DNA of 64,000 nucleotides. Origin: Ehretia macrophylla. Its lineage: Eukaryota; Streptophyta; Magnoliopsida; Boraginales; Ehretiaceae. The DNA lies in NCBI GenBank assembly GCA_037974665.1, contig CM075783.1, forward strand, positions 16,400,762 to 16,464,761, in the 5' to 3' direction. Both the position numbers and the translations under genes were made by a program. Positions 1 to 64,000 of the stretch are shown one piece after another (positions within the stretch are counted from its first letter, which is position 1; the number at the start of each line of letters is the position of its first letter). The notes beneath the pieces were generated by a model. That model was not told the origin of the DNA. It searched no databases and worked only from the letters and a program-made list of their open reading frames with translations.

Positions 1-1035
1 AATAATCGTTTATGATCATATTTTCTACAAAATTCTCTAATTTATACAAGAGATAATATTTCCATTTCTTTTCATTTATGATTTTATCATTTCCTTTCCC
101 TTATTATACTTTATCTTTTGAATTCAAACAAGGTGCAAAAGTCTCCCCTCTCAATATTTTTTTTTCTTTCATTTTTCCTTTTTCCATCATGAAGGTTACG
201 CCAATTTACTCTCCATTAAATACTTCTTGGTCTAAAAATTTTGGCATAAGCTTCTCAAGTGGGGGTTGAGTCATTGCGAGTTCATCCCAAACAAAGCAAA
301 TCCCTTCTTGGCGTAGCCCTCAAGAATACTTTCAGAGAGTTGACTCAAGAATTAGAATTGGTGAATTTTAGTGCTAGTACTAATGTTTGATCGAATTTAC
401 AAGGTAATTTTCGTTATTACAAAAATATATTATGAGTATTATTTTCTTTTTCAAGTCTTGAATTTATTGTCTCTATTATAATATGATAGAAGGTGCCAAA
501 AATTTACGAAAAGATATTCAATATCACATGAGCTGTCACATTGCATATTTTTGTCCACATTTAATTAAAAGATAACAAAAAGTTTCAAGTTAAAAATATT
601 TGTAAACTATTGAGAACTCATAAATGTGAAATTGATAACAATGCTGACTAATTTAAAAATTCGATCAAACATCGACTGACTGCAGTGCCTGAACCCACTA
701 TACAACAACTTGATTGGAATTACTTTTTTTTTTTTGTTGTCAAAACACAATAATATGTATTGCAAAGAAAAGTAGTACATCATCCTATTCTAATGGGTAG
801 AAAATTATAGGACAAAGTATTGTACAAATAACTAGAAATATTCGAAGTCAAATCTATAGACAAGTTATTCTTAAATTTATATTTAGCAACTCAATCAGTT
901 GCAAAGTTAGTATTTTTTCTAATGCATTGTAACCGAATGTAGCAGTTAGTAACAACAATCTTTCGTATATCCTCCAATACTTATCTTGCCTTCCACGAAG
1001 TAAATTTCGAAGAATTGATTGCTTTAAGTTTACTA
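1..1035. other. AT-rich intergenic DNA
   Basis: No reading frame looks like a conserved protein. The only ORF (78-269, 63 aa) has no recognisable motif and is low-complexity in places. I see no tRNA, no terminal repeats and no clear promoter here. Confidence 0.6.
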
Positions 1036-1045
1036 TTAGAATTTA

Positions 1046-1472
1046 GGGTAAATGTTATTAGTAGTCTCATATGTTTGGAGATTTTGACACTTTGGTTTCG
1101 AATCTTTCAAAATGATTATTTTAGTCCTTAATTTATTTTAAGTGTTACGACATTGGTCCAGCTGGCTTAAATAATATTTTAAATATGACGTTGTTGGTCT
1201 AGCTCTGTTAAACCATCAATTTTTTAACGTTTTTAACACTTAACTCACACATGTGTTAGATGATATTTAGCTTTTAGAGGCATTTTTGACAATTCAAGTG
1301 TATACACACGTGCAAATCACGTGTTAAAATCGTTAAAAATTTGACAGTTTAAGCTAGTTAGACGAACAATATTACATTTAAAATACACTAAGAACTAAAA
1401 TAATCATTTTAAAAGATCCAGTACCAAAATATCAAAACCTCCAAACATATGAGACCACTAGTGATATTTACT
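1046..1472. mobile_element. MULE-like non-autonomous fold-back element
   Basis: The left end reads GGGTAAATGTTATTAGTAG and the right end is its imperfect inverse (CACTAGTGATATTTACT). Inner segments are also inverted: the 'catatgtttggag...' and 'tcaaaacctccaaacatatg' blocks pair. The 10-bp direct repeat TTAGAATTTA flanks it at 1036-1045 and 1473-1482. Target-site duplications (TSDs) of 9-10 bp are typical of Mutator-like elements. It has no coding capacity. The exact end could shift by one or two bases. Confidence 0.75.
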
Positions 1473-1482
1473 TTAGAATTTA

Positions 1483-2115
1483 AGTTATATAAAGGTTATA
1501 AAAATTATGAAGAAAATCGAATAAATATATTTAAACAAGATCGTGTGCACATAAGGGTAACTCCAATAGATACTACAAATGTCTCCCTACTTTACATGTA
1601 AGGAGGGGATGGTTAGATTTGGTCTCCAAAAGATCTCCTATCTCATCTCCTAAATTTTAAGGGATCTTTAAACTCATTTTCCATTTCTCTAGATGTAGGA
1701 GATAGAACATTATCCCCTAAATACTGTTCAATAATTTTTAATTATAGTGTTGTCCTTTTTTTTGTGGTTAAACTAGTTTAGTACTTTTTAATTACACTAA
1801 TTGTCTAATATCTTTCAATTGCATTTTATATTTAATATACTACAGGCTATGGATTACACTTAAATTTTAATTTTTTTGTTGCACTATAATATTGTAATTT
1901 TTATTAATTAAAATAAAATGAAAAATAAATTTAACAAAAAAATAAAAAATTAACATAGAATGTCGTCGAGAAAGTTTTAAATTAAATAATAAAAAGTTAA
2001 AAGTTATTGAAAAATTTATAAATTAAATAATAAAAATAAATATTTATGTTAGTAATTAAAAATAGAATGTCGTCAAGAAAAATAAATATATATAAAGAAA
2101 CAAGTATTAAAATGA
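1483..2115. other. AT-rich intergenic DNA
   Basis: No coding signal. Around 1555-1730 there is a stretch with repeated 'ctcc' words that resembles a degraded MITE, but I could not find a matching opposite end. The rest is poly-A/T-rich filler. Confidence 0.5.
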
Positions 2116-2124
2116 TATGTTTAA

Positions 2125-2583
2125 GGGTGAAGTGCATCAGACCCTCTTGTACTTTAGCTAAAATGCACAACACCCTTATAATTTAAAAACCCCCCTGAGT
2201 TAGTCCTTGTAGTTTTTTAAAAGTGTACAACACCCCTCTACCATTAAAAAAATCCATTAAATTTAAAGGAGATTGTACTTCACACGCGTTAAGTGAGTTT
2301 TTTTTTATTTTTAACGAATTTATTCATTAAATAATTATATGAATTGACCAAATTACCATTTTTTTTACCTAAACAAAAGAGAAAATGGCAAAAGAGAGAA
2401 ATGAAAAAAAAATGAAGGTATTTACGTCTTTTTTATAAAATCTGTTAAATATGAGGGAGTTTATAATTGTAGGGGGTGTTGTGCAGTTTTAAAAAATATA
2501 GAAATTAGTTCAGGAAGTTTTTAAACTATAGGGAGTGTTGTGTACTTTCGCTAAAGTATAAGGGGGTCTGGTACACTTCACCT
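2125..2583. mobile_element. MULE-like non-autonomous fold-back element
   Basis: The left end GGGTGAAGTGCATCAGACCC pairs with the right end, which reads ...gggtctggtacacttcacc. Further inside, 'cacaacaccc' on the left pairs with 'gggtgttgtg' on the right. The 9-bp direct repeat TATGTTTAA flanks it (2116-2124 and 2584-2592). The inside is AT-rich with no ORF. The TSD length and long inverted ends suggest a Mutator-type origin. Confidence 0.75.
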
Positions 2584-2931
2584 TATGTTTAATGAAATAA
2601 GAAATAAATATTGAAATGCAATAAAAAACGAGAATTCATACAATAAGAAGACTGTTGAAGTAAAACTAAATTTATGATTCTCTAAACTAAAAAATTAATT
2701 GAATATAGAGAAATAAGTAAAGTAAAACTAAAATAAAAAAATTTTTAATGTAAAAAAAATATTTCGAATGCCCTACATGCAGGGAGAATGATAAAAAAAA
2801 ACAGTTAAAGTCAGCCTAAAAATAAGATAAAAAATTAATTTTAACAAAAATAGATATATCGTCAAAATTATATAAGCGAGCTTGTCGGTCCATTTAAACC
2901 AATGTAGTATCCCACCCTGCCTCCTTTCTCC

Positions 2932-2939
2932 TATATATA
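2932..2939 (+). promoter_or_regulatory. TATA box of the ribose-5-phosphate isomerase gene
   Basis: TATATATA lies about 210 bp before the ATG at 3151. It is followed by a CT-rich leader (about 2970-3010), a common feature of plant 5' UTRs. The transcription start itself is inferred, not seen. Confidence 0.5.
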
Positions 2940-3150
2940 CCCCTACTTGCATCTTCCCTTCCAAAACAATCCCTCTCTTTGGCCTCTCCTCTCTCTCCCC
3001 ATCTTCATATCTTTAACATAATGCTCTAACTATTTAGTAAAAAAAAAAAAACTAACAAACTAACATTCTTTCCATTATTTTGGAACAATTAACAAACACC
3101 CTTTTGCATATTTTGTATTCTTGCATCTTTTGTTAGCTCAAAAAGCAATC

Positions 3151-3954
3151 ATGGCTATTGCATACTCTCATTACCTTAAATCCACCGAAAACAAGACCAA
3201 ATCTGTTGAGCCTTACATGGTTTCCTTCAAACCAACGCCATCACCAACCCAAGATGAGTTGAAGAAGATTGCAGCCCACAAGGCCGTTGAGTTTGTCCAA
3301 TCCGGCATGGTTGTTGGGCTGGGGACAGGCTCCACGGCCAAGCACGCAGTGGACAAGCTCGGCGAATTGTTGAAAACTGGGAAATTGGTTAACATTGTTG
3401 GGATACCCACGTCGAAAAAGACTGAAGAACAAGCTGTGTCGTGTGGGATTGATTTGTCGGATCTTGATACTCACCCTATTGTTGATGTTACAATTGATGG
3501 TGCTGATGAAGTTGACCCGGAGATGAATTTGGTTAAGGGGAGAGGAGGGTCGTTGTTGCGCGAAAAGATGGTGGAGGCGGCGAGTAAGAAGTTTATTGTG
3601 ATTGTTGATGAGTCGAAGGTGGTGAATTACTTGGGTGGGAGTGGATTGGCTATGCCTGTTGAGATTGTGCCGTTTTGTTGGAAGTTCACTTTGCAGAGGC
3701 TTGAGATGTTGTTCACGGACGCGGGTTGTGTGGGGAAGTTGAGGACGGTAGGGCAGAATGGTGAAGTGTATGTTACTGATAATGGGAATTATATTATTGA
3801 TTTGTATTTTGAAAGAGAGATTGGGGATTTGAAGGCTGCTAGCGACGCCATTTTGAGGCTTGCTGGTGTTGTTGAGCACGGAATGTTTCTTGATATGGCC
3901 ACTACTTTGATTGTGGCTGGTAAGAATGGTGTTACCATCAAGAATAAGGATTGA
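3151..3954 (+). CDS. RPI: Ribose-5-phosphate isomerase A family, probably cytosolic
   Basis: A single intronless frame of 267 aa. It interconverts ribose-5-phosphate and ribulose-5-phosphate in the pentose phosphate pathway. RpiA signatures in order: GLGTGST (56-62, phosphate loop), DGADEVDP (116-123), KGRGGSLLREK (129-139) and VDESK (152-156). D116, D119, K129 and E138 line up with the E. coli RpiA active-site residues D81, D84, K94 and E103, the last being the general base. The first in-frame ATG is at 3151; the frame is open upstream to a TTG at 3121 but has no earlier ATG. The N-terminus before the domain is only about 32 residues and is not a convincing chloroplast transit peptide, so I infer a cytosolic isoform. 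A TATA box and CT-rich leader lie upstream. The gene stands alone. Confidence 0.95.
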   Translation: MAIAYSHYLKSTENKTKSVEPYMVSFKPTPSPTQDELKKIAAHKAVEFVQSGMVVGLGTGSTAKHAVDKLGELLKTGKLVNIVGIPTSKKTEEQAVSCGIDLSDLDTHPIVDVTIDGADEVDPEMNLVKGRGGSLLREKMVEAASKKFIVIVDESKVVNYLGGSGLAMPVEIVPFCWKFTLQRLEMLFTDAGCVGKLRTVGQNGEVYVTDNGNYIIDLYFEREIGDLKAASDAILRLAGVVEHGMFLDMATTLIVAGKNGVTIKNKD

Positions 3955-6780
3955 GTTTCGTGTTCGAGAGTTTATGGCTGGCTGAATGATATATGATCGA
4001 ATTTTTGGTTTATCTAACATTTCTTTCTATTTTCCGGACCTTTGTGCACTGGGAAGAGTTAACGTGTGTTATTAGGATAAATGAAAATGTAGGAGTGGTG
4101 AAAATTATTGCCACCGTTGGTTTAGTTAGAGAATTTTTTTCTATTTTGGTGATTATTTGACATAGCAGGGGGAGATTTTTAGTGCCTACTGCATCATTGG
4201 ATACGCGTAGGTTGTTGGAATAATTCGTGTCGAATTTTATTCTTGTCATACGGAAGATTTAATGAAACTTGAGTAAAAGTTTTACTTAGTTATAATTGCT
4301 GTGCAAGTTTATGTTCATTGCTGTGCTAGTTTTGATGTTGTTTCCATTTGCCTTCTGTTTATTTCCTTAGCTGAAGTTTCTTCTCTTGGATTTCTTATTC
4401 TTAAGTCTAATCCTATGGGCTAAATTATCCGATTGATCTGTGATTGCTAAGTTTTTATCATGTGGTTTGACTTTTATGTGAAGCAGACTATATAACATTA
4501 CTTTTCCTTCATGACTTGTGAACTTGAATTCTCCTTTCAACTATATCGCCTTGCAAACTTTCTCCTTTCTAAATCACATCTGTTTTGAGTAAGCAATTCG
4601 AGTAAAAATGCGTAACTGAGTTTCTGTCTTTAAAGTTGTTTGGTTAAATAATAGGATCAAATTAACAATAAAGTTGTCTTGAAATCATTGAGAAAGTCAT
4701 GGATCTGAGTACAAATATTGTGGCAGGTTTATATGTTTGATCGCATCATTTGGAACTTGAAGTACAAAGTTTCTGTTTTCTTGGCTCGATATCTTGTGTA
4801 AATTCATGTGCCATTGTAGGAAAAGGGGAAAAAAAAACTGTTGTACCTTTTAATCATGTTTCTGGAGCCACTCTTCTCATTAATACCATAGAGCTGTGCT
4901 TGTACTAAGGAGAGTTAAGCTATCTAGAACAGGAAAACTAATGAAGGGTTTACATTTATTAGATTTATTATTAAGTGTTAAATGCTTTGAAGGTCATCTT
5001 CTCTGAATTCCAGTAATCTAGTATCCGGGAAGTATCTGTCTATCGGCTCTATCCTAATTGTCATATCTTCTAGAATTATTTTGAGTTGGAAATGTAAAGA
5101 TTATCGACAGCTGCAAATCAGAAGCAGAATATGGCTTTCAAGGCTCTCCATTTCCCTGATGGAGATGGAGACTTTGATGAGGAAAATTACTGAAAGAAAA
5201 AGAATTCTATAGAGAGAGAGAGACTTTGATTAGCATAATTTATAAGTTGAGAAATGCTCTTATTGAAATAGAATCCTGTGGAATAAGCAATGAATTCGTT
5301 ATGGAGCTTAGTTGCTGCTGAGAAGATGTTATCCATTTTCTGAATTCCAATTCATGTTTTCCCTGCTTTTGAAGTTTGATGCATTATTGGCTGCATACGC
5401 GTGGAGTATTGAATACTGACATGAATAACGAGAAATCCTGTGAAAATCACGATCGCCTGCTCAAAATTGAAATCTATCCCCCTGTTATTTTCATTTGTTT
5501 AGCTCTTTCTGGTATTCGACTAACTTCCTGATGTCAGTGAACATTGATTTGAGGTAACAGAAATGTATGGAATTTGTATCCCTGCTGCCCAAAGGTGTTC
5601 TTGGCAGATACTAGTTTTTGAGCGTTGTAACTTTTAAGAATTGTGTTTCCTAATGATCACTGACTGGTGAATCATATATTCTTTATTCTTTATGTGGTTG
5701 TAATATGCCAGCATATTCCGGTTATTGCTTCAGTTTAAGTAATATCAGATCTTGCATCTCAATTCCAAGGATCACTGCGTTAGCAATGTGATCTTCATCG
5801 TAACGATCACGATCTGCTACATTTTCATTTACATCTCTGTCTTACACTGCACATGGTTTTTGCACTCACTTTCTTTTTGTTATCCATTTGTCTTGGATTC
5901 ACTTATAGGTTCTTTACATTTTCCTTTTGACGAGTTCACTTGCATAATTGATGTGTCTCTTATATATTTTGATAGATAAAGTTGAAATTTTGAATCCCCT
6001 GGCTGCTGAAACTTCTGATTTACGTTTGAGTTGATGAATCAGTGGAGGTGATCTTTCAAAACCTTAACCCCCACAATCAGATAACCTAATTGCTGAATTT
6101 CATTCAGTCTTGTTAAGCCCTTTTATTTTAATAGTGAAATATATGTTGCACGTCATTTTCTTTTGAGTTCGTTTAATCACTACCTTTATTGGCTATTCAG
6201 GGGCATTCAGCTGTGCTGAAAGTATATTTCGAGGCCTTTGTGAAACACAACCTATCATGCTCTGCTTTGCAGGGCGGGGAAGGCAGTGGTGCATGACTGA
6301 CATAGTTTCTGCCCAGATCAATTCACCATCCATCGTGAAGCATGAGGTATGTATATCGCAAATGCTGTAATGCCATATTGGCTCTTATGATTAAGAATGT
6401 TCTCTAGCGTTATCATTTCTCAATTTGAGACTGAAAGCCAAGTAGAAAATGATGGGGGGGTTTTAAGGTAAAATAGACAAGCGATATAACGAAGGGATCG
6501 GCTTCTGTTTTCCATGATAAGCTCTCGGCAGTTTAGCTCTTTGAGTTATACAAGAGGAACAAAAGGGGAAAATGCAGCATAGGTAACTAACATTGGAAAA
6601 TGCAGCATAGGTAACTAACATTCTGTGAAGTGCTATTCTCTCGTTCTCTTGTAGCAGGTGATGCAATTCTACTTTCTCATATGCCCCAATGTGGTTTCGT
6701 GCAGAGTGCAGCCATCATCTAATTTATTAGTACTGTGAAGGATACGATAATATATTAGGAAAAATTCTTAAAAATGACAG
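3955..6780. other. 3' UTR of RPI and intergenic DNA without a recognised gene
   Basis: The first few hundred bases are probably the RPI 3' UTR. Beyond it the base composition is less AT-skewed than the transposon regions, and there are exon-like fragments, for example 6271-6348 ending in a GTATGT donor. No conserved protein frame can be assembled. A long non-coding transcript or a decayed gene is possible, but neither can be shown. Confidence 0.5.
6567..6622. repeat. Exact 28-bp tandem duplication
   Basis: The unit GGAAAATGCAGCATAGGTAA... (28 bp) occurs at 6567-6594 and again at 6595-6622 with no mismatch, which suggests a recent slippage duplication. Confidence 0.85.
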
Positions 6781-7560
6781 TTGTTTTGAACGACCGATCC
6801 TCTTATTAAGAGGAAGTAATTATTAGTAGGTTGCAAATGGTCAAATAGGGAAAAGAGTGGTGTTTGATAGGGAAGTTTGGATAAGGACATTTTTCACTTT
6901 TGACATTAAGTGATGACAATTCAAAATTATTGATTGTTTAGAAGACCGATCCGTTAATACAACTTTAGACAAACGGTCAGACAGTCCATTTTGCTCGGTT
7001 AGACATAGCCTTTTTTTCATGAGTGTAGGGCCGGAAGCCATTTCACCTAATGAGGAAAGATCGTCAAGTTGATTATTGTAGTTCCCCAATGGTATTTTAG
7101 AAAAGAAAAAAAAAAATCTTTTTGAGGATCGTGCCCAGTTTTGAATTTGATAAGGCATAGGACTCCGAAGATCGGTTTGCTGGATCGAAAAGAAAGCTTA
7201 TCATTCACGAAGAAAATTTGCGAGCTTCGCTCGTCTACTTTGAGTAATACATTTTCTTCCTATTCAACTATTCAAAGAAAGCCTATCGTTTTGTCTTGTT
7301 CAGCTCCATCGCTCTAGGATTCTTTTGCAACGGAAGGTCTAATTGGCTTAGTTTTAAGTTTACTAGTACTCTCGACTATGAAAGTCTACGGTTGCTCTCC
7401 TATCCTGTACTTCAAAGATCGGCATTCAAGCAAGACCTCCTTGCCTTGCTATTTTTTCAGCTCTGGTACTAAAGACCCTTTTTTTGTGGGGTCAAAGAGC
7501 AATTTTCATATTAATATGTTAGATACCCAAGATTATATATTTCGTTAATAAGCAGGTCAT
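6780..7560. other. Possible organelle-derived (mitochondrial-like) segment
   Basis: This patch differs from its surroundings. It has higher GC, few A/T runs, and phrases such as 'gcgagcttcgctcg' that resemble plant mitochondrial intergenic DNA. A 105-aa minus-strand frame (6841-7158) runs through part of it without a recognised domain. The origin is inferred from sequence style only, and the boundaries are approximate. Confidence 0.3.
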
Positions 7561-8469
7561 AATTGATTGAATATACTGCCTGCCTATTGGAGATTTGGAG
7601 TGAATCCAATTTCATCTAACTTTTTTTTACACCGGGCTTCACAATGAGATGGGTCTCATACCTCATGCAAGCGTCTGAGAAAGATTAGTAACATCTTTTC
7701 TGCTTCATTGTTATCCTAAACAATGAATGTGGTCTGTCCTTTTTTGGATTCTTATAATATAAGGGTGAAAAGTATTTGGCAAGTAGGAGACTAGGGAAAA
7801 GTTATGCTTTCTATACTAGTTTAAGGAATAGACTTGAAAACGTCAAAAAGTTTTCAACGTCTGTTTTTGGCGTGTGGATTCTGCGTGTTAGTGAGACTCA
7901 CATCAATAAAGATAGACGTTGACATTTTCAAATCTTTCCCCGAGTTTAATTGTAAGCTAAGGGACAACAAGTGAAACAGTAGTCCATCCTTATGGTGCTG
8001 GGAGAATTTTCGTAATGATTTCTATCAATTTGGCATTTGGAAGTTATCTCGATATTCAAGTTTCCACAAGAGACGGAATGGATCTGTTCATATAACGTTA
8101 TGATATTCTGAGTGAAATTCAATAATTATAAATTGTTGATATAATTGTCATAAAATGTTATAAGCAGTTTATAACTGTTACATACTAATTGTAATATTAT
8201 GATATTATAAGTGAATCTTACTCTATTATAGAATATCGTTATTGGGAGATGACGTACATTTTTTGATTCCTCTCGTAACCAAATGTGGTCAACCATCAAC
8301 CATCATCGGTTGGGTTCTTGTTGTAATGGGCCTAGCCCAAAGTGTGTTTGCTTTATACTTCCGTGAGAGCACTTCTAGTGTTTCTTGGGCCTAACTTGTT
8401 TTTGTTTTTATTTTTTAACATAATGTTTGTTCGACCAAAAAAAAAAAAAAATCTACAAAGTAAATGTTC
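7561..8469. other. Intergenic DNA, nothing recognised
   Basis: No supported ORF, RNA gene or paired terminal repeats. It contains A/T runs and a poly-A tract near 8440. Confidence 0.5.
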
Positions 8470-8472
8470 TAA

Positions 8473-9066
8473 GGCTCTGTTTATTTGCAGTAAAATATTT
8501 TCCTGAAAAATACTTTTCGAATTTTTTGATATTTGGTAACACGGAAAATTTAGTTAACTGAAAAATATTTTTCGATCAAGGAAAAATTTTAATACAAAAT
8601 AGTGAGAAATGTTTTCTCGTCATTTGGGAGAAAAAAACATTTTTCAAAACTTACCTACTTCACCCCCACCCTTACCCACTCCCCACCCTACCCCTATCCC
8701 CTTCCCCACCCTTTACCCCAGCCCATCCACCCCTTACCCTACCCCATCCCCTACCATCCCACCCCACCCAACCCAACCCAACCCAACCCAACCCAAACCC
8801 AAACCCAACCCACCCTCAACCTTCACGGTTAACATATATATATTGTGTAATTTTTTTTTTTAATAAAATCTCATGTCAAAAAATATTTTTCACTGTATAT
8901 TCAAATACTAAAAAATGTGTTTCAATATTCTAATTTTCAAAAAAATATTTTCAGAACTGTATATTCAAATACTAAAAAGTGTGTTTCAATATTCTATTTT
9001 TCAAAAAAATATTTCAGAGAAAATATTTTTTTCAAGCAAGTTATTTTACGGCAAACAAATGGAGCC
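8473..9066. mobile_element. PIF/Harbinger-type MITE with internal C-rich array
   Basis: The ends are inverted: GGCTCTGTTTATTTGCAGTA on the left, and the inverse GGCTCCATTTGTTTGCCGTA on the right. The element is flanked by the trinucleotide TAA (8470-8472 and 9067-9069). A 3-bp TAA/TTA duplication with GGCTCTGTTT ends is typical of Tourist/PIF-Harbinger MITEs. The inside carries inverted 'aaaaatatttttc' blocks and a C-rich minisatellite. The two frames of about 80 aa over the C-rich part are low-complexity and not genes. Confidence 0.8.
8660..8815. repeat. C-rich minisatellite (CCCCACCC / CCCAA units)
   Basis: Irregular CCCCACCC and CCCTACCC units pass into a run of CCCAA repeats. The G-rich complement is on the minus strand. 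It lies inside the MITE at 8473-9066. Confidence 0.85.
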
Positions 9067-9069
9067 TAA

Positions 9070-10253
9070 GATATTCTCACCGGGTATATGGAACCATAAA
9101 GTTGTTATGATTAAAGGGCAAGGTAATTAGAAACTTAAACGATTTAATTTTTACTTGACCTATTCTTCTGATTGCACTAGTATTATCGAATACGGAAACA
9201 GAGATTCTTCCAACTTCACTTGCAGGGATGGGCTTGTCTATTGACCTTTTTCTTAACAACTGACTTTTATGGTTTTTATGTGATTGTAGGTATTCTTTTC
9301 TTGATCATATGTGATATTCGCCAATATCTTGATTAGAGAAGTAGATCACTAAATTCTACATCACTAAGAAATCTACAAATAATTATGAGAGATGCTGATA
9401 TTTTAATTTTTTTGTTGTATTTTATAGGAAAGGTCAAACTTTGTAGTAATTATTGCACAAAAAGCAATTGAAATATTTTGAATGCTACTCGTATTGGAAA
9501 TCAAATTAAATCAAGAAAAGTCAAAACAAGTTGACATGCTATATTGAGTCGCTAGAGCAAAAATTATTGGAAGATTTATTTAAATGGGAACTACTTTCTA
9601 GTGATTGCCATTACACCATAAATCTAACCAACAAATTGATGGTCCAACTGGAAGTCAAATCTGAAATGTATTGAGAGGGAACAAACTTCATGTTTTGTAT
9701 TTGTAATTATTGTAAAGTGCGAGAGGTTGTGAGATTAATTTTCATGTGTGATATTTAATATGTGTTCTACAATTTGTACCTTCCTTAAATTAAAAAATTA
9801 AAAATAAAAATGATGAAATTTTTAATTGACCACTTTTTTTTTTTGATTTCTAAGTGGGTTTGTCATTGACCATTTCTACACGACTATCTAAATAAACACA
9901 AAGAGGAGACAAAATCACCATGTTTGGTAAAAGAGTGTGGAGGTTCAATCTCCTATTATTTTATAAATATTCAAATACTATGAAACTCGAATCATTTTTT
10001 AATGAGATTTTATGATGCCAAAATTTCTTGTAATCCCATTAAATTCAAATCCTATTTTAAATTTGTAAAATTTCCAATGTAAGAATTTTACAAGAAATTC
10101 TATTCCAATTTCGTTTTTGTTTTTGGTAATGTATGAAATTGTATAAATATCAACAGAAATATTGACCTATCCTACTTGGGAAACGACCATGCATGAGTGC
10201 AGTAGTGAAGTCACATTAACATGAGAATATTCTTTTGACAAACACTAAAAAAA
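9070..10253. other. Intergenic DNA, nothing recognised
   Basis: AT-rich sequence without supported genes, terminal repeats or RNA genes. Confidence 0.5.
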
Positions 10254-10461
10254 GGGTTAAATTTATCAATAGTTTCCGTTGTTTATTTGAGATTCAATTT
10301 AGTCGTTATTGTTTTAAAATGTGCAAATTAGTCCCAATATTTTCAAAATGGATCAATTTAATTTCTACAGTTAAAATTTTGGTTAATTTTACCAAATGTG
10401 AACAATATTTTAGGGGTAAAATTGAAAATTTAGTATAAAATTTATATATATCTAAATATAT

Positions 10462-10740
10462 ATGTATATACACAATACACACACCCACAAACACACACAA
10501 AAATAGGCGCAAGCACATACACAGACACACATACACTTACACATAATCATACACACACTTATACTCACACACCCACAAGCATACACTCACACATAATCAC
10601 ACCCATAAACATACACTCACAGACACAGACACATTCACACACACCCACAAAGACACATACATAGATAATCATATACAAACACACGCACATAAACATATGC
10701 ACAATCACACACAAACAAATGCACCTGTCACACGCAATCA
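10462..10740. repeat. CA-rich microsatellite/minisatellite
   Basis: Repeats of the ACACACACCCACAAACACAC type, interrupted by 'cataatca' and 'cataaacata' words. The strand bias is strong: C/A on +, T/G on -. Confidence 0.85.
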
Positions 10741-10747
10741 CACAGGA

Positions 10748-11120
10748 ATGAAAGTGGGGTGAGGGTAATAGGAATAGAGGATAGGGATGGGGATGATGAG
10801 AAGGGGTGGGGTGGGGTGGGGTGGGGGGTGGCGGGTTGGGGGTTGGGGATGATAGGAATAGGTAGGGTTGGGGGTGGAGATGACAGGAATAGATGGGTAA
10901 GTGGGGGATGGGGACAATGGGTTGGGTAGAGGGTTCACCGTGTTTGACCCATGAGAATCATTGGGGGTGGGGGTTGGCCGTGGTTGATCGGTACGAAGCA
11001 TGGGGAAATGATAGGAATAGGTGGGTTGAGGGGTGGGGATAACAAGGTGGATGAGGTGGGGGTTGACTATGGTTCATTGAGGTGGGAGGTGGGAGGTGGG
11101 AGGGGTTATAGGTAGGGGTA
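10748..11120. repeat. G-rich minisatellite (GGGGTGGGGT / GGATGGGGATG units)
   Basis: A dense G-run array on the + strand, including consecutive 'ggggtggggtggggtgggg' at about 10803-10821 and 'gaggtgggaggtgggaggtgg' variants near 11080-11100. It has many G3/G4 runs with short spacers, so G-quadruplex formation is plausible. Confidence 0.8.
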
Positions 11121-11308
11121 TAAATTGGTAGTTTTTATGATTTTAGTAGAGGTAGTTCACACATTTAAACATTTTCTATTAGTGATTTAATGGTGGGGAC
11201 TAAATTGATTCATTTTAGAACATTATGGACTAATTTGTACCTTTTAGAACAATGAGGAACAAAATTGAATTTTAGATAAATAATGGGGGCTATTGGTGAA
11301 TTTAATCC

Positions 11309-12052
11309 AAAAAAAAGTCATTATATTGAACCCTTCTTACTATATGAATGTGTCTCCTACCTTATCTCACTATATGAGTACACATTTTGTACTTGGGGTC
11401 TATCTCTGCCACGGTATGAGTAGATGTATTTGCAGGTCAACGGGAGTTACAACCTCCATTGACCCTGAAAACGAAACTATTAAAAAGTGAGTTAGAGTAG
11501 TATTTTTAAAAAAATGTGCACATTAAGGTTCTTTAAGTTGAAAAGTCAATTTAGTCCTTACTAAAAATATTATCTATATATAAGTATTAAATTGTATATT
11601 TTTAAACTTTAGGAAGAGGTTGAACTGAATATATGAAATATAATTGAATGACTATAAGTCAATTCCGATAAATAATTGATTCCTATTTGACAATTATAGA
11701 TTGCTAACATCACAAAATAAAATAATCAAGATTTTGAATTCACCCGTGCTGTCATGGTATAAGATAGTTGAAAGCTTAAGGATAACATTGCTAATCCAAT
11801 CTAGTAGAAGTGAATTACACCTAGATTTCTTAGCTATCCAAACTAATATCATAATCCTAAACAGTCTAAGTTGAGCGTCATTCGTCATCTTTTTTTTTTA
11901 AAGGAGCATTTTTCACCTCTTGGTCAAAGAAGGTGCTCTGAAGCTAACCTTCCATGCGTTGGAAAGACTCGTGCAATTTCTAATATATGGGACCTTGATA
12001 GCGAAATTGGTGCCTATCTCACAAAATTTCCAACATATTTGGCTACAATTAA
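11309..12052. other. Intergenic DNA with one unrecognised short frame
   Basis: A 94-aa plus frame begins at 11871. Its first 60 residues have ordinary composition, but I recognise no family, and it runs into the repeat element starting at 12053. It may be a gene or transposon fragment. Nothing else is seen. Confidence 0.35.
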
Positions 12053-12475
12053 GGGTATGTTTGGTTTAAGTTTTAAATACTTAAACATATTTTTTGTGAG
12101 TTTAGAAAGTAAAATCAATTTATTTGGCTATTTTTTTAAAAGAACTTTTAGGTAAAAGTTAAAGCTAAAAAAAAATTAAAAAATAAGAAGCTTCAAAATA
12201 TTTTTGAAAAAGACCTTCGCGAAACTATTTTTAAATTATGCAAGAATTTTTTTTTTCTTTTTTCTCAAAATATCCCTCCATATTTTTAAGTAATTTACTA
12301 CAATTTCTTTTTATTTTTCTCACATTTTTTTATATATATTTCATTCTCTTAGGATCGTGAACAATACTTCTGATATATATAACAAGGTCAGACACTGTTC
12401 AATAACACTTCTAACTAAAATTCTACTGCTGAAAGTTTTGGAGCTAAAATTTTATAATTAAGCCAAATAGATCCC
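12053..12475. mobile_element. Probable MITE with GGGTATGTTTGG-type ends
   Basis: The left end GGGTATGTTTGGTTTAAG matches the inverse of the right end (GGGATCTATTTGGCTTAA). Inside, 'aaagttaaagctaaaa' pairs loosely with 'ggagctaaaattt'. The ends look like Tourist/PIF or hAT-type MITEs, but no clean target duplication is visible, so family and boundaries are uncertain. Confidence 0.5.
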
Positions 12476-12693
12476 AAGTCTTATCCCAATAGATAGGATT
12501 GGTAATAAATCTAAGATGTGCTAATTAAAAATAATAATAAAAATCGTCTAACAATATTTTATGGGTGATAGAATGAAACTTTTTCATCAACACTTCTTTA
12601 CCTAATAGTTGATTACCCTAGGAAACATTTTACACAAAAAAACAAAAAAGAAGAAAAAGAAGAAGAATACTAGCCCTAAAATAGCAATACTTC

Positions 12694-13245
12694 TCATCTT
12701 GAAAGAACTGGCTCTTCTAAAATTGTATCCAACAAAGGCTTCCTAGATCTACAAACTGCTGATCTATACTTAAATAACTCTGGTCTAGCAAATCCTTGCA
12801 CATCTTCTGAATCCAATCTCGTATCACCGACCCCACTTGGTCCTTGCGACTCAATAACATTTTCTGTTGCCACCTTTTCTGCCACCATCGGCGATATCTT
12901 ATCATTTCCACCACCCGATGATATCCGCTTGGCCGCGGAGTTAGCCGCCATCAAAACCACAGCCATATCTGCAGCCGTGGCAATTGAATTCACCCTCTTC
13001 ATGGGAAACATTATGTACAAGTTGCCAAACTCCAAGTCTTCATCAGCCGAAAGAGCTAAAAATCTTTTACCAATATTTAAAGACTTGGAATTCACCAAGA
13101 AGTAATTTGGAGACTCTAGCATGAGCTCAGCTGCCTTGGTTGGTTCATGAAACTGTCTTACTTCACCTCCTGGTAGAATAACCCTAGCTGCTTTGGAGCT
13201 CTTCATGGTAGGATTTACCAAACTGCATGACATGTAATTTCCCAT
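12694..13245 (-). CDS. PADRE (DUF4228) domain protein, tandem copy A
   Basis: A single-exon frame of 183 aa, MGNYMSCS...EEPVLSR. It belongs to the plant PADRE/DUF4228 family of small proteins often induced by pathogens or abiotic stress; their biochemical role is unknown. Visible: an N-terminal MGN with a nearby Cys (possible myristoylation at Gly2, palmitoylation at Cys7); the family core ARVILPGGEVRQF (20-32), the 'SPNYFLVNSKSL' segment and DLEFGNLYIMFPM; an Ala-rich helix (about 89-107); and a conserved basic tail CRSRKPLLDT. The full family length is present. An AT-rich TATA-like run lies about 100 bp upstream (13347-13360). It is 91% identical (16 differences in 183) to the copy at 16138-16689. 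Confidence 0.92.
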   Translation of the reverse strand: MGNYMSCSLVNPTMKSSKAARVILPGGEVRQFHEPTKAAELMLESPNYFLVNSKSLNIGKRFLALSADEDLEFGNLYIMFPMKRVNSIATAADMAVVLMAANSAAKRISSGGGNDKISPMVAEKVATENVIESQGPSGVGDTRLDSEDVQGFARPELFKYRSAVCRSRKPLLDTILEEPVLSR

Positions 13246-15698
13246 GCTAACAAGAAAAAGAATAAAATTGAGAAGTTATGGACTAATGTTATGCCCTTAA
13301 AGACAATGTGTATGAAATGCTTTGGTGTGTGAGGCTTGACATGGATGTATATATATATGGATATGATAAGGAGTGAAGGACAAGTTTTGATTGTGTAACA
13401 ATTGTGCATATTAAATAGAAACAGCTAAATTTTAAACGTGTGCGCATTCACATGATGATCACTATTAACATTTTCTTTTCTTTTTTTGATTTGTTAATAA
13501 ACAAAAGAATCGAATAAAGATTAAGCAGACAGTTGTGACTGGTATGGGCCTGAAATGGTTGACTTGGCGTGTGCTTTAGGCAAAAATCATTATATTGTTA
13601 TATATCTTGGGCATATGTCTCATCATCTTTCATTTAATTATTAAATCGGGATGACATAAAGTATTAATTTTTAAATTCAAAATATCGAAATTGAAAATGA
13701 ATAATTCGGCGTTGATGACTGTGTGATGTGGGGCACTAATCAGTCGTCCGTGAGATTAGAATTAATGCTATAATGGTGGTTTGTGAATTAATAGTGGGAT
13801 TATGGAAGTCAAAATTTTCTGATATTTTTAGGTTATGTGTCACTGCCCAGATGTGGACTTTGGAATTGTTGATCTAACTGCAACTTAAAAAGTAGCTACT
13901 TGGACTTGTCACTTATGTTTTGATATCCAACTGTCACTTGGCCACTTAGGCTTTTATAGTCTTAGAAAAGGGTTCTTTATCTAATCTTTTGGTTGATAAA
14001 GTAAAATTTTTAGCTCCCACATATATGGTTAAACAGTAGTAGAGTAAAATTATTTCTGCGAAGTCGTGAGTTTGATATTTTTCACTATTTTAGAGTTCCT
14101 CTATTGACTGACTTTGTGTATGTGTGAGGGCACACTACTGTACCCGAAAGTTTATCACTTTGTGGTCGAACTCCGCAGGATAATCTAGTGGTTAAACTCC
14201 ACCAGTTAAGTTATCACGTCATTCAAAAAAAAAATTAAAATTTTAGTGTACAAGTTTGGCAGTGAAAATTGAGTAACATTACATTAAGACTTATCCCACA
14301 GAGACACTTTTTCAACAAACTTCTTTGAAAAAAAAAATGTAGAACAAGAAAAAGCTACTACAATCTTTTGGTCAATAAAAATTCAAAGTAAACATGCCAA
14401 ATTTTTTTAAAAAAATAAAAAATAAAAATAAAAAGGTAATAATTTATGTCACCTAGGCAATGTGACATCCTTGTACGTAAAATTTCTTTTTTGTAGCAAG
14501 AATTCTTAGCATATAGGAAACTGCGTGGGTGAAATATTAAGTGCAAAAGTGATGATCATCAGAAACACATAAATTTCTTACTGGGAAAACAATAAAAATG
14601 TTTAATAGATGAAGAAACAAGAAAAAAAATAGAAAAAGCTACATATATAGAAGAATACGAAGTGAAGAAACTATATATGAAAACAGTAAAAAAAAAAAAC
14701 CTGAATTATAAGTAAATTAGTATAATAATAACAAGTGTAAAACTCCCAAAATGCTGGAATTAAATTACAAAGCTTGGTGAGAGAGGGTTGAGTTTCCTTG
14801 ACGGGTTTTGAAGAAAGAGATGAGTTGTGTGAGTTTGTGCAGTGTGAACACTACAAAGCGCAGACTGACTAGAAGAAAAAGAAAGAGAGGAAAAGACTTT
14901 TGCATGATGTGTGAGTCCCACACATTTGTTTGTAATTTCTCTAGATCTTTGCCTTTTGATAGAAGGGGAAAGGATGTTCAGGCAGGGCAGAGAGAAAGAA
15001 TCGATAATTAGTGAAAGATACTTAATTATTAAGTTATTGGGCTTCACATATCTTTTCCGTGACTCTCATTTAATTTGAACATATCAAAACAAAATAAACT
15101 AATCACAAGATAATTATATATAATTGGTTCATACAATTTCTCTTCATCATTGATTGAGTAATCACGACATAGTGCTAGATGTCACTCAGAATTTGTAGAA
15201 ATTAATTAATTAGAAGTAGTTCTACTTGAATATTAATCGAATTAATATGATTTTCCTGCCAAATTATGAACCTGGAAGGTTTACACACAACAAAGATCAT
15301 ATGCTTGGAACATCCTAATATCGATTTAATCATATAATTAACTCCTAGTATTGGACTAAAAAGTTCAATTAGTTAAGTCTACAAGTCTAGTCTTATAGGA
15401 TTGGACTAACTCACAGTTAGACCTTAGGTCAATTGTGTTTTTATATGTGTGAAACACTATCAATTATTTTGTTAGTATACAATCGTCTTTCAGTAAAAAA
15501 TAAGAATTCTCTCTAAGACTCTAGTGGGGTAACTTGTTGATCCTTGTGTGGATACTCTTAGAACATTCAAGTTTGGGGAGCTAGTATCGTCTTCAGTTCC
15601 ACATATTGGTTTATGTGTTAGGAGGGTAATTCTGAAATCCGTTTGTGTAACTTATATATTTCACTACATTATTGATTAAATTTCTAAATACTATGTAT
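13246..15698. other. Upstream region of PADRE copy A and intergenic DNA
   Basis: About 13430-13990 is the duplicated promoter-side sequence shared with 16890-18375 and, in part, 19630-20475 (shared words: 'gtgtgcgcattcacatg', 'taagcagacagttgtga', 'cggcgttgatgactgtgtg'). The remainder, 14000-15698, has no supported gene. The frames at 14760-15047 are low-complexity (CT/GA-rich) and conflict with each other. Confidence 0.6.
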
Positions 15699-15855
15699 GC
15701 AGACGAACAGAAGTTGAGTCCGATTGCTCCTTTAACTTACAAAGTAGTTAGAGATACAATTTTCTCTATGATTGGAAACAAAAGTCCGGGTCCAAATAAA
15801 ATTAGTATCACATCCTTTCCTCAATTGAATTCAAATCACCTCACTAACACAACTT
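15699..15855 (+). pseudogene. LINE reverse-transcriptase fragment
   Basis: A short frame reads ...VVRDTIFSMIGNKSPGPNKI. It resembles the 'I.MG.NKSPGPDG' motif that opens the reverse transcriptase of plant L1-type non-LTR retrotransposons. The usual acidic residue after SPGP is Asn here. Nothing of the palm domain follows, so this is a short relic. Confidence 0.6.
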
Positions 15856-16137
15856 AAGCAAATATTATATGAAAAGTGATAATCTACTGTGCAATAAATC
15901 AAATCACATTTAATCAAATCAAACTGAATCTTATTTTATTAGGTAAGATCGCTAATAAGCTACTATGTGGTAATTTTCAAAGAAATCATAAGTATCTAAT
16001 GATATTTTAAGGGAACCTTTTCCTCAACACTTCTAATTACCTAAAAAATAATTACACTAGAAAAATGTTACAGAAAAGAAACACAAAAAAAAGGAAGAAG
16101 AAAGCACTTAATGTAGCCCTAAAATTAACAACTTTTC

Positions 16138-16689
16138 TCATCTTGAAAGAACTGGCTCTTCAAAAATTGTATCCAACAAAGGCTTCCTAGACCTACAAAC
16201 TGCTGATCTATACTTAAATAACTCTGGTCCAGCAAATCCTTGCACATCTTCTGAATCCAATCTCGTATCACCGACCCCACTTGGTGCTCGCGACCCAATA
16301 ACATTTTCTGTTGCCACCTTTTCTGTCACCATCGGCGATATCATATCATTTTCACCACCCGATGATATCCGCTTAGCCGCGGAGTTAGCCGCCATCAAAA
16401 CCACAGCCATATCTGCAGCCGTGGCAATTGAATTCACCCTCTTCATCGGAAACATTACATACAAGTTGCCAAACTCCAAGTCTTCATCAGCCGAAAGAGG
16501 TAAAAATCTTTTACCAATATTTAAAGACTTGGAATTCACCAAGAAGTAGTTTGGAGACTCTAGCATGAGCTCAGCTGCCTTAGTCCATTCACGAAACTGT
16601 CTCACTTCACCACCTGGTAAAATAACCCTAGCTGCTTTCGAGCTCTTCATGGTAGGAGTTATAGCACTGCAGGCCATGTAGTTTCCCAT
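16138..16689 (-). CDS. PADRE (DUF4228) domain protein, tandem copy B
   Basis: A single-exon frame of 183 aa, MGNYMACS...EEPVLSR, paralogous to 12694-13245. I place the start at 16689 because it matches copy A. The frame stays open upstream to 16845, but that part translates a poly-A/T-rich leader and is not conserved. All PADRE core segments are intact, and the MGN plus Cys7 lipidation-type N-terminus is kept. Differences from A include HEP to REW at about 33-35, L9A, A64P and R155G. Homology to copy A continues about 120 bp into the 3' side and several hundred bp upstream, so the duplication unit included regulatory DNA. A MULE-like element now splits the upstream region at 17003. Function is unknown beyond family-level links to stress response. 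Confidence 0.92.
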   Translation of the reverse strand: MGNYMACSAITPTMKSSKAARVILPGGEVRQFREWTKAAELMLESPNYFLVNSKSLNIGKRFLPLSADEDLEFGNLYVMFPMKRVNSIATAADMAVVLMAANSAAKRISSGGENDMISPMVTEKVATENVIGSRAPSGVGDTRLDSEDVQGFAGPELFKYRSAVCRSRKPLLDTIFEEPVLSR

Positions 16690-17002
16690 GCTAGCTAACA
16701 AGAGGAAAGAAAAAAAAAAAAAAAAAGCAAAATTGAGAGGTTGTGGACTATGGTTATGGCCTAAAGGCAATGTGTTTGAAATGCTTTGGGGTGTGTGAGG
16801 CTTGACATGAATATATATAGAGAGAGAAATGATGTGAAGGGCCATCTTTTGAATAAAATAATAATAATAATAATTATGGGTGTTAAATAGAAATAGCTAA
16901 AAGTGTGCGCATTCACATGTTGATAAGGGATATGATCATATTTTTTCTTATTGTTAATTGTAGATAAAGAATAAGCAGACAGTTGTGAGTGATATGAGAA
17001 AT

Positions 17003-17683
17003 GGGTAAAAATCATTTTAGTCTTTGAAATTTGCTCTAAAGTTTAATTAGTCCTTTAAATTTACAAAAAGACCAAATTAGTCCTTTCAATTAATTTTTGT
17101 TAGTCAAATGTTAATAGTCAAAGGGTTGACCGAGTTAAAAGACCATTATATCCTTAGGTAACATATATTATAAAAGAAAATTACAATAAAAGTCTAAATC
17201 AGTCTAAAAAAACACAATTCATATCATTTGTGCAGGAAAAAAAAAAAAAAAAATAAAAAAAAAAAGTTCAAAAAAAAACAAAATAAATTCAGTAATATAT
17301 CGTTAAAAAATGAACAATTATCATCGACATAATTAACAGCGAGGGTACCGGCCAGAGAAGAGGATGAATCATGATTATTCATTTTTTAACGATATATTAC
17401 TAACTTTAATTTGTTTATGTTTGAACTGATATTTTTTAGTTTTTTTTTTCTGCACAAATGATGTGAATTATGTTTTTTTAGACCGATTTAGACTTTTATT
17501 GTAATTTTCTTTTATAATATATGTTGCCTGAGGATATAATGATCTTTTAACTCGGTCAACCCTTTGACTATTAACATTTGACTAACAAAAATTAATTGGA
17601 GGGACCAATTTGATCTTTTTACAAATTTAAAGGACTAATTTAATCTTTAAAACAAACCTCAATGACTAAAATGATCTTGATCC
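17003..17683. mobile_element. MULE-like long-hairpin element upstream of PADRE copy B
   Basis: A near-complete palindrome of 681 bp. The left end GGGTAAAAATCATTTTAGTC pairs with the right end, and the arms stay complementary to a short centre near 17340-17375. The 10-bp direct repeat TATGAGAAAT flanks it (16993-17002 and 17684-17693). The equivalent place upstream of copy A (about 13540-13555) has one uninterrupted copy of this site, which confirms an insertion. The arms contain 'ttagtcctttaaattta' units. There is no ORF. Confidence 0.88.
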
Positions 17684-17693
17684 TATGAGAAAT

Positions 17694-18375
17694 GGTTTGA
17701 CTTGGCGTATAGTTTAGTGCGAAATGTGTGGAAGTTGGAAACTGTATGCATCTTTGTCACGAATAATTCGGCGTTGATGACTGTGTGGTGTGGGGACTAA
17801 TTAATTAGCCCCTGTGATTAGAATGCTATAATGCTGGCTTGTGAATTAATTGTGGGGTTCAGCTGACCAAATAATTTTTCTTTTAAACGTTAGGTGGAGT
17901 GTTCAAGTAGCGATTTATTGTGGTAAAAAATTTTAATTTTAAATTTATGTTTTCTTATCATAAATATTATTCGGTTCTTAACGAGTATGAATTGGAACGT
18001 ATTGTTACACCATGAAATTTATAATTTTAAGATTGATTTTTTATAATATTACGAAAATAAGTTTTTCGTTATAAAAAAATATTAATAGTGGGGCTATAGG
18101 AGGCATTTTTTTTCTTCTGAGTTTTTTAGTTGATGTGTCACTACTTAGATGTGGACTTGGGGGTTTGTTAGCTGAGTGCAACTTAAAACTAGTTACTTGG
18201 ACTTCTCACTTGTGCTTAGATATCCAACTGTCACTTTTGGCACTTGGCCACTTTGGCTTCTGAACATTCTAGTGTGCATTTGAAGCTTGGAAAAGCATCC
18301 TTCATCTGATATATTGATTGGTATGGTGATGTTTTGCAAGATTTGAGTGGATTGATTGATTCCTTGCGTCTGTAC
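17694..18375. repeat. Duplicated upstream block of PADRE copy B
   Basis: This sequence is alignable by eye to 13540-13990 (copy A) and to 19630-19926 plus 20413-20475 (copy C). Shared words include 'aataattcggcgttgatgac', 'ggcttgtgaattaa' and 'gatatccaactgtcactt'. It contains no ORF. Confidence 0.75.
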
Positions 18376-18454
18376 ACATTTTCTCTTTAATTTTTGGGTT
18401 TTTAGCTACAAACAGAGTTTGAAAAGATTAATTTTTGATGATTAACTCATCATC

Positions 18455-18800
18455 TATATTTTTATGATTTAAGATGGCATTTTGCTCATTTGATAAATAA
18501 TAATAATATTATTAATATTAGAAGCATTGCCCTTTTGTTATGATATATATGTTACGTTTTGAAATGGTGTTTTTGTCATTAATAACGAAAATATTATTAG
18601 TAAATAATAATAATCATAATAGTAATAGTAATAAAAATTTTCCTTTTGTTGTTACATATGTTATGTTTTGAAAGGGTGTTAAGGTCATTTTGATAAATGA
18701 TAACAATATTAATTAATAATATTTATAAATTTTTTAATAATTATATCAATAGCAATAAATGATAATAAAAAAATAATAATAATAGCGATAGTAGTAGTTG
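18455..18800. repeat. AT-rich diverged tandem repeat with TAA/ATA microsatellites
   Basis: Three diverged units contain 'ttttgttatgatatatatgtta' or 'gttacatatgttatgttttg' followed by 'aaatggtgtt', 'gtcatt' and 'gataaataataat'. The spacing is about 110-150 bp. Trinucleotide AAT runs separate them. Confidence 0.6.
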
Positions 18801-19629
18801 TCGTCGTCATTTGAGGATATGATAATTTTGACCCTATCTATCCTATCAAATATCAAGATTAAACAATAGAAAAAGGTCATTAGATTTATATGTGACCTCT
18901 AGGGAGCCGTATGAGGTGAAAGTCTCACGTACGATTATGAAATAGCAATGGTCGCAATGATGTTATCATCGACTAAAATTATTTAATAGTTCAAATACAG
19001 TTGATATAGTTGAAGCGTAGCCAAAATAAGGTTTTTGAGGGTAGAATTTATGGCGTCATCTTCTAGGGTCTATCATTTTTCTAATTTCTTCTCTAGCTGA
19101 GCACGAGAGATTACCTTTTGATTTACCAGAAGCAAAAGAAGAATTACAAACTGAATATTTTGGTATCAAATTTGGTTTATATTACGTTGCTTTGTATTTG
19201 AAGAAAAAAAGAAAAAGAAAAAGAAAAAGAAGGGCGTGTTAAATATGGTAAATATAATATTTAATCTCTCTCTAATATATTAAACTTTTAGCTAAGGTGG
19301 CAATTTAATATACAAGTATTAGAACCTAGATTACAAATTAACGGTCTTAGGTTCAAGTCTCGTCGCCGCTCTTTTAAAAACAAAACAATTGTCCACGTAT
19401 ACGACTTAAAACGAATCTCATCTAAACGCGAGAAGATATTTTATAGACAATAAATAAATATAAAAACCTCTCTTTAACAACTGAATTTTAGATGGAGTGT
19501 CAAATTAACAGTAAAAAAATAGGATTTTCAAAATAACAAGTTAAAATTTAATTTTGTAGAATTTAATAATCTAGATTTCATCAACTAATGACAAAATGAC
19601 AATGAAACTACTAAATGATTCAAATCAAT

Positions 19630-20475
19630 GGCATGTATCTTTGTCACGGATAATTCTGCGTTGATGACTGTGTGATATCTGGAGACTAATTAGCTCGTGA
19701 GATTAGCCAGAGTGCTACAATGGTGGCTTGTGAACTAACAGTGGGATTATGGAAGTCAAATTTTCTTATTTTTTTAGGTTATATGTCACTTGCTCAAATG
19801 TAGACTTGAGGTTTGCTGGCTAAGTGCAAATCAAAAGTAGCTATTTGGATTAGTATTTGAACACTTCAGGCTTAGGGGCATTCTAGTAGGCATTTAAGCT
19901 TCGACAATGATTCTTCATCTAATTTAGGGAAAATTCCACATTTAATCTCTATTATTTGTAAAAAAAATTAGTTTGGTCTCTATTTTTTAAAATGTCTTAA
20001 TTTAATTCCCATTGTTTCACCAAAAGTTTCAATTTTATCCCTATTATTTAAAATTTTTCAAGTTCATCCTTATTATTTTCCAAAAATTTTAATTTTGTCC
20101 CTATTATTTTTAAAAAAAATTCAATTTCGTCTCTATTATTTTGTTAAAGTTTCAAATTCGTCCCTATTATTCAAGGACTAGATTAAATTTTTTGAGAAAC
20201 AATAGGAACGAATTTAAAACTTTTTAAGAATAATAGGGACGAAACTGAAATTTTTTGGCAAACAATAAGGACGAAATTGAAAAACTTTAAATACTAGGGA
20301 TGAAATTAAAATTTTTGAAAAAATAATAAGGACTAAATTAAGATATTTTAAACAATAGGGACCAAACTAAATTTTTTTTGTAAACAATATGGATTAAATG
20401 TGAGACTTTCCCTCTAATCTATTATTGATTGATGTAGTGATGTTTTGCTAGATTTGAGTGGATTGTTTGATAGCA
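19630..20475. repeat. Third copy of the PADRE upstream block (no coding sequence)
   Basis: 19630-19926 and 20413-20475 together repeat the upstream sequence of the two PADRE genes ('atctttgtcacggataattc', 'gcgttgatgactgtgtgata', 'ttgattgatgtagtgatg'). The two parts are separated by the insertion at 19927-20412. No PADRE coding sequence lies next to it on either strand, so it is a partial duplicate or a relic of a lost gene. Confidence 0.7.
19927..20412. mobile_element. MULE-like fold-back element built of 'TTCGTCCCTATT' units
   Basis: The left end GGGAAAATTCCACATTTAAT pairs with the right end (...attaaatgtgagactttccc). Each arm holds several units of the type 'ttt(a/c)gtccctattattt', forward in the left arm and inverted in the right. 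The flanks are TCTAATTTA (19918-19926) and TCTAATCTA (20413-20421), a 9-bp TSD with one mismatch. Comparison with 18300-18320 shows the empty site. Confidence 0.8.
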
Positions 20476-20722
20476 TGACATATCCAACTGGACACCCTAG
20501 GTTCGAATCCCCCACAATATGTTAGGGCATCTGCTTTGACTTACCTGGTATATGCTATGGGTCAGGCCGATGTACTCCCAGGATTTTAGTTCAAACGCAA
20601 CCGTTAGGCCAAGCCGGTTATGTTGGCGTGTTCTCATCCACAATATGGGTGGTGGCTAATCCAATGTATGTCTCGTAGGCTGGTTGTAGTAGGGATGTTT
20701 CCCAGGGTTATAAAAAAAAGGG
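20476..20722 (+). mobile_element. tRNA-derived SINE, diverged or 5' incomplete
   Basis: It contains a Pol III B-box-like GGTTCGAATCCCCC at about 20503 and ends in 'gggttataaaaaaaa'. The body shares 'caaccgttaggccaagc' and 'tgttggcgtgttctcatcca' style segments with the better-preserved SINE at 47298-47567 ('caactgttaggctaggcggg'). The A box is not convincing. Confidence 0.55.
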
Positions 20723-21347
20723 TCATGCCACTTCAAAATGATTAATTGCATCGACTTAATTGCCAAAAAAGAGTGTGTGTATGTGTGCAAACGAAATTCG
20801 TACAGGAGCATGTTTTCCTCCCAAAAGTTCACCATCACTTGATTTTCACAGAGGCGTCTCAAACAATTTAAAAATTTTGGACAATCATCTAAATGGGGGT
20901 CTTAATAATTAGGTTTTTTCTCAATTAAAAAAAAATTCTAAATTTTCTACTAAAATAATCACTACAAATAAAAAAAAACACCAAAATTAGAATTATAAAA
21001 TAGCATAATATTACAAGTTCACAAAAAAATAGACATATATAAAATTTATTTTTCTTATAACCAAGACAAACTTGCAAGTAAAAGCAAGTGCTTCAATACC
21101 TTCAAAATAATATCAATATATTTTTTTCTTTAAAGTTTTCTTCTCTTGGAAGAGATATTAAAAAAAATAATTATTTCAAGTTAAGATATATATAAGTATG
21201 TAAAGAATATCAAAATTTATCACATAAAAAAATAAAAAGAAGAGTTGAATGTGTACTTCTATACTTTCTTTCTTTTGTCTTCTTTCTTATATTATATGCA
21301 AAATTAATATCACAATAAACAATAGGAAACTTTAGAGTATAATTTAT
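20723..21347. other. AT-rich intergenic DNA
   Basis: No supported gene. The stretch 20850-20930 ('ggcgtctcaaacaattt...tcttaataattagg') resembles a piece of a degraded transposon. Confidence 0.45.
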
Positions 21348-22302
21348 GGATAAAATGCAGCAATGGTCCCCATTATTTACTCAAAAGTCAATATAGTCCT
21401 CATTGTTTTAAAATGCTCAAAGAGGTCCCCAATGTTTGCAAACATGCTCATTGTGGTCCCCACCATTAAAAATTTGGTTAGTTTTAACATATATGAATAG
21501 TATATTAGGGGTAAAATTGAAAAATTACAAAAAATACAAAATCTCACACGAAAAATACCAAAAAACACACACAAAAACATACACACGAACACACACCAAA
21601 ACACACACAAAAACACACACGAACACACCAAAAAACACACAATCTCACACAAACACACCAAAAAACACACACTAATACACCTGAAAACATACACACACGA
21701 ACACACACCAAAACATACACAAAAACACACACGAACACACACAAAAACATAGGGGGTTCGCGGGTGGTGGCTGGTGGGGGTGCTAGTGTAGGTGGGGTTG
21801 ATGTTCGCGGGTGGTGGCGGTTGCGTGGGTGTTGGCTAGCCATGGTGGTGCTCGTAGATGGTGGATGGTGGTGGTGCTTGCGGATGGTGGCTGGGGTGGT
21901 GCTCGCGGATGGTTAGCCGTGGTGGTGCTCGTAGATGGTAGATGGTGGATGGTGACTGGCGGATGGTGGCTGGTGGTGGTGTTCGTAGATGGTGGATGGT
22001 AGTGGTGCTCGCGTGGGTATTGGCTGCTGGTGGTATTCGCGTGGGGTGGTGGCTGGTGGTGGTTGGTGGAAGAGAAAGAAGAAGGTGGTTGGTGGCTGGA
22101 AGAATAAGGGAATGATAAATTTGTAATTTTCTGATTTGGTTAAGGTAGTTTAGTCATTTTATGCATTTTCTGTTAAATTTTTAACGGTGGGGACCACAAT
22201 GAGCATGTTTGCAAACTTTGGGGACCTTTTTGAGCATTTTGAAACAATGAGGATTATATTGACTTTTGAGTAAACAATAGGGACCATTACTACATTTTAC
22301 CC
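21348..22302. mobile_element. MULE-like element with CA and GGTGGT internal arrays
   Basis: The left end GGATAAAATGCAGCAATGGT pairs with the right end (accattactacattttaccc). The arms carry inverted units: 'catgctcattgtggtcccca' on the left, 'accacaatgagcatgtttgc' on the right. Between them lie a CA-rich array (about 21555-21750) and a GGTGGTGGCTGG-type array (about 21755-22095). The flanks TATAATTTAT and TATAAAAAAA give only a weak TSD. The long frames inside (for example 21377-21742) are translations of the arrays, not genes. Confidence 0.65.
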
Positions 22303-22566
22303 TATAAAAAAATACAAAGAGCATAAGAGTGAAGTGTGTAAAAAATGAGGAAAGAAATTATATATATACTAGAGCTTTACTTTATTATATATATATATAT
22401 TTTAAAAAAGATGATACTATTGTATAACGGCTGGGACTGTTCAAGTCCCAACCAATTACCTTATCAAAGGATCCTAGTTTAGAATAAACCTTTATCTTAA
22501 AAAAAATAAAAAAATTATTTAAATTGAGGCCCTTGGGCTAAGGGGGCCTTAGGCACAAGCTCAAGC

Positions 22567-23614
22567 TAGATGTGACATTTGGGTCGGGTCGACATAGGCC
22601 CAATTTAACCCAGCACACGAAAATTCGGCCTAGCTCAACTCGAATAAAAGTGGGTTCGACTCGGCTTAGCCCACTACATATAAGTGGGCCGAGGTGAGTC
22701 ATATATTTTTTGACCCAGTCCATTTGTGCCCAAGCCCAACTCAGCTCAGCTCGAACCCAGCTCAGACCCAATTCGAACCCAGATAAAGCCCATCTTGAGA
22801 TTATAATTTGTACGTGTAATTTTTCTTATAAATAATTAGTGTATTCAACTTCATTTTACTACAAAACTATATATTTAGTTTACTATCTATTGTCTCTTTA
22901 TTTTACTATAAGAGAATACACAATATCTATAGCTATGGGAGAATAAAATCTTTCACAACGATTACGTTCAAATGTTTGGAATCATTTTGTTTATTTTGAA
23001 TAACATGGGTATGTAATTTGTAACTATTGTGAACGTAAATATATATTTCGTCATCAATTTGGAACTGAAACACTTGTAAGACATCTTGTATCTCAACACT
23101 CAAATGTTTCAAACTATTTTAATCCTCAACCACTGCCGCGACCACCACCAATAGGCCCAGCACCCGCTCAATGAGCATAATAAAATGGAGAACTGCTCCA
23201 CCAACTTTCTTCAAGCATTTATGTAATGTTTTTTTTTATGTTTATTAGTAACGTATCCATGTCTCGTGAACTTGTAGTTTGTTAAGTAATGTTTTATCAT
23301 TTATATTAATATCATCAATCAACTTATATTTTGTTAATTATTAAATTAACTTTTTCGTAAAAAAAAGTTAAGCTTAAGTTTTTTTCATTATTAATCCAAC
23401 TATCAAAATTCAGAACACACTAATAAAAAATAAATAAAAAGATGGGTTGGCTCAACTCCCGACTCGTGGTAGCAGACTTGTGGGCCGAACTGGGTCCTAT
23501 ATTTCAATAATTGAGTCCAGCCCAACTCAGCCTACTAAACATATATGCCGAGTCAGGCTCATTTTTCTTAACCCACGATTCAACTGTACCGAACTGGCCT
23601 ATTTGTCAGCTCTA
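22567..23614. mobile_element. hAT transposon remnant with BED-finger fragment
   Basis: The left terminus TAGATGTGACATTTGGGTCGG and the inverse of the right terminus (TAGAGCTGACAAATAGGCCAG) match. The 8-bp duplication GCTCAAGC/GCCCAAGC, with one mismatch, flanks it (22559-22566 and 23615-23622), as expected for hAT. Inside, at about 22965-23115, the + strand translates to a decayed BED zinc finger with CNYC, then RHQFGTETLVRH and SQH, typical of plant hAT transposases. The frame is broken by a stop before the finger, and the rest of the transposase is missing, so it is non-autonomous. Confidence 0.85.
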
Positions 23615-23622
23615 GCCCAAGC

Positions 23623-24452
23623 CGCCCTTAGCTTGGGCCAGCCTTGGATTTTCTATCTATATTTTGGAATAAATCCGTAATGCCTCATGATGTCTAACCA
23701 CTTTCAAATCTTTGTTTATTGTTTGAATAATACTTTGTGTCACCTTTTCACTCTTATATCCCTTTTTTCGTTATGATAAAAATTTATTTCACCCTATCAC
23801 CTTTTTTGAATAGTAAGAATTCATTTTTCAAATGTCATGTCTTTCATGTATATAATAAGTATTTTATTATACAAGGCAAGAAGAAAGGGTGAAGGGATGA
23901 TATAAAACGATGTCTACTTCTCAAAAAAGATATAAAACGATGTCTTGTTTTGTTTTGGAGGGGTTCGTCTTTAGTCTCAAATAGCATAATTTTATAATGT
24001 ATGGACATAATGAAACAATATTAGTTTTTCTCAAATTCAAAATTAATATAAACAATTATAGTCAGCAAATTAGGGAGAATAGCACTAATGGTCCTGTATG
24101 TTCCACTAAAAATTTAGTTTAGTTCTATATGTTTCAAAAGTCTCAGTTTAGTCTTATATGTTTGGCTCAAAGTTTCAGTTTAGTCCTATATTTTTTTTTT
24201 AATCTCAATTTAGTCCTATATGTTTCCTACAAGTCTCAAATTAGTCATAACTATTAAAATTAGGGTTAGCTTTAACGGAGAATTGGTCATCAATTAGCAC
24301 ATGACCATGGTAGAGGGACAGAATTGAAAACAACATGTGCAAAAGAGAAAAGTTCAATTAAATCTTGAATGTTTGCAAAAATATTCAAATTGGTCATACT
24401 AAACTTGAAAGCATTTCCAAGTTTAACAGAGGAATAAACTGCATAGTAAGTG
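23623..24452. other. Intergenic DNA with a half MULE-like repeat beside the GDSL gene
   Basis: From 24073 there is a GGGAGAATAGCACTAATGGT end followed by about four units of 'cagtttagtcctatatgttt' to about 24240. An inverted partner arm is not recognisable. The downstream part, to about 24440, reaches the GDSL 3' end and may form its 3' UTR. The rest shows nothing. Confidence 0.5.
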
Positions 24453-27400
24453 CTAAGTGAGAGTCATGTTGGCAAGTTTCTTCAAATTGAGAGGTCGAAT
24501 TTGGGAATGCCCTCCTGCCCATAATGCTTTGGAGATTAGTTTGTAAGTACGCTCTGAGGGGTGGAAGAAATCCCAGAATATGTACTGATTAGGGCTTGAA
24601 CAAATTGTGTAGCCTTCTTTTCCACATTGCAGCAATCCTCTAAGGGCTCCATAGCCACAACATGCATTTGCTGAATCAATGAAACCTGCTTACAAAGAAT
24701 TAATGAAAGAGAGGTTTACAGTTTGTGGTGATCTAAGTTCTAGGAGAGAATTAAATTATGACTAATAAAAGAGATGTTTATAGTCTGTCTGATGATACTA
24801 GCCACAGATCATGCACCCCATATAATGATCGGAACATAACTACTGGTTTGCCAATATATTGAATTTAATTAATGGACTTGAAAAGTTTAAATTCATGTTG
24901 ATAGTAATAATGAACCCAAGTCATTATAAAACACATATCTCTTATAGACTCGCGTCAAATAGAACAAAGCTTCAGTCCAGGACCACCAGGAAGTGGGAAG
25001 AGTTCATGCTTAATTTCATCTAGTACGGCTCTGGTATCATGATCCAGGCCAATTACTAGTTTGCCAACACATTGAGTATAATTAACTAGACCAAACACTT
25101 AAGTTCATGTTGAGAGTAGTAGTGATCCGAATTTATTATAAATTGAACTGATGGGGACGGAGTTTCATACCCCACACATGTGATGTCCATGTACGTAGTA
25201 TTGGTGTGAACATGATAAGTGAGTGTCACAAAATTAAATAATAATTCCGTTAATCATGTCACGCTAGTAATTTGAGACCTAATGTGTTAGACTTGTGCAT
25301 GACACCACATGATTGAAAAGGGTGGGGGAAAATGATAACGTGGTAGAAATCTCAGGATAATCAGTGTAACATAGATCTATAGCTCTTTCACTTCATGCCT
25401 CCATTCTTGATTCTATTGCTAAAGGAAATTTGAAGCATAATTATTCTAGAACAATTTGTGCCTTTGCAGGTAATGTTTCTAAACATTAAAGGCACCCTTG
25501 AATTTAGTTGAACTAGGGAAAAGATTCATCGTTTTTCTAAGTGAAATGCAGATTACATTTTCATTTTCCAAACAATTAAATTCCACCTTAAACCCCTTCT
25601 TTTTCTAAATCAAAAATTTAAAGAATTGTATATCTAGCAATGTTTAGCTAGCCCATAGTCTAAGCATACTTGATAGCCTATATTGATATTGGAAAGATGA
25701 AACTCAAGCAACAAGTACTTGAGATGTAGGCGAGAAACTTGTTCACGTGTCAGGTTTGAGAAACTATGACAATCATTTTTTGGAACTAGTCCCAATACAT
25801 CTTGTACCTAACTAATCTAGGAGTATATTTGTTCCAGGCAAGGTTATGTTTCTCGAAATTTAACACTTCTAACGTCAGTTCAAAGGAATTCTCAAAAGGA
25901 GTTCCCCGTCATATAAAATAGAAAAAGAAAAAGAAAATATGCATTCTCAAAAGTGTGCAAAACTGAAGCGGCTCTAGTGATAAGGAGAGCTCAAGTAAAC
26001 AGGAGATTAAGTAATTATCTTCATATCATATAAGTGACAAAAGGTGATGAAGTTACCATATTGTTTGGGATTTGCTCGAAAACGTTGGACAGTCTTGTAA
26101 ACTGCTCCAAAAACACCTATTGCACCAGGGTACTTGGTAGGTATAGCCTTCACGAAATTTTCCAACCCCATGTTGTAACTCTTCACCATCTTATTCATCT
26201 TTCCATAGCATTTGTTAACAGGTGCACCTGCTCGAGACATCAAGCTAGTTAATTATACACTCTCAAACAAGATAAATTTTTAGATCAAGTGATCACTTAC
26301 GGACCTGGCAATAAAGCCCTTGCGGGAACACAGCCGACAGGGCCAAGAGAAAACAAGGCGATACGGCGAGCACCAAGCTTGTAAACTTGATCGATGAAGC
26401 TTTGTACTTCTGTCAACATGGCTTGAACGAAGGTATCTGGGGTGAGAGTTGGTGTTGCAAATGGGTAGAAGTAGTCAAAAATGTCATTCGAGCCAGATTC
26501 AAAGAAGAAGAAAGCTTGTTGGATCAGTTTTTTGTCAACATGTTTTTGCTCTACCAATTTTTGGAATTGTTGCAGCTGAACCTGGAGTGATGTTACTCCC
26601 TGTCATTAACATTAAATGTTAACTCAAGCATCGAAAATAATTGTGAAAGTTTTTTTTGTAATGATCGAGTTCTAACTATTAATATGTTAACACATTACGC
26701 CTCATCAAACTCAAACCCGTGTTGACAATATTAAAGAATTCAAGTAGTTATTGATTGAACACAAATCTTTACATGATCTAGATTCCACACATGCTACGGG
26801 CTCAGGTTGGCTGAGGAGAGAGCTGCTCTGCGAAGTTGGGCATTTAGTCGTCTTATATAAAAACTATAGAGTGGATCACAATTACATTTGGTAACTAGCT
26901 CTGATTTAGTCTACTGACACACTAAACTTGATTAAAAAGTCTAAGATGCTCAAACTCGTATTGATATTAGTAGGAACCCAAATTATTGCCAAGTTAATAC
27001 AAATTCTTTTAAGAACCAATGTGAAACAAGATATCATAATTTTGCTTATTACGGAAGATCAAAGATTAGTTTCATGGTGGCATATATACATTAGATCAGA
27101 TGACAATTTAGACCACTTGAACAGTAATGAAATAAAAATATAACGTTTTCAACAATAATCATATGCAACATGATTTAAAAATAAAAGAGAATTAAAGTAG
27201 GACGAAACGCGAGTTCCCTTATAATACCTGTGTAATGAACCTCCCAGGTGCGAATTTAGGATTTTTTATCAATAAACGTTATATAAGAGTATAACCAATT
27301 TTGAAAATAAAAATTCACAGATCAATGGGGGTAATTAACTTTTTTCCGACTAAAAATGCACTGATTAAAGCTAAATTTAAGATATTTTTATGGACCAGCA

Positions 27401-30400
27401 GAGGATGCAATTCATTAATCCGCCACTGCCCCCTACCTGCCACTTCAATAATGAATTGTCTCAATTTGCAATTAGCAAATCTTGATAATAGCTAAGTTTA
27501 ACCAAAAGAAATATTTTGGTAAATGTAAGCTTGATAATATCAATCCACAAAAACCATTCTAGAAGGCAAAAATTTTAATGTTTAGAATATATTGATCAAC
27601 AACAAAGACAAAAATTTTAACCTCTTCTTATGCCCGGATTCAGATGGCGAAGCTACTAAATATTATCTCATTAAGTGGTCGTGTTCTTTGGATTAGGAAT
27701 CCATTATGTATAATTATAGATGGCGGTTTCTCGATCTAAACTGCTAGCTATTCCTTATATACCAATATTCGGTGCTTGAAATATTTTTCTTCTTTAACCT
27801 CGATAATCAGCTATAAAAGATATAGGTAACTACCTATAGTTTTTCTTTTTATAGGCGGCGCTTCTTTCAACTGCTACTAATAATCTCAGATTTAGATATG
27901 ATAGTTATTTGGACAATAATTAACCGCCGCCTATAGAATTTCCGGTTATATTCAAAAAATCACCACCTACAATTTTTTTTTTTGTGGTGATATGTTGACT
28001 AAATTGTAAGTTCTTGACGATTTGTCCTATCTCAAATCTCCATAAAATAAGGTATATTGGTCAAATTATGCATATCTCACTTGCCATAGTAACAAAATAC
28101 AAACCAGAATACTTTATGGGCTACCAGAAAATATTGATTTAGTGGCACCGTACGTTTTGCCTTTCTTGCTAGCATGCTACTATGGGATCGTGCTATGGTA
28201 TTTAGCAAGAAATTGCCATTGAATTTATGTAATAATACATAAATATTGAGTTATTTAATATAATTAATCCTAAATGCCATTATAACTTAACATTGTGGCA
28301 AAATCAATCAAATGCCACTTGAACTACTTTATTATTTGTGCCATATCAAGAAAATGCAGAAGATAAGGTGTTTGTTTAGTTACCTTCAGGAATTTAATGA
28401 TCCTGGCACGTCCCACAAGACTTTTTACTGGTAATTTTTTTCCTCGAAAACATAGAAATAAAAAAAATGAGGTTTCAATCTGTTAGACATCCAGTGCTTC
28501 CAGAGTCCTTAATAGTTTATCCTTAATAGTTTATTGGCACGGTTATTTAGTCTACTGATATAATTCTTATTTTAAATGTAAGAGGTTTTAAGATTGACTC
28601 TAACAGTGTTTAACATCTTAATTGATATGTAAAATTGACTTCTAACCCTCCTTTTATATCGAAAAGATAAAAAGAAAAAAAAATATATTCTATTACAGTT
28701 TCAACTTGTGTCACTAAATAATTCGCCCACTTGTTTTGTCATCTTGAGTTATCCTTAAGGCCTAATCCCTCTTTGAAACTTATAATTCTTTTTCTAATTT
28801 TATTATAAATGATTAAATATTACAAAACAGCTCCTTTTCTATTTTGTTAAGTGAACAATAAAATATCTCATGCTAAGCGGATCGGAGTCGATCATATAAA
28901 TTATGTCACTTATTTTTATCGAGAACCTACTCATTTGGATCCTATTGGTTGTTAAATTAAGGTGCATTAAAAGCATTAAAAGCAACATATCTTTGGAGAA
29001 CTCTATCATCAAACATATATCTTGGTCCGATGAGCAAAAAGAATCTAAAGTATTAGTAAATGATGTGCGCTAATATTAAGCATGAACTATTTTCTTTAAG
29101 CATTTTGTTATTGTTAAATGATCACCTCATCTAACAACTTAAGCTGTTAGAGAGAGGTTTGTTATTAAAGATAATATATAATACAACAAATACCTCATCT
29201 AACAACTTAAGCGGTTAGAGAGGAGTACATTTTGTTAAATGACCACATGACCACCTCATCTAACAACTTAAACTGTTAGAGAGGGATTTGTTGTTTTATT
29301 TATTATCTTCAACAGTTATATAAACAAAAAGTTGAAAGCAGATGTTAAAAGCATATAAACTTTCATATCATTGTTTATTCTCTAGTTGTTAATTAATCAC
29401 TTCATATAAAAATTTAAATTATTAGAGAATTATTTGTTTTATTTATTATTTTTAACATTTCTTTTCACATGCATGTCGAATTTAACCTTACACGTGAATA
29501 TGTTCTTGTAAAATAATGGCAACAAGACTCGAATCTCAAACTTTTTTTTTTTTTTAACGGGTCTCTGACACCAAATTACTTGAACATCTAATCTTAGTTT
29601 CAATAATGTTTCGTACCATATCTTGATTTGTTGCTCGTAAAATTCCACTGCCAGCACTAGCAAAGTTGATGCCATTGGATGGATAATTCTTCACACTTCC
29701 TTTCTCAAACTCAAGCTGTGCTTCTAGAAATGGCTTTTGCAAAGGAATACGAAGAAATTGAGCTGCAATGTTATCAACAACTCAAGACTTAATTTAGCTA
29801 ATTAAAAAGAGACACACATATATAGGGTAAATCGCATTTCACTCTCATATGTTATGCCTAATTCGCTACTTACCCCCTTTTTTGCTCTATTAGTCTAATC
29901 ACCCCGTATTTATAAAAAAGTTGCACATTACCCAGGGGATAAGTAGTGATATAGGGATTAAGTAGTGAATGTTCCATTTACACTCATATGTTATGTCTAA
30001 TTCGCTACTTACCCCCTGTTTTGTTGTATTAGTCTAATCTTCCAGTGTTTTGTAAATTGAAACACGGGATGTAAGTAGCGAATGTGGGATTTACTCTTAT
30101 ATGTTATGTCTAATTTGCTATTTACCCCTTGTTATCAGGGGCGGCACCAAAGGAGGGCTGGCGGGACCCCGACTCCCCCCAAATCTTTTTAAAAAATTAC
30201 TTGTACTTATTTTAAAAAAAAATCTATATAGTATCATTAAAAAGTATTTTGACTCCCCTAATGTTAAATTCCTAGCTCTGCCATACTTGTTTTTTTGTAT
30301 TAATTTAACCACCTCGTGCTTTGTAAAAAAATACGTATGGGAGGTAAGTAGCGAATGTGAGATTTACCGTGATATGTACTCCCAATTTTATTGTATTAAT

Positions 30401-30722
30401 CTAATCACCTCGTGCTTTGTAAACACATTACCTAGGGGGTAAGTAGAGAATGTTATATATCACATTAGAAGGAAGTGCACTTACATATGAAGTCCGGGAC
30501 TGTTCTGCCATTGGTGAATCTTCCAGTAGGGTGGTGAAAGAAACTTGATCCATAAGGTGGAAAATCAGCTTGAGCAGTACAATTTTTGACATAGTGATTG
30601 TTACCAGCATCAAATATTGAGTCCCCAAATGAGAAAACTGCTGGAACATTGTATCCATTTACTGAAGCCAAAAGGCTTATAATAATGAGAGAGATGATGA
30701 TCAGCAAGTAGTTTCTCTCCAT
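24453..30722 (-). CDS. GDSL esterase/lipase, five exons
   Basis: Joined exons 30485-30722, 29617-29762, 26305-26599, 26057-26227 and 24453-24685 give 360 aa, the usual plant GDSL length. A secreted SGNH hydrolase acting on ester or lipid substrates; the actual substrate is unknown. Visible: hydrophobic signal peptide (about 1-23); block I FSFGDSIFDAGNN with nucleophile S35; block II NFASAGSG with G117; block III GSND with N166; block V DFFHPSE with D322 and H325, completing the catalytic set. Intron phases fit without gaps. Introns are 722, 3017, 77 and 1371 bp. The third donor must be CCAG/GTCCGT to keep PGAPVNKCYGKM in frame; the stronger-looking GTAAGT four bases on would frameshift. A TATA-like TTATATAA lies 58 bp upstream. 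Repeats fill introns 1 and 2. Everything appears intact. Confidence 0.9.
27640..28005. repeat. Subterminal-repeat array, CACTA-like, in GDSL intron 2
   Basis: Repeated words 'taggcggcg', 'taaccgccgcctata' and 'caccacctac' lie in both orientations, ending at 'ttttttttttgtggtga' near 27985. Read on the minus strand this is CACCACAAAAAA followed by inverted subterminal repeats, as in degenerate En/Spm (CACTA) termini. The second terminus is not identified. Confidence 0.35.
29120..29425. repeat. Repeated 'catctaacaacttaagctgttagagag' units in GDSL intron 2
   Basis: Three clear copies of the unit 'cctcatctaacaacttaa...' occur near 29125, 29191 and 29255, with a weaker one near 29400. They are separated by 'tttgttaaatgaccac' stretches. 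Each unit is itself a small inverted repeat (cttaagctgtt/aacttaag). Confidence 0.7.
29822..30464. repeat. Nested repeat cluster in GDSL intron 1
   Basis: Units of the type 'tatgttatgtctaattcgctacttaccccctgtttt' and their inverses ('gggggtaagtagcgaatg') recur at least four times across 29825-30125 and 30335-30460. In the middle, 30137-30285 is a different insert with near-inverted ends ('ggggcggcaccaaagg' and 'cctagctctgcc'). The nested structure suggests one transposon inside another. Confidence 0.6.
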
Positions 30723-30779
30723 GAGGCTTCAAAATGATCACCAAAAGAGGTGTCTATATGCTCAAAGAAGGTGTAAAGC

Positions 30780-30787
30780 TTATATAA
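30780..30787 (-). promoter_or_regulatory. TATA box of the GDSL gene
   Basis: TTATATAA (a palindrome) lies 58 bp before the start codon on the minus strand, a fitting distance for a short 5' UTR. Confidence 0.5.
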
Positions 30788-31649
30788 GGAGGCGTAAAAA
30801 GCTGGCGAGCTAAAGCCAGAACAATGACATAATGAAACGGAAGACACGAGTTATGTGCATGCATGACAAGCATCATTTCATCACCATCCCTTGTATTAAT
30901 GGGATCGCCAACCACATTTTTTTGTCTACTTCTCCATGACCTCATTGGTTCAAAATTTTGTTTTTTTTTATTTTTTTATTTTTTTATTTATGATGACAAA
31001 TTCTCTTTGGAAAGTTTTTCGATCTACACTAGATGTTTCAAATCTCAATATACATGACCGATTTAAGTTGTGGTTATTATTTCTTTGATGATGAGCAATG
31101 GTATATTCAGAATTGTAGTTTAGTGAAAGTTAAAATACACAATGTAATATTTATATACAAATAATATTTTTTAGTGGAGGCGGTTAAATTGATTTTTCAA
31201 ACATAAAATTAAAAATTTGATATGAGTGAGAGGTACAACCTCCGATCATTCCTTAATACATTTGCCCACGATGAGGGAAAACTCTCTCTCGAAAGTCTTT
31301 AATGCTAACAACAGAGTTGTCAAATTTTAAGATACATAATTATGTCCGAAGAAGGCATGATCGAGTTTAGTTAAGCATAAATTTTATCTAACCCCAAAAG
31401 AATTAACTTCATGACTTGAGATATGGAAAAATCTCATGTCCACGTTCATGTTTCAAGCGCTCCCCACCACTAATTAATTTTGGTTTGTTTGCTTTTGGCT
31501 TTCTTTACTAAATGGGTTTTGGCTTGGCTCTAGCATACTCATTAATTAATTAATTAATGTGTACTTATCACTATGAGATTACTAATTCTTAATTAATAGA
31601 TGAGTCCGTTACGGCACCACATTATCATCTTTATGTGCATTAATACCAA

Positions 31650-31665
31650 ATATATATATATATAT

Positions 31666-31697
<32 letters not shown>
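31650..31697. repeat. (TA)n microsatellite
   Basis: Nearly uninterrupted TA dinucleotides with a single 'taga' break. Confidence 0.95.
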
Positions 31698-31699
<2 letters not shown>

Positions 31700-32779
31700 C
31701 TTTTTTCTTTTTTTTCTTCAAAGACATATACATACTATGAATATCGCACATTGATTCTATAAGCTAGACTTGAGAATGACGCCCCTTACTTTGAGCGAAT
31801 ACAATTTTTTACAAATGAGCAAATACAAGTTTTTAATAAATTTTCAATTTGTCAATCTAAAGTTTTCATTTTTTTCTATTCTATGTTGGGGGCTATTAAG
31901 ATTTCCAGTCATGTATCATCATCTGATTGTACCGTTGGAAAAAATTTACAAAATGTGGGCTTACATTAATTAATTGTTTTGGTTTTTATAAAAACAAGTT
32001 GATAGATAGTTCTTGAGTGGTAAATCCATATGTGATCATACATTATTAGGCTCAACATCTTGGTTATTAAAGTCTAGTTGGACAGTTAAGTGTAGGATAT
32101 TAATTTCACTGAAATCCATGATGTGAGGGCCCTGTAGAACACCTATCTGAGGTAAGTTCCCTCTCTAACCTTGCACTATAAAAGGATTTTACACATATAT
32201 AGTGTTATCTTGAGGCTTGAGCTAGTCCCATTGAAAGCTACTAGAAAGTAAGGGTATAAGGAGGAAGACCTAGTGCGTTGTATTACACAACGATTCATCA
32301 AATTTCATGGCGCTAACAGGTACGCTATTCATCTTTTGAATTTAGTGTTCTAAACTCATATATGAATCCTGGAGATTTTATATTATCATTAATCATGATT
32401 GTATCATAAATAAATTCTACATGTACTCGTAATTATTGGTAACTCTATTAATCCAAACGATCAAGTTGCTATTTCTAAGCACAACATTTTAGTGAGGAAA
32501 GTTAAGTGACACATGCACTTCGTTGAAAAATAAGTACATGACCCAACTATATGCTAACACAAACTCTTTCAAAACTGAGTGTAATTTTCTTATATGGAAA
32601 ATTGTGATTTTAGAATCTGAACTTGGTCTAAATTTTGAACCGAACTTCAAAATGTATAATTTAAGAGCTCAAATTTGTTAAAAGGGGTATTTTAAACATC
32701 TATTAACTATAAAATATTGGGTTAATATCTCTTTATCCCACAATGTATAGATATAATATTTCTACCACATTTTAAATCT

Positions 32780-33141
32780 TTTGCAACACTCCAATTAAAC
32801 AAATAAAAAAAACTGTTACCATAGGTAATTCGTTGCAATGGTTTTTTTAAGTTGCATCAAACAATTAATTAGAATATTTATGATATGCAATGCTTTTTGT
32901 TAAGTGTTGCTTATTCCATTCAGTTTTTGCAACAGATTGTAAAATTATAGTTTAGTTGCAACTTAAATAGAGACTTTTGTAACAGTTTTGTTATTATTTC
33001 TTCTAAATATTGCACAATGTAGGATATGCAATACTTTATTAAGTGTTGCTTTTTTTTTCTTTTTTGCAACGATATGTAAAATTATGGGCTTATATACAAC
33101 ACACAAAAACTGTTGCTTATTGCATTTTTATTTTAGTGAGA
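32780..33141. mobile_element. CACTA-type (En/Spm) terminal relic
   Basis: On the minus strand the sequence from 33141 begins CACTAAAATAAAAATGCAAT and continues with many copies of 'gcaacag', 'ttgcaac' and 'agcaac' in both orientations over about 350 bp. A CACTA end followed by a subterminal repeat array is the hallmark of this superfamily. The opposite end and transposase are not found, so it is probably a fragment. Confidence 0.5.
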
Positions 33142-33874
33142 TGTCTTGAGATATTTTATTCACGAAGAAATTTAAACTTAATTCATTGAAAATGAGAAAC
33201 TATCAAAACTGTTGCATAATTAACCCAATCCATAATACACATGGGATGTTAAAAATTTTAAACTCTTTCATGGTCGATTAAGATTTTGATTTTTTTTTTA
33301 TTGGTAATTGAATTGGGTTCAAAGGGCATGTCATAATTTCGTACTTCAATAATAGTATGCTCATTGCTCCTATAGTTTTACATTGCATTGATTGTTCTTG
33401 CTAATAGAGTTACTCTTAAGTAGAAACGGGAAATCTTTGTCATTGGTTTATTTTGATTCATCCCAACTATTAAAGTAACATAATCATAAATAGATGGCCC
33501 ATTAATAAATGATCATCTCAACTGTTAGAGTAACATAATCATAAATAGATGTCTCATTATTTACCTAATGATTATGTTAGTTTAACATTTAGAATAAATT
33601 AATATTATAAATAAGTTTCTAAGATCTTCTTCCTAACTCCTTTTTATTTTATTTAAAAGAGGCCTAGTCATAAGTTTCAATCCATATGCTAATAGGTAAT
33701 CTTTTTATTTCAATTTCTTTTCTTTTTTCGGCTAAAAGTCTCTTTATTTTTTTATTTTTTTTTGGCGATAAGATGTACTTATCTTTAATTAGAAAGGAGA
33801 TAAATGCGAGGCATAAAGTACTTAAAAATTTATCAAGTTCGAGGGAATGTTTCTTATCCAATCATAGAATATTA

Positions 33875-34183
33875 GGTAGCGATTAATACACTATAATGAA
33901 TTTGGACAAGAATGAAATGAGTTAATAAATGAAATAGAAGTGGGAACGGAATGAACTTAGGAATAAAAGTGACATACTTGGTATGCTCTAAGAATGAATA
34001 TAGGAATGGATATATTGATTGTGAACTCATGTTTGATAGTTAGTATATAAGAGTAGTAATGAGAATGACTTGTATAATATGACAAGATTTTCCTTTCATT
34101 GTTATAATACAAAATAAGAATAAATATGAACATTATCGTAAATAACATAAACATAATAAATAATAATAATAATAAATAATACC

Positions 34184-34226
<43 letters not shown>

Positions 34227-34930
34227 TGTATTATAATATTACAATAATGATAAATATAACAATAATAATAATATAGTTTTATTATTATTTTTAATTTGAT
34301 TTTTATTTTTATTAATATTATTTTTATTATTTTTTTAGTATTGTTATTAATTTATTATTTTTATTTCTATTATCATAATTATTATATTAATTATTATTAT
34401 TTTTATAATAATATTTAATAATAGTTATTATTTTTTATTAATTTCTTTATTACTAATGTTTTTACTTTTTATTTTTATTTTTATTATTAATAGTTTTATT
34501 GTTGTTCTTGTTTATTTATTATTTTTAATATTAATGTTATTATTATTGCCATTATTTATTTATTTATTATTATTTATTTTTTTGTTTTTTGTTTTGCTAA
34601 TATTATTTTAATTTATTTTTAATTATTATTATCATATATTTTTTATTTTATTATTGATTATTATTATCATTATTATTTAGTATGTTATTATTATTATTTT
34701 TTTTTATTATGTGTATTTTAGTTATTTTAAAAATAAGTTCATTCTTATGTACATAGGAATGAGCTAATTTCATGTGTTTATTCTGCAATGGTTAATCTCA
34801 TGTATGTGGAAATGAGATTACCTTAGGAATAAGATTCCCAAGTTCATTCATTCATACAAACCATGATAATCGAAATAGAGTTGAGAATGTCATTTCATTC
34901 TCATCCTATTCCAGTGTACTAATCACTACC
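33875..34930. mobile_element. PIF/Harbinger-like element expanded by TTA repeats
   Basis: The left end GGTAGCGATTAATACACTAT matches the inverse of the right end (GGTAGTGATTAGTACACTGG). TTA flanks both sides (33872-33874 and 34931-34933), the target typical of PIF/Harbinger. Subterminal arms hold 'gaatgaaatgag' and 'gagattaacc' type words in inverse orientation. About 600 bp of the middle (34135-34725) is nearly pure A/T with ATT/TTA repeats. Confidence 0.75.
34140..34725. repeat. Long ATT/TTA-rich microsatellite field
   Basis: A run of about a dozen ATT units starts near 34184, followed by about 500 bp of imperfect TTATTA/TTTATTT repeats that are almost free of G and C. Confidence 0.9.
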
Positions 34931-35241
34931 TTAGTTCTAATAGATTTGGTTATCCAATTTATTGTCAATCTATCTAACCATGTAAATTGAAGCTAACATT
35001 TGATAAAATCATAATTGTTCAAGAGACTTTTTTTGCATCAACTTGAAAATTGATATCGTACTTGATTCAACCATTTTTTTACCTACTTGTATCGAATATT
35101 TTGAATACCAATTAAAATCATATCCCACTTTTGTGACAAAGGAGAAAACTTTTTTCTTTTGATACAATGGAAACTCAGTTGGCAGAACCCGACCATCAAC
35201 TGATAAAATTCCGAGTGCAGAGTCTCCCCAAAAAATGTATC

Positions 35242-36230
35242 TAAGGATGATAATGGGGATAGGTTTTGTAGGTACCCACCCCACCCCCACCCCCACCCCC
35301 ACCCCCGACCCCCGACCCCCGACCCTGCCCTAGCCCTAAACGAGGCAAAAAATAGGGAATGGGACAGGGGTGATGATTAACTTTTAGTCCCTGTATGGGA
35401 GCAGGGCGGGGCGCAGGGATAAGTATTGCCCGCCCCATATAACACGTCCTGCATACATGTATAGTTATTTTCGTATCTTTAATTTTACATATGTACTAAA
35501 ATTTTAAAATTATAAGTATGAAAGTATAGAAAAATGACATTTGATAAAGTTTTATAAAAAAATGAAGAAGAAAAAATAGATTATTCAAAAGATTTTATAA
35601 TCATTCTTTTAATCAAGACTACTGCATACTATTAATTGAGATTTGCTATCACTTCACATAAATACATCCATTTTACTATTGATCATAGTAGATTTAAGAA
35701 ATTTGCTAGTTGTACTTCAAAATAGTTTTAAACAACATAATTAAGGATGATATTTTAAACATCTACGCAATTATAATAATCAATACAATCTCATAACACA
35801 AAGAAATATTTATTTTTTACATATAGTTCTCATGCGCAATGGTTTTAGTTAAAATTTATTTTAAATGCTTAAAATTTAGTTACAATAAATTTAGTATTCC
35901 TATTTAACTACAAGCATAAAGCTTGATATATGATGACTATTTAACCTTTATTTAAAACCTGTATGTATACTTATATTTACTATAATTTTAATTTATATTT
36001 TAAAGTTACGTGGTTTAAATTAAATTTAATATCGTAAGGTTTAAAGAATAATAAAAAAACCCGCGAGTAGTCCACATTCTCCACGGGGATTCGGGGACGG
36101 GGCTGGGGCTGGGGCTGGGGATGGGGGTGCAAAATGCGAGGACAGGGAGGGTGTTAGAGAGACTTTTTAAGTGGCGGGGCGGAGTATGAGAATAGATTCT
36201 CGTCCCAAACTTGCTCCATTGTTATTCCTA
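35242..36230. mobile_element. hAT-type MITE with C-rich and G-rich arrays
   Basis: The left end TAAGGATGATAATGGGGATA matches the inverse of the right end (TAGGAATAACAATGGAGCAA). The flanks AATGTATC (35234-35241) and AATGCATC (36231-36238) form an 8-bp TSD with one mismatch, as for hAT. Near the left end is a (CCCCCA)n/(CCCCCGA)n array (35278-35325). Near the right end are 'ggggctggggctgggg' repeats (36100-36130). No transposase is left. Confidence 0.8.
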
Positions 36231-36239
36231 AATGCATCA

Positions 36240-36372
36240 AATAAGTTAGGAACGAAATCTTAAAAACAAAAGTAAAAATTCGAACCTATAACTAATCACA
36301 AGTCAGATAAGTTAGGAATGAAATTTTAAAGACAAAAGTAAAAATTTGAACCTATAACTAATCACAAGTCTT
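36240..36372. repeat. Two-copy tandem repeat of about 67 bp
   Basis: 'ataagttaggaacgaaatct...cctataactaatcacaagtc' appears twice in a row with few mismatches. Confidence 0.8.
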
Positions 36373-36789
36373 CTCCACAACTTAATCACTCGAGCTATTC
36401 CGGAGGGTTACAAAGGAGAAAACTTGTTTGAGACCTTAGTTTGAGTGATGTCCTCGACAAAGACACTTTTGGCCGCACCATTGATGTATCTGCCATGATG
36501 GGGTTTTAACATGGTCCAAAGCCATCAAAATATTCAAGGTATAAGATGAAGGCATACATGGGACCTTACCTAGCTCCTCAAAGTACAAGAACCTTTCTAT
36601 TCTTCCGTCGATATAGTTAGGCAAATTGAATGAACTAACTCTTTGAGTGAAGTAGTAAATGTATGATACAAAATATAAAATTAAGTTTAGTTCTAACCAT
36701 TATTAATCATATATGGAAAGAGTCCTCTCTCTATCTCTTATCCCAAGCTTAAAAAATATGTCACTTTCGTGAAGTTTTCTTAAACTATT

Positions 36790-37395
36790 GAACTTATAAT
36801 AAAATACCAAGCACACAATAACACTCATTATATATTATAAATTCGAATGATTGTTAGACTGAATTCTAAATTCACCTTTCTACTAGCAAACAAAACTCAT
36901 AATCATCTATTAATTCAAAACTCAATGACGCTCACTAAATATTATAAATATGAGTAATTATTAGACTGAATTCTAAAATTCACCTTTTTAAAAATGAACC
37001 ATTTTTTGCAAATTGAATCTCACAAGTTTATAAGATAATTTTCTTCAATGATAAAACCCAATATTTTATAAATGAATCATCTCTTAATCCAAAACTTGAT
37101 AACACTCACTATATATATTATAAATTCGAGTAATTGTTGGTTGAGCACTAACATTCACCCTTTTAAAGGATAATAATTTTCAAAAAAATTGAACTTCTAA
37201 AAAATAATTTTATTTTTTTAATTCAAAAAACTAAGTCATACAATATAATTAGCAAAATTCAAATTTCCATAATCTTTCACATATATAGTGAGTTACGTTG
37301 AGGTAATTTTTTTTGAAACCTTATAAAACCCAATAGCAAATATCATATAATTATCTCCTCATCCAACAGAGTCTATAACACTCACTGTATAAATC
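36790..37395. repeat. Diverged tandem repeats running into the TTC5-like promoter
   Basis: Four diverged units share 'aacactcactatata(t)tataaattcgagtaattgtt', 'gactgaattctaaattcacc' and 'ataaaacccaat' blocks, near 36805, 36925, 37095 and 37375. The last unit ('ataacactcactgtataaatc') includes the probable TATA box of the next gene. Confidence 0.6.
37388..37394 (+). promoter_or_regulatory. TATA box of the TTC5-like gene
   Basis: TATAAAT lies 53 bp before the ATG and is followed by a CT-rich stretch ('ctcctttcttctcc'), consistent with a short 5' UTR. Confidence 0.5.
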
Positions 37396-37446
37396 ATTTC
37401 TCCTTTCTTCTCCGCCAATCTCTACAAGCAGCCAAATCAGGCGAAA

Positions 37447-40400
37447 ATGAGCAACAACACCGAAACAAGCGCAAGAATCTGCAGCAGCGAAAGCGAAGAT
37501 GGCGACGACATCTTCAACCAAACTCTACTAGCCGTCGACGAACTCTACCACACTCGCGACCACTTTTTCACTCAAGATCCTCTCGAAAGAGTCACCAAAT
37601 TGAATCAGCTCACCGACTCCGCTCTTCATCTCATCGATTCCATTCCCCTTGGTAAAATTCACCTATATATACATACACACACATATATATATATGTGTGT
37701 GTGTGCACCACTCATACATATCTTGATAGTTTTTCTTTTCCTTTTTTTGTAGAGAATCGGCAATTTATTGATACTTTTTGCAATTGTGTGTACATATATA
37801 CACACACATCTTTATGATAATTTTGTTTTTGTTTTTTTTTTTAATTCATAGAGAATCGGAAATTACCGATAAGACGCGCTATATACACACAATTGTTTAT
37901 GATAATTTTTTTTTCCTTTGGTAGAGAATCGGCAATTATCAGCACAACGCGCGACATACCACTATTTACGAGGAAAAATATTTGACGCTTTGCCTCAATA
38001 CAAGAAGGAAGCTGAGGATCATCTCACTAAAGCTGTAAGGATCTTTATTTGTACTATATGTATTGAGGTTTAGTTATTTGTTGGAAAATAGTTTCTCTTT
38101 TGATTTTTCTGTTTTCTTGTTTGTGTGTTTTTTCTGTGAAGTTCTCAAGAAAATTGGATAATAGGATAATAGAGAGAGGTTATTATTTCCAAATATCTAT
38201 TGTGTTTGTGTAATATGTGAAAGAAATTATAGAAATTAAAAGAAGAAATTATTTAGTCAATATAATGTGTGCGCGCGTATTGTAGTGTTTGGAAAAAATA
38301 AATAAAGAGAAGAAATTATTTGGCGTTGTATTTGTCTTATTAATTTTTGAATAATTGTAATTGAATCTTTAATTTCTCAGTTAATGTTGAATATATATTT
38401 GTGTATGTTTATGATTTTTGAAAAAAAAAAATAGAAGAAATTATTTGGCATTTTATTTGTGTTATTAATTTTTGAATAATTGTATTGTTTTGATTTCTTG
38501 GTTACCGTATTATTATATGGTGAAAATTATTTAGAACTGTATTAGTTTGATTAATTTTTAATAATTGTCAATAAATTTTGCTTTCTTAGATTAAGTTGAA
38601 TCCATCACTTGGAGATGCATGGCTAAGCTTAGGAAATTGCATATGGAAGAAGGGCGAATTAATGGCGGCGAAGAATTGCATGACGATGGCTTTAAGCAAG
38701 GTCATTTTAATATTTTTTGTGTAGCTTAACTGACATTTCTTACACTAATTAATTTCAAAACTTTAGTTGATGACTTCTTGTTTGTTACTGATTAAGTAAT
38801 GGATTAAACCGTCTTTAGGGTCCAAACAAGAAGATACTGTGTCAATTGTCCATGCTCGAAAGAAAAATGGCTCAAGGCAAGTCTAATAATACTTACTCTT
38901 CTTTTTTTCCTATTTATATTATTGCTTCCCTGCGCGCCCACCCCGCCCAAAATTATTTAAGGGTTGTTAGGTGACAGTTCATCCTCGAGTCTTTCTGGAT
39001 GAGAAAATTCGGAGAATATAGTCACCTGTCAAATATATTTAGCTCTCCTGCAGCTAGGCACGTAGAAATAAAAGTGGTCTTTAGTATGACATGAGATACT
39101 CTGATCGTTTTGCCATCTAATCTGTTCTCGCCTTTGTTTATTTTGTTTGTACATAAGTTTTCTATACTTCTTCTTTGAATCATTGCAAGCCTGATTATTT
39201 ACTTCTTGAGTTGAAGTTTCAACCATTGCAAACTTTATAATACTTTTCGAGTTGAAGTTTTAACAATTGGAAGCCTGAGAGTACTTTTCGAGTTGAAGTT
39301 TTTAAACATGTGTCAACTAGACAATCAACTCTCTGTGCTAAGGCTTACCTCTTGATATTCTTTCTGATTTCTTATCCACTTTCCAGGTAGTGTGGATCAA
39401 GAAAAACTCATTGAAGAAAGCATCACACATGCGAGAGAGGCTGTAGCTCTAGATGTGAAGGATGGATATTCATGGTGTAAGGCTCAATCTTAGATCTGAT
39501 GCACCGAAAGATGGTGTCTTATGGATTTTCTGTAATGGATGAATTGTCATATGAATGCTGATGAAATGACTTGCATGCCTTGTTCTGCATACTATGAGTG
39601 ACATAACTAAAACTGCATGCATGGAATACATGTGAATAATTAGGATTAGTGGCTATGCATTCCATGCTAGGGAATATGAAGAACAGTTAATTAAGCAAGC
39701 ACATTACTTGACACTTTCTTTTTGTGTTTTCTGTTGTGTTGTACATTTATAGACTAAACATTGGTTGTAGTTACTCTTGTAATGGCAGAAAACTCTAGGC
39801 AGTCATTTATTTGCTAATATTCACAACTCTACTGGATATCTAAATCAAATTTGACTTTTTTCAATGTCTTTTCGTGTTATGCCCAGATAACCTAGGAAAT
39901 GCTCTCCTCTGTTCTTTCTTCATGACTGGGAAAATGGAGCACAGTAAGCTTCAGCAATCCCTGAGAGCATACCAAAATGCTGTATGTCTGCTCTGCTTAA
40001 ATTTCCCTGTATCTCAGATCTTGATGTTATGATCTTATATTGATTGTATTGAGCTTCCTGTCATACTTCCTAACCTTGTATTTAGTAAAAAGGCATGTAA
40101 CTGCTTCTGACTTTTTTGAAACATTTCAGGAGAGAGATAAGAAGATGGAGTCCAATCCGGACTTGTATTTCAACCGTGCAACTGTGAGTCTTTTTCGTAG
40201 ACTTTTTGTCTTTTCAGTCCTCCATCTATTCTGCACTTGTTTCCACCTTTATTTTTTCGTAAGTTCATGATTATGTGATTTTGTAAGAAATTCATGTAAC
40301 AAAATTTCAAATTAGGAATTGCGGAAAAGGCTAATCTACTGGTGAGAATTTCTTATATGTGATTGTTGTCTATTCTGATGCATCGTTTGAGTGGACAACA

Positions 40401-43400
40401 CAAATTAAATTTAAATTTTTATGCCGACAATTTTATATGTAGTGAATTTAGAACGAGGAAATGGCCTTTGAGATAGTTGGCTATGATATTGGGCAATATA
40501 TTTGCAACATTGAGGATGAAACTCTTTGGAAGGCTAACATAGAACCAGCTGGCGAGAACTACAGAAGGAGGAAGGAGGTAGAAGAAGAGAAAGAAGTGAA
40601 TGGTGAAGGAAGTTGAAAGATTAAAGAGGGGAAAAAAATGTTTAAACAGAAAATTCAATTAAATAGCTGCCAATCCAATAAGTCAAAGGAGAAACCTCAA
40701 ATGTATTTAGAAATTTCTTGGTATATTCCAAAAGGAGAATTCTTAAGTCAATATTCATTTGATTAGAACCCATGGGTCAATAATTTATGCACATGAAGAA
40801 TGCTTGTCAAAATGATCAGAATCTTTATTTTTTTTAGTGCAGTGTCGCTCTTCATCTTGCAAAAGCGTGTTTTTATGCAACTTATACTTGGGCCTAGAAG
40901 CACATTAGTTGAAACTTGAAAGGAATTTGGTGGATTGTGTTTTCTAAAATCATTCCCTTGTAAATTTTGTTTCTAAATACACTCCTAAAGTTATAGTGGC
41001 TTTTTAAATCGTGAAGAAATGTGTTTCTTTCTTCACTACTCCTGTCTACTCTGTCTTTGAGTGGTCATGTCTTGTAAAATTAGGCTTCTAAATGGAACTT
41101 TGAAATTATTTATTCAGGTAAACAGATACCTAGAGAACTATGAGAGAGCCCTCAGTGGATTTGAAGCAGCTGCATTAAAGGATCCTGGTCTAGATGCCAC
41201 TGATGAGGTTCAAAGGATGGTTCAATTTCTTGACAAAGTGAAGGATTTATTAAGTGTAAGTATTTATTGCTGATATAGCCACTATTGTAGTCACGTGAGT
41301 GGAGGTCCTTTTGAGTTAAAATCAATGGCATCGACATTCATGCTCTTCTATTTTACCAGCGTGCATTGACAACAATTAGCTAGTCATATTAATAAAAGAG
41401 TAGACTTCCAATTAGTGAAGCCGTTGTTGTATATATTACCAATTTGTGATAACATGCTTCTGTTATGTTGATTTTCCTGTTGTCTGGCCTATTATGTAAT
41501 ACGGAGATAAATGATAACCTATTAAATCTGAATCTGAATTTTCCTTCAAGGATTCTGTAGTTTGTTAACAAGTTGAGAGGAGAGAATAAAAATTAGGGAG
41601 ATAAGCCCTTAGATAAACTTAAACATAGGGGGGTTAGATTCACTCCAATATTTGAAATGTAACAGAAAAAGAACACGGTGTTATTGGGGTCAGAAAAAAG
41701 TTCTTTTTCCCGAATGAAAGTATGAATTTAAGAAGTTGGAGATGAGGGATTTCAGATCTACAGTGAACTCGCTACATAAAATTTCTCTTATAGTTTTGTT
41801 ATTGATTTCAAATCCCGAGCCAAACCCATCTCTAATCTTGTTAGTAATTTGATTTAGTTTACAGTCAGCACTGAATTGGTGTTCTTTCTATAGGATTTCC
41901 GAAATGCTTTCACTTGTTTAAGAACTACTTCCAATTTCTATATCTGTTGGGGCCATTGTATCGTTCAAACAATGCCTTGCAAAATCATCAACTTTGTACT
42001 TTATCATTTTGAATCTGAAAAGTTTTTAAAGTTTTGCCAAAATTCAAACCTAAGAAGCCAAATTTAATTATGTATTGGTAGTCCACTTTGCGGCTAATCA
42101 TATTTTTATTACCATCATATTTGAAAGTGTTTTGCATTTCCGTGGAATGAAACATGTTATGAACAACTTTGCGTAAATAATGGCTTTGGATATTTAATAC
42201 CCTGTTGATTACTTTTTTCAGCATATTCAGTGTAGTTAAGATATGCTGTTGTTTTACAGGCACAGCCTAATGCTAAACAAGTTGCTTCTTTGACATTGTC
42301 ACTCAATACTGTTCAACGTAAGGCACCAGATCTAAATTGCATTCTTATGTGATGCCACAATGTACTTTAAAGTATGTTAGCTGCAAAATCCTAATAAATT
42401 TTGTCTTCGGTTCCAGTGCCTCCTTCGTACAAAAAGGCAACCATAGATATTCTTCAAGAAGGTGTAAACAAAGGAGTTGCAATTGTAGGAAAAGTTCTTT
42501 TCTCCATTAAGCATGAAAATTTGGTTCCACAGTGAGTTAGCCTTTTCTTTGTTACTTCATACTTTAATATATTTGCAATACTCGTGGAAAAATTAAAATG
42601 TATCTTGTGCCTTTTATCTGACTTACTGAAATCTTCAGCAGTCGATCTTTCTCCTTCTCCCACACCCCTTGTAAATAAACCAGCAAACACTGTTTGATCA
42701 AGACAGAGCTTCAAGCAAAAAAAATGCTTGTACATACACCGCCTCTCCCTAACCCGAACCCCAAAACAATTTTTGAACAATTGACTCAAATGCACGCATT
42801 AGAATGTTATTATCGTTTTAGCCATTTCACCTGGTATTGCACGTAGTTAACTAAATGCGGATTAAACTATATAAATTTTGTATACTGAAATATTTACCCT
42901 TTGTGCAGGTACTATTTTTTCTGTGATTCAAATCAGACATGCTATATTCTTTCAGCTTATGGGATACACCTAAATGCAGTAAGTTAGCTGCTTTTAAACA
43001 GTCTTTTGCTAAAATCTCTACAGGTCCGTGTAATTGTATAGAAAGAAAATGGAAGTCTTTTTGAGTGGGTTTTGTTGGCAGGATGACATGAACGAACAAA
43101 TTTTTGAGTTGTACATATATGTGCAAGTCTGCTGTAGATATAATTCTTGATTTTAGACTTCAATGTGGATTCTAAATGCTAATGCCTTAACTAGCATAAG
43201 CAATTAACAAAATTTGCTTTTTGTTTCTAACGATCTTCCCTCTGGGTGACAGTAATATTCCCTTATATGTATCTACGTACTATGTTAATTTTCTATATTG
43301 TAATCATAGTTGCTTAAATCTTAGAGTCCAACTATAACTTGAACAAGATCATTGACACACATCTATAAATAATGATTTCTGGAGGTATAAATTCTTATTC

Positions 43401-44388
43401 CAAATTGATCAAGGAATTTGTAGATTTGGCCCCTTCCCCTCTTGAATATCGTAACCTTTTGACGAAGTAAAATAATTCTTTTCTTGTTTCTCATTCATTC
43501 TTTTCTTCTTTTTTTCCACTTTAGACCATTTGACTTTCTGTTGGTTCTTCTTTGTGATGATTTTGTATCTTCCTCAATTTTGTTTTACCTCATCCTTGGT
43601 AAACCCGCTTTATCTGTGGCTACCGTGTTATTTATTTGATATCGCCGTTGACAACAAGAGGGAGTACTACACATGAATCTATTAACAAGATCTTCCAATA
43701 ACCTACATAATGTTCCCTTCTTACCCCGTTCTCAACTCTCGTTCTCTCCCTGGGTTCTTTCTTTATTTGGTGCACAGTATGAGCACTTGTGACGAAAATG
43801 AAAGACGAAAAATAGAAACAAACAGGCTTTGTGCACCATGAGAACTTTCTGTCTCCTTTTAATTTGTGTTTGTTGTCTTCGAAAGCAGTGGGAGAGAACT
43901 AATCATTATCCTTCCGAACAGATTAAAGTAGGAGATCAAGTCACACTACTGGATCCTTGTTATCGTCATGTAAATTTCTCTTGGAAGGAACAGGTATTTT
44001 CATGACTTCTTACCTATATGATAAGTTTCTTTGCAGCATATTGCGGTGAATTTATAGCAATATCTAGCTATCATCATGAAGTGATCCTCGTTTGGTTGAA
44101 TACTTTAAGAGTTCACTATCATTTTCTCGGAACAAGGATACCGTTGAGAAAATGTTGTTGTTATCACTGTCTGAGCAACTCATGTGAAGTTTCATTGGCT
44201 TTCTTTTCCAGTGCTTCTAGTGCTCTTAAGTTGCAGGCAAATGATCTTATATATTGTTTTGTGATTGTCAGCCTTACCAGTTTGAATCACTTCGTCTCGA
44301 TTGCTTGGGACAAGTGCTTGTGAATGGAAAAGTCTTGTCTCCTCAATACGCTGTTGGAACCTCGATATACGCACAACATAAGCCATGA
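37447..44388 (+). CDS. TTC5: Tetratricopeptide repeat protein 5 (TTC5/STRAP)-like, 13 exons
   Basis: Exons 37447-37651, 37925-38034, 38590-38700, 38819-38876, 39387-39476, 39887-39981, 40130-40183, 41118-41255, 42260-42317, 42417-42531, 42909-42978, 43922-43993 and 44272-44388 join in frame to 430 aa. Human TTC5 is of similar size. In animals TTC5 is a stress-response cofactor (p300/JMY) and takes part in tubulin mRNA autoregulation; the plant role is inferred only. Visible: an acidic N-terminus; TPR-type helical repeats over about 75-255 (for example LNPSLGDAWLSLGNCIWKKGE, DGYSWYNLGNAL, NPDLYFNRATVNRYLENYERAL); then a C-terminal OB-fold-like region (about 300-430: GVAIVGKVLFS, IKVGDQVTLLDP, LDCLGQVLVNGKVLSP). 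Intron 4 uses a GC donor (AAG/GCAAGT); a GT choice four bases on would give a stop. All other introns are GT-AG. The gene appears complete and functional. Confidence 0.92.
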
Positions 44389-45168
44389 GAAACCTCAGTC
44401 ACTGTTTTGTGCACGTACACGGCCTGGTAAAAGAAAAGGGAAGATATGATGATACTTTTACCTTTCGTAATTGATTGTTTTTCGGGTAAATATGATGTCT
44501 ATATAGAGTTTGGGACAAAGTATAGGAAATTTGTGTGGATGATTTGATGAATTCCAGAAGCTCAGTTTGTGGTGAAGGCATGATCAGTTTGTGTGCTCTT
44601 TTCTTTCAGTGCTTTGAAACTCGATGTACTTTGGTGTATAATCTCTTTTTTAATGTAGTAATCTGGTATTGCCATGTTTCTAGCTGTAGCAACATTTAAT
44701 GGCATTCGAAATACTTTAAAAGCTCCATTGCTCATTTCATTTCTCTTGTTGTTTAAGTCTTTAGCCCGATCCTTCCCTAGACTCCGCGCATAGAATTATA
44801 CTGAAAATTTCTAGTCACATTTGATCAGGGGAAGTAAATGATCAAACAATACCACCCCCTAGCCTAGCATACATTAAGTCATATTTCTCTCTTTTGTTTT
44901 AGCATGTCAACTAAATATCTATATAGACGGACGATAAATGTGATACAACTAGGGTGGTATTTAGCATTTTCCAAATTTCCCGAAAGAAGAAATTCTGATA
45001 ATTGGAGAGCAAAAGCAATATGGAGTATACCAGTGTGTTCTCTGGCAATGGCAATTTTTATATTTATACTGGTCGATGTTGCTGTTTCTTATTAAGTATA
45101 TACTTGTCTTTTCTCTTATGCCATGTTTATTTTCGTAGTTTTGTAATCAAATTAGAACAAATTAAGTT
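44389..45168. other. 3' UTR of the TTC5-like gene and intergenic DNA
   Basis: The first roughly 250 bp are probably 3' UTR. No other gene is supported; the frames near 44904-45187 are short and unrecognised. Confidence 0.5.
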
Positions 45169-45568
45169 GGGTAAATTTCACACTTAATCCCTATTATTTA
45201 ATATTTTTTTTAATATAGTCCCTAATGTTTCAATAAATTCATAGTGGTCTCTAATGTTTATAAAAATTATTTAAATTGGTTTTTATTATTCAAATTTAGT
45301 CAATTTAGTTTTTATTATTTTGCAAAAAAAATTAATTTAGTCTCTATTGTTTCTTCAAAGAATTCAATTCAGTCTTTACATGTGATCTCTATTTGGGGAT
45401 TAAATTAATTTTTATGAAAAATAATAAGAATTAAATTGATTAGTTTTAAACAATAGGGATCATGTTGAATTACTTTGTAAGTATTAGGGATTAATATGAT
45501 TTTTTTAAAAATATTAACGATAAATTTAAAAAAACTATAAAGAATAAGGACTAAGTGTGAAATTTACC
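45169..45568. mobile_element. MULE-like fold-back element
   Basis: The left end GGGTAAATTTCACACTTAAT pairs with the right end (...ctaagtgtgaaatttacc). The arms contain repeated 'tttagtccctattgttt'-type units, inverted between arms. The 9-bp direct repeat AATTAAGTT flanks it (45160-45168 and 45570-45578). No ORF. Confidence 0.82.
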
Positions 45569-45902
45569 TAATTAAGTTTTATGTCAATAGATGGAGTTGG
45601 TAAAACTTAATTAATTGGATGAGTCATTCTCCTACTTGTATGGTTCAGAAACTTTTGTTGTTAGGAACAACAAAGGGTTTACATGCAATCGAGTTAAAAT
45701 GGCGCCAATTGAACGTTTCCCAATTCGTAAAGCAGATTTTTCAATTGCCACATTCCATAAGAAGGTAGTTTTTTCCCTAATCCAACAAGAGTCGGAGAAG
45801 ATTTTTCTGTCGTTGTTGAACAAAAGGCGTATTTATTTGACTCTTTTTAAGTTGATTGAAACTAAAATAACGATTGACTGATTTGGTGATATATTTTTGG
45901 AT

Positions 45903-46380
45903 GAATAATCCCGGACCCCCCTATGGTCAAGCAAAATTAGCTATAACCCTCCTGTGGTCTAAAAAATATAGCCGGACCCCTCTATGGTCTACCTGTTGAT
46001 GTACACCACCCCCTCCGTCAAATTTTATGTCATTTTTGACGGAAAGTGTGACAAACGCTCTTAAAATGCGATTTTTATTAATTTTTAACGTATTTAATAA
46101 TAAAATAATATTAGTAATTAAAAAAAATTATTTTTTTCTTTTTTCTTTTCATTTTCACCTATTTTTTTATTTATCACTAAATTAAAAAAAATCTAGTTGA
46201 ATACGTTAAAAACTAATAAAAATCGCATTTTATTCGCGTGTGGTACATATTCCGTCAGTTTTGACGAAAAATTTGACGGAAGGGGGCGGTGTGCATTAAC
46301 AGGTGGACCATAGGGAGGTCCGGCTATATTTATTAAACTACAGATAAGTTATAACTAGTTTCACTTGATCACGGGAGAAT
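45903..46380. mobile_element. MULE-like fold-back element ('GGACCCCCCTATGGTC' type)
   Basis: Left units 'cggacccccctatggtc' and 'agccggacccctctatggtct' are matched on the right by 'ggaccatagggaggtccggct'. 'ccaccccctccgtcaaattt' pairs with 'aaatttgacggaagggggcgg'. The outer ends ('gaataatcccgg' and the inverse of 'cgggagaattc') pair more weakly. No clean TSD is visible, so limits are approximate. The inside is an AT-rich palindrome. Confidence 0.6.
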
Positions 46381-46399
46381 TCGAAACTATTCACCCTAC

Positions 46400-46830
46400 A
46401 TTTTTTATGGCGTTCTTACCTCCAAAATGGGTAATTCAATTCGTAATACGTGTTTATATGTTAACCAAATTCAACAGTCTTGCATCATCATTGAAAGCGA
46501 TGCACAGGACGTTCTTAAAGCAATCAGTGCTCCGGAGACTGCCATCTATTGGAGAGCGTCTGCCATTGTGGAGGACATCAAAAAGATTGTTGCTGAAGAC
46601 TCGAGAATCAGTTTTCAATGTATCAGAAGAACGACCAACCAACCTTGCGACTGGATTGCAAAATGTAGACGTAAAGAAGAATTGCCTGTTAATTGGAGTT
46701 CATGTATTCACCCGCACTTGATGTATCTTCTTTTGCAAGATATCCACCCCACTGGGGTTGGTTAATCTGTTTGTTTTTTAATAAAATTTCCCTTTTGACC
46801 AAAAAAAAATATATATATTGGGTTAATCGA
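46400..46830 (+). pseudogene. 5'-truncated LINE: RNase H-like tail and poly-A
   Basis: The frame 46427-46765 (112 aa) contains an RVT_3/RNase H-like piece (IIIESDAQDVLKAI, then FQCIRRTTNQPCDWIAK) and ends in DIHPTGVG before the stop. The sequence after it, 'taataaaatttcccttttg', leads to a poly-A at 46800-46809. This is the usual 3' end of a plant L1-type LINE. The reverse transcriptase and endonuclease are absent, so it is a 5'-truncated copy. Confidence 0.65.
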
Positions 46831-47286
46831 GTTTTGTGCACCCTCGTTGTGTGAGTTACCGTTTCCCCATGGGAGGTTTCATTCTCAGTTCAAGCAAAAT
46901 CTGGCGTCATGCCTTTCTACCTTGAAAGATGTTTCTCATAGTCTACTTTGGTGACCAACTTCGAAGGGAAAAGGAAAAGAAATAAAAAAAGGGAAGATGA
47001 TTAAGAAAATGAAAGAAGTGTAGTGTGTATCATTCTGTGCACCGCTTATTGTGGGATAAAGTCTTAACATAAATTTTATTTTATTAGTTTTTTACGTTTA
47101 GTATTTCATTTGTAAGTAATAATTGATCTAGGACATTTTATTAGTAGAGGTTAAGTGATTTTTACATAAGAAAATTAAAGAAATTAAAGAAATTATATAG
47201 TTTTTTTTCAAATAAAAATGTCAAATAACTTAATATTAATGCGTCGGTAAATACTACAATTCTACAACGCAACTCCTACAACAACT
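46831..47286. other. Intergenic DNA, nothing recognised
   Basis: AT-rich sequence with no supported gene, RNA or paired repeats. Confidence 0.5.
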
Positions 47287-47297
47287 AATGTGTGTGA

Positions 47298-47567
47298 ACC
47301 CCAAGGGGTTGCCCTGGTGGTTAAGGGGTGTGATAGAACTTGGAGAGGTTCCAAGTTCGATTCCCCCCTAGCACCCAAGGAATCAAATTCTTGACTGAAC
47401 TGATATGTGCCTTGAGTTGGACTGTTGTATGTCTTGATTTTGGTTCATGCCCAACTGTTAGGCTAGGCGGGAGTAACCGAAAGTTTTAATACGGTGGTGT
47501 TTAATCTTAATTAATATTTTGTGGGTTGGGTGATGTGAGAATATTTTCAAGATTATAAAAAAAAAAA
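47298..47567 (+). mobile_element. tRNA-derived SINE with intact target-site duplication
   Basis: An A-box-like 'tggtggttaaggggt' (about 47316) and a B box GGTTCCAAGTTCGATTCCCC (about 47347) mark a tRNA-related head. The body runs to 'gattataaaaaaaaaaaa'. The 11-bp duplication AATGTGTGTGA flanks it (47287-47297 and 47568-47578). The clean TSD and poly-A indicate a complete, fairly young insertion. Confidence 0.85.
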
Positions 47568-47685
47568 AATGTGTGTGATTTCCCGTTCTTGAGTGAAGTT
47601 GCCATTTTGCTACTACATGTTCAAAGCTAGAAATAATGAAGTATTAAAAGAAGTCACGTAAAGAAGGAGGGTTAATGTTTCTCTA

Positions 47686-47696
47686 TTCCCACATCG
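47686..47696 (+). promoter_or_regulatory. snRNA upstream sequence element (USE)
   Basis: TTCCCACATCG matches the plant snRNA USE consensus RTCCCACATCG except for the first base. It ends 34 bp before the TATA box, the spacing typical of Pol II-transcribed plant snRNA genes; Pol III types are about 10 bp shorter. Confidence 0.88.
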
Positions 47697-47730
47697 GAAG
47701 ATGTCAGAGTAGTGAAGTGAAGAACGAGTC

Positions 47731-47738
47731 TATATTAA
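47731..47738 (+). promoter_or_regulatory. TATA box of the U1 snRNA gene
   Basis: TATATTAA sits about 31 bp before the RNA 5' end and 34 bp after the USE. Confidence 0.8.
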
Positions 47739-47761
47739 GAGCAGATGGGAAACCAAAACAC

Positions 47762-47928
47762 TTACATACCTGGACGGGGCTGTTGGGTGATCAAGAAGGC
47801 CCATGGCTTAGGATGGTGACTTCCATTGCACATACTGGAGGGGTGCCAACTTAAGGTCTCTATCCAAGTGGTAGAGCCTACGTCATAATTTCTGGTCGTT
47901 TGGGGCCTGCGTTCGCGCGGCCCCTCCC
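47762..47928 (+). ncRNA. U1: U1 spliceosomal snRNA, variant 5' end
   Basis: About 167 nt with the complete U1 layout. A 5' region ...TTACATACCTGGACGGGG is followed by a stem-loop I with GATCAAGAAGG (U1-70K site) and a stem-loop II with CCATTGCAC (U1A-type site). Then come stem III, an Sm site ATAATTTCTGG, and a terminal hairpin GGGGCCTGCGTTCGCGCGGC. U1 RNA defines 5' splice sites by pairing positions 3-11 with the intron start. The canonical 5' end is AUACUUACCUG. Here, counting back from ACCUGG, position 5 is A and position 1 is U, so positions 3-8 read ACAUAC. USE, TATA and a 3' box (47928-47942) are all present with correct spacing, so it could be transcribed. The Sm site has C where human U1 has G. 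A decaying copy cannot be excluded. Confidence 0.9.
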
Positions 47929-47942
47929 AAATTCAAGTCGAA
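47928..47942 (+). terminator. Plant snRNA 3' box
   Basis: CA, six bases, then AGTCGAA fits the plant snRNA 3'-end signal CA(N)3-10AGTNNAA and directly follows the last hairpin. Confidence 0.75.
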
Positions 47943-49129
47943 ATCAATCTTTGTTTGTTTGGCTAGGCCAGTAACTTTTTCTTTTTGGCTAAGTAGTCGG
48001 ATAAGTTTTATTATTAACATGAAAATATTTTATGAGTGCGGTCAAAGGTCGAGACGAAACAAAAGGGAAAATTTAGTAGTTTTTTATTATTTTTTTAAAA
48101 AAATTAAATTTATTTTTAATGTCAAAAATTAGGGTCTCTATTTTTTAAGAAAATTTAATTTTTTTAGATTAAATTAAAATTTTAGGAAAATAATAAGTAT
48201 TAAATTAGTTAATTTTATATAATATAAGATAAAATTAAATTTTTTTTTGAAAAATAGTAGGAATTGAATTAATTATTTTTGAATACTAAAAGACAAAATG
48301 ACTCATTAGATTTTGTAATAGTATTTTTTTTGGGTCAGATTCATTCATGATATCTTAAATGAATTGATGATTCTGGCAATATTATTACTTTTTCGGATAT
48401 GAATAAAGCTAATGAATTTTTTGAAACAATTTAACAAACACCACAAATATAAAGTGGAAAGGAGAGAAGAGAGAAAGAGATGACACCGTCGATTTTAAGG
48501 TGATTCGCTAATCTAATTCACTACCTAAGATCTTCCTCCCGTTGGGATTTCTACTAGTTCTATTAGTAGTACTTCTTTACAAGTTGGTGAAGCACAAACC
48601 GACACTACAAGACCTCTTAACTCCACAAGAGTTTGTACATGCCTTTGAAATCTTATGAGCTTTCAATGCTTTTTCTAAGGAAAGACATTTTTGAGTTTTA
48701 CCGAGCATTTCAAAGGCATTCAACAAATTATTAACCTGTACTCCTTATATCGTCACATCTCCTTTCTTATGACTCCCTCTTCATTCTTTAGTCTCCATTA
48801 GTGAGATCTTCAAGGTTGCCTCGTCAACTTCTTCCTTGGTATATATGGATGATTCCTACTTTGTTTGTCCAAGACACACCTTTGACTTTCTTCTTTTGCA
48901 AATATGTCATGAAGCAATACGATTAGTCAATAATCAGATATTCATTTAAGATTAAGTTATCATCAAAATTATAGATGAAGCCCTTTTAAGCTAACAGATT
49001 CTCATCCAAAGTCTATAAAAATTTAATAAAAATAAATAATATAATGATTTGATTAGAAACAAAACCTCTAATATACGTGGAGGGGATGCTAGTAAACTTG
49101 AAAAAACGTCACTTGATTTAATAGGTTTG
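47943..49129. other. Intergenic DNA
   Basis: 48070-48330 contains 'aggtctctatttttt'/'taataagtattaaatt' units that look like a decayed MULE-like arm pair. 48400-49100 shows no gene or repeat I recognise. Confidence 0.45.
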
Positions 49130-49471
49130 CCTGTTAAAAAATCAGTGATAGCTCTAGAAAGATTTGATCCATGTGAAGATAAGGGCCGCTAGCTGACAAC
49201 CTGACATTCTCAACATGGAATGTCCAAAAAAATTAGTGATAGCTCTAGAAAGATTTGATCCATGTGAAGATAAGGGCCGCTAGCTGACAACCTGACATTC
49301 TCAACATGGAATGTCCAAAAAAATTAGTGATAGCCTTAGAAAAATTTGATCCATGAGAAAATAGGAGCTACTAGTTGACAACCTGACATAGCCCTAGAAA
49401 GATTTGATCCATGAGAAGATAGAAACTGTTACCTGACAACCTGACATTCTCAACATGGAATGTCCAACGAA
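49130..49471. repeat. 91-bp tandem repeat, about four copies
   Basis: Units start near 49137, 49228 and 49319, with a partly deleted unit before about 49385. The first two are almost identical over 91 bp (marker 'gatagctctagaaagatttg' at 49148 and 49239). The third and fourth are diverged. Each unit contains the small inverted repeat 'gacattctcaacatggaatgtc'. Confidence 0.9.
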
Positions 49472-49889
49472 ATCATTGCTGTAAATTTTTTACCACCTTT
49501 ATAAATTAACGGGCCATATGGCAATTGAGGCTATTTTATTCTCCATTTCATTTAGAACCTTCATTTTGTTTTGTAATACCCTAGTATTTGGGTTCAACAG
49601 TTTTGTAAATATTGTGGTTTGTAGAGCTAGTTGTTAACACTGGGATTTTGAGAATAAATAATTGATGACCTATTTAGTGCAATGAAGTGATTGTCATGTT
49701 TGTGGCAAAGTCAATAATATGTCCATTTGTAATATGATATCTATCAGAATGTCCATTTGTCTAACCTTTAACTAAGAAGTCTCAATTATCAGGCACAATA
49801 CTGAAGATCAAAGTTTCTTTTCACAATAATGGAGAGCATATAATAAACTTTAAAATCCAAATAGTTATCTACAGATTCTCACATATGGA

Positions 49890-50160
49890 ACCATCGAAGC
49901 AATAAATACTTCGTCTGTTTGCTGTAAAATAATTTATTAGTGAAAAATATTTGTGAGAAAAAATACTTATCTGAAAAATAAAATAAATTTTTTTGTTTAG
50001 TTATTACACTAAAAAACATTTTTTTGTCTCTTTCACAGAGAAAAACATTTTCCAGCTGGAATTTTATAAGCGACAGAGACACAGACACACACACACACAC
50101 CCACCCACATATATATATATATATATATACATGTCTCCGACATATAGAGCATCTCCAAAC
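49890..50160. mobile_element. MITE fragment plus CA/TA microsatellite
   Basis: 'cgtctgtttgctgtaaaataa' and 'gaaaaatatttgtgagaaaa' match the terminal part of the MITE at 8473-9066, but only one end is recognisable. A (CA)n run at about 50083-50100 and a TA run at 50110-50128 follow. Confidence 0.5.
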
Positions 50161-50699
50161 ATGCTGCTGCTGATTAATGTCCCATGAGTTTAACCCAGTC
50201 CACAACATTTCCTCTCGATGCTATTCTTTTTCTTTTCTAAGTTCCCCTCGACACTTCAAGATGCATTGGGATCTACAAAATGCTAATGCGTTCTCGAATT
50301 GTTCATATTTCCATGCTAATGTGTCGTTGAACTATGGGAAAAAAGAAGGCACAATCAAGTAATAAAATTCCCACTGGAAATTCGTGTGTATAGGCATATC
50401 AACAACATTATGAACTACTCAGTGTGGACTAGCTTTTCAATATTAGGTGTTTGGATTGATGAGATGACTTGTTTTCAGTGTAGAAGCCCCACTAGTCCTT
50501 AGACCAAGAGGCAAGCATTTGAAAATATCAGCTTTCAAAGGCAATGGACAAAACAATGAGTCTGGTAATAGAGCTAATGGGTCGAAATCCCTCAAGAATT
50601 CTTCTAAGCTTTCTTGTGCATCTGAAGAGAGTGAAGATACATTACTGGAATCTCCAAAGGCAAAGAGCATTCCCGTTTCTTACTCTTCTTCAAATGAAA

Positions 50700-51209
50700 G
50701 AGTAAATTGCTTGCCGCCCCCTTGTGTTTTGCTCGAAATACTCATTCACCCCCTGTGTTTTTAAAATAGGCTCATTACTCCCCTGTGATTTTCGGAATGT
50801 AGCTGACCGCCCCCCTCCGTCAGAAAAACCGTCTAATTTAACGGCAATTGTAACACACGCGTTTAAAATGCGAATTTTTTATGTTTTTTGTTAAAATAAA
50901 TTCTTTGTTGGACAAAAATACCCTTTTAGTAAATTGCTTACCGCCCCCTTGTGTTTTTCCTGAAATACTCATTCACCCCCTGTGTTTTTAAAATAGACTC
51001 ATTACCCCCCTGTGTTTTTTCAATTTTAACTTTATGTAAGGGTATAACGATCAATTAACTAATTTGGTAACGTTTACTAACGGAATAAGCGATTTTGGGT
51101 GCGTCAGCTTAATCGAAAAAACACAAGAGGGTAATGAGCTTATTTTAAAAACACAGAAGGTGAATGAGTATTTCAAGCAAAATACAGGAAGGCGACAAGC
51201 AATTTACTC
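50700..51209. mobile_element. MULE-like element inserted in the pseudogene exon
   Basis: The left end GAGTAAATTGCTTGCCGCCC pairs with the right end (ggcgacaagcaatttactc). The arms contain 'accgcccccttgtgtttt' and 'actcattcaccccctgtg' units, inverted on the other side. The exact 10-bp direct repeat TCAAATGAAA flanks it (50690-50699 and 51210-51219). A 69-aa frame inside is not conserved. Confidence 0.9.
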
Positions 51210-52195
51210 TCAAATGAAACGTCAACAAATTTTCGTTCCATACATAATTTATTTAAGTACTGGTTGTCGTTAATTAATGCGTACACTACCACCAAATGAA
51301 GCAGCGGAAGAATCTATTGAAAAGCCATCCTCAAATGACATATCAGAGCCACAAGAGTCTACCACAGAGGAAAGACAGAATTGAGATTGTAAAGGCGGGT
51401 TCTTCGCTGCTTTATGAGCCTGGATGCAACTATAATGGTGCCCTTGTTGATATTGTAAGTATATATATATATATTTATATATGTATGCACGTATATGGGC
51501 ATTGGAACTTTGTGCGTGTGGTCATTTTGAACTTAATCTTTTATTTATGCAATTTTTTTGCTAATTTTCCTGAGAAGAGGAGCAGTTAGATCAAGCTTCA
51601 TATTGTTTTACCCGCATAATTATACATAGTATCCAGCGATTTCAGAGAACTGAAAAAATAAAGAAAAAGATACGAGACTAAAAGTATAACTGCATACTCT
51701 TTGTTTTGATTAGGTTCCAAGAGATCAATATCATATCGCTTTTATTCTTCAAGCCTTGAGAGGTTGGTATTGAATTGCATGCTTTGGTATCCATGGATCA
51801 AAATGATTTCAAGTGTCTTCTCTCTTCGTGAGAAAATGAATATGTTTGAAGTTACATGAGAAGAATATGAGGAAAGGAACATCTGCTCGAGTATTATTTT
51901 GATATTAAATGGATGAAATAATTAAACCACACACCTCCAGGTTAGACCATATATATACTGGGACCTGTCAGGGGCTTTAGCAATTGTTTTTTCGATTTGG
52001 AAATACAAGAAAGCTTTACTTCATGTAATAGTCGTTGGTCATCAGCTTTCCATCCCAACTGCCCTGATGTGATGACTCTGTGTGATTCTGTTGTATATGC
52101 TGTTTGTTTTATCTCAGGATATTGTTGGTTGTTGTATTTGCAGTGTTAATCTTGTTATATGGAGCTGAAGTTTCCAAAGAATTGACCCCTTCAGG

Positions 52196-52445
52196 CTGTT
52201 CTTACCAAAGTCTCTAAATAGAGATTCTAGTATCGTATAATTATTACGTAATATAATTCATTTAGAGACCCGAGCCCACTTAATTTAACAACATTTTTAA
52301 AGACTTTATACTTTTTAGAGACCCGAGCCTACTTTTTAGTGATTTTGATTTCTACTTTATGAATTTTTGTTTCATCAAATGAACTATATTACATAATAAT
52401 TATACGATACTAAAATTTCTATTTTAGAGACTCTGGTAAGGACAG
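52196..52445. mobile_element. MITE with TIRs of about 60 bp in the pseudogene
   Basis: The left arm CTGTTCTTACCAAAGTCTCT... continues through 'gtatcgtataattattacgt'. The right arm is its inverse (...acgtataattattatg in reverse, ending 'agagactctggtaaggacag'). The inside, about 120 bp, has two 'agagacccgagcc' copies. No clear TSD. It interrupts the coding sequence between KELTP and VLEPLIV. Confidence 0.75.
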
Positions 52446-52630
52446 TCTTACGAGTTTTGGAGCCATTAATTGTCGCACTCTACATTAAGATATTACGTGG
52501 TATAAGCGCACTCTATGCATTCACCTTCAAGCAGACAGTTAAAATAGTCAAGAACTTACCTACCTATTACCTGCTAGCTTACAATTATATTGCTCGTGGG
52601 GCAGCTTAAAGAATACATTCATGCACCTTT

Positions 52631-53097
52631 AGTGCAGCCCGATAGGATTTAGTGACAATGACGATATTAGATTTGTAACCAACCTCTCAAGTAATGAGCT
52701 TATCTTAGTTTTGATTGGTCTGGATTGATCACGATGCTTTAACCTATGTTATTTCAGCTCAACCGGAAAATGGACATGAAATCTCAAAATAGATGTCTAG
52801 GTATACTGCCAAAAACAATATTACTGATGAGATAACAATGACGTTACAGTAATAAAATTTCATATTATTACGAGAGAAATCCAATAATATAACTTGTTAC
52901 AATAAATTTCATATCTCCAACATACTCTTTTACGTACGTGCATGGTTTTTTGAGCTATATACATGATAAATCAATATGGACATACCGAGTTAAATCTAAG
53001 CTTATACAGACAGCACTCAAGAGTTCAGGAAGAGGTCATGACTCTACACAAAATGAACAAACTATATGGGCAGGAAGAAAATGAAAGAGGAGGAAAA
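52631..53097. other. Region between the pseudogene and ALIX, including the ALIX 3' UTR
   Basis: The two loci converge here. About 52900-53097 is probably the ALIX 3' UTR on the minus strand. Nothing else is recognised. Confidence 0.5.
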
Positions 53098-56000
53098 TCA
53101 TTGTCTATAATAGCCACTCTGATGAGGAGGATATGGGGATTGAGTAGTGTATGGAGGCCTCGGCGTAGAACCCGGTTGCTGAGGTACATTGTAATATGTA
53201 CCCTGCCATCCGGGATACGCAGGTTGCCCATACTCGTGGCTTACAGGGGCCTGTTGTTGGAATTGTGGCGGTGGGTATGGAGTACCTGGAGCTGGCACTT
53301 GGTAAGGTGGCGGTGGTGGTTGTGGAGAGCCATAAGGAGGAGGGGTGTGAGCATACCCGTACACAGGTGACTGCTGTGGTGGCTGGTAAGGAGGAGTTTG
53401 GGGACGAGCAGGGTTGGACAAGTTGCCGGAGGCCATTTGCTGTTGAGGATTTGGTCTTTGATTCTCGGGGGGCTGTCCACTCGATGGGTAATTATAACTG
53501 TTACTCTTACCGTCCTGAAAGCTGAGACCCGAAATTTTCCTCTGGACATCTTCAATCATTTCTCGGCACTGGATATTTCTCGTCATCACAAAATCACTGC
53601 ACTGTTGGTTTACATTTGTAATTGCATCCTGTTTAACAGAACGAAGTATTAGTCATCCTGTGCGGCAAAGATCGATAGATCATGCAACGACGAGGTCAGA
53701 AAATAGTTATGCAAAGAAAGATAAAATAGGACAGCAGGAGGGAAAGAGAAAAAAAGGTAATGCATGCACGATTTAAGGTTTGTCTGCGAATATAGCATTA
53801 CATGGAGCAGAAAAATTAGATAAAATAGCCAAGCCAACTAGTGGGAAAAAGGCCTCTTAATTTTAGCTGATTGATGACCTAAGATGAGTTGACCTAACAT
53901 GAGACTACATCTCGCATGTACGGTGTTAACAGAAGAGATGGCTCTCAATAGGAGAATAAGTAGGGTAGTCAAATTCATATGACCGAGACCCCTTCATACG
54001 ATAACGTTTAGTTTGGTTTGGTTATAAAGTCCAATGAGCATAACATGGTCCCCTTAGTTGACAAAAAATATAACCCATACCTGAAGAGTAACATAGAACT
54101 TCAATCCTTCATTTATATTCGCCTTGATCTCACGGAACTTAGCGATTGCAGCTTCAATTTGCTTATAGCTCTTCTCACGAGATGCTGAGATATTGAAAGA
54201 AAAAAATTGTCAGCATGGGGAGAAGAACTTCAAAACAGAATTTTTAGATGACAATAGCAGATCAGTTTAATCTACCCGCTAAACACCTGCAATATCAATG
54301 CGTAAGATATGTGACATGGCTGAACCAAAATGCCCCTACGATAAAGTTAATTTTACTTTATACCATTCTTTCAGATCTTCATAATAGTTTGCTGTTGAGG
54401 GTTTTTAATTCTAGAGAAGACGAATATAATATCAGCTTCATCTTCACACGAGTAAAGACTAGATTGTATTAAGTTATCCCAATCAAAAAGCTACGAGTTC
54501 TGCAAATCACTACACTAAAAATTAGAAGACAAGCTACAAGTCTCACGGTCATAGGTTCAAGTCTAGAAGGTGCCCGTGCCATCAGGTTTGCCATTAATAA
54601 TACCAGCTATTCCACAATATAGAAGAAACATCTAATCATACAGCTGCAGATGCGCAACCAACAAAGCTGCCTTACATCCGTTTCAACCAATACCCGGATA
54701 TTCAGTTCAGCTCACAAAGCCCAAAAACCACTTTAAACAGTGAAATACAGATGCATCTAACGTAACTGCCAGGTCCTTTCTTAACTAAAACCCTGCTGAA
54801 GATAAAAACATGAAGTCTATCCAGCAATGATAGGAGAATAATGAGCCTAATACCATGAGAAAGAAAAGACGAATCTAACACTTCTTTCTCTAAGACCCGA
54901 AGAAAAATATGAAAAATCATTGAAAATTGCTGAACACAAAAGTCTCAAAGTAAAGCATGGTATGTCTCACTACAACAAGGAGAAAATGTTCTCTCTTTAC
55001 CAACTACAAGCAGCTCGTATGAACAGATCAGCCCACTCATCAGAGTAGCAAATTCCAAACAGGAAACTCAACAACCACAATCACAAATAAGGGAAGACGT
55101 ATAGCAAGAGGAAATTATAAGGTTGAATTCATGACAGATGTTGACACATATGAAAAAAGGCTTCAACAATTCAAATCTTATCTACAGTAACATACCTTTA
55201 TAATCTTCCAGGTTAAACAGAGCAGCAAACTCATCATTTTGAGCCTGTAAAAGATGAGATCAAATACATGTCATATACCTAAACCCATCACCTCTTCATC
55301 TATGCTTAAAGAGTAACCAGACCAGTCAACTTTCCTTCAATGCTTAATGAGTATGACACAGTCAATGTGAATTTTCTTTCGAGATTTCCTTCCAAAGAGT
55401 AATATATATGATTAAAGCAATTACTGTGAATACAATCTAAAGAATGAACTTGGTAGTCTCCAGCTTGTGAGGAAAGGAAAATTAAAAAGAGGCAAATAGG
55501 GAATAAACTTCTTGACGTCACATATAAATAGAACAATGCCATAGTTACTTTATAACTAACGAAAATTGGTGTTTATGGTCCCATCAGCAAACTATTTCCA
55601 TAAAACATTGACACTCTTTTCTCACACATAGGCTTCTCCATAATTTCTTCTAATTTTTGTTGCAAAAATTAGAGGAGAGATTGTCAATTTTAAAATTGAA
55701 TACTTCTGCATATTATTCTTTTCAAGGCTTCAGCAAATTATGAACTGCATACAAAACTCCAAACTTCAATCTGACTAACATCACTGTAAACCTAGCCGAG
55801 CCACACTTGAATATTCAGCCAAGAAGCATGATACAAGATATTCACAAGGCATAAGACACCAGTAGACCAAGGGTCCATTAACCAGACAAGAAATACATTA
55901 AAATTCATTAGGTATATGATGCACTTCACAAAACAATCAGAACTAGCAGAAGAAACTCTAAGCTCAAGGGATTAAAAGTGCATACCTGAATTTGCATCAA

Positions 56001-59000
56001 CAATTGTTCTTGCGCCTCAATGTTTTGTGCAATTTCCTCACAAATGTGATCATACTTTGATATTTCCTTTTTGAAAAGATCCTCGTAAGACCCGGTGGAT
56101 GTCATCAACTTGGGTAGTATATCATCCTGAATTGTGCATAAAAGAAGTCATAACTATCCTAAAAGCCGCAGTCACATGCACTAGGATGAAAGAGCTTGAG
56201 ACTGCCAAGCGTATTAAAGTCGAGAAAAACTACTTAAGAAGCAGATCTACATACACTTAGGCCCTGGTTGGGCTAACTATGCTTTTGAACTGTAGAGCTT
56301 TCAGCACTATCTTGGTTAGAAGTCCTCATGAAGAAAAACCATTGATTGTTTGCCGTATTTTGGGCAATGTAGGGCTTTAAAAAACATGGAGAGATATATC
56401 TCAAAAAGAAAAAGAAAAACTGCATCCCACATTATGTAAAAACAACTTTGCAAAACCCTCTTTTGAAAAGCTCCAATTTGGAGCTTCTTATTTTTTAACT
56501 TTAGATTTTACCTAAGAGCTCTTTACAAAATAGGCCAAATAAGTTAGCTTCAACTTTTAAACTCATAAAAAGGGCTTTTAAATGTCTAAAAGTTTAGACA
56601 AACAAACCTTATTTTTGTGGCATTTTCCATTTTAAATGCAGGAGAGTGACCTAGTTGTTGTTTCATTGACCTACTACCATATATATACCCATAGTAGGAA
56701 ATTGGCTCTCCCATTCTCCTTCCCAATTTCTACAAGATTAAAACACAGGACCCAAGACATGGAACATACTTCAACATAAATATGAAAAGGAACACCAAAA
56801 TACAGGATCGAGTGGGACAAATGGAATGTGATGCATCATCCTTAACAACACAAAGATCTAACAAGAAAATGGCATAGAATCAGGTGGAAATCCACCAAGA
56901 GGACAACCCACAGGCAATTGTCAAATATCAGCCTGGAAGCACCTATGAAAACAATTACTTCATAAGATAAACATATCTCAACCTATACTGAAAGAAATAT
57001 GATAGATGTCTAGACCAGACTAACTGGAGAGTAGGCTCATCTCCCTCAGTAAAGTAATACATAAAAAGTAGAGAAACCTTAAGTCTTAGTGTTTTGTTCC
57101 CGAACAACGATCATTCATTACGGTCGGAATCTCATTGATCATGTTAGGCCAACCAAACAAAATATAATAATGAATGAGAAAGAAACAAAAGGATCTGAAA
57201 TTGGTCGACTGGGACGGTCAACCACCATTCCCCATCTTACTAATTGAAGGAGTTCGATCCGCGCTGGGATTTTGAGCAAGTTAGGCCCAGGCACTAGATA
57301 GAATGAGCTACTTATCCCGATCAAACGCTTCCCGTACCACCTAACACTTCATCAGGAACATTTGTGATTGACGAAGGAATATGCCATTAAGTTATGAACC
57401 GTGAAGATCCCTAAACCACAAAACTACACAAATCAATAGGAACCTCCCTAAACTACAAAACTACACAATTAATAGGAACTTTTATTTTTTGGTATAGAGA
57501 GTGAAGTAAATTTTGCGGCAAAATTTAGAGCAACCCTGCAAAGGAAACTTAACAGGTTAGGTAAAGAGAAATTATGATAAATAATTTCCACAAATAAATG
57601 CTAAAGCCTCCCAAGCCAGGGTAGTCAGAAATAGGCAGTGTATAAAAAGGCGTAAGGCGCACTAAGGCGCTAGGGGGTCCTAGTGCCTAGGCGCAAGGCG
57701 CAAGGCGCAAGGCACACGCCTTAGCGAAGTGAGGCGCATTTTTTATATTTATGAAAAATAAGCTACGAAATCAAAGAATTATGTAAGACACTAAGATAGA
57801 AGCTTTAATCAAATAATACTTTAACCCAAAAACATCTTAGATATATATATATATATTCATAAAAAAAATACTAAAATGACAAAATATCTAGCGAAGTGAG
57901 GCGCATTTCTTATATTTGAGCCCTTTTCTTCTTTTGTCTTCTATTTCCTCTAGAGTTTGACTTAAATATCTAGAAGTCGAGGGTAATTTTGTCCTTTGCA
58001 CACATACTAACAAAACCAAAAAAAATTATTGACAAAATAAAACCTTTTTACAAAGGTGCAGCAAGGCACACGAGGCGAATTGCCTCGCCTTAGCCTTTTT
58101 AGGCGTTGAGGGTGCACCTTGCCTCGCCTCACCTCAGCGCCTAGGCACGCCTTAGGCGCACCTTTTAAAACACTAGAAATAGGAAAGCAAAAGAGGAGAA
58201 AATGCACAACAATTCACCATGCCCCACTTTGATATGAAGCATATATATAATATTTAAAAGAAGTCCAAGAAAGAACAGTCCTCTGTATCAATATACAGAT
58301 TTCCCACACCACACCTAACAACCAAGAGTTATATGCCATCATATGTAAGCATATTATACAATTATCATACTAATAAATACATATAAATAGAACTCCCATT
58401 TTCAGTTACATTTTCTAAGCAAAACGAGAAAAGCTCATCTTCTGAGGTAAACCTATAGAATAGACATAAAAAATGTATTGCATACAAGGAATAAAAGGCC
58501 CATATTGCAAAAATTGTTATCAATATCATTGTATGATAGAAGAAAGTTCTTCCAAACATTCATCTTTTGGCTACCGTTTACAAATATAGCATACACCTTT
58601 GGCATTTCAAGTGAATTCATCTCACATATCAATGAACTTTTAATTAATATTCTCCTCTTTTGCATGCTATTTATGAATTAACCGTTAACTAAACAACTCT
58701 TCATGGTTTCATATGCTTTTGCAATTAAGATGATTAATAGTATTGAAACTACCTCCAATGTTTGTATATATATAAACAGAGGGTCCTTCAACCTTCATTT
58801 GATTCCGATACCCAGTATAGATCTCATGAGACCCGCCCACTCAACCTATGAAAAAAGCCCTACTCTTGTCCTTCGCTACTAGGAAAGTACGCAACTTCTA
58901 TTCCTTGTTCATCAAGTTAGAATTATACCCTTTAAAAGTGACTTTTGATCGCTTGATACCACATTTGCACAACAATATAGGTGCTTAATCAATTCAGAAT

Positions 59001-62000
59001 TACTGTTTAAGAAATTATATAAATAAGCTGCACTCATACTACTAATATTGTATTTGTATAATGCAATATAATTGTCTTCACTTCCAAGCCTTTTAACATT
59101 GTTTTAATAGATGTGCCACGTGGAAAGAATCACAAAAGTCTCATACACCAACTAATCCAGCAAAACATGTATTCTCTACTCAGAAAGAAGTGTGATGAAA
59201 CTGAAAGCATTAACTCAAGAAAAAGTCGCAATTGCCAAACACTTTCTACCTCTTCTCAATATCATGGGATAGATATGCTACAATATCCACCATGTTCAAA
59301 TTAATAAAGCCAACATACCTTTCTCTTCATCTCTTTCAACATGTCTTCAAGACCTGCTCGCTGAGCACCAAGAGTCTCCAATTGTCTCTACAAATATAAT
59401 TAAGATAAATGAAGAGACCCTACGCAAATAAATAAAAAATATGTAGCATGAAACTTATTTTTACAGCCAAATAACTACAAAATCCCAAACTTAAAAAGCA
59501 ATTGAGAGTGAAGAAATGTCAGAAACTTCATCTCCCAGTTTTAACTTGCCATGCTCACAAATTAACACAGTAGCTATTGATTGGCTGAATAGAAATCATA
59601 GGAGTTGGAATATTAGAACGACAACCATTGTCTTTGATATGGTTTATTTCAGTTAACATGATGTTGGTCAGGTTTCAGAGTCTTTTATTGAATTTTAGGT
59701 ATCAAGAATAACTTGAAAATTTTCTGGTTGGTAGCAATTCATCATTAATTCTTTAACAATATTCGAGTCTATTTGGCATCCTAGTACTGGTCGAATTGAA
59801 GGTGAAGTCAAAGCAGTCAGGATTTCCTACATGAAACCTTATTAATAGGAAAAGCCTTCGAGGAGTCTTTTGAGTATATAAATGCTTCTGTAATCTCTTT
59901 ATTTCAGTAAAGAGCAGATTTATGAGAACTCCGGATTGATGGTTGATGTGTTAAACTCTTTTAAGGTTTTTGATCCATTCCTGATCTTCTTATCTTCCTA
60001 TACTTTTGAATTCAGTGCCTCCCTTTAGAACCCTAAGAACCAAAGTCACACTCTTGCATTAGTATTGAATTACTGAAAACGTCTAATTTTGATACCAAAT
60101 TCTCTCTGAAAGTTCTAACCAACCTAACCTTTTATCCAACCCCTTAGCCACGTTGTTGAAGACAATAAATAAATTGAACATAAACCCCTTTCTAACAACT
60201 TAAACTTTTAGATGAGTTTATCAGTTTACATATAATCAGAGTCTGGTAAAAGATCCTGAGTTCAGGTTTTACTATCACCCATAAAAAACGAATACGCCCC
60301 AAATGGAAGGCTCAATTAAAAGAATCTCACTCGCACATGAGGAGGTGTGTTTAAGATAATAAATAAATAAACTGAAACCCCTCTCTTACAGCTTAAGCTT
60401 TTAGATAAGATGATCAATTTAAACATGGGAAACTATCCTTGAACCAGTCAACGTTAAGGGAAGAAACCCAGGATCTTATATGTTGGTCTTGGAACTCATG
60501 ATTTATCAATGTGGGATAATTGTATTCTCTAATATCCCTTCACGTGTAACCCAATATTAAGAGAAAAGGTTCAATGGTTTTGAGGACCATTTGGTATTTG
60601 ACGAGGAAGAATGAGCTATTGAAGAAGCAAGCTTGAATTTAAATAACTACATGCCAGAGTTGACATGGCGAAAACACAAACAACAAGAATTGTCAATGCA
60701 TGCATGATACTAGAATGGGTTGCGTGTGGATGAAAAAGAGTGCGTCAAGGTCTATCTCTGATACTTTGATAAAAAGAACATGTGGTCCTATCCTATAAGT
60801 CATCAGCATTATGTGGAGTAACCCAGTATCTTATATGTTGACTTGGAACTCATGATTTATGCATATGGAATAATTGTAATCTCTAACACACTTAATTATC
60901 ATCATAACCACCACCAAAGCCTACCTTTGTAGGCTATCTGCTCAGTTTCCTAAATGTCCTACATCAGATTGATACTAAATTTATTTGACACATAGATACA
61001 AGCATGTTCAGTTAGTGGATACCCAGAAGCTAACATGAAAAATCATAAAAGTATTCAACTAATTATCCATCGAGATGCAGAACCTCAATAGCCAGCCATT
61101 CACACCTATGCTTGTTTGCACGTCAAATATATAAGCCAGCGAATTGTAAGGAGAGGCCTCATTTAGGAGCGCTGTTTTTATCCAACTAAAATAGAAATTT
61201 CATAGGAGAAGACAACAACTATTACGCCCAGCCCAAAAAACCCCATGTCTTTCTTGGTTGGACCAAGCCAACCGGTAATTTCCAACAAGTCGTTCCTCGT
61301 TATAAAAAATTATATGCCATAAGGCATTGTAAAAGTCATCTCAGTAAACTTGTCCGGATGAAAATGACAAAGTAAAGCACTTCTCTCTCTGGAAGAAAGA
61401 TATTATGCAAAGAAAACCAGTAGACAGTGAAGAAGAATTGCCTTGCAACATTAAATTAATATAATAAAGATCTAGCATATAGGCTCAAAGTTATCAAATT
61501 ACCAAGCTCTGTTTCAAGGCACCCACTATAGCATCTTCATTGGCATCTAGCGACATTATTGGCCGTGCAAGAGTTGGAAGAGCAGCTTCTATCTAGAGAA
61601 AGCAAAACGATCACATTAACATTGAGCTAGTCTTAGTCTCCAAGGCAAACACATAAAACATGATGACTTTAAAAAATTTTAAGCGATGAACCAGTAGACA
61701 TTTCCAATTGTGGAAAACCCATATTTTAACAGAGAAAGGATAGCAGTAGATCGTGATAACCATTGGCAGAATAAAACAAAGATTTTTGACATATAGAACA
61801 ATACGAATTAGTTATCTGAATATTCAATGTCTACAACAGTGATCAACCAGACCTATACGATGCAAAAAAGAAGAGGAGAAAAGAAAAGAAAAGAGAAGAG
61901 CGAAATCAGCCAAACCAAAAAATTCACCCAGATAATGGTTAGTTTGGAAATACGTCATTATGGAATGGGCTTGATTTCTCAAATATATTAACTGGGAGAG

Positions 62001-63305
62001 AGTCAGAAGGAGACATGCATTATTGGTTTCAGCAAAACCATCTTGTATAGAATTTTTCGGACTTATCATGCTATCGTGTATATTATCATATCCTATTAAA
62101 GACTTTTGCATGATTTTAACTTGGAACAAGAGTGGAATGTTGGAAGATGTATAGAACGTCGTCATTACTTTTCTATGAAAGTTTTATTGAGCAGATGATT
62201 ATTTTAATTTTCTGATTGTAATGGAAAGCTGGTATAGTTGGAATGGAGCATTTCAACCTTATTGAACATCACTGTAAATGCCACTTATAAAAGAAACAGA
62301 TGTTAGTGGTCAAAAGAGAAATAACTATATAACTAGTTCAGAAAAACACACCGGACGTCGGCCAAGGATAGACATGAGTTCTGAATGCTCTCTCACGGAT
62401 CGCTCAATGCGGCTATCGCTTTCTGCTGCTTGTTTTAGATTCCCTGCCAATCTGTTTAACCTATCCTGCAAGTTCTTGGTTAAGGTACTAGATTGAGGCC
62501 TAGTCCACCGTGTCCCAAATTGACTTCTAAACTGAGCATCCTCCATTGCCTCTTTCTGCAGATGCTCCTCAGTTTGGACCAATAACTCTTGATTCACCCT
62601 CCTCAAATCCTTAAGTTGCTGTAACTCAGCATCTAAACCAGCAGGACCGCCACATATTTGTACTGCCTCAATATCTTCTTTAAGAGCTGTTGGCAAAGTA
62701 GCATTTCCTTCCAATGCAAGAATTGAATCAGGCAAATCCATTTCCTTGAGCCTTACCCGTGCCAGTTCGCTTGCCTGTTGCAATTTCTCAGCCTGTGTCC
62801 TAATGATGTCATCAACCATTTCAGTATACCTAGAAAGAGATTTTGCACTGCTGTCAGGAATCAGACTTGCAAACATTTTCTCTTTGCTTGCATCCAACAC
62901 TTCATGCATTGGCAAGGGCTTGACCATTGCAAATGCTGGAAGAGGTGGTAAAGAGCTGGCTGGAGGAACCCGCATGAGGTAGACCCTCTCATTCTCCTTT
63001 ACAGCCCTTTCCAGGTTATGGTTGAGGTTAGCTTCCAACTTGCTAATGGCATCCAAGAGCTGCTGCGGTGCCCCCCTTGGCGATGATTTCTTAGCCTCAG
63101 ACAAAGCACTAATACCACTCTTCAACCGTGCAATTTCCTCAGCAATCTCTTCTTTATCGTGGAGCTCTAAACCATACCTATAGCAAGCCTCTCCATAAAA
63201 CAAAGCTGCCTTTAACTGCACATGAGCTAGCCATGCCTTATCAAAATGCTGGTTGAGAGGTGCAATGTTCAATGCTGCCAAAGCTTCCTCATAGTAGATT
63301 CCAAC
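53098..63305 (-). CDS. ALIX: ALIX/BRO1-domain ESCRT-associated protein, 3' part (seven exons)
   Basis: Exons 62352-63305, 61503-61592, 59319-59387, 55986-56126, 55196-55244, 54081-54184 and 53098-53628 join in frame to the last 645 residues. The full protein is usually about 870, so roughly 230 N-terminal residues lie right of the window. The first visible exon starts at a splice acceptor, not at an ATG. ALIX links ESCRT-III with cargo and deubiquitinases at multivesicular bodies; in Arabidopsis it acts in vacuolar sorting. Visible: the rest of the BRO1 domain (VGIYYEEALAALNIAPLNQHFDKAW...), a coiled-coil V domain, and a C-terminal tail rich in Pro, Gln and Tyr (about 120 residues with PPY, PPPY and PYPP motifs). 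Four of the six introns start with GTATG. MITEs and repeats lie in the introns. No break in the visible frame. Confidence 0.92.
56260..56608. mobile_element. PIF/Harbinger-type MITE in an ALIX intron
   Basis: The left end GGCCCTGGTTGGGCTAACTA matches the inverse of the right end (GGTTTGTTTGTCTAAACTTT) with mismatches. TTA flanks both sides (56257-56259 and 56609-56611). The arms contain 'gagctttcag' and 'aaaagggcttttaa' words in inverse order. Confidence 0.75.
57100..57345 (-). mobile_element. Possible tRNA-related SINE in an ALIX intron
   Basis: On the minus strand 'agtagctcattctatctagtg' resembles a tRNA A-box region, and about 45 nt later 'gcggatcgaactcc' resembles a B box. A short A-rich end lies near 57150. 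No target duplication was confirmed. Confidence 0.35.
57636..58174. mobile_element. Fold-back element with 'AAGGCGC' arms in an ALIX intron
   Basis: The left arm CAGTGTATAAAAAGGCGTAAGGCGC... is followed by repeated 'gcgcaag' and 'gcctaggcgc' units. The right arm mirrors it (...cttaggcgcaccttttaaaacact). The 9-bp direct repeat AGAAATAGG flanks it (57627-57635 and 58175-58183). GC-rich arms enclose an AT-rich centre. The TSD length points to a Mutator-type origin. Confidence 0.8.
60165..60895. repeat. Dispersed repeat block in an ALIX intron
   Basis: 'cttaaacttttagatgag' occurs near 60195 and, as a variant, near 60395. A segment of about 70 bp ('gatcttatatgttggtcttggaactcatgatt...') at about 60471-60535 recurs at 60828-60890. 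These phrases resemble retrotransposon-derived repeats common in plant introns; the source family is not identified. Confidence 0.5.
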
Positions 63306-64000
63306 CTGCGAGCAACTTCATTTCAAAACCTACGTTGCTTTAATTGTTTACTCACACACAAATAACTAAACCACAAGAAAGGAGAAGTTATAGAGTGTTT
63401 AATCTCATCATGACAGTTACATATGTTCATTGCTGAGCGATCACCTTGCTGTAAAGTCAGTGCAACCATGGGAAAAGCTAAAACCCTGAAGTGTATAATT
63501 GCACAATCATGTACTTGAGGGATTTGTTTTAACTGTTGAACTAGAGCAAAAAATTATGGCGATGGCATATCTTAGATTCTACTAATGGAGAACATGATTG
63601 AAACTGTGGGATACAATCATGTCTCTTGTAGGAATTAGCAACTAAGCAATTGGATTTTTTGAAGATAAAATCTTTTTGGAAATGATTCAAAGAAAACATC
63701 TTCCGAAAACTTTATATTTACCATGCTAGGATTTTCTTCTTTTCTTAATAACATTTGCTTAACTTATTTAGAGATGGTGTAAGTACCACCAAAAAGATCT
63801 GCATTGCTGGCACTGGCTGAATAATCCATCAACGAGATCCAAAAATGAAAGCATAGTTGAGAAATAACACTGGAAACAGGCCAAAAAATATTGGAAATGC
63901 TCCCCTGCTCTTCACAACATATACATTCCACTCCCTCTGTCTCAAAATTATGGCCCTCCTTTCCTGTTTGGCCCATCCCAATAAGAGCTCATTTCTTCCT
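63306..64000. other. ALIX intron reaching the window edge
   Basis: The next upstream ALIX exon is not found, so this is intron sequence. At 63929-63958 'ctccctctgtctcaaaatta' resembles the CTCCCTCCGTCCC end common in plant MITEs; the element would run on to the right or left of it. The 70-aa frame at 63764-63976 is unsupported. Confidence 0.55.

Follow-up and report, generated by a model that had tools for sequence, protein, structure and literature searches.

A U1 snRNA gene copy of Ehretia macrophylla whose 5' arm prefers, in calculation, donors with U at +4

In a 64,000-base stretch of Ehretia macrophylla DNA, here referred to as the window, we found a U1 snRNA gene whose 5' arm reverses on paper the choice between donors with A and donors with U at position +4. 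The reversal was obtained whichever of three putative transcription starts was taken. To judge from its sequence, the gene is real, structurally intact and promoter-bearing. The account to which we give about half of our confidence is that of a promoter-complete minor U1 copy that is drifting under weak constraint.

Predicted fold, transcription signals and surroundings of the U1 locus

The Rfam scan gave a match of 118.2 bits (E 3.4e-29; gathering cut-off 69.5 bits) to the U1 model RF00003, complete from model position 1 to 166. The original prediction of a U1 gene that looks transcribable was borne out by this full-length match as well as by a USE-like element, a TATA box, a 3' box and an intact predicted fold (Table 1).

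Table 1. Features of the U1 locus, in positions of the window
Feature	Position	Strand	Remarks
USE-like element TTCCCACATCG	47686..47696	+	one mismatch to RTCCCACATCG (first base T, not R)
TATA box TATATTAA	47731..47738	+	34 bp after USE
Intact canonical ACTTAC	47760..47765	+	4 nt upstream of ACATAC, overlapping by two bases
U1 snRNA body	47762..47927	+	RF00003, full length
Variant donor-pairing hexamer ACAUAC (consensus ACUUAC)	47764..47769	+	changed base 47766
Helix H 5' side, GACG	47773..47776	+	pairs with CGUC 47881-47884
Stem-loop 1, loop GAUCAAGAAG	47778..47808	+	Rfam match and fold
Stem-loop 2, AUUGCAC at 47825-47831	47809..47853	+	Rfam match and fold
Stem-loop 3	47854..47879	+	fold
Helix H 3' side, CGUC	47881..47884	+	constrained fold
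Sm site AAUUUCUGG (Rfam consensus AAUUUgUGg)	47887..47895	+	C at 47892 replaces G
Stem-loop 4, GGGGCC(U)GCG-UUCG-CGCGGCCCC	47902..47924	+	all paired except one bulged U
Plant snRNA 3' box CAAATTCAAGTCGAA	47928..47942	+	fits CA(N)3-10AGTNNAA

Helix H and stem-loops 1-4 all formed, with -57.7 kcal/mol, when the 5' arm and the Sm region were held open. The loop of stem-loop 1 is presumably the U1-70K binding loop, and the AUUGCAC of stem-loop 2 we take to be the U1A motif. The unconstrained minimum was a different fold of -61.2 kcal/mol, in which the stem-loop 4 region pairs with the 5' half. We rejected this fold as a sign of a broken RNA, as it is just 3.5 kcal/mol lower and the calculation ignores protein binding.

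Identity to the Rfam consensus extended to 108 of the 166 positions. Despite 39 changed paired bases, 42 of the 45 ungapped pairs were kept, a count which leaves out one further pair because of a gap. The 45 pairs consisted of 21 unchanged ones, 10 changed on one side and 11 changed on both sides but still paired, and three broken ones. All three broken pairs belonged to stem-loop 4; this helix has one bulged U and a register of closure that is slightly shifted. When the 39 changes were placed randomly, 23.3 pairs were broken on average, and three or fewer in none of 20,000 simulations. Since the Rfam consensus is not the ancestor of the gene, this control speaks of constraint on the lineage and not on the present copy. 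Disrupted stems were looked for in the fold and in the consensus alignment and were not found. With helix H and every stem-loop able to form, the U1 body shows no visible decay.

With up to two mismatches allowed, the USE consensus had 14 matches in the window; the mean in shuffled sequences was 11.7, and 14 matches were reached in 30 of 100 shuffles. The USE word alone is therefore not beyond chance, and its weight comes from its place before the U1 body. A single mismatch was found in only two of the 14 matches, the one at the U1 locus and another at 60507-60517 on the minus strand. In plant Pol II snRNA genes USE and TATA box are separated by four helical turns, and in Pol III snRNA genes they are one turn closer (PMC9845283). 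Judged by its length, the gap at the locus is of the Pol II type and not of the Pol III type. The 3' box agrees with the consensus described for plants (PMC545797, PMC5079582). This pattern occurred 45 times on the plus strand and 55 times on the minus strand of the window, so that a 3' box starting within about 10 bases of the gene end can be estimated as a ~1% event.

The locus thus has the USE, the Pol II-spaced TATA box and the 3' box in common with canonical plant U1 genes, as represented by RF00003 and by the Arabidopsis family described in PMC545797. Helix H, the four stem-loops and the U1-70K and U1A loop motifs are shared as well, whereas the T at the start of the USE differs from the R of those genes.

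A scan of the whole window with matches listed up to E = 2 gave no second U1 and no U4, and hence no pairing of a U1 with a U4 gene as in Arabidopsis. The gene content around the locus resembles that of plant nuclear DNA. Six ORFs were listed, and Pfam was run on five of them: two matched the plant domain PADRE, one ribose-5-phosphate isomerase and one BRO1 and ALIX, while the remaining one had no match. The two PADRE genes are similar and lie close together on the minus strand (12694-13245 and 16138-16845; PF14009, 124.7 and 116.7 bits, respectively). Head-to-tail 91-nt repeats occupy 49136-49466, downstream of the U1 gene at a distance of about 1.2 kb, with two copies 99% alike followed by two overlapping diverged ones (71% and 82%). 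Furthermore, the end of a group II intron was present at 18790-19205 (RF04358, 90.6 bits with a cut-off of 90; RF00029, 41.2 bits with a cut-off of 40). The short stretch behind it reads by eye like what we assume to be exon 2 of plastid ndhA, and the region is probably a decayed insertion of plastid DNA in the nuclear genome.

Two readings of the 5' arm and its pairing with donors

The bases at 47758-47773 are, numbered by their last two digits, A58 C59 A60 C61 T62 T63 A64 C65 A66 T67 A68 C69 C70 T71 G72 G73. ACATAC sits directly before CTGG, and counting back from CCUGG confirmed the predicted ACAUAC at positions 3-8. In the Rfam register the arm reads UUACAUACCUGG against the consensus AUACUUACCUGG, with differences at positions 1 and 5; the arm AUACUUACCUG, in which ACUUAC takes up positions 3-8, was not found, the same register giving UUACAUACCUG. 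The change at position 1 (47762, A to T) is unrelated to GUAUGU. That ACUUAC had been replaced by ACAUAC, as originally stated, is correct in this register; however, an intact ACTTAC lies just upstream, so that replacement is one of two readings.

Where a normal gene has ATAC-TTAC-CTGG, the locus has ACAC-TTAC-ATAC-CTGG. On sequence comparison the difference can be derived in two ways: by two substitutions (A1U and U5A), with 47762 as +1, or by U2C together with an insertion of 4 nt, with 47758 as +1. As the ACTTAC 4 nt upstream permits both readings, the 5' end of the RNA is uncertain. The TATA box would be at -31 for a start at 47762 and at -29 for a start at A47760, both of which are preceded by C, and at -27 for a start at 47758, which is preceded by A. 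Promoter geometry leans towards the substitution reading with +1 at 47762. By the usual initiation rules, T47762 is presumably a poor start in the present gene and A47760 the nearest good one.

The insertion reading, which we think unlikely, would have ACUUAC kept near the 5' end (+1 at A47758 or A47760) and ATAC gained between positions 8 and 9 of U1. The arm before helix H (G47773) would then be 15 or 13 nt long and contain both hexamers, and pairing with CAG/GUAUGUAAGU over 13 bp would be possible. This is consistent with the intact ACTTAC and with a difference from the normal gene that amounts to one 4-nt block plus one transition. It is also consistent with A47760, which follows C and has the TATA box at -29, the distance in plant Pol III snRNA genes being -28 to -30 (PMC9845283). 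However, the route by two substitutions is just as short, and a start at A47758 would bring the TATA box to -27 and an A before +1, against -31 and C for 47762. If the substitution reading is true, sister U1 genes are expected to have CAC-ATACTTACCTGG (ATACTTAC after CAC) and a distance of 31 bp between TATA box and +1. If the insertion reading is true, they are expected to be without the ATAC block and to have the TATA box 27 bp from +1.

Duplex energies were calculated for unmodified RNA without proteins, ignoring pseudouridines. On these terms the variant arm paired with CAG/GUAUGU at -12.0 kcal/mol and with CAG/GUAAGU at -7.6 kcal/mol, and the values were the same for starts at 47758, 47760 and 47762. 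The order was the opposite for canonical U1, which gave -8.0 kcal/mol with CAG/GUAUGU and -11.8 kcal/mol with CAG/GUAAGU. The longer arms formed the 13-bp match to CAG/GUAUGUAAGU with -18.3 kcal/mol (+1 at 47760) and -18.6 kcal/mol (+1 at 47758). Since the extended arm still favours GUAUGU over GUAAGU in the calculation, an insertion would not restore canonical function. The earlier expectation that the arm suits GUAUGU better than GUAAGU is in agreement with the duplex energies for all three starts, as a matter of pairing in calculation only.

Additionally, donors of the ALIX gene had been put forward as beginning with GTATG. All four of these are real (59318 GTATGT, 55985 GTATGC, 55195 GTATGT and 54080 GTATGG), but the full GUAUGU is present in two only, the others being GUAUGC and GUAUGG. 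Reading-frame continuity placed two further ALIX donors on the minus strand, GTGTGT at 62351 and GTAATT at 61502. Among the six placed donors, five thus have U at +4 and four begin with GTATG; the consensus GTAAGT is found in none. In calculation, five of them form a more stable duplex with the variant arm than with the canonical one, and GTAATT forms a less stable one. As these values come from one gene only and have no computed background, they are no sign that the introns need a variant U1. The U1 of S. cerevisiae is canonical and keeps ACUUAC. The introns of this yeast are stringently GUAUGU and their +4 U is read by the ACAGA box of U6 (PMC9803359), so donors with U at +4 need no such U1. 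With six donors placed in a single gene, and U+4 donors spliced in yeast without such a U1, we rejected the GTATG donors of ALIX as weak evidence for the variant RNA.

The pairing preference could nevertheless belong to a functional U1 whose A5 pairs with donor U+4 and which selects U+4 introns in some tissue or condition. We hold this to be improbable, and the same low probability covers a variant of it in which U+4-like cryptic donors are shielded from premature polyadenylation. In line with such a role are the duplex preference for CAG/GUAUGU at the starts 47758, 47760 and 47762, the greater stability on five of six placed ALIX donors and the intact predicted fold, promoter and 3' box. Furthermore, A+4 versus U+4 is the dividing axis of plant 5' splice sites in fio1 mutants (PMC9803359). 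However, a selecting role leaves the +1 and Sm-site changes unexplained, and yeast splices U+4 donors without such a U1. U6 also reads +4, and donor use may thus not depend on the match to U1 alone; moreover, the energies are those of RNA without pseudouridines or proteins. The suggestion of a new layer of splicing control found no support. U+4 donors do without such a U1 in yeast, and tuning to GUAUGU explains neither the change at +1 nor that in the Sm site.

Changed conserved positions and the probable standing of the copy

Among the 70 strongly conserved consensus positions seven were changed, namely 1, 5, 47, 72, 92 (gap), 105 (gap) and 136. Two of the 11 such positions in the arm and five of the 59 elsewhere were affected, so the arm is not strongly singled out. 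Some of the seven differences from the Rfam consensus may be normal in the U1 genes of this plant. The Sm site reads AAUUUCUGG where the canonical one is AAUUUGUGG, and the changed column is lower case, i.e. weakly conserved, in the Rfam consensus. A second change was observed at 47897, two bases behind the Sm site; both changes bear on how stable the RNA would be. In comparison with canonical U1, here the Rfam consensus, the locus thus differs both in the Sm site and in an arm UUACAUACCUGG, or a longer one, in place of AUACUUACCUGG. With changes spread in this way, and with the G to C in the Sm site, weak constraint on the gene in general is a better fit than tuning confined to the arm.

A minor copy under weak constraint would have come about as follows. 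The locus would be one copy of the multigene U1 family of the plant, produced by a duplication at the DNA level that included a promoter and a 3' box. As one weakly constrained copy among many, it could have had its 5' arm changed. Pol II would transcribe it at some level, probably from A47760 or 47762, which would give an RNA beginning with ACUUACAUACCUGG or UUACAUACCUGG, respectively. This RNA would fold as a U1, possibly with poorer uptake of Sm proteins because of the Sm-site change, and it would contribute little to the U1 pool. Any RNA that did enter a U1 snRNP would pair best with CAG/GUAUGU, with its U at +4, and poorly with CAG/GUAAGU. The coexistence of active and pseudogene U1 copies in Arabidopsis (PMC545797) also agrees with this account. 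Two features of the sequence would argue against weak constraint. One is the intact body with a good promoter and a good 3' box, by which the copy is not obviously decaying; the other is that the two arm changes happen to give what would be a perfect GUAUGU reader and not a useless arm.

The changes at positions 1, 5 and 136 and in the Sm site may also be those of a dead pseudogene, a U1 duplicate that either is untranscribed or yields an RNA which snRNA quality control removes immediately on account of the arm and Sm-site changes. We consider this rather unlikely. Rapid loss has been described for human U1 variants, three of which had half-lives of less than 10 minutes when tested (PMC7328512). 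Arabidopsis has 14 U1 copies, of which 10 were judged likely active, the active ones being 87% identical on average, and copies were called pseudogenes there for missing signals or fold (PMC545797). In contrast to those pseudogene copies, the promoter, the 3' box and every helix of the present locus are intact, and neither broken stems nor a missing promoter was found. A very young pseudogene may still have such an intact body. The alternative named beside the original prediction, a pseudogene mutated at a constrained site, is at least as likely as the altered recognition it was set against, but the sign of decay given for it, disrupted stems, was not seen.

A single-base or short-block error of sequencing or assembly could also produce the difference in the arm. 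This is very improbable, since more than one base differs, further conserved sites are changed elsewhere in the gene and the window is without any N.

Known U1 variants and the meaning for donor choice

Variant U1 genes are already known as a kind, including those of animals. In the human variants vU1.3/.4 the recognition domain carries a C-to-T change, and splicing is altered when these variants are lost (PMC13172311), and vU1.8 and vU1.20 make up 1.0% and 0.4% of the U1 in stem cells (PMC5159530). The human vU1.3/.4 and vU1.8 are extra U1 gene copies like the present one (PMC13172311, PMC5159530). However, the C-to-T change of vU1.3/.4 is thought to permit AT donors, whereas the change found here faces donor +4. 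The human variants are expressed and have knock-out effects.

In Drosophila, U1 variants with changes in or close to the Sm site bound less SmD2, and each deletion of a fly U1 led to defects (PMC10645366). The fly genes 82Eb and 95Cc resemble the present locus in being U1 copies altered at the Sm site or close to it, in their case by single changes that go with a reduced SmD2 pull-down. The changes described for them are confined to the Sm site and its vicinity, and a change of the donor-pairing hexamer is not mentioned (PMC10645366). Three human U1 variants were stabilised by depletion of exosome cofactors, and the one with a changed Sm site was unusually uridylated (PMC7328512). These are likewise genome-encoded U1 copies, one of them with an altered Sm site, and their decay was shown in human cells.

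Candidates for U1 genes of tomato, with possible U1 sequence variants, were reportedly described by Abel, Kiss and Solymosy in 1989. A plant U1 with an altered donor-pairing arm was not found among the literature matches listed, which covered titles and the starts of abstracts and mostly did not extend to subscription papers. Six exact 15- or 16-mers of canonical and variant U1 5' ends likewise led to no paper in a search with subscription papers mostly outside it. Pattern scans for U1 yielded three loci in viral contigs (none in a second scan) and six in genome contigs; none of the nine was a U1 at the Rfam gathering threshold. The three viral-contig loci were rejected as U1, the surroundings of the match looking like chance by eye. 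Additionally, the region 47650-47960 had no match to plasmids (blastn, E up to 0.01).

Donor +4 is known as a point of choice in plants. In Arabidopsis, A or U at this position separates the 5' splice sites by their dependence on U6 methylation (PMC9803359). It is quite doubtful that the plant keeps a second U1, with the canonical one serving A+4 introns and the variant (arm ACUUACAUACCUG if transcribed from A47760) serving U+4 introns. Under the same doubtful reading the arm from A47760 might also match CAG/GUAUGUAAGU over 13 bp. If this second-U1 reading were true, the variant would influence the very A+4/U+4 choice which in Arabidopsis is under the control of U6 m6A methylation, yet would do so at the step of first recognition.

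A U1 that discriminates at +4 would let this first step be split between two U1s, and it would be a natural test of how much pairing with U1 and pairing with U6 each contribute to the choice at +4. If the locus is merely a drifting copy, there still exists a promoter-complete plant U1 gene with a donor preference that is reversed on paper, and such a copy should be kept apart from normal U1 in gene counts.
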